Assembly (NCBI GenBank): GCA_903889915.1 | Contig: CAISZK010000176.1 | Location: forward strand, 1 to 39,938 | Reading direction: 5' to 3' | Source of the DNA: an uncultured Bacteroidota bacterium | GTDB lineage: Bacteria > Bacteroidota > Bacteroidia > Bacteroidales > CG2-30-32-10 | Length of the DNA stretch: 39,938 nucleotides | In this document: positions 1-39,938 of the stretch, in pieces | Position numbering within the stretch: position 1 is the stretch's first letter | How the letters are laid out: every line of letters begins with the position of its first letter | Notes under the pieces: generated by a model | Seen by the model: the letters and a program-made list of their open reading frames with translations, nothing else | Database searches by the model: none | What the model was told of the DNA's origin: nothing | Program-made: the position numbers and the translations under genes

Positions 1-212
1 CCTTCAGCAAGCATTGTAATTAATGAATAATTTATAAGGGGAGTAGGTGTTTTTTTAAAAATTGCTTTTGAATGGGCATCAAAAAATTTAAAGATTTCTT
101 TATTCAAAACATGTTTAACTTTTTCAAAAAGTAAGTTTTCATTTTGAAGAATCCTACGCCCTGTTATGCCAATGCGTATAGTGTGTGAAACAAGTGGACT
201 TTTTTTATTCAT
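1..212 (-). CDS. SLOG-like nucleotide-binding protein, N-terminal part (runs off the window)
   Basis: Reading the minus strand from an ATG at 210-212 gives an open frame of 70 codons that continues past base 1, so only the N-terminus is present. It starts MNKKSP and soon shows IGITGRR, then an amphipathic helix region, then a segment ending SLITMLAEG at the edge. The pair 'GxTGHR ... L(A/S)xLAEGADR' is characteristic of SLOG-type (DprA/LOG-like Rossmann) proteins that bind nucleotides or nucleotide-derived ligands. Here the usual His of GHR is Arg. The start codon overlaps the stop of the integrase relic (ATGAATAA), which may be accidental. SLOG proteins often occur in defence or mobile contexts, which fits the neighbourhood. 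Family assignment rests on two short motifs, so the ligand and role are unknown. Confidence 0.55.
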   Translation of the reverse strand, partial: MNKKSPLVSHTIRIGITGRRILQNENLLFEKVKHVLNKEIFKFFDAHSKAIFKKTPTPLINYSLITMLAE

Positions 213-507
213 GATAATTTCTTAAAATGGAATCTAAAATAAAAAGCAAAGATATAATTTTATGGCTATTCGCCATTTTTCCCAATTTTTTAATCATTTC
301 CTCAATTTGAGAATTAAATTCTTCCATTTGGGGATGCTTACGGTTGATGAGTCTGTGCTTATTATCCCATTGATCAGGGCGAATGAAAATCTTTGTTGAA
401 AAATATTTTCGCTTACTATCCTGGTAAGCCATTATTTCAATTCCGGCTTTACCTTCTTCATTTCAATTCTTTTTTTGGTTGAAAACCTTGATAAAAGTTA
501 CTTTCAT
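205..507 (-). pseudogene. Tyrosine recombinase/integrase remnant (arm-binding domain only)
   Basis: The minus strand from ATG 505-507 reads MKVTFIKVFNQKKN, hits TGA at 463-465, then stays in the same frame through EEGKAGIE, KRKYFSTKIFIRPDQWD and EEFNSQIEEMIKK before ending at 205. This is the N-terminal arm DNA-binding domain of Bacteroidota integrases (start MKVT, then YFSTxIxIxPxQWD). The in-frame TGA, and the loss of the core-binding and catalytic domains after roughly residue 80, make it a dead gene. The last 20 or so residues do not resemble an integrase and mark the break. It lies on the 3' side of tRNA-Gln, a common place for integrative elements. A short ATG-started product from 432 could be translated but would not be a recombinase. 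Confidence 0.7.
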
Positions 508-520
508 TCTATTCTTTTTT

Positions 521-572
521 TGTGTTACATTTTGGTAATGCCTCGTCAAAGATGGTACCAAATGGTAACACA
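521..572. repeat. Imperfect 17-bp inverted repeat upstream of the integrase relic
   Basis: The left arm TGTGTTACATTTTGGTA (521-537) and the right arm TACCAAATGGTAACACA (556-572) are reverse complements at about 15 of 17 positions, with an 18-base spacer. It lies just upstream of the relic integrase start and before the tRNA-Gln terminator. It could be an operator for the lost integrase or a recombination core-type site; the sequence does not decide between these. Confidence 0.5.
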
Positions 573-596
573 AATTATCAAGAATAAGAGTTGACT

Positions 597-637
597 AAAA
601 AAGTTAAAGCCCCTATTTTCAGGGGCTTTAACTTTTA
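597..637 (-). terminator. Rho-independent terminator of tRNA-Gln (symmetrical)
   Basis: A perfect 14-bp stem AAGTTAAAGCCCCT / AGGGGCTTTAACTT (601-614 and 621-634) closes a 6-base loop. On the minus strand it is followed by a T run, and it lies 20 bases past the tRNA 3' end. The flanking A and T runs would let it work in both directions. Confidence 0.85.
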
Positions 638-654
638 TTAAACAATGGCAGTTG

Positions 655-727
655 TTGTCCTGTCAGGGCTCGAACCTGAACTCTTCTGAACCAAAATCAG
701 ACGTGTTGCCAATTACACCACAGGACA
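655..727 (-). tRNA. tRNA-Gln (anticodon TTG)
   Basis: On the minus strand the acceptor arms TGTCCTG (727-721) and CAGGACA (662-656) pair completely. The anticodon stem TCTGA/TCAGA encloses the 7-base loop TTTTGGT, giving anticodon TTG and hence glutamine. The T-arm GGTTCGAGCC is present. CCA is not encoded after the discriminator base. A Bacteroidota promoter precedes it and a strong terminator follows, so it is a single-gene transcript. The integrase relic beyond the terminator suggests that the 3' side of this gene was once an integration target. Confidence 0.95.
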
Positions 728-750
728 ATTTTCCTTGTTTTAAAGGTCTG

Positions 751-779
751 CAAAAATAGTAAATAATTCTTTCAGTCAA
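751..779 (-). promoter_or_regulatory. Bacteroidota promoter of tRNA-Gln
   Basis: On the minus strand TTG (779-777) is separated by 18 bases from TATTTTTG (758-751), matching the Bacteroidota TTG-N17-20-TAnnTTTG pattern. The -7 box lies 23 bases upstream of the mature tRNA 5' end. Confidence 0.75.
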
Positions 780-865
780 AATATTTTTTTCAGCTGGTTT
801 CGCTTTTGGTTTCGCTGCTCTATTATTATTTTTAATACTTTCGTTACTTTTTACAAATTGAAATA

Positions 866-3800
866 ATGAAAAATTACAGGCATTTAAATAATATGATTGG
901 CTGGGCGGTGTTTATTGTTGCCGCTGTCACTTATATTCTTACTTCCGAACCAACTGCCAGCTTCTGGGATCCGGGCGAATATATTTCTACAGCCTATAAA
1001 TTAGAGGTTGGTCATCCTCCCGGCGCTCCTACTTTTCAGTTGTTTGGAAGGATATTTTCATTGTTTGCTTTTGGCGATGTTACTCATGTGGCACGTATGG
1101 TGAACACTTTGTCGGCCCTTGCCAGCGGCTTTACCATATTATTTCTATTCTGGTCAATCACCATGCTTGCAAAAAAAGTTGTGTTGAAAAATGGTGAAAT
1201 GACTGATGCCAAAAAATGGGCAATTCTCGGCAGTGGTGTCGTCGGCGCTTTGGCTTATACCTTCTCTGATTCCTTCTGGTTCTCGGCTGTTGAAGGGGAG
1301 GTCTATGCAACATCTTCATTCTTTACCGCCTTTGTTTTCTGGGCTATTCTTAAATGGGAAAGTGAAGCTGAGGACAAACATTCAATGCGCTGGATCATCC
1401 TGATCGCCTACATGGTTGGACTTTCCATCGGTGTTCATCTTCTCAACCTTCTAGCTATTCCTGCCATTACTTTTGTTTATTATTTTAAGAAATACAAGCC
1501 AACGACAATTGGGATTATTTTAGCGTCGCTTACAGCGCTGGGCTTGCTGGTCGCAGTGATGTATATCATCATACCCTGGGTCGTTAAACTGTCAGGTTTG
1601 TGTGAACTGTTTTTCGTGAATAGCGTGGGGATGCCTTTTAATTCGGGTACTATTATTTACTTTGTTCTTTTGACCGCAGGCATTGTTGCCGGATTATGGC
1701 TGACAAAGCGCAGGCATAAAGTTATTGCGAATACTGTTATTTTGTGTTTTACTTTTATTCTGATTGGTTATTCCACATTTTTAATTCTCGTAATCCGTGC
1801 CAATGCCAATACGCCCATCAACGAAAACACGCCTAAAGATGCTATTTCATTACTGTCGTATCTGGGCAGGGAACAATATGGCGACTGGCCTTTGTTTTAT
1901 GGTCCTTATTACAATGCACCTGCCAACCCGCTTAGTCAGTGGGAAAATGGAAAACCTGTTTATGCGAAGGATGAAAAGAGCGGAAAATATGTGATCATTG
2001 ATAAACGTGAAAAGGAAAACCCCACTTACGATTCGCGTTTCTGCACGATCTTTCCCCGAATGTACAGCCAGGATGAAGAGTCAGGGCACATTCAGGCATA
2101 CAAGGACTGGGGCGATGTGACAGGTACACCTGTTTTATACACTGATCCTGAAACCGGGAAAAGCGAGCTTATTTATAAGCCCACCTTTTGGGAAAACCTC
2201 AAATATTTCTTCAATTACCAGGTCGGGCAAATGTATCTTCGTTATTTTCTTTGGAACTTTGCTGGAAAGCAAAATGATATTCAAAATGTGGATGGCAACC
2301 CGCTTGAAGGTAACTGGTATAGCGGAATTCCTTTCATTGATAACCGGCTGGGACCACAGGATAAATTACCTTATGAAATGGCAAACAACAAGGGGATGAA
2401 TAAATTTTATCTCCTGCCGCTGATACTCGGTTTTGTTGGGTTTTTATATCATTTGAATAAACACACACATGATTCGGTTGTCGTCATATTGCTTTTTCTT
2501 ATGACAGGAATTGCAATTGTTCTTTACCTGAATCAATATCCGAACCAGCCACGCGAAAGGGATTATGCTTATGCTGCCTCATTTTATGCATTTGCAATAT
2601 GGATTGGAATTGGCGTTCTTGCTTTGTTTGACCTGCTGAGCAAATATCTGAAGCCTAAAATGGCTGCAGCGTTGGCCACTTTGCTATGTGTTTTCGCAGT
2701 CCCCACAATTATGGCCAAAGAAGGATGGAATGATCATGATCGTTCGGGAAGATACACCACCGTTGATTTTGCTTCATGTTATCTGAATTCGTGCGCCAAA
2801 AATGCCATCCTTTTCACCAATGGCGACAATGATACTTTCCCGCTGTGGTATGCACAGGAAGTTGAAGGCATCCGTACTGATGTGAGGGTTGTGAATCTGA
2901 GTCTTCTCAGCGCCGACTGGTATATCAATTCAATGAAACGGAAAGCTTATGATTCGGATGCACTTCCCTTTCAGTTAACATGGGATCAATATAAAGAAGG
3001 GACGCGTGAGTATGTTTATTTTATTCCCGACACTATCAATTATCAATCCGATTCATTTTATAATGTAAAACCCCTGATGAACCTTGTGGCAAGCGATGAT
3101 CCTAAAACAAAATTCGCAGGCGACAGAGGCAATGTTGAATATTTTCCAACGCATAATTTTAATGTTCCCGTTGATAAAGAAAAAGTGCTCCACAACGGCA
3201 CTGTACCGTTAAGTATGGCCGATTCCATTGTATCCTCCATAAATTGGAAGATCAACAGGTATGGTGTTCAAAAAAGCGACCTGATGATTATTGACCTTAT
3301 TGCCAATAACAATTGGGACCGCCCCATTTATTTTGCGTCCTCATCGGGAACAAGCACTTTCCTGGGCCTGGGAAATTATCTTTATCTTGAAGGTCTTGCC
3401 TACAGGCTTATCCCTGTGAAAAAGGCTAAAAACATGGATGATGAACAGCCTGCCAAAGTGAACACCGCAGTGATGTATGACAACCTGATGAACAAATTTA
3501 AATTCGGACACATTGACGATACCACACTTTACATTGACCAAACCGTGGTTGACGGGGCAAACAGTCTTCGCTTAAGTTTTGCCCGCCTTGCCAATGCCCT
3601 TGCCGACGAAGGGAAAAAGGATTCTGCCATAAAAGTTCTCGACAAATGCCAGGCTGTTTTTCCTGAGCGAAATGTCCCTTATGATAATTATGAGTTGCTG
3701 GTAGCACAGGCATATTATAAAGCAGGAGCAATGGCAAAAGGAAACACTCTGATGAACCGTTTATTGAATCTTTATGAGCAAGACCTGACTTATTATTTTT

Positions 3801-3979
3801 TGTTCAGCGGTTCAAAAGCAAATTTGGTTGAATATCCCAAAGCTATTGCTTATAACATGATCGGACGGATTTCAAAAGTAGCCTCTGCCTATAAACAGGA
3901 CGCCACAAGCAAAAGGGCAGAAGCCACCGTGAAGAAATATTATAGCTATTTTCAGACGGAAAAAGATAAAGAGGAATAA
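866..3979 (+). CDS. DUF2723 family membrane protein (TMEM260-like glycosyltransferase) with C-terminal TPR-like region
   Basis: This 1037-residue protein has a hydrophobic N-terminal part with many membrane segments (to about residue 300), a second hydrophobic cluster near residues 510-620, and a soluble C-terminal third. Its first external loop carries the acidic pair in FWDPGEY (D35, E38) followed by GHPPGAP (50-55), the hallmark of DUF2723. The eukaryotic member TMEM260 is a protein O-mannosyltransferase, and the loop-1 acidic motif is typical of GT-C enzymes that use lipid-linked sugars. A role in glycosylating exported proteins or lipids at the inner membrane is therefore inferred. The C-terminal segment (about 900-1037), with helix pairs and VLDKCQAVFPE, looks TPR-like. 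Length is usual for Bacteroidota members. It stands alone, preceded by an AT-rich promoter region with only a weak -7 match. Confidence 0.85.
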   Translation: MKNYRHLNNMIGWAVFIVAAVTYILTSEPTASFWDPGEYISTAYKLEVGHPPGAPTFQLFGRIFSLFAFGDVTHVARMVNTLSALASGFTILFLFWSITMLAKKVVLKNGEMTDAKKWAILGSGVVGALAYTFSDSFWFSAVEGEVYATSSFFTAFVFWAILKWESEAEDKHSMRWIILIAYMVGLSIGVHLLNLLAIPAITFVYYFKKYKPTTIGIILASLTALGLLVAVMYIIIPWVVKLSGLCELFFVNSVGMPFNSGTIIYFVLLTAGIVAGLWLTKRRHKVIANTVILCFTFILIGYSTFLILVIRANANTPINENTPKDAISLLSYLGREQYGDWPLFYGPYYNAPANPLSQWENGKPVYAKDEKSGKYVIIDKREKENPTYDSRFCTIFPRMYSQDEESGHIQAYKDWGDVTGTPVLYTDPETGKSELIYKPTFWENLKYFFNYQVGQMYLRYFLWNFAGKQNDIQNVDGNPLEGNWYSGIPFIDNRLGPQDKLPYEMANNKGMNKFYLLPLILGFVGFLYHLNKHTHDSVVVILLFLMTGIAIVLYLNQYPNQPRERDYAYAASFYAFAIWIGIGVLALFDLLSKYLKPKMAAALATLLCVFAVPTIMAKEGWNDHDRSGRYTTVDFASCYLNSCAKNAILFTNGDNDTFPLWYAQEVEGIRTDVRVVNLSLLSADWYINSMKRKAYDSDALPFQLTWDQYKEGTREYVYFIPDTINYQSDSFYNVKPLMNLVASDDPKTKFAGDRGNVEYFPTHNFNVPVDKEKVLHNGTVPLSMADSIVSSINWKINRYGVQKSDLMIIDLIANNNWDRPIYFASSSGTSTFLGLGNYLYLEGLAYRLIPVKKAKNMDDEQPAKVNTAVMYDNLMNKFKFGHIDDTTLYIDQTVVDGANSLRLSFARLANALADEGKKDSAIKVLDKCQAVFPERNVPYDNYELLVAQAYYKAGAMAKGNTLMNRLLNLYEQDLTYYFLFSGSKANLVEYPKAIAYNMIGRISKVASAYKQDATSKRAEATVKKYYSYFQTEKDKEE

Positions 3980-4000
3980 TTGGTGGTTTGATCAATAATA

Positions 4001-4033
4001 ACTTTTCCAAAGTTTTCTTCAAAATGGAAAAGT
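4001..4033 (+). terminator. Hairpin 3' of the DUF2723 gene
   Basis: ACTTTTCCA (4001-4009) pairs perfectly with TGGAAAAGT (4025-4033) across a 15-base loop, 22 bases after the stop codon. No T run follows, so termination is possible but not assured. Confidence 0.35.
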
Positions 4034-4320
4034 GGAACGGGCGAGGAATTGTACTTTAGTGTCTTCAAAACATTTTTCTTTCATTTTTTTAAAAGCGAAA
4101 TTTCCTTTTAAATGTGAAATTGATACTCAATTTTGCTGACAGTTTACCTTCCTTTCAATCTCTTATTTTACCTTTACTATTATGTAAAACTGATTCTGCT
4201 TTTTTCATTGTCCTAAACCCAAATTCTGGGATTTTTTAGAAGGTTCTTTTACTCTCGTGAAAAGGTATTTAATTGATCTATAATTATCTTTGTAGGAAAC
4301 AGATTTTCTTTTTCAAATTT
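4034..4320. other. AT-rich non-coding stretch
   Basis: There is no convincing reading frame, RNA gene or promoter here. It is AT-rich sequence between the hairpin after the DUF2723 gene and the 20-bp tandem array. Confidence 0.6.
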
Positions 4321-4640
4321 AATGGACATATCTTCAAAATAATCGGAAGATTTGCAAAATAATCGGATTATCTTCCTAATAATCCCAAGATTTGCTAAAT
4401 AATCGGATTATCTTCTTAATAATCCCAAGATTTGCTAAATAATCGGATTATCTTCTTAATAATCCTAAGATTTGCTAAATAATCCCAAAAGTTACTAAAT
4501 AATCGGATTATCTTCTTAATAATCCCAAGATTTGCTAAATAATCCCAAAAGTTACTAAATAATCGGATTATCTTCTTAATAATCCCAAGATTTAGAAAAT
4601 AATCCCAAAAGTTGCTAAACAATCCCAAGATTAAGGAAAA
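4321..4640. repeat. 20-bp tandem repeat array with higher-order AB to ABC organisation
   Basis: About 16 units of exactly 20 bases lie head to tail, nearly all starting AATC. Three unit types recur: A = AATCGGATTATCTTCTTAAT, B = AATCCCAAGATTTGCTAAAT, C = AATCCCAAAAGTTACTAAAT. From 4361 the order is A B A B A B C A B C A B C, with single-base variants in some copies and degenerate units at both ends (4321-4360 and 4621-4640). The first half therefore has a 40-bp period and the second a 60-bp period. There are no spacers, so it is not a CRISPR array. A 70-residue minus-strand frame across it (4628-4416) exists only because 60 is divisible by 3, and it fails where the 40-bp period begins. Confidence 0.95.
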
Positions 4641-4907
4641 TTGATAAATGCCTGTAAATAACCTAATCGAGAAAACATCTACATATTTAAACTGATCTGA
4701 TAAATTTACATTTTCAAAACAGTTTAAGAAGGGAAAAATTTATTGAGCAGTTTTTGTAGATTTCACCGAATACCAATTTTTCTAGTTTCTGGTTTCTGTC
4801 ATTCTTTATTTTCTTCTTTTCATGTCCATCATTTTAACTATTTTCGCAATTCAAATCATTTTTTGTAAAGGCAGGTAATTGCCCGGTAATTCAATAAAAT
4901 TTCAAAA
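4641..4907. other. AT-rich non-coding stretch upstream of the deacetylase
   Basis: Nothing is recognisable beyond AT-rich sequence; it presumably holds the promoter of the downstream deacetylase gene. Confidence 0.5.
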
Positions 4908-5528
4908 ATGCATTTCTATTCCACACCTCCTATAATCAAAAATATTTTGAACAAAAATCTTGTCTGGAATATGGAAAATGACCGGAATGCTATATGGCTT
5001 ACTTTTGATGATGGTCCCGAACCTTCAGTGACACCCTGGGTTTTGGAGACACTGGAAAAATACCGGGCTAAAGCAACTTTTTTTTGTGTGGGAAATAATG
5101 CTGCGAAGCATCCTTCAATAATTGAGAATATCATAAAGGCAGGACATGCTGTGGGCAATCATACATACAATCATCTGAACGGTTGGCAAACGGACACTCA
5201 GGTATATTTGAGTGACATTGAGAAATGTGATTCGATATTAAATACGCCTCTATTCAGACCTCCTTACGGAAAAATAAAACCTTTGCAGTTGCGGCAACTG
5301 AAAGAGAAGTATAGTATCATTATGTGGAGTTTGATCACTTACGATTTCGATGCTGATCTGGATAAGGAAAAATGCCTTGAAAACGTTTTGAACAAAACAA
5401 AAAACGGAAGCATCGTGGTTTTTCATGATAGCCTGAAAGCAAAGGAACGAATGCAATTTGTGCTGCCCCGCATGCTTGAAAATTTTTCAAAAAAGGAATA
5501 TGAATTTCTTCCGATAATCATAAAGTGA
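4908..5528 (+). CDS. Polysaccharide deacetylase (NodB homology, CE4)
   Basis: This is a 206-residue single-domain enzyme with all five CE4 motifs: TFDDGP (32-37; D34 base and D35 metal ligand), HTYNH (85-89; metal ligands), RPPYG (117-121), MWS (139-141) and FHD (172-174; the His of the LHD motif). The family removes N- or O-acetyl groups from polysaccharides such as peptidoglycan, chitin oligomers or exopolysaccharide. The substrate cannot be told here. There is no signal peptide, so it is probably cytoplasmic or peripheral. The start at 4908 is preferred over the ATG at 4971 because residues 1-25 (STPP ... LVW) match the usual lead-in of Bacteroidota homologues. The next genes are glycosyltransferase and sugar amidotransferase genes on the other strand, consistent with an envelope-glycan locus. 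Confidence 0.9.
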   Translation: MHFYSTPPIIKNILNKNLVWNMENDRNAIWLTFDDGPEPSVTPWVLETLEKYRAKATFFCVGNNAAKHPSIIENIIKAGHAVGNHTYNHLNGWQTDTQVYLSDIEKCDSILNTPLFRPPYGKIKPLQLRQLKEKYSIIMWSLITYDFDADLDKEKCLENVLNKTKNGSIVVFHDSLKAKERMQFVLPRMLENFSKKEYEFLPIIIK

Positions 5529-5557
5529 AAGTCTTGAAGGTTTATTTTCTAAAACAA

Positions 5558-5670
5558 TTTTACCACATAGTCACGTAGAAACATAGAACTTCACATAGGT
5601 AAAATTTCAGAAAGTTCCTTGAATGTATAGTGATTTTCTATGTGAAATCTATGTGCATTTGTGGTGAAAA
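5558..5670. repeat. Imperfect palindrome built of CACATAG-like words
   Basis: The left arm contains CACATAG, CACGTAG, ACATAG and CACATAG; the right arm carries the complementary words CTATGTG, CTATGTG and TTGTGGTGA. The arms are about 45 bases and pair imperfectly. The element lies between two convergent genes and could act as a two-way terminator or be a REP-like relic. Confidence 0.6.
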
Positions 5671-5734
5671 AACTGCATTGATTATGGTTCTAAATTCAAG
5701 GGATCCTTCCTGACATAATAATGGAAGCGAAGAT

Positions 5735-8314
5735 TCATTCCTGAAGCGTATGTATCATCCCTGAAAGCTTCTCAGCCTGCTTCTTTCTGCTGTAGCCATC
5801 GAAGTTTTGAACATTGTTACCAATGCTTCCGTTCTTAATAAATTCCTCATAAAGATTTTGCAGATGCATTTCAACATCGTTTTCATCCCCGCAAATTAAT
5901 CCGCAATTTGTTTCATTGAGTATTCTGAACATTTCCTGATGATCGTTTTCCACAAGAAGAATTTTTCTGTTGAGCGCCATGTATTCAAATATTTTTGCAC
6001 TGATAGGGGTGTAATTTCTGTTGCCAAGCAGGAGCAGAACACCGGCTTTTTTCAGCTTCTTCAATAGTTCCTTTTGTGGCAGTGCATCGTAGATATTGAT
6101 ATAATTGTTGATCGCGGGATTGAATGACAAAACCCTTTTTGATTCCAGAGTTTTGAAATCAATTCCATAAAACGACAACGTGATTTTTGAATCGGGCTTT
6201 TGCTTTATAAATGATGCAAACCCTCCGAGAAACATTTCGAGTTTTTGAAATGGATAAATTGATCCGCAGTATGCAATTTCGAGCGCTCCGGTATTTTGTT
6301 CAATCGCATCAAGTCCTTCATAAAGTTCTTCAAAAAAACCATTGTAAACAATTTCAATTTTTTTTTCGGGAATCAGTTTTTTCAGATCATTTTTAATAGG
6401 GTTGGCAGTTGTCACAACGAACAAGCTGTTTCTGACATATTTTTTTTCAAACCTCCGGAAGTAATTATTTGTAAAAAATTTATTCAGCCAGTCAATATTG
6501 TAAAGGGCATTATAGTTGGTAGTCCATCCATCGCGGTAATCAGCTATCCAGGGGATATTGAATTTTTTATTCAGTTTGTAAGCGTATCTGAAAAGGATAA
6601 AAGGTTCGCCGGTGGCAATGATCAAATCAAAATGCTGTGTCCTGATAAGCTTTCTGGCAGTTTTGTAAATGCAGGATTTATTGTCAAAAAAAGTGGTGTA
6701 AAATTGTGCAATATTATTGATCAGAGTCAAAAACTTTCTTAACCAGACAAACCTGTCAACACCATACTTTGAAATAATGATGTCTCTTATATTGGGCGAA
6801 TAGGGGGTTCTGATAACCGTGCCCGAAGCTGACACAGATTTTTGAATATTTCTGCTGCCTGATTTGTAAAAATAATTTTCGTTCAGATTAATTGAGTCAT
6901 CCCATTGCCTTGTGACAACAGTGGGGCTTAATCCGAATAATTTAAAATACAAATACCATGAGTAAGGTCTTTGAGCGCCTATGGTATTCAGTGGAGCAAA
7001 ATCATGGGCTAGTATCAAGATGTTTTTATCCCTCAGCAGGTAACTGCAAAATATTTCGGTTTGCTTTTCGCGTGAATAAAAAGAAACTTCCGATTCATCA
7101 AAGGATACATCGGGAATAATTTGACCTTCTTTCTTAAGCTTAATCTGATCAAGAATAAACTCTTTTAATGAAGACGGAGAATCGAAAACATGACCCACAC
7201 TGTGTTTTTGAACAATATCTGCAAGCAATCCCTGGTCGCCCGGAATGACAAGTATTGGTCTTTTTACAGAAAGATAATCATAAGTTTTGGCGTTAATGAT
7301 GGGATAATCCTTCTGAGTGAAATTCAACAGAAAGTCTGATTCCGCGCTAATCTTCAGCGATTCTTCCCTGTTCACTCTTGCGGTATAATTCACATATTCT
7401 TCCAGTCTCTTTCCGTATCTGGTGATCCTTTGTGTTTGTTCTTTTTCGTATTTAACCCCGATAAAATTAAACTTAATATCAGCAGGAGAGATGAGTCCTT
7501 CTTTATCGAGATCACAAATTACATCCAGCAGATACTCTATTCTCTGTCCCATGGTAACTGTGCCGATATGCGTAAGGATCAAAGGAAGCCCGGTTTTATG
7601 TTGTGCAGCTTTTTGGTAAAACTTTTCAAATCCATTGTAAACAACTTTCACATCTCTTTTGAAAAGATCAGATAATTTGCCTGCAAGCAAAGGGTCAACA
7701 GTCTGCAGAAAATCGGCTCTTTTTATGTATTTTCTTTCATAATGAAATTCGAGAGTCCGAAGGGTTCTGTTAAAAATATCCTGTCTGAAATCAACATTAT
7801 GATTAAGATACCAGCCATCGCGATAATCAGCCACCCATTGAACATTGTGTTTTTTTCTTAAAAGAAATCCGTATTTAAATAAAATGAAAGGTTCGCCGGT
7901 TGTGATGACATAATCCACACGATTATTTTTCAAATATTTTTTCGCGTGTTTGTAAACGTTCCTGTGTTTATCAAACATGAAAAAAGAGAAGGAGAATATT
8001 TTATAAATGAAGGAAAGAAATTTGCGTATCACCACAAATCGGCTGTCACCATATTTAAGGAACAATAAATCCGAAAAGTTTTGAATAAGTGGCACCCTGA
8101 TAATAGTGCCATGTTCGGTATTTTCCTCACATATCGTGTTATCTTGTGAAACACCCATAACATCAAAAACAGTGGCTGATTTCCCCGACCAGTTCTTGGT
8201 GATCACTGTAACATCAACACCAAATTTTTTAAAATATTTGTACCAGCTATAAGGCCTCTGCGCCCCTATTGAATTAAGGGGAGGAAAATCGTTGCAGAGA
8301 ATTAGGGCCTTCAT
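5735..8314 (-). CDS. Internally duplicated glycosyltransferase (two GT4-like modules fused)
   Basis: The 859-residue product consists of two homologous halves. Residues 1-428 begin ALILCNDFPPLNSIGAQRPY; residues 429-859 begin ILILAHDFAPLNTIGAQRPY. Both halves share PYSWY, TGEPFILF(K/R)Y, WVADYRDGW/WIADYRDGW and VVYNGF/IVYNGF in the same order. Each half is a GT-B glycosyltransferase, with an N-terminal acceptor domain and a C-terminal nucleotide-sugar domain. The donor-site motif is KIFEYMA in the second half but KTYDYLS in the first, so E is replaced by D and the first module may differ in activity. There are no membrane segments. Sugar and acceptor are unknown; the neighbouring deacetylase and sugar amidotransferase suggest surface polysaccharide or LPS assembly. 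It follows the amidotransferase gene on the same strand by 58 bases. Confidence 0.88.
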   Translation of the reverse strand: MKALILCNDFPPLNSIGAQRPYSWYKYFKKFGVDVTVITKNWSGKSATVFDVMGVSQDNTICEENTEHGTIIRVPLIQNFSDLLFLKYGDSRFVVIRKFLSFIYKIFSFSFFMFDKHRNVYKHAKKYLKNNRVDYVITTGEPFILFKYGFLLRKKHNVQWVADYRDGWYLNHNVDFRQDIFNRTLRTLEFHYERKYIKRADFLQTVDPLLAGKLSDLFKRDVKVVYNGFEKFYQKAAQHKTGLPLILTHIGTVTMGQRIEYLLDVICDLDKEGLISPADIKFNFIGVKYEKEQTQRITRYGKRLEEYVNYTARVNREESLKISAESDFLLNFTQKDYPIINAKTYDYLSVKRPILVIPGDQGLLADIVQKHSVGHVFDSPSSLKEFILDQIKLKKEGQIIPDVSFDESEVSFYSREKQTEIFCSYLLRDKNILILAHDFAPLNTIGAQRPYSWYLYFKLFGLSPTVVTRQWDDSINLNENYFYKSGSRNIQKSVSASGTVIRTPYSPNIRDIIISKYGVDRFVWLRKFLTLINNIAQFYTTFFDNKSCIYKTARKLIRTQHFDLIIATGEPFILFRYAYKLNKKFNIPWIADYRDGWTTNYNALYNIDWLNKFFTNNYFRRFEKKYVRNSLFVVTTANPIKNDLKKLIPEKKIEIVYNGFFEELYEGLDAIEQNTGALEIAYCGSIYPFQKLEMFLGGFASFIKQKPDSKITLSFYGIDFKTLESKRVLSFNPAINNYINIYDALPQKELLKKLKKAGVLLLLGNRNYTPISAKIFEYMALNRKILLVENDHQEMFRILNETNCGLICGDENDVEMHLQNLYEEFIKNGSIGNNVQNFDGYSRKKQAEKLSGMIHTLQE

Positions 8315-8319
8315 TATTT

Positions 8320-8366
8320 TTATTTCAGATTTCAGATTTGTGATTTAAGATTTGGAATTTGGATAC
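8320..8366. repeat. Short-word repeat (AGATTT type)
   Basis: Degenerate direct copies of TTCAGATTT, TGTGATTT, TAAGATTT and TGGAATTT fill the gap just 3' of the amidotransferase gene. This is one of several intergenic word repeats in the window. Confidence 0.6.
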
Positions 8367-8372
8367 TGGGAC

Positions 8373-9494
8373 TTAATTAGATTTTCGGGGAACAAACTTT
8401 CTATAGACTTTAAAAACTTTATACAGCTTGCGGTACCAGTTCATGATTGAAGGATATTCAGTGTGTTTTTTCACAGGCTGCTTCATGATGTCCTCGAATT
8501 CATTCGCAGTCAGGCCAAATTTTTTAATAACATAATCCTTGTCTTTTTTCAGATCTTCATCAGTGTAGAGTGGCTTTTTCAATTCCAGCAATGCGTCATC
8601 TCTGCTCATTTGTCCGGAACAGATCAAAGTTGATAAATGCGATTTTCTCTTGTCCACACCATACTTTTGCGGAAGAATGTATGATTGATAAAAGCGTGTA
8701 ATAAGCGATTCGTGATGCTTGCCGCCATAATCCCTCCAATTCAGATTTTGCGAGATTAATTGCTTTGCATCCTCTTTTACATATTGGATATAGTTAAGAA
8801 TTGGAACTGCCTTTATTCCCCTGATCTTTGAAAAATACCATTTACGTCTGAGTCCTAAAAACGGGAAAGTGCGAAGCCTTGTTTTCCCAAATTTCCTGTG
8901 AATACCTTTAATGTTCATCAGGTCGTTTTTGTTATGAACCCAATGCTGTGGCAAAAAACCTTCTGTTGCAAGGTTCTCTCCTGTCAATATGTATTTAATG
9001 CCTTCTTTACCTGCAGTCCGGTATAATGTAGCAAAGATAGCATGGTCTGATATTGCTTCGATATCCACCACCGATGCTTTCAGATATGATAGCTGGAGAT
9101 CTTTAAATTCTTCCCAGTTGATCACAAGGGTGTGAAGATCTATCTTAAGCGTTTTGATTGTATTTTCAATATTCGATACTGCAAGTTCAGAATCCCAGCC
9201 ATTATCCAGGTGAACAGCAAGAGGCCGCAGGCCTAATGATTTCACAATGTAAGCCACATAGGTGCTGTCAACGCCGCCGCTTACTCCAATGATGCAATCG
9301 TAGTCTTTGTTTTTGCCTTTCTTTTTAATTTCAGCTATCAATTGGTCAAGGTCAGTCTTGCTGAACATCCTTTGCCTGCTGATGTTTTCATAGTCATGAC
9401 AATAATTGCAGATACCTGCATCATCAAACACGATCAAAGGATCGTCGTTTGAATCCATCACACATTTTGAGCAAATATTCACTTGTTGCACCAT
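8373..9494 (-). CDS. N-acetyl sugar amidotransferase (WbpG/PseA-like)
   Basis: This 373-residue PP-loop ATPase has an N-terminal zinc-knuckle-like set, C8-x2-C11 and C29-x2-C32, followed by the P-loop SGGVDS (72-77) that activates a carbonyl or amide by adenylation. The combination is that of the N-acetyl sugar amidotransferase family, which turns an acetamido sugar into an acetamidino sugar during LPS or flagellin glycan synthesis, usually with a HisH/HisF-like ammonia-delivering pair. That partner pair is not in the window. A TAATTTTG box ends 4 bases before the ATG, so the transcript is probably leaderless, and the ATG at 9494 is the only sensible start. It probably shares a transcript with the downstream double glycosyltransferase gene. 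Confidence 0.85.
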   Translation of the reverse strand: MVQQVNICSKCVMDSNDDPLIVFDDAGICNYCHDYENISRQRMFSKTDLDQLIAEIKKKGKNKDYDCIIGVSGGVDSTYVAYIVKSLGLRPLAVHLDNGWDSELAVSNIENTIKTLKIDLHTLVINWEEFKDLQLSYLKASVVDIEAISDHAIFATLYRTAGKEGIKYILTGENLATEGFLPQHWVHNKNDLMNIKGIHRKFGKTRLRTFPFLGLRRKWYFSKIRGIKAVPILNYIQYVKEDAKQLISQNLNWRDYGGKHHESLITRFYQSYILPQKYGVDKRKSHLSTLICSGQMSRDDALLELKKPLYTDEDLKKDKDYVIKKFGLTANEFEDIMKQPVKKHTEYPSIMNWYRKLYKVFKVYRKFVPRKSN

Positions 9495-9498
9495 CGGG

Positions 9499-9506
9499 CA
9501 AAATTA
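9499..9506 (-). promoter_or_regulatory. Bacteroidota -7 box of the sugar amidotransferase gene
   Basis: TAATTTTG on the minus strand ends 4 bases before the ATG. With the usual distance from this box to the start of transcription, the mRNA would begin at or next to the start codon. No clear TTG -33 element is seen. Confidence 0.55.
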
Positions 9507-9570
9507 CTTCATAAAATCAAACTTATTCCTAAAACCTGGTAACTGAAACACGCCATTTAATTCCTGCTCC

Positions 9571-9604
9571 ATTCAAATTTCCACAACCACAAACCACAAA
9601 CCAC
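9571..9604. repeat. Short-word repeat (ACCACAA type)
   Basis: CCACAACC, ACAAACC, ACAAACC and ACGAAC follow one another just 3' of the M28 peptidase gene. Confidence 0.6.
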
Positions 9605-9611
9605 GAACAAT

Positions 9612-11321
9612 CTAAAACACCACTTCTTTAACCAGTGTTTCTTCTCCTCTTTTTATTGTCACCATTGCTTTGTCACCTTTGTGATACTTGCCCAAAGCCT
9701 TCATGTAAGTTTTCATTTCCAGCACTTCATTGTCGCCAATCTTCAACACGATATCGCCGGCCTTGATACCTGCTTTGAAAGCGGTCTTACCGTCTTTCAC
9801 AGCTTCAACGCGCATACCCTTGCCATCGAAAGTCATGTCGGGAACCACTCCGAGAGTTACGCTATAGGAATGTTTTCCACCCATACCTGCACTGTCAGAA
9901 GATTTAGTAAATGGAATTTTACCCAGAGAATCTGTTCTTTCTGCAATCCTTTCTATATACTTTATTACCTGAACTTCGCCCGGGTAGTTTAATTTATAAG
10001 CTTTATCAGACGGCAGGTGATAATTTTCAAGATCTGCGCCTGTATTAAAGAAAAGCACAGGAAGGTTTTTCAGGTAAAATGACATTTGATCTGAACCTTC
10101 AAGTCCTGATTTCACTTTTTTTATTTTCAGATTTTGACGTGGAGTAGTTGCAATTATTGTATCCCACAATGAAGATGTTCCGGTTCCGAAAATAATGAGT
10201 CCTTGCGTAGAATCATATTTACCGAGCATGTCAAAATTGAACATGTAGTCCACAGTTGACAGGTTATAGGCTTCGCTTTTTGTAAACCATGAAGAACCAA
10301 GTAAACCCTTTTCCTCACCTGAAAAATTCAGAAAAAGATAGTTGTTTTTCTTATTTGCTGAATTTTTAAAATAACGCGCAAGCTCTACCACTGCAATGGT
10401 TCCGCTTGCATTGTCATCAGCGCCTGGATGGATCATCGGTTTATCACCATGATAAAATGAGTTTTCTTTGCCCCATCCCAAATGATCATAATGACCACCG
10501 AAAACAATTGTTGTTGGCGCTTTGTTATCAATGAAAGCCCCGACATTGTAACCGGTTTTGTTTTCTTTTACAAGGTCAACATTGATGCTGGCAATGTTTT
10601 TGGTTCCATCCATGATCAGTTTATAAGCCATCTGAGCTGCAAAGATCACAGGAACGGAAGAAGGAGTTGCCCGGCTGTCAAGATATGTTGAAGGGTCAGG
10701 AAAAGACTTGTCAGAATTGATAAACACTATTCCTATTGCTCCTTTGGCAAGAGCAGTATCAATTTTTTTATCAAGCTGCAGATATTTTGCATACAGCGAA
10801 TCGCTGATTGTTCCCTTTGGAACACCGGTTTCGATCACCGCAATTTTTCCTTCGACATCTTTGTTCAGGTAATCATTGTAATTTTTTTGTGGTACGACAA
10901 TTCCGTAACCCACCTTCACCAACTCGCCTTTAACCTTGCCGCTTGCAGAATACGAAAGAGGATAGAAATCCTTCTGAAGTTTAAAAATTTTACTGTTTAT
11001 TTTCAAAAAATTACTGTCACCATATACAGGTGCACCTTTAAAAGTAAAAGCTTGCAGGTATGACCCGTCTTTGAAAGCAGGTGCAATACCTATTTCTTTA
11101 TAATGACTCACAATATAATCCCTTGCTATTATTTCATATTTGGTTCCTGTTTCGCGTCCCTGCAGGCTATCGGAAGCAAGCAAATAAATATCCTTTTTGA
11201 TACGGTGAACAATGGATGAATCGCTTTGATCAGGATAAGTTTTTTGCGAAAACAAATTTGATACAAATACAAAAAATGCAAGCAGAGTAAGTGTTTGGAA
11301 TCTTATGATGTTCTTTTTCAT
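9612..11321 (-). CDS. Secreted M28 family zinc peptidase with PA insert and C-terminal PDZ domain
   Basis: Taken from the ATG at 11321 this is 569 residues. An upstream frame start at 11351 is rejected because it overlaps the promoter. A signal peptide (MKKNIIRF... to about FSQ) directs export. A protease-associated-like region lies near residues 90-250. The peptidase motifs follow: GGHYDHLG (H277), GADDNASG (D302), SGEEKGLLGS (E336), NFDMLG (D364) and a final His in ENYHLPSD (H435), which complete the two-zinc site of M28 aminopeptidases. The last 85 residues form a PDZ domain with AGIKAGDIVLKIGD. It probably trims peptides in the periplasm or outside the cell. Transcription is monocistronic as far as seen. 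Confidence 0.92.
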   Translation of the reverse strand: MKKNIIRFQTLTLLAFFVFVSNLFSQKTYPDQSDSSIVHRIKKDIYLLASDSLQGRETGTKYEIIARDYIVSHYKEIGIAPAFKDGSYLQAFTFKGAPVYGDSNFLKINSKIFKLQKDFYPLSYSASGKVKGELVKVGYGIVVPQKNYNDYLNKDVEGKIAVIETGVPKGTISDSLYAKYLQLDKKIDTALAKGAIGIVFINSDKSFPDPSTYLDSRATPSSVPVIFAAQMAYKLIMDGTKNIASINVDLVKENKTGYNVGAFIDNKAPTTIVFGGHYDHLGWGKENSFYHGDKPMIHPGADDNASGTIAVVELARYFKNSANKKNNYLFLNFSGEEKGLLGSSWFTKSEAYNLSTVDYMFNFDMLGKYDSTQGLIIFGTGTSSLWDTIIATTPRQNLKIKKVKSGLEGSDQMSFYLKNLPVLFFNTGADLENYHLPSDKAYKLNYPGEVQVIKYIERIAERTDSLGKIPFTKSSDSAGMGGKHSYSVTLGVVPDMTFDGKGMRVEAVKDGKTAFKAGIKAGDIVLKIGDNEVLEMKTYMKALGKYHKGDKAMVTIKRGEETLVKEVVF

Positions 11322-11340
11322 TTCAATTTTTTTAAGAGTG

Positions 11341-11348
11341 CAAAGATA
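11341..11348 (-). promoter_or_regulatory. Bacteroidota -7 box of the M28 peptidase gene
   Basis: TATCTTTG followed by C on the minus strand, 19 bases upstream of the chosen ATG. It lies inside the longer alternative reading frame and so supports the shorter start. Confidence 0.65.
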
Positions 11349-11481
11349 CAAAAATCAACAATACAACGGTTTCAACACAAGGCCATGGAATAAAAGTATT
11401 TTATAGGGGGCGGTTGAAAATTTGAGATAGTACAATCTTCGAATGGAATCTTAGCAGACGTGAAATGATCTTGATACGGAA

Positions 11482-11516
11482 CATAAAAAAACCCGGAATT
11501 TCCGGGTTTTTATGTT
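11482..11516 (-). terminator. Terminator of the sdh operon, overlapping the sdhB stop codon
   Basis: AACCCGGAA / TTCCGGGTT forms a tight stem extended by flanking A and T runs (ACATAAAAA ... TTTTTATGT). On the minus strand it starts within the sdhB stop codon and carries a run of T residues, so translation and termination signals overlap. Confidence 0.85.
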
Positions 11517-12309
11517 ATACTCCTGCTATCCTCACTGTTTCTTTTTCAGTACAGGTTTTCGCAATTATAAATTCAAGGTTCATTCGTGCAATGTTTGATC
11601 TGTTCACTGATTTCGGACATTCAAACTCGCAGGCATAGGTGTTGGAACAATTTCCAAATCCAAGCTTATCCATTGTCCTGACCATTTTTTGAACACGCTC
11701 TTTCGATTCAACTTTTCCCTGTGGCAACAAAGCAAGCTGAGAAACTTTAGCAGATACAAATAACATAGCCGATGCATTTGCACATGCTGCAACACAAGCT
11801 CCACAACCTATACAGGCAGCGGCATCCATTGCCAGTTCGGCATTATTCTTTTTTATAAGAATTGAATTTGCATCAGGCACACCGCCGGTATTTACATTCA
11901 CATAACCTCCTGCCTGAATAATTTTATCGAAAGCTGAACGGTCAACGAGCAAATCTTTAATGATAGGAAATGCTCTTGAACGCCATGGTTCAATAACAAT
12001 GGTATCGCCATCTTTAAACTTACGCATGTGCAACTGGCAGGTGGTGATTGCTTCATCAGGTCCGTGGGGACGTCCATTGATGAATAAACCACACATCCCG
12101 CAAATACCCTCGCGACAGTCGTGGTCGAAAGAAACAGGACATTTCCTGAAATCTACAGGTTCATCGTTTTCTCTGATCAGCTTTTCATTCATTTGATCAA
12201 GCATCTCAAGAAATGAGCAATCAGGTGAGATTCCGCTTATCTGATATGTGACAAATTCGCCTTTGGTTTTAGCGTTTTTTTGTCTCCAGATTTTTAGTGT
12301 CAGATCCAT
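11515..12309 (-). CDS. sdhB: Succinate dehydrogenase/fumarate reductase iron-sulfur subunit
   Basis: The 264-residue protein links the flavoprotein to the membrane quinone site through three iron-sulfur clusters. The [2Fe-2S] ligands are C65, C70, C73 and C91 (CREGICGMC ... TTC). The C-terminal ferredoxin domain has [11 protein letters not shown] (C166, C169, C172, C176) plus C221, C227 and C231 for the [4Fe-4S] and [3Fe-4S] clusters. All expected cysteines are present. Length and sequence fit the Bacteroidota type that works with a single five-helix cytochrome b. It is the last gene of the operon, 51 bases after sdhA, and ends in a terminator. Direction (succinate oxidation or fumarate reduction) cannot be read from the sequence, hence sdhB/frdB ambiguity. 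Confidence 0.95.
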
Positions 12310-12360
12310 ATTCTATGATTTTATTTTGAACGTTTCAGTTTTAACTTAATGTACTTTTGA

Positions 12361-14298
12361 TTATTTGTAGTTACGTGTAGCAAGCTTGATTTCTTTAAAT
12401 TCCAATTGCTCCTTGTGTAGTTCCGGTTCTGCATTTTCACCTTTATATTCCCATGCAGCCACATAAGCGAAATTTTCATCATCACGTTTTGCTTCGCCTT
12501 CTTCGGTCTGCATTTCTTCACGGAAATGCCCGCCGCATGATTCTCTTCTGTTCAATCCATCGCGAACTATGAGTTCACTCAATTCAATGAAATCTGCAAC
12601 ACGACCGGCTTTTTCAATCTCAGGGTTAAATTCATCAGTACCTCCCGGCAATTTTAAATCCTGCCAGAATTCTTTTTTCAATTGAGGAATAAGTTCAAGC
12701 GCTTTTTTCAAGCCTTCTTCATTCCTGCCCATTCCGCAATATTCCCACATGATCTTTCCAAGTTTTTTGTGGAAAACATCTACGGATTGTTTGCCTTTGA
12801 TTGCTTTCAATTTTTCAACAGTATTTTTTGCATTTTTTTCTGCTTCGTTGAATTCCGCGGTATCCGTTGGGATTCTCTTTGTGTGAATTTCTCCTGCAAG
12901 ATAATCTGCTATAGTATAAGGTAACACAAAATATCCGTCAGCCAATCCCTGCATTAAAGCAGATGCACCAAGCCTGTTTGCTCCATGATCGGAGAAGTTA
13001 CATTCACCAAGAGCATACAAGCCGGGGATTGAAGTCATGAGATTGTAATCAACCCAAATACCGCCCATGGTATAGTGCACAGCCGGATAGATCATCATTG
13101 GACTTTCATAGCCATTTTCATTAACGATCTTTTCGTACATCTGGAATAGGTTGCCATATCTTGCTTCTATGGTTTCGCGGCCCAGTCGTTTGATTGAATC
13201 AGCAAAATCGAGGTAAACAGCAAAGCCGGATCCAACACCATAGCCGGCATCACATCTTTCTTTTGCTGCTCTTGAAGCCACATCTCTTGGCACAAGATTG
13301 CCAAAAGCAGGGTATCTTCTTTCGAGATAATAGTCACGGTCTTCTTCAGGAATATCGTTTGCTTTTAATTGCTTGTTGCGGCATTTTTCAGCATCTTCAA
13401 GTTTTTTCGGAACCCAAATACGACCGTCATTTCTTAAGCTTTCACTCATCAGCGTTAACTTCGACTGATAATCTCCATGAACAGGGATGCAGGTAGGGTG
13501 TATTTGTGTGAAGCAAGGATTGGCAAAAAAAGCGCCTTTCTTATAAGCTTTCCAGATCGGGCTTGCATTGGAACCCATTGCATTTGTTGAAAGGTAGTAT
13601 GCGTTTCCATATCCACCTGTTCCCAACACAACAGCGTGACCAAAATATTTTTCAATCTCACCTGTTATTAAATTTCTGACAATTATTCCACGGGCTTTTC
13701 CATCAACAAGCACCACATCGAGCATATCGCGACGGTTATAGAGCGTGACAGTTCCTTTTGCGATCTGTCTGCTTAGAGCGCTGTATGCACCAAGCAATAA
13801 CTGTTGTCCCGTTTGACCTCTTGCATAAAACGTACGTGAAACCTGTGCGCCGCCAAAAGAACGGTTGTCAAGCAACCCACCATATTCACGTGCGAAAGGT
13901 ACTCCCTGTGCCACACACTGGTCAATGATAGCATTACTGACCTCGGCAAGCCTGTAAACATTACTTTCTCTTGCCCTGTAATCACCCCCCTTGATGGTGT
14001 CAACAAATAACCTGTAAACACTGTCGCCATCGTTTTGATAATTTTTCGCTGCATTAATACCACCTTGTGCGGCTATACTGTGAGCACGACGTGGACTATC
14101 CTGGTAACAAAAGATCTTAACATTATATCCAAGTTCTGCAAGAGAAGCAGCAGCAGAAGCTCCTGCAAGCCCTGTCCCGACGACAATAATATCAAGTTTT
14201 CTTTTGTTGGCTGGATTTACCAGTTTGCAGGTTGCTTTATAATTCGACCACATCAGTGGTACCGGTCCGGTGGGTACTTTAGAATTCAGTTGTGTCAT
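12361..14298 (-). CDS. sdhA: Succinate dehydrogenase/fumarate reductase flavoprotein subunit
   Basis: The 645-residue FAD enzyme interconverts succinate and fumarate. The N-terminal dinucleotide fold has [12 protein letters not shown]. The FAD-linking segment [15 protein letters not shown] carries the His that binds FAD covalently. The active-site region with the Arg-rich substrate motif follows in the middle, and [15 protein letters not shown] closes the FAD domain. The start [12 protein letters not shown] at 14298 matches Bacteroidota homologues; the frame extends to a TTG at 14352, which overlaps the upstream gene and is unlikely to be used. It sits 46 bases after the nucleotidyltransferase stop and 51 before sdhB. 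The quinone-facing partners sdhC and sdhB are in the same operon. Confidence 0.96.
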
Positions 14299-14344
14299 AC
14301 CTGATTTTTTATGTTGATTCTTTAATTGAAAAAATATTTCATTT

Positions 14345-14632
14345 CTAAGCAATACGAATAATATCTCCTATTTCAAAAATATGCTTAGTAAAACGTATGT
14401 TCCTGTTCATGTCAACGAGGTCAACGGAATGCTCCAAAGCACTCATCAATCTCGCAAAAACTTTTAAAAAAGTTCCTTTTTTAATCCCTTTAGCAGCAAT
14501 ATCAATATCCGAATTTACATTAGATGTGCCTTCTGCAATACTTCCAAAAATATAAACCTCCGAGCACCCTTCTTCTTTAAGAATGTTCACAGCAATGTCA
14601 ATATCCTTTTGATATTTTTTTGGAATTTTCAT
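14345..14632 (-). CDS. Minimal nucleotidyltransferase (MNT domain) coupled to sdhC
   Basis: This 95-residue protein is a stand-alone nucleotidyltransferase of the DNA polymerase beta superfamily. It carries [17 protein letters not shown], that is GS-x10-DxD with G30, S31, D42 and D44, and a third acidic strand HSVDLVDM (D71 or D74). The metal-binding residues are thus all present and activity is plausible. Relatives (MntA type) usually sit next to a HEPN toxin gene and transfer AMP to it; no HEPN gene is visible here. Its ATG overlaps the sdhC stop as ATGA (14629-14632), so it is translationally coupled, and sdhA follows 46 bases later. Its target is unknown; placement inside a respiratory operon is unusual. 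Confidence 0.85.
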
Positions 14633-15309
14633 CCTTTATAAAAGCATAAAAAGTAAAATGGAATTATTGAAAATCCTATGCAAACAATCAATGAGTATAT
14701 CAATCCAACCATCTTTATTGTGCTGTTATACTTATTATGATTAATACCTAAAGTTTGAAATGCTGATTGGAATGCATGATATAAATGAAACCCCAGAGAA
14801 ATAATCAGAACAATGTAAATTATAGAGTAAAGAGGTGTTTGAAACAGAGCGATGACCATGCGGTAAAAATCTTCTTTGCTTTCTGCACCGGAACCCTGAG
14901 GAATTGGTACGATACCCAATTTTACAAAATAGAAATTCATGAAGTGAATTGCCATAAAAGTAAAAACAATCAAGCCTGTCCAGATCATATACTTTGAAAA
15001 AAATGAAGTATTGGACTTGTTGGATTTATAATATCCAACAGGACGTGATGCCCAATTTTTAAGTGTCAGAACCACACCGGTGAAGATATGAATGATCCAA
15101 CCTCCGAAGAGAACAATTTCAAAAATTTTAATAATGTAGTTGGTGCCCATAAAATGCGAAGCGGCTTTAAACCAATCTCCATTATCATTACGAAGAATGC
15201 AGAGATTAATACCCAAATGAACGAGCAGGAAAAGCACAAGAAATAATCCTGCGCATGCCATAATGATTTTTTTTGTGATCGAAGAATAGGTTAATAATGA
15301 AGTGCTCAT
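14629..15309 (-). CDS. sdhC: Succinate dehydrogenase cytochrome b subunit (five-helix type)
   Basis: The 226-residue membrane protein has five hydrophobic helices (around residues 14-38, 60-83, 105-128, 160-180 and 195-222). Histidines inside or next to helices (H31, H74, one near 122, and the pair in FHLYHAF near 175) are placed to bind haem b, as in the diheme single-subunit anchors of Bacteroidota and epsilonproteobacteria. It anchors SdhAB and passes electrons to or from quinone. It starts MSTSLLTYSSITKKI, a usual beginning for the family. It is the first gene of the operon, divergent from the aminopeptidase P gene across a 183-base gap that holds an ATCCATAAC direct repeat but no clear TAnnTTTG box. 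Its stop overlaps the nucleotidyltransferase start. Confidence 0.92.
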   Translation of the reverse strand: MSTSLLTYSSITKKIIMACAGLFLVLFLLVHLGINLCILRNDNGDWFKAASHFMGTNYIIKIFEIVLFGGWIIHIFTGVVLTLKNWASRPVGYYKSNKSNTSFFSKYMIWTGLIVFTFMAIHFMNFYFVKLGIVPIPQGSGAESKEDFYRMVIALFQTPLYSIIYIVLIISLGFHLYHAFQSAFQTLGINHNKYNSTIKMVGLIYSLIVCIGFSIIPFYFLCFYKG

Positions 15310-15492
15310 ATTAGTTATGGATTTATTAAATCAAATTGTTATGGATTTTTAAAAATAAATTCGTTTATTTGTACTTACTAAGTAAAATTGAATTTTTGCA
15401 ATTTAATTGGGTTGCAAATTTATGTTTTGAAATTAATTAAACAAAAAATATTTGAAAAAAGTAATCACCTTTTATTAACCAACACAGAAATT

Positions 15493-16782
15493 ATGAAATA
15501 TTTACCAATTAATCAAGAGTTGTTTGTCTTAAACAGAGAACGTTACAGAAAAGAATTAAAACCAAACGCTTTGGCAATCTTTAATTCAAATGATGAGATG
15601 CCACGTAATGGTGATCAGGAATATCCATTCCGCCAGAGTTCCGATTTTTTTTACCTATCAGGAATTGATCAGGCAAAAAGTGTTTTAATACTTTTCCCTG
15701 ATTGCCCTATTGAAAAATATCGCGAAGCTTTGTTCCTTGAGGAAACCAATGAACATATTGCAGTGTGGTACGGCAAAAAGTATTCAAAAGATGAAGCCAC
15801 TGCTGCCTCCGGAATAAAAAATGTTTTCTGGTTCGACACATTTGAATCTGCATTAAAAGAAATGATGTCATTGTGTGAGTATGTCTATTTGAATGCAAAC
15901 GAAAATCCCCGCTATTCAAATCCGGTTCCGTGCCGTGATTTTCGGTTTAACCATGATCTGACAAAAAAGTTTCCTGCTCATAAATATGAACGCTCAGCGC
16001 CAATTGTGAGTAAACTCCGACTGACAAAGTCGCCGGTAGAGATTGAATTAATTAAAGAGGCCATTGATATAACTGCAAAAGGGTTTGACAGAGTATTGAA
16101 TTTTGTGAAACCCGGAGTGATGGAATACGAAGTAGAAGCTGAAATTACTCATGAATTCATTCGCAACAGGGCCAATGGTCATGCCTATTATCCTATCGTA
16201 GCTTCCGGACCTGGGGCTTGTGTGTTGCATTATATTGAAAACAATAAGGAGTGTAAAAGCGGAGATTTGCTGCTGCTCGATTTTGGTGCAGAATATGCCA
16301 ATTACGCCGGTGACTTATCGCGTACAATTCCAGTAAATGGTAAATTCACCGATCGTCAGAAAGAAGTTTACAATGCTTGTCTGCGCGTGATGAAGGAAGC
16401 AAAGAAATTGATGATGCCGGGGACTACAATTGATAAATACCATGCACAGGTTTGTAAAGTGATGGAAAAAGAACTCATCGGACTCGGTTTGTTTACAGAA
16501 GAAGATGTGAAAAATCAGGACCCTGCAAAACCTTTGTACATGAAGTACTACATGCATGGCACTTCACATTTCATGGGACTTGATGTACACGATGTGGGAA
16601 CGAAACAGGATGTGTGGCAACCCGGAATGGTGTTTTCCTGCGAGCCTGGTATCTATATCAATGAAGAAGGAATCGGGGTTAGAATTGAAAACGATATTCT
16701 GATAACTGAAAATGGAAACATTGACCTGATGGCTCACCTTCCAATAGAAATTGAAGAAATTGAAAGATTGATGGCACACTGA
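15493..16782 (+). CDS. Xaa-Pro aminopeptidase P (M24B), paralogue 1
   Basis: From the ATG at 15493 (MKYLPINQELF) this is 429 residues. The frame is open back to 15388, but that N-terminus is unlike the family. An N-terminal AMP_N domain precedes a pita-bread metallopeptidase domain. The metal ligands are visible: LLDFGAEYANYAGDLSRT (two Asp), SHFMGLDVHDVG (His), EPGIYI (Glu) and VRIENDILIT (Glu). The enzyme removes an N-terminal residue preceding proline, completing peptide breakdown in the cytoplasm. There is no signal peptide. The following gene is a second family member on the same strand after a 243-base gap. Confidence 0.92.
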   Translation: MKYLPINQELFVLNRERYRKELKPNALAIFNSNDEMPRNGDQEYPFRQSSDFFYLSGIDQAKSVLILFPDCPIEKYREALFLEETNEHIAVWYGKKYSKDEATAASGIKNVFWFDTFESALKEMMSLCEYVYLNANENPRYSNPVPCRDFRFNHDLTKKFPAHKYERSAPIVSKLRLTKSPVEIELIKEAIDITAKGFDRVLNFVKPGVMEYEVEAEITHEFIRNRANGHAYYPIVASGPGACVLHYIENNKECKSGDLLLLDFGAEYANYAGDLSRTIPVNGKFTDRQKEVYNACLRVMKEAKKLMMPGTTIDKYHAQVCKVMEKELIGLGLFTEEDVKNQDPAKPLYMKYYMHGTSHFMGLDVHDVGTKQDVWQPGMVFSCEPGIYINEEGIGVRIENDILITENGNIDLMAHLPIEIEEIERLMAH

Positions 16783-17025
16783 AACTAATTTTAGTATAAT
16801 GCAGAGGGTTTGAAGTGTAGCCTGCTTGATAGTATCAGGGGCAGCAAATAAGTATCAAATTACTTGAAATTAATGTCTTTTTAAGTTTGTAAAATAATAT
16901 TTTTGTTCGATACTAACGAAAAGATTTGTACGTTTGAAATGGACAGAATATTAAGTTGCTTTTTTAATAATAAAAAAGCAAAGCAAAATAGTAATTAAAC
17001 AGTAAAATAATTAAACAACAAAATT
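16783..17025. promoter_or_regulatory. Intergenic region with a probable -7 box for the second aminopeptidase gene
   Basis: TATTTTTG at 16898-16905 fits TAnnTTTG, about 120 bases upstream of the ATG at 17026. No TTG lies at the expected -33 distance. No other feature is recognised in this gap. Confidence 0.35.
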
Positions 17026-18411
17026 ATGTTTGACGCAAAAATTTACACCAAAAGAAGGAAGCTTCTGAAAAAAGAATTCAAAAAAGGCATCCTTTTATTT
17101 TTAGGCAATACTGAATTGCCAATGAATTATCCCCAGAATGTTTACCATTTCAGGCAGGATAGTTCTTTCCTCTATTTCTTCGGAATTGATGAGCCGGGAT
17201 TGGCTGCAATTATTGATTTAGACAATAAGAAAGAAATTATTTTCGGAGATGATGTGGACATTGAAGATGTGATCTGGACAGGTCCATTGCCTTTGCTAAA
17301 AGATAAAATAACAAATGTCGGAGTAGCTGAATGTGCACCATTTTCAAAACTATCCGAATATTTGGAAAATGCAAAAACACAAAATCGCAAAATTCATTTT
17401 CTGCCTCCTTATCATCCAAACAACCAGATATTGTTGAATACTTCTCTGGATATTCCTTTTGGAAAACTGAAAGAAAATGCTTCACCGGAACTTATCAATG
17501 TCGTGGTGAAACTTCGCTCACTAAAAGGAAGAGAAGAAATAAAAGAAATTGAAAATGGAATGAAAACGGCTTACAAAATGTTTACAACAGCTATGAAAAT
17601 GGCAAAGCCGGGTTTGTTTGAGTACGAAGTTGCAGGAAAAATGGAAGGCATTGCACGTGCAAAAAATGGTTCTCTGTCCTTCCCGACCATCCTTTCTGTT
17701 CGTGGTGAAATATTGCACGGACATTATCACAATAATCAAATGAAAGATGGAGATCTTTTATTGATTGATGCTGGTTTTGAAACACCCAACGGTTATGCTA
17801 CCGATCATACGCGTGTTGTTCCTGTAAACGGAAAATTTACACAGAAACAAAAAGAGATTTACCAGATTGTCCTTGACTCACAGCTTGCAGCTATTGATGC
17901 AATAAAACCGGGAGTGACTTATCAAAGTATCCATTTGCTGTCATGCAAAGTAATTGCAAAAGGTTTGAAGGATATTGGATTGATGAAAGGTGATGTTGAT
18001 GAAGCTGTAAAGGCCGGAGCGCATGCAATGTTCCTGCCTCACGGGTTGGGTCACATGATGGGGCTTGATGTTCATGATATGGAAGATATCGGACAAATTT
18101 TTGTTGGCTATGATGATGAAGTTCGCCCAAGCGATCAGTTCGGTACTGCTTATCTGAGAATGGGAAGAAGACTGCAACCCGGTTTTGTTATTACAGTTGA
18201 ACCCGGAATTTATTTCATTCCTGATTTGTTCAATTTATGGAAATCAGAAAAAAAATTCACCGAATTTATCAACTATGATAAGGTGGCAGAATATCTGGGA
18301 TTTGGCGGGATCAGAATTGAAGATGATGTGCTTGTAACTGATGATGGACATAAAGTTCTTGGTAAACCAATTCCCAAGACTATTGAAGAAGTTGAAGGAC
18401 TTTTTAAATAA
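17026..18411 (+). CDS. Xaa-Pro aminopeptidase (M24B), paralogue 2
   Basis: This 461-residue protein has the same two-domain plan as the preceding gene: AMP_N (about 1-150) and a metallopeptidase fold. Ligand motifs are LLIDAGFETPNGYATDHTR (two Asp), LPHGLGHMMGLDVHDM (His), VEPGIYFIP (Glu) and GGIRIEDDVLVT (Glu). The active site seems intact. It differs from paralogue 1 by a longer C-terminal insertion between EPGIYF and GGIRIED (about 40 residues with NLWKSEKKFTEF), a mark of a separate Bacteroidota aminopeptidase P subgroup. Substrate preferences of the two may differ. An alpha/beta hydrolase follows after 43 bases, probably in the same transcript. Confidence 0.9.
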   Translation: MFDAKIYTKRRKLLKKEFKKGILLFLGNTELPMNYPQNVYHFRQDSSFLYFFGIDEPGLAAIIDLDNKKEIIFGDDVDIEDVIWTGPLPLLKDKITNVGVAECAPFSKLSEYLENAKTQNRKIHFLPPYHPNNQILLNTSLDIPFGKLKENASPELINVVVKLRSLKGREEIKEIENGMKTAYKMFTTAMKMAKPGLFEYEVAGKMEGIARAKNGSLSFPTILSVRGEILHGHYHNNQMKDGDLLLIDAGFETPNGYATDHTRVVPVNGKFTQKQKEIYQIVLDSQLAAIDAIKPGVTYQSIHLLSCKVIAKGLKDIGLMKGDVDEAVKAGAHAMFLPHGLGHMMGLDVHDMEDIGQIFVGYDDEVRPSDQFGTAYLRMGRRLQPGFVITVEPGIYFIPDLFNLWKSEKKFTEFINYDKVAEYLGFGGIRIEDDVLVTDDGHKVLGKPIPKTIEEVEGLFK

Positions 18412-18454
18412 GGTATCATTCAAATTCAGAGATAAAATCTAAAGTAAAAATTTT

Positions 18455-19249
18455 ATGGAGATTATTTTTAATAATTCACGGATACACTATGCCGTAGAAG
18501 GAAAATTAAATCAGCACACTGTTGTGTTTCTTCACGGTTTTACTGAAACACTTGAAATCTGGGATGATTTTTCAGCAGAATTAAGTGTGGATTTTAAAGT
18601 TATTTGCATTGATCTACCTGGTCATGGAGGCAGCGATTGTGTTGGTGACACACATTCAATGGAGCTTATGGCAGATGTGGTAAAAGCTGTGCTTGACAAA
18701 GAAAATGTTGAAAAATGTGTGATAATCGGGCATTCAATGGGAGGTTATGTTACTCTTGCATTTGCTGAAAAATTTCCGCATTATTTAAGAGGATTGGGAT
18801 TGTTTCACTCTTCGTCTTTCAGTGATACTCCTCAGGGTAAAATAAGCAGGGCAAAAACAATTGAGGCCATTGAAAACAACCATACAGAGTTTATCATGAG
18901 CTTTATTCCCGATCTTTTTGCTTCGGGTAATAGAAAACTTCTGGAAGATGAAATCAGCAATTTGATTCAGAAAGCTAATGCTATGAGCAGACAATCAATT
19001 GTTGCTGCACAAAAAGGAATGATGGTCAGGGAAGATAGAAGAAGCATATTGGAAAATGCGTGCTTCCCAGTTCTTTTCATTGCAGGCAAACAGGATACCC
19101 GTGTTACATTTGATGTCATTTTACAACAATTGGCAATGCCAAAGGATACAGTGGCTTTATTGCTGCATGATATCGCCCACATGGGTTACCTTGAAGCAAG
19201 AGATAAAACACTTTATGCTGTGAAATGCTTTGTTGAAGGTCTTTATTAA
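18455..19249 (+). CDS. Alpha/beta hydrolase
   Basis: The 264-residue protein has the complete catalytic triad of the alpha/beta hydrolase fold: nucleophile S94 in GHSMGG, acid D214 in AGKQDTRV and base H242 in DIAHMG. The oxyanion-hole motif HGFTE is near residue 27. A helical cap lies between about 120 and 190. The overall look is of the MenH/esterase-like group, but no other menaquinone genes are nearby, so the substrate is left open. There is no signal peptide. The 43-base gap from the aminopeptidase gene suggests co-transcription. Confidence 0.85.
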   Translation: MEIIFNNSRIHYAVEGKLNQHTVVFLHGFTETLEIWDDFSAELSVDFKVICIDLPGHGGSDCVGDTHSMELMADVVKAVLDKENVEKCVIIGHSMGGYVTLAFAEKFPHYLRGLGLFHSSSFSDTPQGKISRAKTIEAIENNHTEFIMSFIPDLFASGNRKLLEDEISNLIQKANAMSRQSIVAAQKGMMVREDRRSILENACFPVLFIAGKQDTRVTFDVILQQLAMPKDTVALLLHDIAHMGYLEARDKTLYAVKCFVEGLY

Positions 19250-19334
19250 GAAAATTTCATCAGTGTTTTTCTGCCTTAAGGCTAAAAGGTGAAAATATTT
19301 AATGAAAATGAGGCCCCGTCTGCAATTTTATTTA

Positions 19335-19342
19335 TACATTTG
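19335..19342 (+). promoter_or_regulatory. Possible -7 box of the zinc-ribbon protein gene
   Basis: TACATTTG fits TAnnTTTG, about 30 bases upstream of the ATG at 19373. There is no clear TTG at -33. Confidence 0.45.
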
Positions 19343-19372
19343 ATACCTTAAAACTTTAAAAAATTTTTAATC

Positions 19373-19768
19373 ATGATAAACTTTTTATGCCCGCACTGTC
19401 AGGGACACCTAAGAGTATCCAACAGTATCATTTTTTTGACCAAAACCACTAAAGGAAAATCAGGCCTTGTGCTGATCAGTCCTGAACTTGGAGATTATAG
19501 TGTAAAAATGCACCCAACCTATAACAACTTTGAAGAGGGTGAAGTGGTAAATTTTATTTGCCCCATCTGTTATGAAAATCTCGATGCTGAAGAATTTGAC
19601 AAGAACCTGGCTAAAATAGTGATGCAGGAAGAAGACGGAAAAGAATCAACAATTGTTTTTTCAAAGATCGTTGGTGAAAAATGCACATACCAGATAACAG
19701 AAGGGAATATCAAATCGTATGGAAATAATTTACACGGTTACGATAGTACTTTCGGAGATATTTTCTAG
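19373..19768 (+). CDS. Small four-cysteine zinc-ribbon-like protein of unknown function
   Basis: The 131-residue protein has two CPxC knuckles, C6-C9 in FLCPHC and C63-C66 in FICPIC, spaced as in a zinc ribbon. The segment between them is rich in beta-type residues. The C-terminal half is acidic (EEFDKN, QEEDGKE) and contains one further Cys (C104). No catalytic motif is seen. It appears to be a single-gene unit with its own -7 box and a strong terminator. A role in binding nucleic acid or protein is possible but not shown. Confidence 0.75.
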   Translation: MINFLCPHCQGHLRVSNSIIFLTKTTKGKSGLVLISPELGDYSVKMHPTYNNFEEGEVVNFICPICYENLDAEEFDKNLAKIVMQEEDGKESTIVFSKIVGEKCTYQITEGNIKSYGNNLHGYDSTFGDIF

Positions 19769-19790
19769 TTAAAATTTTACTTCTGATTTC

Positions 19791-19819
19791 CCACAGGTCA
19801 TTTTTACCTGTGGTTTTTT
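19791..19819 (+). terminator. Rho-independent terminator of the zinc-ribbon gene
   Basis: CCACAGGT / ACCTGTGG forms an 8-bp stem with a 7-base loop and is followed by TTTTTT on the plus strand, 22 bases after the stop codon. Confidence 0.85.
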
Positions 19820-19824
19820 GTTGT

Positions 19825-19862
19825 CATTTTGCAATAATATCGCCGGATATTATTGCAAAATG
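19825..19862. repeat. Perfect 16-bp palindrome between convergent genes
   Basis: CATTTTGCAATAATAT (19825-19840) and ATATTATTGCAAAATG (19847-19862) are exact reverse complements around the 6-base loop CGCCGG. It lies between the zinc-ribbon terminator and the 3' end of gpmI. It lacks a long T run on either side, so it is either a weak terminator for gpmI or a protein-binding site. Confidence 0.8.
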
Positions 19863-19886
19863 TTTTATGGGCTTTTCAGTCCCCTG

Positions 19887-21413
19887 TCATTTTGTTGTTA
19901 ATATTTCTCCTGTCATTTCATCGGGGATCTTTATTCCCATAATGTTTAATAATGTAGGAGCAATATCGCAAAGCCTGCCATCATGCATGGCTTTAAAATC
20001 CTTATCCATCAAAAAACACGGAACCGGATTCATTGAATGTGCTGTATTTGGTGATCCATCAGCATTTACGGCAAAGTCAGCATTACCGTGGTCGGCGGTA
20101 ATCATCACGCTGAATCCTTTTCCTATTGCAGCTTCAACCACCTGTTTCACGCAACTGTCAACTGTTTCCAGAGCCTCACGGATAGCTTCGTAAACACCTG
20201 TATGACCTACCATGTCAGCATTTGCAAAATTCAGGCAGATGAAATCGAAAGCATCTTTTTGTATTTCTGCTATCACTGCATCCTTCACTTCCACAGCGCT
20301 CATTGATGGTTTAAGATCATATGTGGCCACTTTGGGTGAAGGGATCATTACCCTACTTTCGCCGCTAAAAACATCCTCTCTCCCTCCTGAAAAGAAGAAG
20401 GTGACATGCGGATATTTTTCTGTTTCAGCAATTCTTAATTGTTTTCTTTCGTTCTTTGAAATGACCTCTCCCATTGTATTGATAAGATATTCTTTGTCGT
20501 ACATGACGTGTACATCCTTATAAGTTTCATCATAACGGGTCAGGGTGACGTAATAAAGAGGAATGGTGGTCATCCCGAATTCCTGGATATTTTTTTGTGT
20601 AAGTACTGTGGTAATTTCCCTCAAACGATCCGTGCGAAAATTGAAACAAATAAACACATCGCCCTCATTGACGGTTGCCACAGGAACACCACATTCATTG
20701 ACCACCACGATAGGTTTGATAAATTCGTCGGTCACTCCTTTGTCATACGATTCCTGTATGGCCTGTAGAATATCCGTTGTTGGTCTTCCCTTGCCCGCTG
20801 TAATCAGGTCATAACCTTCTCTAACCCTTTCCCATCGCTTGTCCCGATCCATTGTGTAATACCTGCCGGCAAGCGTTGCAATTTGTCCTGCTGAGTTTTT
20901 CAGATGCTCGCTAAGTTCGGTCACATATCCTTTGCCACTGTGTGGGTCGGTATCTCTGCCATCTGTGCAAATGTGGATATAAACTTTATTCAACCCGTGT
21001 TCCTTCGCGATGTCGCAGAGTTTCATCAGGTGCTTGGTTGATGCATGAACGCCTCCATCGGATACAAGCCCGAGGAAATGCACGGCTTTATTATTTTCTT
21101 TCGCATAGGTGTATGCTTTCACGAGTGTCTCATTGGATGCAATTGAATTGGTTTTGCATGCCAGATTGATCTTCACAAAATCCTGGTAAATGATGCGTCC
21201 TGCACCAATATTGAGATGTCCAACTTCTGAGTTGCCCATTTGTCCGTCAGGTAATCCCACTGCTTCACCACAAGCATTTAAATGGCATGTGGCTGCACTT
21301 TTATAAAGATTATGAATAAAAGGAACATTTGCATTAGCGATAACATCGGATTTGCTCTTATCTCCTTCGCCCCAACCATCAAGGATGATCAGGATCACTT
21401 TTTTCTTTTCCAT
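19887..21413 (-). CDS. gpmI: 2,3-bisphosphoglycerate-independent phosphoglycerate mutase
   Basis: From the ATG at 21413 (MEKKKVILIILDGWG) the enzyme is 508 residues, the usual length. It interconverts 3- and 2-phosphoglycerate in glycolysis with two manganese ions. The metal site includes D12 in ILDGWG; the phosphorylated nucleophile is S62 in MGNSEVGH; TADHGNAD supplies further ligands near the C-terminus. The phosphatase domain is split by the transferase domain as expected. A frame start at 21443 is rejected because a TAACTTTG promoter box lies across it. The gene stands alone and converges on the zinc-ribbon gene. Confidence 0.96.
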   Translation of the reverse strand: MEKKKVILIILDGWGEGDKSKSDVIANANVPFIHNLYKSAATCHLNACGEAVGLPDGQMGNSEVGHLNIGAGRIIYQDFVKINLACKTNSIASNETLVKAYTYAKENNKAVHFLGLVSDGGVHASTKHLMKLCDIAKEHGLNKVYIHICTDGRDTDPHSGKGYVTELSEHLKNSAGQIATLAGRYYTMDRDKRWERVREGYDLITAGKGRPTTDILQAIQESYDKGVTDEFIKPIVVVNECGVPVATVNEGDVFICFNFRTDRLREITTVLTQKNIQEFGMTTIPLYYVTLTRYDETYKDVHVMYDKEYLINTMGEVISKNERKQLRIAETEKYPHVTFFFSGGREDVFSGESRVMIPSPKVATYDLKPSMSAVEVKDAVIAEIQKDAFDFICLNFANADMVGHTGVYEAIREALETVDSCVKQVVEAAIGKGFSVMITADHGNADFAVNADGSPNTAHSMNPVPCFLMDKDFKAMHDGRLCDIAPTLLNIMGIKIPDEMTGEILTTK

Positions 21414-21440
21414 ATAGCTGCTGTTATCTGTAAATTTATG

Positions 21441-21448
21441 CAAAGTTA
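21441..21448 (-). promoter_or_regulatory. Bacteroidota -7 box of gpmI
   Basis: TAACTTTG followed by C on the minus strand, 27 bases upstream of the chosen ATG. This decides the start codon of gpmI. Confidence 0.65.
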
Positions 21449-21494
21449 GTCTGATTTCAGCGAATTTTTATGAAAAGCTTTCTTCTCTTTAGGT

Positions 21495-21632
21495 TACACT
21501 GAGTTACACGGAGTCATTTGTCAATAGTCATTAGTCAATGGTCATTAGATAGTAGTGACTATAGCAATGAAGTTAATTTGATCAGGTTGACTACGAAAAT
21601 GACTATTGACTAATGACCCATGACTGATCCTG
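21495..21632. repeat. Imperfect palindrome of GTCATTAG-like words
   Basis: The left arm has TTACACTGAG, TTACACGGAG, then GTCAATA, GTCATTA, GTCAATG, GTCATTA. The right arm (from about 21600) carries the complements TGACTATTGAC, TAATGAC, CCATGAC. The arms could pair over some 30 bases around an unrelated centre. It abuts the 3' end of the lipoprotein gene. Confidence 0.65.
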
Positions 21633-22274
21633 TCAGGGATAGTTCAAAACAGGTTTGACCTTAAAAGCAGAGACTGTTTTGTAAACCTGCCGGCTGCCAT
21701 ATTTGTATCCTATTAGCGCTACACCCTTATAAGGAAATGGCGGGGCTTTCCTTCCTGTGGTATCAGGTTTGGTTGATTGCGGTGTAGTATCTTTGTTCTG
21801 AATAGATTTATAAAGCGGGTCTTTGTGGTAATCTGCTGCATAAATATAAATCGTATCGAATGTCTGTGAGCCCGCCGGACTGAGGGTAACAGATTTATTA
21901 TTCAACCTGAAACTATGCCATATCTGCTCTATCCAAAGTTGGTCAATAACAATATTTAAAGAATGATCTGCAGTGATGCATATCTCATAATTGGTTCCTC
22001 CTCCTGAACCTCTCACACCACCATGCCAACCTTGTGAAGTTGCAGACAGCACAATAATTTCATCATTGGTCTTTGTTTGCACCAATACAGAATTGTTTGT
22101 CGTTGTTAATTCATCAACCTTTTTTTCAATAATTGCAGTCGCTGCAGACGTATCTTTCTTCGTGAGTTTTTTACTGATTGAAGAATCATTTTTCTCAACA
22201 GTAACCTTGATTTCAGGATGATTGCATCCAAACAAAATACTGCATGCAAGGAGTAAAACCAGGATTGTTTTCAT
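21633..22274 (-). CDS. Predicted lipoprotein of unknown function
   Basis: From the ATG at 22274 this is 213 residues. It begins MKTILVLLLACSILFGC, a lipoprotein signal peptide with lipobox LFGC and lipidated C17. A Lys/Thr/Asp-rich linker follows to about residue 75, then a beta-rich domain containing GWHGGVRGSGGGTNYEI and, near the end, a short conserved-looking PPFPYKGVALIGYKYG. No enzyme motif is seen. It starts 16 bases after the stop of the permease gene on the same strand, so the two are likely one operon. A longer frame from 22316 overlaps the permease and lacks the signal peptide at its start. Function may be tied to the permease. Confidence 0.8.
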   Translation of the reverse strand: MKTILVLLLACSILFGCNHPEIKVTVEKNDSSISKKLTKKDTSAATAIIEKKVDELTTTNNSVLVQTKTNDEIIVLSATSQGWHGGVRGSGGGTNYEICITADHSLNIVIDQLWIEQIWHSFRLNNKSVTLSPAGSQTFDTIYIYAADYHKDPLYKSIQNKDTTPQSTKPDTTGRKAPPFPYKGVALIGYKYGSRQVYKTVSAFKVKPVLNYP

Positions 22275-22290
22275 TTGTAAGATCAATTCA

Positions 22291-23541
22291 TTATTGATTG
22301 GCGCGGATGGCGTCAACAGGGTTCAATCGCGCTGCTGACCATGCGGGAATGAAACCCGACAACAGTCCGATGATGCCTGATGTGACCAGCCCTGTCATGA
22401 TATTTCCAAACCCAAGGGTGAAACTTATATTGGTAAGAGCAGCCACCAGAACAGTTCCCAGGTACACGATCAACAGCCCGACGATGCCGCCAATAAGAGA
22501 AAGGATAATGGCTTCAAAAAGAAATTCGAAAAGAATGAAATATTTTTTCGCACCCAGCGATTTCTGTATGCCGATAATGCTTGTCCTCTCCTTTACCGAA
22601 ACGAACATAATGTTGGCAATGCCGAATCCTCCCACAAGTATGGAGAACCCTCCAATGATCCATCCGACAACTGTGATGACCGAGAATAAACTTTCAAATC
22701 CCTGTGTTAGCAGGCTTGTTTCATTGATTGCAAAATCATCCTCGGCAAGCGGTTTCAGGCGGTGTTCCGAACGGATGATGCCTGTGAGTTCATCTTTTAG
22801 TTGTTCGTTGGTCACTCCTGCTTTTGCTTTGACGATCAATATGGGGTCAACGCTTTCGGAATGTATATCCAATATGTTTCTTACATAATTTATCGGCACT
22901 ATCGCTTCTTTGTCGGAGTTGTCGCCAAACATATTTTCTCCTTTCTTTTTCATCACACCGATGATCTGCAGTTTTCGCCCGAATATGCCGATTTCTTTCC
23001 CGATAGGGTCAACATTTGAATAAAGATTTTCTGAAATATAGCTACCGATAATGACAACATTTTTCCCGCCGTTTGATTCGAGATCCGAGAAATAGCGGCC
23101 ATCGGCAATATCCACCGTCATGCATTTGTCGTAATCCTGCGAAACGCCCATAACGATAATTCCCTGTATGCTGTTGTTAAGATGTTGAACGGTCTTGCTT
23201 GTGTTCACCATGAATGAGGCAGCATCAGCGCCATTGCTTTTCTTTTTGATGGCATCCATGTCGTGAATGTTTGCAACCGGCCTGTTCATGTATTTCCACC
23301 AGGGATAGTCGGAACCGAAGGACCATGGCCATTTCTGAACAAACAGCACGTTGTTTCCAAGTGATTCAATGCCGCTTTTTATTTCTTTCTCCATCGAATC
23401 AACCACGGTGAAAACAGAAATAATTGCAAAAATACCGATGGTAATTCCAAGTAACGACAATATGGTGCGGAGTTTATTTACCAATAGCGAATTGATGGCA
23501 AACAAATAACTTTCTCTTAATAATTTTGCAAAAAGTATCAC
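22291..23541 (-). CDS. MacB/FtsX-type ABC transporter permease
   Basis: About 416 residues from a GTG at 23541. The architecture is one N-terminal membrane helix (LSLLGITIGIFAIISVFTVV), a large periplasmic core (about 50-270), and three C-terminal helices in an FtsX domain that includes GIQKSLGAKK and ends RLNPVDAIR. The cognate ATPase is not in the window. Such permeases move substrates or lipoproteins by mechanotransmission. Start choice is awkward: the frame opens at TTG 23589, but that codon lies in a TAATTTTG promoter box, and no in-frame ATG exists before residue 70. An ATG in another frame (23564) gives MNVIKISQ and stops at TGA overlapping the GTG (see findings). The lipoprotein gene follows at once. 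Confidence 0.85.
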   Translation of the reverse strand: MILFAKLLRESYLFAINSLLVNKLRTILSLLGITIGIFAIISVFTVVDSMEKEIKSGIESLGNNVLFVQKWPWSFGSDYPWWKYMNRPVANIHDMDAIKKKSNGADAASFMVNTSKTVQHLNNSIQGIIVMGVSQDYDKCMTVDIADGRYFSDLESNGGKNVVIIGSYISENLYSNVDPIGKEIGIFGRKLQIIGVMKKKGENMFGDNSDKEAIVPINYVRNILDIHSESVDPILIVKAKAGVTNEQLKDELTGIIRSEHRLKPLAEDDFAINETSLLTQGFESLFSVITVVGWIIGGFSILVGGFGIANIMFVSVKERTSIIGIQKSLGAKKYFILFEFLFEAIILSLIGGIVGLLIVYLGTVLVAALTNISFTLGFGNIMTGLVTSGIIGLLSGFIPAWSAARLNPVDAIRANQ

Positions 23542-23586
23542 TGGCTTATTTTGATTACGTTCATTTCTCCGGTTTTCCTGAAAAAG

Positions 23587-23594
23587 CAAAATTA
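23587..23594 (-). promoter_or_regulatory. Possible -7 box of the permease gene
   Basis: TAATTTTG followed by C on the minus strand, about 23 bases upstream of the out-of-frame ATG (23564) and 46 upstream of the GTG start. It covers the TTG at 23589 and argues against that codon as start. Confidence 0.5.
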
Positions 23595-23714
23595 CTATTA
23601 ATTCTGCAACATTACTGTGTTGAATATAAAACTCCTAAATTTTAATAAAAAATTCAAGAATTATATTGCCAATTGGATTGAAATTAATAAACTTGCAAAA
23701 AACTTAAAAACCGT

Positions 23715-25238
23715 ATGGAAAAAATGAAAAATATCAAAAACGCCCTTATTTCCGTTTACCATAAGGACAATCTCGAACCTATAATCAGAAAGCTGGATGA
23801 ACTTGGTGTGACCATCTATTCAACAGGAGGCACCTTTGATTTTATCTGCAAACTGGGTATCCAGGCCATCACTGTTGAATCGCTCACTTCCTATCCTTCC
23901 ATACTAGGAGGAAGAGTAAAAACCCTGCATCCAAAAGTATTCGGAGGCATTCTTGCACGCAGAGACAACCTTGGCGACATTGATCAGCTCCACAAATACG
24001 AGCTTCCGCAAATTGACCTCGTGATTGTGGATCTCTATCCTTTTGAACAAACAGTTGCTTCAGGAAAAAATGAAGAAGAAGTGATTGAAAAAATAGATAT
24101 TGGTGGCATTTCGCTTATCCGTGCTGCTGCAAAAAATTTTAAAGATGTGGTGGTCATTTCTTCCATGGAGCAATATGGTGATCTGATAAAACTGCTTGAC
24201 GAAAAGAAAGGATTCACTTCATGTGAAGACAGGAAAGCTTTAGCCCGCAAGGCATTTATGATCTCCTCGCATTACGATACGGCTATCTTCAATTATTTCA
24301 ACCACGATGATGAAGACGTTTTCAAAGCAAGTTTCCTGAAATCAAAAACGCTGCGTTATGGCGAAAACCCTCATCAGAAGGGCGTTTTTTTCGGAAACAT
24401 CGAAGAGCTTTTTGAACAACTGCACGGGAAAGAAATCTCGTACAACAACCTGCTCGACATTGATGCAGCCATTAGTCTCATCATGGAGTTTAAAGAAACA
24501 ACCTTTGCCATCATCAAGCACAACAATGCATGCGGAATTGCCACACGTCCGAAACTTATGGATGCCTGGAAAGATGCACTGGCAGGAGATCCTGTTTCAG
24601 CTTTCGGCGGCATACTTGTTACCAATGTTCCTATTGATGCTGAAACAGCCGAAGAGATCAACAAACTTTTCTTCGAGGTGATCATTGCACCTTCTTATGA
24701 AATAAATGCACTGAATATCCTGAAGGGAAAGAAAAATAGAATAATTTTGCAAGTCAAATTTTCGGGACTGCCGAAACATCAGTTCAAGACTATCCTGAAT
24801 GGTGTTTTAAGACAGGACAAAGATTTGAAAACTGAAGTTCCCGGCGATTTGCAGGTAGCTACAACTGTTGCGCCAAAAGAGCAGGAAATAACGGATCTTT
24901 TATTTGCCAATATTCTTGTGAAGCACACAAAATCGAATGCAATTGTGTTGGCAAAAAACAGGCAACTGATAGGAAGCGGAACTGGCCAAACATCGCGTGT
25001 TGATGCACTGAAACAAGCGCTGGCAAAGGCAAAAGAATTTGGTTTCGAAATTCAGGGAGCAGTGATGGCATCGGATGCATTTTTCCCGTTTGCCGATTGT
25101 GTAGAAATTGCACACAAGGCCGGCATCACTGCAGTAATTCAGCCGGGCGGTTCGATCAACGATAAATTGTCTGTTGAATATTGCAACAATAATGGAATTG
25201 CCATGGTGACTACGGGTACCAGGCATTTCAAACATTAG
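23715..25238 (+). CDS. purH: Bifunctional AICAR formyltransferase/IMP cyclohydrolase
   Basis: The 507-residue enzyme carries out the last two steps of purine synthesis, adding a formyl group to AICAR and closing the ring to IMP. The N-terminal cyclohydrolase domain has STGGT and GGRVKTLHPKVFGGILARR. The C-terminal formyltransferase domain has the Lys-His pair in IKHNNACGIA (about residue 268) and ends with IQPGGS and MVTTGTRHFKH, as in other PurH proteins. The start is either the MEKM codon at 23715 or the next Met; both precede the conserved ALISVYHKDN by a few residues. It is a single gene here. No purine operator or riboswitch was recognised upstream. Confidence 0.96.
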   Translation: MEKMKNIKNALISVYHKDNLEPIIRKLDELGVTIYSTGGTFDFICKLGIQAITVESLTSYPSILGGRVKTLHPKVFGGILARRDNLGDIDQLHKYELPQIDLVIVDLYPFEQTVASGKNEEEVIEKIDIGGISLIRAAAKNFKDVVVISSMEQYGDLIKLLDEKKGFTSCEDRKALARKAFMISSHYDTAIFNYFNHDDEDVFKASFLKSKTLRYGENPHQKGVFFGNIEELFEQLHGKEISYNNLLDIDAAISLIMEFKETTFAIIKHNNACGIATRPKLMDAWKDALAGDPVSAFGGILVTNVPIDAETAEEINKLFFEVIIAPSYEINALNILKGKKNRIILQVKFSGLPKHQFKTILNGVLRQDKDLKTEVPGDLQVATTVAPKEQEITDLLFANILVKHTKSNAIVLAKNRQLIGSGTGQTSRVDALKQALAKAKEFGFEIQGAVMASDAFFPFADCVEIAHKAGITAVIQPGGSINDKLSVEYCNNNGIAMVTTGTRHFKH

Positions 25239-25242
25239 GAGT

Positions 25243-25292
25243 AAAAGGTGGGGAGATGGGTTATAAAGTTATAAGGTTGTAAGGTTGTAAGT
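25243..25292. repeat. Short-word repeat (TATAAGGTTG type)
   Basis: GTTATAAA, GTTATAAG, GTTGTAAG and GTTGTAAG follow head to tail directly after the purH stop codon. Confidence 0.6.
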
Positions 25293-25345
25293 GCACGCAA
25301 TTTCACCAGACTTTTACTTTACCTTGTTTCCTTAACCTCAATATT

Positions 25346-25362
25346 TGTTACAAACTGTAACA
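25346..25362. promoter_or_regulatory. 7-bp inverted repeat upstream of mreB
   Basis: TGTTACA and TGTAACA are exact reverse complements separated by AAC, about 48 bases upstream of the mreB ATG. The size and spacing suit a dimeric regulator site, but no regulator is known from the sequence. Confidence 0.35.
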
Positions 25363-25409
25363 TTTTATAAACGTTCAAGTATAAGAACAAATTTTTAATA
25401 AACAGGAAA

Positions 25410-26432
25410 ATGGGAATTTTCTCTTTTTTAACGAAAGAAATTGCAATGGACCTCGGTACATCCAACACAGTCATTATTCATAATGACAAAGTGGTGGTTG
25501 ATGAACCCTCTATTGTAGCTATAGACAGACAGGCAGGAAAGATCATTGCGGTGGGTAAAAAGGCAATGATGATGCACGGAAAAACACACGAAAACATAAA
25601 AACCATACGGCCTTTAAGAGACGGTGTTATTGCCGACTTTCAGGCTGCCGAATTTATGATCAGGGAAATGATCAAAATGATCAGCCCCAAAAAATCTCTT
25701 TTCCCTCCTTCACTCAAAATGGTTGTTTGTATTCCTTCGGGTATTACCGAAGTTGAAGAACGCGCTGTAAGGGATTCTGCCGAGCAGGCAGGAGCAAAAG
25801 AAGTACGACTGATTCATGAGCCTATGGCTGCTGCTATAGGTATCGGTATTGATGTGCTTGAGCCTATCGGAAACATGGTAATTGATATCGGCGGCGGAAC
25901 AAGCGAAATTGCAGTTATCGCTTTGGGTGGTATCGTTTGCAATAAATCCATACGAGTTGCAGGTGATGAATTCAATGATGATATTGAGGAATACATGCGC
26001 AAACAGCATAACATTCATATCGGTGAACGCACAGCCGAAAGAATAAAAATTGAAGTGGGTGCAGCACTTTCTGAAATTGACAATCCTCCTCCAGACTATG
26101 CTGTTCACGGAAGAGATATGCTGACAGGTATTCCTAAAGAAATTATGGTAAACTATGCTGAAATAGCACATGCACTTGATAAATCAATTTCAAAAATTGA
26201 GGCTGCCGTGCTGAATGCTCTTGAAATGACTCCGCCGGAACTTTCGGCTGATATTTTTCGCACGGGTATTTATCTTGCTGGCGGTGGTTCGATGCTGAGA
26301 GGATTGGATAAAAGGATCTCGCTTAAGACAAAACTTCAAACACATATTGCCGAAGATCCTTTGAGGGCTGTTGCACGCGGAACCGGCATTGCACTAAAGA
26401 ATTTTGACAAATTCACATTTCTTATTAAATAG
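25410..26432 (+). CDS. mreB: Rod shape-determining protein MreB
   Basis: The 340-residue bacterial actin organises cell-wall synthesis along the cylinder. It has the nucleotide-binding motifs of the actin/HSP70 fold: phosphate-1 MDLGTSNT (about 13-20), phosphate-2 VIDIGGGTSEIAVI, and the adenosine motif LAGGGSMLRGL near the C-terminus. An amphipathic N-terminal stretch, FSFLTKEI, suits membrane binding. The length is normal. It is the first gene of mreBCD; mreC starts 42 bases later. It suggests a rod-shaped or elongated cell. Confidence 0.96.
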   Translation: MGIFSFLTKEIAMDLGTSNTVIIHNDKVVVDEPSIVAIDRQAGKIIAVGKKAMMMHGKTHENIKTIRPLRDGVIADFQAAEFMIREMIKMISPKKSLFPPSLKMVVCIPSGITEVEERAVRDSAEQAGAKEVRLIHEPMAAAIGIGIDVLEPIGNMVIDIGGGTSEIAVIALGGIVCNKSIRVAGDEFNDDIEEYMRKQHNIHIGERTAERIKIEVGAALSEIDNPPPDYAVHGRDMLTGIPKEIMVNYAEIAHALDKSISKIEAAVLNALEMTPPELSADIFRTGIYLAGGGSMLRGLDKRISLKTKLQTHIAEDPLRAVARGTGIALKNFDKFTFLIK

Positions 26433-26474
26433 CAGACCCAAAAGCTTTGCTGCATTAAAGAATCATAGAGCGGT

Positions 26475-27305
26475 ATGAAAAATTTTTTCGATTTTTTAAT
26501 ACGCCAATATTTTTTCTTTCTTTTTCTTATTATGGAAGTGATAGCCATTATCATGGTGGTCCAGAATAATTATTATCAGAAGGCCGGATTCATCAATGCT
26601 ACCAACGAAATAACCGGTCGTTTCCTGACCACCATCAACAGCGTTTCACAATATTTTTCTCTTGCGGATGCCAACCGTAAACTCTCGGAAGAAAATGCAA
26701 AACTGCTTTCTGAAGCCAAAAAATTCAGGAAAGCAAACGACACGAAGGTTTATCATTCAAACGACACGATCTATACGCAGCAGTTTGAATTCATGAGTGC
26801 CAAAGTTGTCAGAAATTCTACCAACAAAAGAAACAACTATCTCACGCTTGACAAGGGAAGCAAACAGGGAATTACAAAAGACATGGGAGTCATCACATCA
26901 ACGGGGATAGTTGGTATCGTGAAAGAAGTGTCTGAAAATTTTTCCTCTGTTATTTCAGTTCTTCACAAAGATTCCAAGATTAGCGCTAAAATAAAAAAGA
27001 ACGGACAACTGGGAACGATTGAATGGAGTGGCGGTGATTACAGGTATGGAGAGCTTATAGATGTACCAACGCATGTGAAGTTACTTACAGGTGATACCGT
27101 TATTACAAGCGGTTATTCAACAAGTTTTCCGGAGGGTATTATCATTGGTACGATCTTAGGTTACAAGATAGAAAAGGGTGATGATTTTTATACCATCACA
27201 ATAAAATTCAGTACTGATTTCAATAGTATTTCTTATGCTTACGTTATAAAAAATATTTTGAAAAACGAGTTGAACAAAATCAATAAAGATCTTCCGAATG
27301 ATTAA
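26475..27305 (+). CDS. mreC: Rod shape-determining protein MreC
   Basis: This 276-residue bitopic protein has one N-terminal membrane helix (about 10-30), a coiled-coil (about 60-90, SLADANRKLSEENAKLLSEA) and a periplasmic beta-sandwich domain with the MreC signatures LDKGSKQGITKDMGVI and GIVGIVKEV. It links the MreB filaments to the periplasmic wall enzymes. It overlaps mreD by 8 bases, a sign of coupled translation. Confidence 0.94.
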   Translation: MKNFFDFLIRQYFFFLFLIMEVIAIIMVVQNNYYQKAGFINATNEITGRFLTTINSVSQYFSLADANRKLSEENAKLLSEAKKFRKANDTKVYHSNDTIYTQQFEFMSAKVVRNSTNKRNNYLTLDKGSKQGITKDMGVITSTGIVGIVKEVSENFSSVISVLHKDSKISAKIKKNGQLGTIEWSGGDYRYGELIDVPTHVKLLTGDTVITSGYSTSFPEGIIIGTILGYKIEKGDDFYTITIKFSTDFNSISYAYVIKNILKNELNKINKDLPND

Positions 27306-27810
27306 CCTTGTTCTGAGAAATATTCTGCGAATGATCTTCCTGGTTATTTTCCAGGTGGCAGTGCTGAACAATGTTCAGTTGGGGGGCTACATCAATCCTT
27401 ACCTGTATGTTTTGTTCATACTGTTGCTTCCCTTTGACACCCCAAAATGGTTGTTGCTGTTGTCAGCATTTTTTCTTGGATTGTCTGTGGATTTATTTAC
27501 TGACACGATTGGAATAAACACTGCAGCCTGTGTTTTCATGGCTTTTTGCAGACCGGGAGTATTGAGTTTGATTGCCACAAAGCAGGAGTATGAACAGGGA
27601 ATCAGTCCCACTGTGCGTGACATGGGTTTCAAATGGTTTTTCTCTTATTCTCTGATACTGGTTTTTGCGCATCACATTCCTTTATTCTTTCTCGAAGTTT
27701 TTAGTTTCAGAGAATTTTTTCATACTCTTTTGCGCATTGGATTGAGTATTGTAGTTACGATGTTTCTGCTATTAATAAGCCAGTTCATCACCTACCGGCC
27801 GAAGAAGTAA
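27298..27810 (+). CDS. mreD: Rod shape-determining protein MreD
   Basis: The 170-residue integral membrane protein has about five or six hydrophobic segments. It includes the ASP-like acidic turn LGLSVDLFTDTIGIN, typical of MreD. It is part of the elongasome with MreBC, PBP2 and RodA. It overlaps mreC (ATGATTAA) and ends the operon here. The penicillin-binding protein 2 and rodA genes that follow mreD in many Bacteroidota are absent; the next gene is on the other strand. Confidence 0.9.
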   Translation: MINLVLRNILRMIFLVIFQVAVLNNVQLGGYINPYLYVLFILLLPFDTPKWLLLLSAFFLGLSVDLFTDTIGINTAACVFMAFCRPGVLSLIATKQEYEQGISPTVRDMGFKWFFSYSLILVFAHHIPLFFLEVFSFREFFHTLLRIGLSIVVTMFLLLISQFITYRPKK

Positions 27811-27876
27811 AATTCAAAATACCGATTTTTTATTTCCGGATTTCTTTGTTTGTTGTGCTGAAAAATAGAGGTGTAT

Positions 27877-28491
27877 TTATTTTTTCTTAGGAACTATTCC
27901 ATATGATTCCAGCAATTTTGCAACATATTTTCCAATAACATCAAATTCGATATTCACAACGGAGCCCTTTTTAAAATTATGGAAATTTGTAACCTCATAA
28001 GTAAATGGAATAATGGCAACAGAGAAAGTTTTCGGTGTTGAATCAACAACAGTAAGACTTACACCATTCACAGAGATGGAACCTTTTTCAACAGTAATGT
28101 TTCCTTTTTTAGGATCGTATTCAAAAACATAGATCCAACTGCCGTCAGCTTCGGTGACAGAAATGCATTTTGCTGTCTGGTCAACATGTCCCTGTACAAT
28201 GTGTCCGTCAATGCGGCCTTCCATTTTCATTGATCTTTCAAGGTTCACTTCATATCCGGGTTTCCATGTTCCAAGATTTGTTTTCTTCAAAGTTTCATCA
28301 ATAGCAGTAACAACGTATTGATTTTTTTTTGGAATGACTTTGACAACTGTGAGGCAAACACCATCATGACACATGCTCTGATCAACCTTTAATTCAATAC
28401 CAAATGGCACTTCAATTGTAAAATGAATGTTGCCTTTTTCTTTCTCAATTTTTACGACTTTCCCTGTTTGCTCAACGATTCCTGTAAACAT
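27877..28491 (-). CDS. ribE: Riboflavin synthase alpha chain
   Basis: The 204-residue enzyme dismutates two 6,7-dimethyl-8-ribityllumazine molecules to riboflavin. It has the family start MFTGIVEQTGKV and two repeated lumazine-binding barrels: the first with CHDGVCLTV, the second with IDGHIVQGHVDQ and ISVNGVSLTVV. A C-terminal helix (EFDVIGKYVAKLLESY) promotes trimer formation. It is a stand-alone gene in this window; no FMN riboswitch was recognised upstream. It converges with mreD. Confidence 0.95.
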   Translation of the reverse strand: MFTGIVEQTGKVVKIEKEKGNIHFTIEVPFGIELKVDQSMCHDGVCLTVVKVIPKKNQYVVTAIDETLKKTNLGTWKPGYEVNLERSMKMEGRIDGHIVQGHVDQTAKCISVTEADGSWIYVFEYDPKKGNITVEKGSISVNGVSLTVVDSTPKTFSVAIIPFTYEVTNFHNFKKGSVVNIEFDVIGKYVAKLLESYGIVPKKK

Positions 28492-28502
28492 GTTTCTCTG
28501 AA

Positions 28503-28532
28503 ATTTTATTTAATGACTAATGACTTCCGGGA
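28503..28532. repeat. Short-word repeat (TAATGACT type)
   Basis: TTTAATGACTAATGACTTCC lies between the ribE start and the 3' end of the following T9SS gene. It is the shortest of the window's word repeats. Confidence 0.4.
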
Positions 28533-28535
28533 AAA

Positions 28536-31121
28536 TTATTTTCTGTAAAGATTAATGATTCCTGTAAGTGTTCGCTTCTTCAACCCCGACAGTCTTATTT
28601 CATACACATCGCAAATGTAATAATAAACGCCATCGCTGCAATTGATGTGTGTGTATTTATCTTTTCCATCCCAGTTAATATTGGGGTCTTCGGTAGTGAA
28701 AACAACATTTCCCCAGCGGTTAAATATCTTAAGATTTATTTTCTGAACAAAATTGTAGGGGAAGGGGACAAACAAATCATTCCAATTATCAGCATTCGGT
28801 GTAAAGACATTCGGAAGATGATAAAGATTGCAGTTATCAATATCAAGGCACACAATGTTGCTTAATGCACTTTCATTATGGAATGAATCCACTGCTGTCA
28901 CAGCATAACAACCAACAATTGTTGTCAGGTTTTGATGCAGAAATGTAGTGTCGGAAGCTCCGTTTATTGTAGCCAGCAATTCAAGACTTGCGTTATCAGT
29001 TTGCGAATAGTAGATGTTATAATAAATCACATCATTTGCACAGGAATGGTTGGGGTCTGTCCACACCAATGAATTTTCAATTAATTCACAGTCCGGAACT
29101 ACGTCCAGATGAGGAGGACAGGGGGGCGTGTGATCCACCGGAGATCCGCATACTTTCTGTGAATAATTAATTATTGGATCAACCAATCCGGGAGCAAAGT
29201 AATGTCCTATACTTTTAACTTTATAGCAGAAGGTTTGTCCGTTTGCCAAACCGGTATCTCTGTATTCAGTAGTTGTGGAATATCCAATAGAATCATAGAC
29301 AGAGGAAAATGAGTTTGCCCTGTAGATCACAAATGTATCATTTACCCACGGCACGATAGGAGCAAAGTCAAGCAATAGCTGGTTATCCGAAGGTGTCAGC
29401 GTGAGAAATATTGATGAGGCTTTTTGTGTGGTTCCGATAAGGTAACGGTCACCCGGAGTTTCATTCCACAAGTCAATGCGGTATGACCAGGGATTATCAA
29501 CAGTGTTGATAAGCGTATCGGTGTAGATAGTGTCATTCAAACTATTCAATGAATCAATTAAAACAAGGTTGCTCCCTGCCAGATCATTTGAATGGTAAAT
29601 AAGATATTTATAAGGACCTGTTGCCTGAAGTGTATCCAGTGCGGTCGGTTTAGACCATGCAACATAAATAGAACCATTGACAGCATCAGTATTATTGACG
29701 CTTGCATTGGTAATAATCGATACATCTTTTATCAGGGTAGTACAAGCTTCATTGGAAGCATAACTTTTTGCTCCGTCATGAAAATACGCAATGACGATGT
29801 AGCAATAATCTATGCCATGAATAAGCCCGATACCGTTATTTGTGTCTGTGTAAAATGTGTCATTAATATCAGTGATGGTAGCAATCTCAATATAACCTGT
29901 ATAAGCAGGGACACCGGTTTCGCAATAACCATGCACATACCCAAAGAATCCGTTTCTTCTGTAAACTTTATACCCGATAGCATTCGGGCAAGGGCTGGGA
30001 TCCCATGTCAGGTGAATATTGTTGCCAACAGGGGTAGCCACAAGATTAGGCGGTGCAGGAGCGACCACAGTTATCATTACAGTTTTAATAGCTATCAGAT
30101 GTACAGGGGATGAATTGTCAGTAGCATTAAAAGTGATATGGTATGGTTGTTCCTGAACATGATCGCAGGTAGTTTGCCATGTGAAAACTGAAGATGCGGT
30201 ATCAGCATGTACAACAGTGGGGAATGTGGCCGGGCTTACAGGAACCATAAAAGGTCCGCCTGTCGCACTCAGAGTGACAATATCACCATGATCAGGATCT
30301 GTCGCTGTTACATGATAAGTCAATAGAGTCCCTGCCAGAACGCAGGTATCGGCAATGTCATTGATAACCGGGGGATGATCATTACATGCTGCGATAAATA
30401 TCTGCATATCCCGTGTGATCGTTCCGATCAATGTTCCGTAACGCCATTCTTCAATCAGGATGGCGACGTTGTATTCGCCTTCAGCAACCGGGCTGTTCCA
30501 CACCAAATCACCGGTAACCGCATTTATGCTGAAACTATTGCTTGCAATTGGATAAGTATAACCAGGAATGTCAAGTCCACCGGCGCCTTTGCAGGGTATC
30601 AGGCTGTAGGAAATACTGTCTCCATCGGCATCATAAGCATCTGGATTATGAATGAATGGTTCATTAACACAGCCGTTATCAATAGGCGGATTTAACAATA
30701 CAGGTGAATTATCCGGGCCAAGAAAAGGGTTTATGACAAGTGTTGTCTGTATGTAAAAAGGCACTTCAACAGAATTGGGAATGTTTATGATCCCTGCATT
30801 TCTGTTTGGGTCTTCCAGCGAGATTATATAAGTATCAGGACCGGGATAGGTATGATCACCAATGTAAGTGTTCTTGCTGATATCATTTGGCAGGTTTATT
30901 TTTTGTGTCCTTTGAACAATGGATGTAGTGCCATCTCCCCAGGAGATCTCATAGCTTGGTCTGTCTGCAAGACTTGGTGTGTAAGTATAAGTGAGGATTG
31001 TAATTTCATAAGTAAGCCCGCCTTTCCAGACATAAGTTATTTCCCCTGCCCTCATGTGTGTGGCAAAAGTAAATGATGAAACAAAAAGCAGAAAAAAAAG
31101 TATTGTGATAAATCTTCGCAT
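28536..31121 (-). CDS. Large secreted protein with FN3-like domains and T9SS type B (gliding-motility-associated) C-terminal domain
   Basis: This is an 861-residue exported protein. A signal peptide (MRRFITILFFLLFVSSFTFA) is followed by a beta-rich N-terminal module beginning THMRAGEITYVWKGG, cadherin/Ig-like strands around 250-350, and at least three fibronectin type III-like domains (PAPPNLVATPVGNNIHLTWD and similar). The last 90 residues (NVFTPNADNWNDLF ... IFNRWGNVVF ... DGVYYYIC) are the CHU_C/type B sorting domain that targets a protein to the type IX secretion system. Type B proteins are anchored or released differently from type A. The ligand is unknown. It shares its N-terminal and C-terminal modules with the next gene upstream on this strand, indicating duplication followed by exchange of the middle part. 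Confidence 0.9.
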   Translation of the reverse strand: MRRFITILFFLLFVSSFTFATHMRAGEITYVWKGGLTYEITILTYTYTPSLADRPSYEISWGDGTTSIVQRTQKINLPNDISKNTYIGDHTYPGPDTYIISLEDPNRNAGIINIPNSVEVPFYIQTTLVINPFLGPDNSPVLLNPPIDNGCVNEPFIHNPDAYDADGDSISYSLIPCKGAGGLDIPGYTYPIASNSFSINAVTGDLVWNSPVAEGEYNVAILIEEWRYGTLIGTITRDMQIFIAACNDHPPVINDIADTCVLAGTLLTYHVTATDPDHGDIVTLSATGGPFMVPVSPATFPTVVHADTASSVFTWQTTCDHVQEQPYHITFNATDNSSPVHLIAIKTVMITVVAPAPPNLVATPVGNNIHLTWDPSPCPNAIGYKVYRRNGFFGYVHGYCETGVPAYTGYIEIATITDINDTFYTDTNNGIGLIHGIDYCYIVIAYFHDGAKSYASNEACTTLIKDVSIITNASVNNTDAVNGSIYVAWSKPTALDTLQATGPYKYLIYHSNDLAGSNLVLIDSLNSLNDTIYTDTLINTVDNPWSYRIDLWNETPGDRYLIGTTQKASSIFLTLTPSDNQLLLDFAPIVPWVNDTFVIYRANSFSSVYDSIGYSTTTEYRDTGLANGQTFCYKVKSIGHYFAPGLVDPIINYSQKVCGSPVDHTPPCPPHLDVVPDCELIENSLVWTDPNHSCANDVIYYNIYYSQTDNASLELLATINGASDTTFLHQNLTTIVGCYAVTAVDSFHNESALSNIVCLDIDNCNLYHLPNVFTPNADNWNDLFVPFPYNFVQKINLKIFNRWGNVVFTTEDPNINWDGKDKYTHINCSDGVYYYICDVYEIRLSGLKKRTLTGIINLYRK

Positions 31122-31345
31122 GATGTTCTTTCTGAAACAAGAGAAACACTAAATTACTTTAATTATTGCATGCAGCATTAGTAAAAATAATGTTTTAACA
31201 AAAATTATAAAAAACAATCCGTGGAGTTTCTGTTGCATCATCATTCTATTACGTAATAAACAAGATAGTTCCAAATCCCGTTAACATGGCTTAACAAAGG
31301 TAATTTTTTTAGTTCATTTAACAAAATTATTGAGTCACATAAAAA

Positions 31346-31380
31346 TCAAAACGGGAAAACTTCAAGCTCTCCCGTTTTGA
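31346..31380 (-). terminator. Rho-independent terminator of the 31404-33785 gene
   Basis: TCAAAACGGGA (31346-31356) and TCCCGTTTTGA (31370-31380) form a perfect 11-bp stem around a 13-base loop. On the minus strand a short T-rich run follows, 24 bases after the stop codon. Confidence 0.8.
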
Positions 31381-31403
31381 AAAATAAGAAATTTTTTTCC
31401 TGA

Positions 31404-33785
31404 CTATTTCTTTCCGATCACTGTTATGGTTCCATGATATTCGAGACCTTCAGGTGTATTATCGTTTGCGATCAGGATATAAAAGTAAACACCATCATGA
31501 TGGGATTCGCCATTCCAGTCATTTTTATAATCGCTGGATTCATAAACTTTATTTCCCCAACGATTGAAAATAACAAGCTTGCTGCCCGGATAAAATTCAA
31601 GATTGGTAATTACAAAATTATCGTTGAGTCCATCCGAGTTTGGAGTAATTACATTTGGAACTGTGAGAGGGCAGGGCTCAATAGTCAGATACATTGAGTC
31701 TGCTACTGTTTTGCATCCTGTAACATGAAGAACATGGTTGCCCGGATCATTCGTGAGTATTGAAGGAGTGTTGAAACCTTCCGGTAACCAAAGGTAAGTA
31801 TAGGGTGCATTCGTTGGTCCCTGAAGAGTGATCTTATCTACAGAACAAATAGTAGTATCCGGACCCAGATCAAAGACAGGATCAGGGATTACTTTCACAT
31901 GAATAGTACCCACATCCTGGCAGGGCGAGCCGGGATATGTTACTGTCACCGTATAAACCCCGGTAACATTTGCACTGATGGTTTGATTAGCGGATGCAGG
32001 ATTCCATTGGTAAGTGTAGCCAAATCCTGCATTCCCTGCATCAAGAGTAATTCCTGAGGTTACGCAGGTATCCGCTCCAAGGTTGACATGTGGCTGGGGA
32101 ACATAACTGATATTTATCGTATCGCTGTTTAAGCACCTGGTATTATTCCCGCCATCAACAACAACGTAATATTGTCCTGCTGTACTTACTGTGATTGATG
32201 AAGTGGTCTGCATGATCGGATACCACAGATAATTTGTTCCGGGGCCTGCATTCAGTGTAACCTGCTGCCCGTCGCACATGGTTGTATCATTACCCAGGTT
32301 TGGATGTGGCAATTGTACAACCTGAATTTGGATATGATCTGCGCCGGGGCAAACAGTACCACTGCCATCATCAGCAATAAGCTCCACCGTGTAGTTTCCG
32401 GGTGGCCAGTTATGGGAATCGAATACATATTGCAAATTGGAAGAGGGTGTAACTGCAGTTCCGTTTACACTCCAGTGGTAGTGAATGGCTGTAGTATCAA
32501 CCACTGCATTTATTGTGTACGATTCTCCTTTGCACAATAGAGTGTCAGGTCCTAATTCCACCTTCATTCCTTTCACAGTTATGCAATATGAAAATACCTG
32601 CGTCCCAAAATATGGACAAGCATTATCGCTTACCTGAACTGTAAAACAATGGGGAACATTACTTACATCAGAGAAAACAGGATTCCAGCTAAAATGCCCG
32701 TAGGTGTTGGGAGTTCCGTTAGCTACAACATTAAAAGATCCTGTTGGTATTCCACTGTTCCAAACTATTGTAAGGTTGTTTCCATCCTGATCAAAGCCAT
32801 AAATATTAAAAGCAATTGAATCACCGAGACACATCGCCCATGTATAAACAGTATCGTTGACATTATAGCTTGTTGCAGTTGTGTCAATACCGGCCAGCGT
32901 TGGCAGGTGATTCGTACATGCAAGAACAGTCACCTGCATATCTCTTAAAACCGAACCTACCATGATGCCGTGCCTGTATTCCTGCACAAGTACAGCCATC
33001 ACAGTAATAATTTGCTGTGTCGGCAGCATGCAGATATCACCTGTCACAGCATCAATTGTCACAGGCGGATTTGAAGTCAGTGGTTGAGTAGCCGTCCATG
33101 GTGAAGAGTAAACCACAGATACACCACCTGCTCCCGAACAAGTGCCCCAGTATTGAGAAGGTCCCTGATCATAGGGTGCAATCAGTGAATAAACCAGTGA
33201 ATCTCCATCGGGCTCAATAGCTCCGTGGTTATAACAAAACTGTTGGTTCTGGCAAATAATTGTATTTGGTTTGTTCGAAAATTGAGGAGAAGTATTTGGA
33301 TTACCTCCCTGTGTTGCTGCTGCAGTATTGTTCAGCGTTGCAGGGATAAACATTCCATAGGAATCAGGAGAGGCACCAATAGTTTGTATGGGCGGATTCC
33401 TGCAACAGGTACAATAGTACATCACCCAGTCAGGGCAGGGTTGAAGAGTAACAGTACCCTGATAAATATATTCCTGTATTCCGTAAATGGAACCTGTTGT
33501 ACATGTAGTAGGCTGGCTCGGACAGGCAGGTGTAATTTCAGCGCCTGATCCGGCTATTTGAGGGAGATCAACCGAAAAATTCTGCCCGCACGATGCCGAT
33601 TCAAAATGGATGGTTGCTGAAACATCCGCCGGAATACCGCTGCAATCCCGATAAAAAGTGAAGGTAATTTCCCAGTCATTTCCCCCAATCCATCTATAGG
33701 TGAGGTCTGCACCTGCAATGTGAGAGGCTTTGGTTTGAAAACTGCAAAAAAAGACCAACATTAAAAGGGTAGCTATTTTTTTCAT
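31404..33785 (-). CDS. Large secreted protein with Ig/PKD-like repeats and T9SS type B C-terminal domain
   Basis: The 793-residue protein starts with a signal peptide (MKKIATLLMLVFFCSFQTKA) and an N-terminal module, SHIAGADLTYRWIGG, homologous to that of the neighbouring gene. From about residue 410 come four Ig-like repeats of roughly 80 residues, each opening with a form of 'LGxDTxxC' and ending in a YTV or YYV strand (for example LGNDTTMCDGQQVTLNAG). The C-terminus NVITPNSDGLND ... IFNRWGNKVY ... DGVYFYIL is a type B T9SS sorting domain. It is rich in Cys for a secreted Bacteroidota protein (CTCCRNPP near 130). An adhesin or surface-layer role is inferred. Its own terminator separates it from the second paralogue. 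Confidence 0.9.
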   Translation of the reverse strand: MKKIATLLMLVFFCSFQTKASHIAGADLTYRWIGGNDWEITFTFYRDCSGIPADVSATIHFESASCGQNFSVDLPQIAGSGAEITPACPSQPTTCTTGSIYGIQEYIYQGTVTLQPCPDWVMYYCTCCRNPPIQTIGASPDSYGMFIPATLNNTAAATQGGNPNTSPQFSNKPNTIICQNQQFCYNHGAIEPDGDSLVYSLIAPYDQGPSQYWGTCSGAGGVSVVYSSPWTATQPLTSNPPVTIDAVTGDICMLPTQQIITVMAVLVQEYRHGIMVGSVLRDMQVTVLACTNHLPTLAGIDTTATSYNVNDTVYTWAMCLGDSIAFNIYGFDQDGNNLTIVWNSGIPTGSFNVVANGTPNTYGHFSWNPVFSDVSNVPHCFTVQVSDNACPYFGTQVFSYCITVKGMKVELGPDTLLCKGESYTINAVVDTTAIHYHWSVNGTAVTPSSNLQYVFDSHNWPPGNYTVELIADDGSGTVCPGADHIQIQVVQLPHPNLGNDTTMCDGQQVTLNAGPGTNYLWYPIMQTTSSITVSTAGQYYVVVDGGNNTRCLNSDTINISYVPQPHVNLGADTCVTSGITLDAGNAGFGYTYQWNPASANQTISANVTGVYTVTVTYPGSPCQDVGTIHVKVIPDPVFDLGPDTTICSVDKITLQGPTNAPYTYLWLPEGFNTPSILTNDPGNHVLHVTGCKTVADSMYLTIEPCPLTVPNVITPNSDGLNDNFVITNLEFYPGSKLVIFNRWGNKVYESSDYKNDWNGESHHDGVYFYILIANDNTPEGLEYHGTITVIGKK

Positions 33786-34045
33786 AATTCCGGGTTTATT
33801 GATTATTATGTAAACATATAATTCAAAACATTCAAAAAAGTTACACTATTTTATACAAAATTAAATAAAAATATTAACAAGCATTAAAATTGAGGATAAT
33901 TTTTATTTTCTGATAATTTCAGAGTATGACAAATTATTGTTTTTGGTGATAGCTGATCGCGCAAAAAAGTTTCACAGAAATTCTATCATTGACTTCAATG
34001 ACAGTCCGGATTTCACAGCATAATTTTTCATTACGATTAATATTG

Positions 34046-34053
34046 TATTTTTG
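34046..34053 (+). promoter_or_regulatory. Bacteroidota -7 box of lepA
   Basis: TATTTTTG followed by CACCCA ends 6 bases before the lepA ATG. The transcript would start at or beside the start codon. The TTG inside this box (34051) is an in-frame alternative start that can be excluded. Confidence 0.6.
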
Positions 34054-34059
34054 CACCCA

Positions 34060-35850
34060 ATGGAAAATATCAGAAATTTTTGTATTATCGCCCATATTGA
34101 TCATGGGAAAAGCACTCTTGCGGATCGTTTGTTGGAATATACCGAAACTGTTTCTGCACGTGATGCGCAGGCTCAGGTGCTTGATGATATGGACCTCGAA
34201 AGAGAAAGGGGCATAACTATTAAAAGTCATGCTATCCAGATGAAATACGAGCATGAAGGAAAGCATTACATACTGAATCTTATTGACACTCCCGGTCATG
34301 TTGATTTTTCTTACGAAGTTTCACGTTCAATTGCTGCCTGCGAAGGAGCTTTGCTTATTGTAGATGCAGCGCAGGGAATAGAAGCGCAAACAATTTCAAA
34401 CTTATATCTTGCGCTGGAACATAACCTGACCATCATTCCCGTACTGAATAAAATGGATCTTCCCAGCGCTATGCCTGAGGAAGTAAAAGATCAGATAGTT
34501 GATCTGATAGGTTGCAACAGGGATGATATTATTCTTGCAAGCGGAAAAACAGGTTACGGTATTTATGATATCCTGGAGGCTCTGGTTGTGAAAGTTCCTC
34601 CTCCAAAAGGCAATTATGATGCGCCTTTGCAGGCTTTGATCTTCGATTCGGTTTTTAATTCATACAGGGGGATCATTGCATATTTCCGTATTTTTAATGG
34701 AACTTTAAGTAAAAATGATAAGGTGAAATTTGTCAATACCGACAGGGCTTACAATGCCGATGAAGTTGGTGTTCTCAAATTGGAAAAAGAGCCAAAAGAC
34801 ACCCTTTATGCTGGTGATGTCGGCTACATCATTTCCGGAATAAAGAATGCAGGAGAAGTTAAAGTTGGTGACACTATCACACATGTTGACAATCCCTGCA
34901 CCGAGATAATTAAAGGTTTCGAAGATGTGAAACCTATGGTTTTTGCCGGAATTTATCCGGTGGAGACTGATGATTTTGAAGAACTGAGGGTGTCAATTGA
35001 AAAGCTTCAGCTCAATGATGCTTCCCTGACCTTTGAACCTGAATCATCGGCAGCGCTGGGATTTGGTTTCCGTTGTGGCTTTCTCGGGATGCTTCACATG
35101 GAGATCATACAGGAACGACTGGAACGTGAATTCGGAATGACTGTCATCAACACAGTTCCCAACGTTTCATATCATACTTACACAACCAAAGGCATTATGA
35201 AAATCGTAAACAACCCTTCTGATATGCCTGAAGAAACTTACATTGACAGGATCGAAGAACCTTATATCAATGCACAGATTATTACCAAATCAGAATATAT
35301 CGGGCCGGTCATCAACCTTTGTATTGATAAGAGAGGAATACTGAAAAACCAGGTGTACCTGACAACAGACAGAGTGGAGATAACTTTTGAAATGCCGCTT
35401 GCCGAAATAGTTTTTGATTTCTACGACAGGCTGAAAACCATTTCGAGGGGTTATGCTTCCTTTGATTATCATCCTATAGAATACAGGGAAGCCAACCTTG
35501 TAAAACTGGATATTCTTCTGAATGGTGAACCGGTGGATGCTTTGTCAGCACTTATTCACAGGGAAAATTCACAAATGTTTGGACGAAAAATTTGTGAAAA
35601 GCTTCGACAGTTGATACCGCGGCAACAGTTTGATATTGCAATACAGGCCGGCATCGGAGCCAAGATCATTGCAAGAGAAACCATAAAAGCCTACCGCAAA
35701 GATGTCACTTCAAAATGTTATGGAGGCGATATTACTCGTAAACGTAAATTACTTGAAAAGCAGAAAAAAGGTAAAAAACGTATGAGGCAGGTTGGCAATG
35801 TTGAGATCCCACAATCCGCATTCCTTGCGGTATTGAAGTTGGATGAATAA
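34060..35850 (+). CDS. lepA: Elongation factor 4 (ribosomal back-translocase)
   Basis: From the ATG at 34060 the protein is 596 residues, the usual size. It is a translational GTPase that acts on stalled ribosomes. GTPase motifs are AHIDHGKST (G1, 11-19), [10 protein letters not shown] (G2 region), DTPGHVD (G3) and NKMDLP (G4). Domain II, the EF-G-like domains and the LepA-specific C-terminal domain follow; the last contains [25 protein letters not shown] and ends [16 protein letters not shown]. The -7 box adjoins the ATG, so the mRNA appears leaderless. It is divergent from the T9SS type B gene. Confidence 0.97.
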
Positions 35851-35948
35851 TGTCAATTGTCAATAGTCATACGTCATTTGTGAGGGCGCTCTTTTGAACA
35901 GATTGGCTCTGACGATTGAATTGACCAATGACCATTGATCAAGGATCA
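35851..35948. repeat. Imperfect palindrome of GTCAATAG-like words after lepA
   Basis: GTCAATTGTCAATAGTCATA on the left is answered on the right by TTGACCAATGACCATTGATC, its approximate reverse complement. It begins directly after the lepA stop codon and stands between it and a convergent relic gene. Confidence 0.65.
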
Positions 35949-35950
35949 TT

Positions 35951-36013
35951 TTATTCTTTCACAATTTTCTTAACAGAAATTCCTTTTTCTGTTTGTTCTT
36001 CGATAACTTTCAT
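35951..36013 (-). pseudogene. Orphan T9SS type A sorting-tail fragment
   Basis: On the minus strand 36013-35951 reads MKVIEEQTEKGISVKKIVKE and stops. This matches the last 19 residues of the T9SS type A protein at 36867-38396 (YIVEVKTEKGIKIKKFVKE), and the DNA is clearly similar as well. No sorting domain, signal peptide or body precedes it in frame. It is therefore a leftover of a secreted-protein gene, or a short duplication of the neighbour's 3' end. Confidence 0.6.
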
Positions 36014-36200
36014 ACCCTTTGAAAAAAAGTGAAAGTGTTTTATAGCCGAATAAAAAAGGTTTCATCTTTGCATCAAGACTACAAAAGTTTTCAAAACTTT
36101 TGTAGTTTGGTTTAAAGCTGTGCTTTCCTGTTGGCTCGCATCTCCCGATAAGTAATCGCGGCAGGCAAAGACAGAACGTGGTGACGAGCGCGATCAAGGA
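36014..36200. other. Intergenic stretch with a 13-bp palindrome and a GC-richer patch
   Basis: CTACAAAAGTTTT (36079-36091) and AAAACTTTTGTAG (36093-36105) are exact reverse complements around a single C. The following 80 bases (to about 36195) are clearly richer in GC than the surroundings and contain no believable gene. A REP-like or transposon-derived relic is possible. Confidence 0.5.
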
Positions 36201-36473
36201 TTATTTGAATAGTTCGGAGTGAGAGCCTGTGCGGGAAAGGTAAATTATATTATCTACAACATACCATATTAGAAGAAAGTCAGGAGTAATATGCGCTTCA
36301 AAATCTCCTTCATATTCCCCTTTAAGATTATGTGTCTTGAATTTTTTAGCTTTAAGATTTCCTTCCTTTATTAATATTTCTATAGCGGATTCAAGTTTTT
36401 TAACCTTGTGTTTATCGTTTTCGATTCTCTTAAAGTCTTTTTTAAATTGTGTAGAATAAAATATCCCGAACAT
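36201..36473 (-). CDS. YafQ-family mRNA interferase toxin
   Basis: The 90-residue protein belongs to the RelE/YafQ toxin superfamily, ribosome-dependent mRNA nucleases. Compared with E. coli YafQ the catalytic set is present: H48, H61 and D65 (AHITPDFLLIW), R81 and H85 (RTGSHSELF), and F89. The Trp that follows the catalytic Asp in E. coli is Phe here (F66). Its ATG shares a base with the antitoxin stop (TGATG), so expression is translationally coupled and antitoxin-first. No other toxin-antitoxin pair is seen in the window. Confidence 0.88.
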   Translation of the reverse strand: MFGIFYSTQFKKDFKRIENDKHKVKKLESAIEILIKEGNLKAKKFKTHNLKGEYEGDFEAHITPDFLLIWYVVDNIIYLSRTGSHSELFK

Positions 36474-36712
36474 CAGCTTTTGAGTTTCTTCATTAAATCC
36501 TTAACATCTTTTGCGTGCGTTCCTTTTCTCTGGTGACAATCTTCAAGCGATTTTTTTGTCAATTCATTAGGAGTGTTTTTTGAATAAGGATAATCCTTTT
36601 CATTGACAATGTTCTCCTCATCTTCGTAAATACTAACTCCGGGCAGCAAGCGCAAATATTCGAGCAACTTTAGCAGTTTCAAATCTTTTGATTCAATTTC
36701 AATACGTATCAT
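36473..36712 (-). CDS. Antitoxin of the YafQ-type toxin
   Basis: The 79-residue acidic and lysine-rich protein precedes and overlaps the toxin gene, the standard antitoxin position. The N-terminal half has short beta/helix segments (IRIEIESKDLKLLKLLEYL); the C-terminal half (PNELTKKSLEDCHQRKGTHAKDVKDLMKKL) looks like the helical toxin-wrapping tail common in Bacteroidota antitoxins. A DNA-binding fold is not certain from sequence. A TAACTTTG box lies 20 bases upstream of the ATG. Assignment rests mostly on context. Confidence 0.75.
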   Translation of the reverse strand: MIRIEIESKDLKLLKLLEYLRLLPGVSIYEDEENIVNEKDYPYSKNTPNELTKKSLEDCHQRKGTHAKDVKDLMKKLKS

Positions 36713-36732
36713 GGTTGTGAGAATTGATGGTG

Positions 36733-36740
36733 CAAAGTTA
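36733..36740 (-). promoter_or_regulatory. Bacteroidota -7 box of the toxin-antitoxin operon
   Basis: TAACTTTG followed by CACC on the minus strand, 20 bases upstream of the antitoxin ATG. It lies between the upstream gene's terminator (36769-36803) and the antitoxin gene. Confidence 0.6.
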
Positions 36741-36768
36741 CAAAAATTCCTATTCTTTACAGTAATAA

Positions 36769-36803
36769 AAAATGTTCCACCTTATTGAGGGGTGGGACAT
36801 TTT
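36769..36803 (-). terminator. Terminator of the T9SS type A gene
   Basis: AAAATGTTCCACC (36769-36781) and GGTGGGACATTTT (36791-36803) form a 13-bp stem with one G-U pair and a 9-base loop. On the minus strand TTTTTT follows, so it ends the transcript from 36867-38396 before the toxin-antitoxin promoter. Confidence 0.8.
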
Positions 36804-36825
36804 AAAATTGTTGATTAAAGTTCAA

Positions 36826-36858
36826 AGCTGCACTCTGTTTACTGCCACTGCCAACTGC
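36826..36858. repeat. Short-word repeat (ACTGCCA type)
   Basis: CTGCACT, CTGTTTA, CTGCCA, CTGCCAA and CTGCAA follow one another immediately 3' of the T9SS type A gene. Confidence 0.5.
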
Positions 36859-36866
36859 AACTTTTT

Positions 36867-38396
36867 TTATTCTTTTACAAACTTCTTTATTTTAATTCCC
36901 TTTTCTGTTTTCACTTCCACAATATACACTCCACATGTCAGAAAGGAAACATCAAGTATGGTTTTGGTTTCACCTGTTGGAATGATTTTTAAAAGCTGCC
37001 CCCGGATGTTTAGAATTTCTATTGTGGATGGAGAAGAACATTCAACAGAAAGATGATCATAAGTTGGATCAGGATAGATTGCGATAGCATTTTCATTTGT
37101 TTCGCTTTCATTCATTCCACCAATCACATCAACGCACCCGCTTCTTTCATTCAATGATGCTGCGGCTACAACAGGATGTGAAATTATATTGGCAGCACCG
37201 GTTACTGTTGTAAACGAAACCGGAATAAAATTAATAGGGTAGGTAGTGGGGGTATGAGTTGAATTTCCCATAAAACATGTGGCGCAATTTCCTGATGAAT
37301 CTGTTTTAATTAATGCGATTTCTCCCCATGTAACTATTGGAGATTTTGTAACCATTAAGGGCCCGTTAAGAAGTATCAGATATCCTTTGTCGCCTGATTC
37401 AACAACGTCAGTCGTACTGATACACATCCATGATTTAGACCACACAGGATTGCCGGCAGAATCAATTTTTTGTAATGACATATCTGATAAGAATACAAAT
37501 CCGCTATCCGATGCAGGATGTATTTTTGGAGCCGGAGAATTATAGTAATTACCATTTCCACCATAAGTTTTGCACCATGCAACATTCCCTGCAAAATCAG
37601 TTTTCAGGATGATATTGTACATTGATGAAACCAGGTAGCAGGCAATTCCATTCGCGGTAAGTGCCATATCATAGCCAGTAGAATAATAAGCGGAATGATC
37701 TTTTTTTGTCCAAACAATATTTCCATCAGAAGTGATTTTCATCAGAATTGTTCTTGTGTCATAATTTGAAAGGCTGTCAGTATAACCAAGCATCATATAA
37801 CCGCTGTCAGGTGTTTGCCTTATTGAGTATGCACAGTTGTCAAAATTTCCTCCGGTGAATTTTTTCCCCCATAATAAATTGCCTGAAGAATCAAGCTTCA
37901 CAACGGCTATCTTTGAAGTGACCGGTGAATTCTGACCAGCGTATCCGGCAAGGATATATCCATTGTCATAAGTCTGCTGAACCGATAGAGCATAATCGTT
38001 ATAACCCATGTCAATTTCCTTTGTCCAAAGCGTGTCTCCTGCAGAATTTATTTTCACACACAAAAAATCATTGGAGGAGTTAACTGTATTAAAAATGCTT
38101 CCGGCCAAAACATAGTCTGAATCTTTTGTTGGAATAATGCCGGTAAAAACCCCGCCATTATTGTTTCCAATAGTTTTCTTCCAGATAATATTTCCCGAAG
38201 TATCCAATTTCAGCACAAGTGCAGCACCTTCATCTATCCCGGCGAGCATGTAATTATTATCAAAACACTTTATCACGGAATAACCAACTACCTGTAGAGG
38301 TCCGTCATTTATAACTTTTGAAAAAGTGGTTTGTTGAGCATTTGCTACTGAAGTAAAAAGAAAACAGAGAGAAGTAAAGAGTAATAATTTTTTCAT
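36867..38396 (-). CDS. Secreted beta-propeller-like protein with T9SS type A sorting domain
   Basis: From the ATG at 38396 this is 509 residues (an upstream TTG at 38414 is rejected). A signal peptide, MKKLLLFTSLCFLFTSVANA, leads into six or seven repeats of about 45-55 residues. Each has a form of 'hhKhDSxGNhhWxKxhGG ... DxGYhLxGY' (for example VKLDSSGNLLWGKKFTGG and KLDTSGNIIWKKTIGN). Such repeats fold as blades of a beta-propeller. A short linker with one Cys follows, then a type A (Por_Secre_tail) domain beginning IYPDPTYDHL and ending TEKGIKIKKFVKE. It is exported by T9SS and probably attached to the surface. Its function is unknown. It ends in a strong terminator. Confidence 0.88.
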   Translation of the reverse strand: MKKLLLFTSLCFLFTSVANAQQTTFSKVINDGPLQVVGYSVIKCFDNNYMLAGIDEGAALVLKLDTSGNIIWKKTIGNNNGGVFTGIIPTKDSDYVLAGSIFNTVNSSNDFLCVKINSAGDTLWTKEIDMGYNDYALSVQQTYDNGYILAGYAGQNSPVTSKIAVVKLDSSGNLLWGKKFTGGNFDNCAYSIRQTPDSGYMMLGYTDSLSNYDTRTILMKITSDGNIVWTKKDHSAYYSTGYDMALTANGIACYLVSSMYNIILKTDFAGNVAWCKTYGGNGNYYNSPAPKIHPASDSGFVFLSDMSLQKIDSAGNPVWSKSWMCISTTDVVESGDKGYLILLNGPLMVTKSPIVTWGEIALIKTDSSGNCATCFMGNSTHTPTTYPINFIPVSFTTVTGAANIISHPVVAAASLNERSGCVDVIGGMNESETNENAIAIYPDPTYDHLSVECSSPSTIEILNIRGQLLKIIPTGETKTILDVSFLTCGVYIVEVKTEKGIKIKKFVKE

Positions 38397-38580
38397 GACT
38401 TTGTTGTTTAGCAATAATTATTTCTACACTTTCAAAAACATTTCAAATTGTCCTCAAAATTAAATTAAATAAACGAGGATGAGTATGATTTTCTTAAAAA
38501 AAATAAGTTCTGATTTCTCTTGTATGAAAATTTATTTTTTGCTAAATAAGGTAACACTTATGTTTTCTGCTACGGAAATC
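38397..38580. other. AT-rich intergenic stretch
   Basis: This lies upstream of the T9SS type A gene on its minus strand. No clear TAnnTTTG box, hairpin or small gene was recognised. Confidence 0.5.
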
Positions 38581-38589
38581 ATGTTGTTA

Positions 38590-38729
38590 AAATGAAAAAC
38601 AATTGGGGAAGGTGGGAATAAGTTCAGTTTTACAAACAGGACAAAAAAAGGCGTTTCCTTTTTCCGCATCATTTGCTTTGATCAGATTACCATTATTCTC
38701 TTTTGCAATACCGAGAGGAACAAAACAGT
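38590..38729 (-). pseudogene. CoiA-like N-terminal zinc-finger fragment
   Basis: One minus-strand frame reads VPLGIAKENNGNLIKANDAE, then KGNAFFCPVCKTELIP, and ends shortly after at a stop near 38590. Upstream it is closed by a stop near 38730 with no ATG. The pattern 'A-x-Gx(L/I)-hxAxDAxKGxxahCPxCxxxLh' is the N-terminal region of CoiA-like competence proteins. The expected continuation (HHFAH and the nuclease domain) is missing. It looks like a decayed remnant. The 67-residue plus-strand frame across the same bases has no family features. Confidence 0.45.
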
Positions 38730-38869
38730 ATTATTTGTACCGTAGTTTATTTATTCCGATTCGGTATGAAATGTTTGTCTTGGTCGTTTTTTGGCTGGGA
38801 TTGTAAATACCATTATTTAAAACGTGGCGGAGCGAAGACCTTCAATAACTGAAAACATTCAATTGCTTT

Positions 38870-38898
38870 TTGCATTTATCATTTTTTGTGTAATTTTG
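38870..38898 (+). promoter_or_regulatory. Bacteroidota promoter of the AAA ATPase gene
   Basis: TTG (38870-38872), an 18-base spacer and TAATTTTG (38891-38898) match the consensus. The ATG lies 22 bases after the box. Confidence 0.75.
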
Positions 38899-38920
38899 CT
38901 TTTTACAAAAAGCACTTATT

Positions 38921-39901
38921 ATGCGAAAACTTATTGAAAAATTTCATGCAAAAATTGAACGCACCAATGTTTCTTTTGTTCGCGATGTGTCTGAACAGAT
39001 AAGATGGAACAACCGCCTGATTGGGATTCAAGGCGCAAGAGGAGCCGGTAAAACCACGCTGTTGCTTCAATACATCAAATCACATTTCAGCGATTTAAGC
39101 AATGTACTTTACGTCAACCTTGATGATATATATTTTTCTGCAAATTCATTGGCGGAAATGGCTGACACTTTTATCAAAGAAGGAGGTAAATTTCTTTTTC
39201 TTGACGAGGTGCATCACTATAAAAGCTGGTCGCAGGAAATAAAAAATATTTATGACGACCATCCTGATGTGAAAGTGGTTTTCACAGGTTCTTCAGCCCT
39301 GCGTATTGGAAAATCAAAGGCTGACCTGAGCCGGAGAGCCATCATGTATGATTTGCCCGGATTATCCTACAGAGAATTCCTAAAGCTGAAATACGATCTT
39401 AACTTTCCAGTTGTAGCATTGAATGACATACTGAACGAACATGTGAAATTCAGCAGAAAAGTGATTTCAAAAGTAAAGCCGCTGGCAAAATTCAGGGAAT
39501 ACCTTAAATATGGTTATTACCCGTATTTCACTGAAGATGTTGAAACCTATTATCAACGACTTGAAGACACAATCAATCTTGCACTGGAATCCGACCTGCC
39601 TTATACTGCTGAAATCAGTTTTGCAAGTGTTGATAAGTTGAAAAAACTGCTTTATGTTCTTGCCGAATCGCCGCCTTTCAAACCGAATATTGCCAAACTT
39701 AGTGAAAAAACCGGGATTCCGAGGAATTCTGTAATCCAATTCCTGCATTACCTTGAAGATGCACGCATCATCAATTTGCTGCACGCATCAACAAAGGTGA
39801 CTATTCCGGGTCATTCGGCGCCACCTCTACCGGAGCAAACGGCGCCACCCCTACCGGTTCAATCAGCGCCACCCTACCGGTTCAAACGGCGCCACCTGTG
39901 A
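38921..39901 (+). pseudogene. AAA_14/DUF4143-type ATPase, truncated by an inserted repeat element
   Basis: Residues 1-292 form an AAA_14 ATPase: Walker A GARGAGKTT (38-46), Walker B KFLFLDEVHH (90-99) and sensor FTGSSALRI (121-129). A winged-helix-like region ends in IINLLHASTK. Family members then continue for about 80-100 residues into the DUF4143 C-terminal part; here the frame instead enters a GC-rich, proline-rich repeat (SAPPLPEQTAPPLPVQSAPP) and stops at 39901. The break falls at 39797, where an insertion-sequence end appears to start. Such ATPases are common multi-copy genes in Bacteroidota, of unclear role. A shortened protein with intact ATP-binding site may still be made from its good promoter. 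Confidence 0.8.
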
Positions 39902-39938
39902 TGTCTGGTTTCTAATCAAAATTTGAAGAAAATTCTAA
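39798..39938. mobile_element. Probable end of an IS21-family insertion sequence with multiple terminal repeats (continues past the window)
   Basis: The sequence changes abruptly from AT-rich coding DNA to four GC-rich direct repeats of 24, 24, 24 and 23 bases (39802-39825, 39826-39849, 39850-39873, 39874-39896). Each carries a form of ACCGGTTCAAA followed by CGGCGCCACC. The element would begin with the dinucleotide TG at 39798 (TGACTATTCCGG). IS21-family elements have TG...CA ends with several repeated transposase-binding sites, which fits. The transposase genes and other end lie outside the window, so the family is an inference. Confidence 0.55.

Follow-up and report, generated by a model that had tools for sequence, protein, structure and literature searches.

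The window, by which we mean the whole stretch of 39,938 nucleotides that was analysed, belongs to a fragmented MAG of an uncultured Bacteroidota bacterium. Near its start, a TMEM260-like protein O-mannosyltransferase gene and a polysaccharide deacetylase gene flank a non-coding module of about 520 bp, which consists of a leader (4137-4320), a tandem array, and a tail that runs to position 4659. The features of this region are as follows:

866-3979, forward strand: TMEM260-like protein O-mannosyltransferase gene, upstream flank, outside the module (Pfam PF11028, E 2.7e-75)
4137-4320, forward strand: module leader, about 184 bp, non-coding, 73-79% identical to positions 5557-5750, minus strand, of contig C333
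4321-4360, forward strand: two degenerate edge units, their letters diverged and the 20-bp register intact
4361-4620, forward strand: 13 units, each of 20 bp, arranged ABABABCABCABC, about 70% identical to the sister array on C333
4621-4659, forward strand: degenerate last unit (4621-4640) and tail, where homology to the sister copy stops
4908-5528, forward strand: polysaccharide deacetylase gene, downstream flank (Pfam PF01522, E 5e-28)

The array itself (4321-4640) is composed of 16 abutting units, each exactly 20 bp in length, of three types: A (AATCGGATTATCTTCTTAAT), B (AATCCCAAGATTTGCTAAAT), and C (AATCCCAAAAGTTACTAAAT). The first two units (at 4321 and 4341) and the last (at 4621) are degenerate, and the 13 units between them read A B A B A B C A B C A B C. 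This is precisely the order given in a first-pass annotation made from the sequence of the window. That annotation had further proposed that the array grew by the copying of blocks rather than of single units, with a 40-bp block expanding before a 60-bp block. TRF detects periods of 20, 40, 60, and 100 bp, and the proportion of matches rises from 68% at period 20 to 81% at period 40 and 93% at period 60; the greater homogeneity of the 60-bp block fits the predicted order of expansion and supports block-wise growth. The array was also correctly described as lacking spacers and a coding frame. Its units directly adjoin one another, leading us to reject a CRISPR, and a coding repeat was rejected because the 20-bp period breaks the reading frame and no ORF of at least 80 aa covers the array. 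A search of the whole window for known RNA families found tRNA-Gln alone. A separate 24/47-bp tandem repeat is present at 39806-39897, within an ORF at the end of the window.

The array lies within a gap of 928 bp between the two flanking genes. Three genomes of the same family have matches to this gene pair separated by only 73-81 bp, and at 31 further Bacteroidota loci the gap measures 0-246 bp. One genome of the family, G001, has a gap of approximately 1.5 kb that contains no array, indicating that the gap of this pair has been lengthened more than once. Paralogues and fragments of the TMEM260-like gene occur on contigs C225, C369, and C237 of genome G000 and on C34 of G001, the latter genome also possessing a tandem pair.

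A genome-wide search for other copies of the units identified a single relative of the array, also with a 20-bp period, on contig C333. The homology between the two loci covers 4137-4659 of the window and thus extends beyond the array to include both the leader and the tail. The leader is present twice in the whole genome, in the window and on C333; among 247 genomes of the order, only short, weak matches and no convincing copy were found. Both copies of the module are intergenic. The C333 sister array is located 151 bp downstream of a gene encoding a 215-aa member of the protein family described below, and it is the only one of the two copies that is linked to such a gene: the contig of the window carries no member of the family, and no remnant of one was detected in the gap beside the array. 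When the leaders were compared as RNA, an alignment of two sequences only, a single compensatory pair was found. The ends of the modules were compared with shuffled ends, and terminal inverted repeats were not significant in either the window (p 0.22) or the sister (p 0.61). No target-site duplication was evident at the ends of the homology, a comparison made without a clean empty site, and no flanking motif common to all arrays was found.

Solo copies occur in other array families as well. Six further arrays without a recognisable family gene beside them were searched genome-wide, and three of these have one additional copy. One of the additional copies, on C165, adjoins a family gene, and its solo partner is on C197; the two are homologous over approximately 1,030 bp at 84% identity, from the stop codon of the family gene to a sharp end. 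Given this starting point (L356:1246-1249), the C165 module may itself provide the stop codon of the gene. End inverted repeats in this pair are marginal (p 0.035-0.046). In genome G043, one of three related arrays is near a distant family member. In both the window/C333 and the C165/C197 pairs, the array is more diverged than its flanks. The array of the window, a solo module with a gene-linked sister, matches the C165/C197 pattern, and we regard it as very probably a stand-alone copy of a gene-linked array module.

The window array is one of a large class. In 650 kb of sequence, or 12% of the genome, TRF identified about two dozen intergenic arrays with periods of 20 or 21 bp or multiples of these (40, 42, 60, and 63 bp), most of which have private unit sequences. 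Scaling up from this sample, in which a few contigs had been chosen for the arrays they carry, we estimate that there are about 200 such intergenic arrays per genome. The window array fits this class in its 20-bp period and its intergenic, non-coding position, and nearly all of the non-heptamer intergenic arrays sampled in the genome have this period or its multiples. A second and separate population of intergenic arrays has periods of 7, 14, or 28 bp (L136:9494-9627, L065:4626-4691, L112:10694-10857, and others in G000). The 20/21-bp class is present in other genomes of the order; none of its arrays were found in samples of G217, G102, and G004. In a set of 80 Bacteroidota loci (1.26 Mb in total), two clear intergenic 21-bp arrays are present in a single record, L223. 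A short contig of G001 (L080:1-1456) carries two 21-bp arrays together with interleaved 17-bp arrays.

The first-pass annotation had noted that 20 bp is close to two helical turns and suggested that the motifs would lie on one face of the DNA, as expected for cooperative protein binding or bending. The two-turn spacing has proved to be common to the whole class, but bending is unsupported. In the window array, A/T phasing is high (z 3.4) but the AA/TT curvature signal is low (z 0.38), and over 48 arrays compared with shuffled units both measures are close to zero on average (class mean for AA/TT, 0.21); curved DNA and phased A-tracts were accordingly rejected. On average, the arrays have no half-period (10/11-bp) substructure. 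The suggestion that the array is a nucleoid or segregation site likewise fares poorly, in that a single such site is unlikely given the estimated 200 arrays of unrelated sequence. The units do contain reverse-complement symmetry in excess. It is greatest in the higher-order units of 42 and 63 bp, where self-complementarity is strong (mean z 3.0 and 4.5, respectively), as at L106:422-676, L115:13456-13751, and L119:11680-11900, and gives the impression that block formation involved hairpins or inverted copies. A hairpin in each unit was rejected as a general property, since it holds for several of the 42/63-bp blocks but not for most 21-bp arrays.

A comparison of all array neighbours revealed that the C333 protein and several others are distant relatives. 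Members of this family are approximately 210 aa in length, and the source genome contains about 40 members or fragments. The C-terminal half is a fibronectin-III (FnIII) domain (profile search of PDB, E 3e-15; Pfam fn3 in 8 of 16 members), the N-terminal half is probably helical and matches nothing, and members match fn3/Ig-like models only. The ratio dN/dS is 0.17-0.22 in five gene pairs, indicating that the proteins are maintained by purifying selection. Single-protein searches found no members in plasmids, phages, or viral contigs. Two members in G099 (L293:1090-2112 and L317:1498-2520) have an N-terminal extension of about 130 residues and are arranged in tandem with members of the ordinary form. 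A block of approximately 1.5 kb comprising a family gene and a 21-bp array (L066:294-1793 and L067:8820-10295) is 92% identical between G001 and G155, genomes from different families, and represents either recent transfer or mis-binning.

Across Bacteroidota, genes of this one family are linked to 20/21-bp arrays whose sequences are private. A search of 3,826 ORFs in 2.97 Mb with profile A3 recovered 13 small family genes at E <0.001, all 13 of which adjoin arrays, and a fourteenth match to a 755-aa protein. Many of the contigs searched in this way had been fetched for their arrays, and an independent test therefore carries more weight. When 149 relatives were searched with profile A2, an array of period 20, 21, or 42 bp was present within about 1.5 kb of the gene at 17 of 25 independent loci, all lying outside the source genome and the seeds (L293 and L302, neighbours on contig C24 of G099, being counted as separate loci). 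A phylum-wide search with A3 added eight full-length members, six of them with arrays, and at the 20-odd loci that matched in that search through the FnIII domain alone no 20/21-bp array was found. Thus, 23 of 33 independent family genes are linked to an array as opposed to 0 of 20 FnIII-only loci (Fisher p 2e-7), the control loci coming mostly from other genomes than the positives, so that the contrast may partly reflect differences from genome to genome. We found no earlier report of the array class or of its linkage to genes in the open-access literature, and the linkage of genes and arrays is a new result. Both this linkage and the dispersed leader-array-tail module were overlooked in the first-pass annotation.

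The geometry of the pairs was examined in 32 tabulated cases. The median distance between array and gene is approximately 150 bp, and the array is on the 5' side of the gene in 19 pairs and on the 3' side in 13. The arrays have no consistent strand composition relative to the genes, and no conserved third gene is present beside the pairs apart from minor similarities. Because the arrays occupy both sides of the genes without strand bias, a role as RNA is the less likely one. Only about a quarter of the sampled arrays have a recognisable family gene adjacent to them.

The explanation that we favour, at a probability of roughly 45%, combines a solo module, probably a by-product, in the window with arrays at family genes that serve as putative cis elements. 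Under this explanation, each family gene would retain its own array as an element acting at the level of DNA, and the array would present a row of putative sites two helical turns apart to the linked protein or to another DNA binder. Arrays would change by whole units or by blocks of 40-63 bp, through slippage or unequal crossing-over, and modules would occasionally be copied into new intergenic positions, where their presence is probably neutral. The window array would be one such by-product, and its arrival would have extended an old, closely spaced gene pair. The cis-element function taken by itself is more tentative than the explanation as a whole, and the presence of arrays on both sides of the genes, which is unusual for a regulatory element, counts against it. 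The adjacency of only a quarter of the arrays to family genes also counts against the favoured explanation, as does the finding that the family proteins are not consistently basic. A broader formulation, a previously unrecognised two-part Bacteroidota system in which a fast-diverging small protein, with a novel N-terminal half joined to FnIII, would recognise its private 20/21-bp array, with up to about 40 divergent copies per genome and modules seeded intergenically, is conceivable and rather less likely.

The strongest rival, which we nonetheless consider unlikely, is that the arrays are purely neutral minisatellites. A quirk of replication or repair would yield two-turn duplications in intergenic DNA, and the family genes would either reside in permissive, fast-changing regions or travel with the arrays. 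The unrelated unit sequences, the changes of length by whole units, the faster divergence of arrays than of their flanks, the predominance of solo arrays, and the absence of a curvature signal are all in keeping with neutrality. However, the linkage spans different classes within the phylum and does not extend to FnIII-only loci, and the family genes are conserved by selection. Less likely still is a MITE-like mobile element, in which a transposase supplied in trans would act on the ends of the module and the minisatellite would be passenger DNA. The dispersed intergenic modules with their sharp ends, and a layout that is the same as that of BrickBuilt (PMC4596501), would suit such an element; the module is present in only two copies, its end inverted repeats are not significant in the window or its sister and marginal in C165/C197, and no target duplication was seen.

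A reading of the pair as a system of the type III toxin-antitoxin kind is improbable. The pairing of a repeat array with one small protein gene, the 5' position of the array in the majority of pairs, and the excess of inverted-repeat symmetry are reminiscent of such systems, but the array is 3' in 13 of the 32 pairs and without strand bias in its composition, the units are 20/21 nt long, the FnIII-like protein matches no toxin family, and many arrays have no gene. Finally, the proposal that the array is a phase-variable regulator of the flanking envelope genes, its unit number tuning expression of the deacetylase gene, draws on its position between two co-directional genes with only a small gap between them in relatives, and is very improbable, as other arrays of the class adjoin many unrelated genes and promoter and terminator scans yield consensus matches only.

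These findings place one odd repeat within a general pattern that can be tested, in which the period is fixed near two helical turns, the sequence is free, and an uncharacterised protein family is involved phylum-wide. A functional pairing would constitute a new kind of gene-plus-repeat unit; a neutral one would still raise the question of why some bacterial genomes form minisatellites almost exclusively at 20-21 bp or multiples of this length.

Among known systems, the module resembles BrickBuilt of Porphyromonas gingivalis, also a member of Bacteroidales, a minisatellite-containing MITE in which one 23-nt unit is common to 19 copies, the ends are IS5-like and inverted, and movement by a transposase in trans, with the minisatellite as passenger, has been proposed (PMC4596501). 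Both have tandem repeats without spacers, each unit spanning about two helical turns, set between a leader and a tail, as well as intergenic and dispersed locations and variable array length. In contrast to BrickBuilt, the module has a 20-bp unit and two copies, one of which, the sister, has a protein gene linked to it, and the other arrays of the genome are built from unrelated units; as inverted ends were tested for and not found to be significant, we describe it as BrickBuilt-like in layout and do not class it as BrickBuilt. MITE464/PgRS of P. gingivalis, with internal repeats of 41 nt (PMC4596501), is likewise a dispersed element with tandem repeats, here of about four helical turns, but the flanks of its repeats are themselves repetitive and linkage to a protein is not reported in that paper. 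The type III toxin-antitoxin systems ToxIN, CptIN, and TenpIN (PMC8860590, PMC4627078) are likewise made up of one gene for a small protein and an array of tandem nucleotide repeats. The arrays described here differ from them in their 20/21-bp unit, in their location on either side of the gene, and in the many solo copies, and the linked protein, an FnIII domain joined to an unmatched half, is not of the ToxN/CptN/TenpN endoribonuclease family. Ordinary bacterial minisatellites and VNTR loci expand by whole units and by blocks and have degenerate edges. What sets the present arrays apart from these is their genome-wide restriction to periods of 20/21 bp and their linkage to one protein family.
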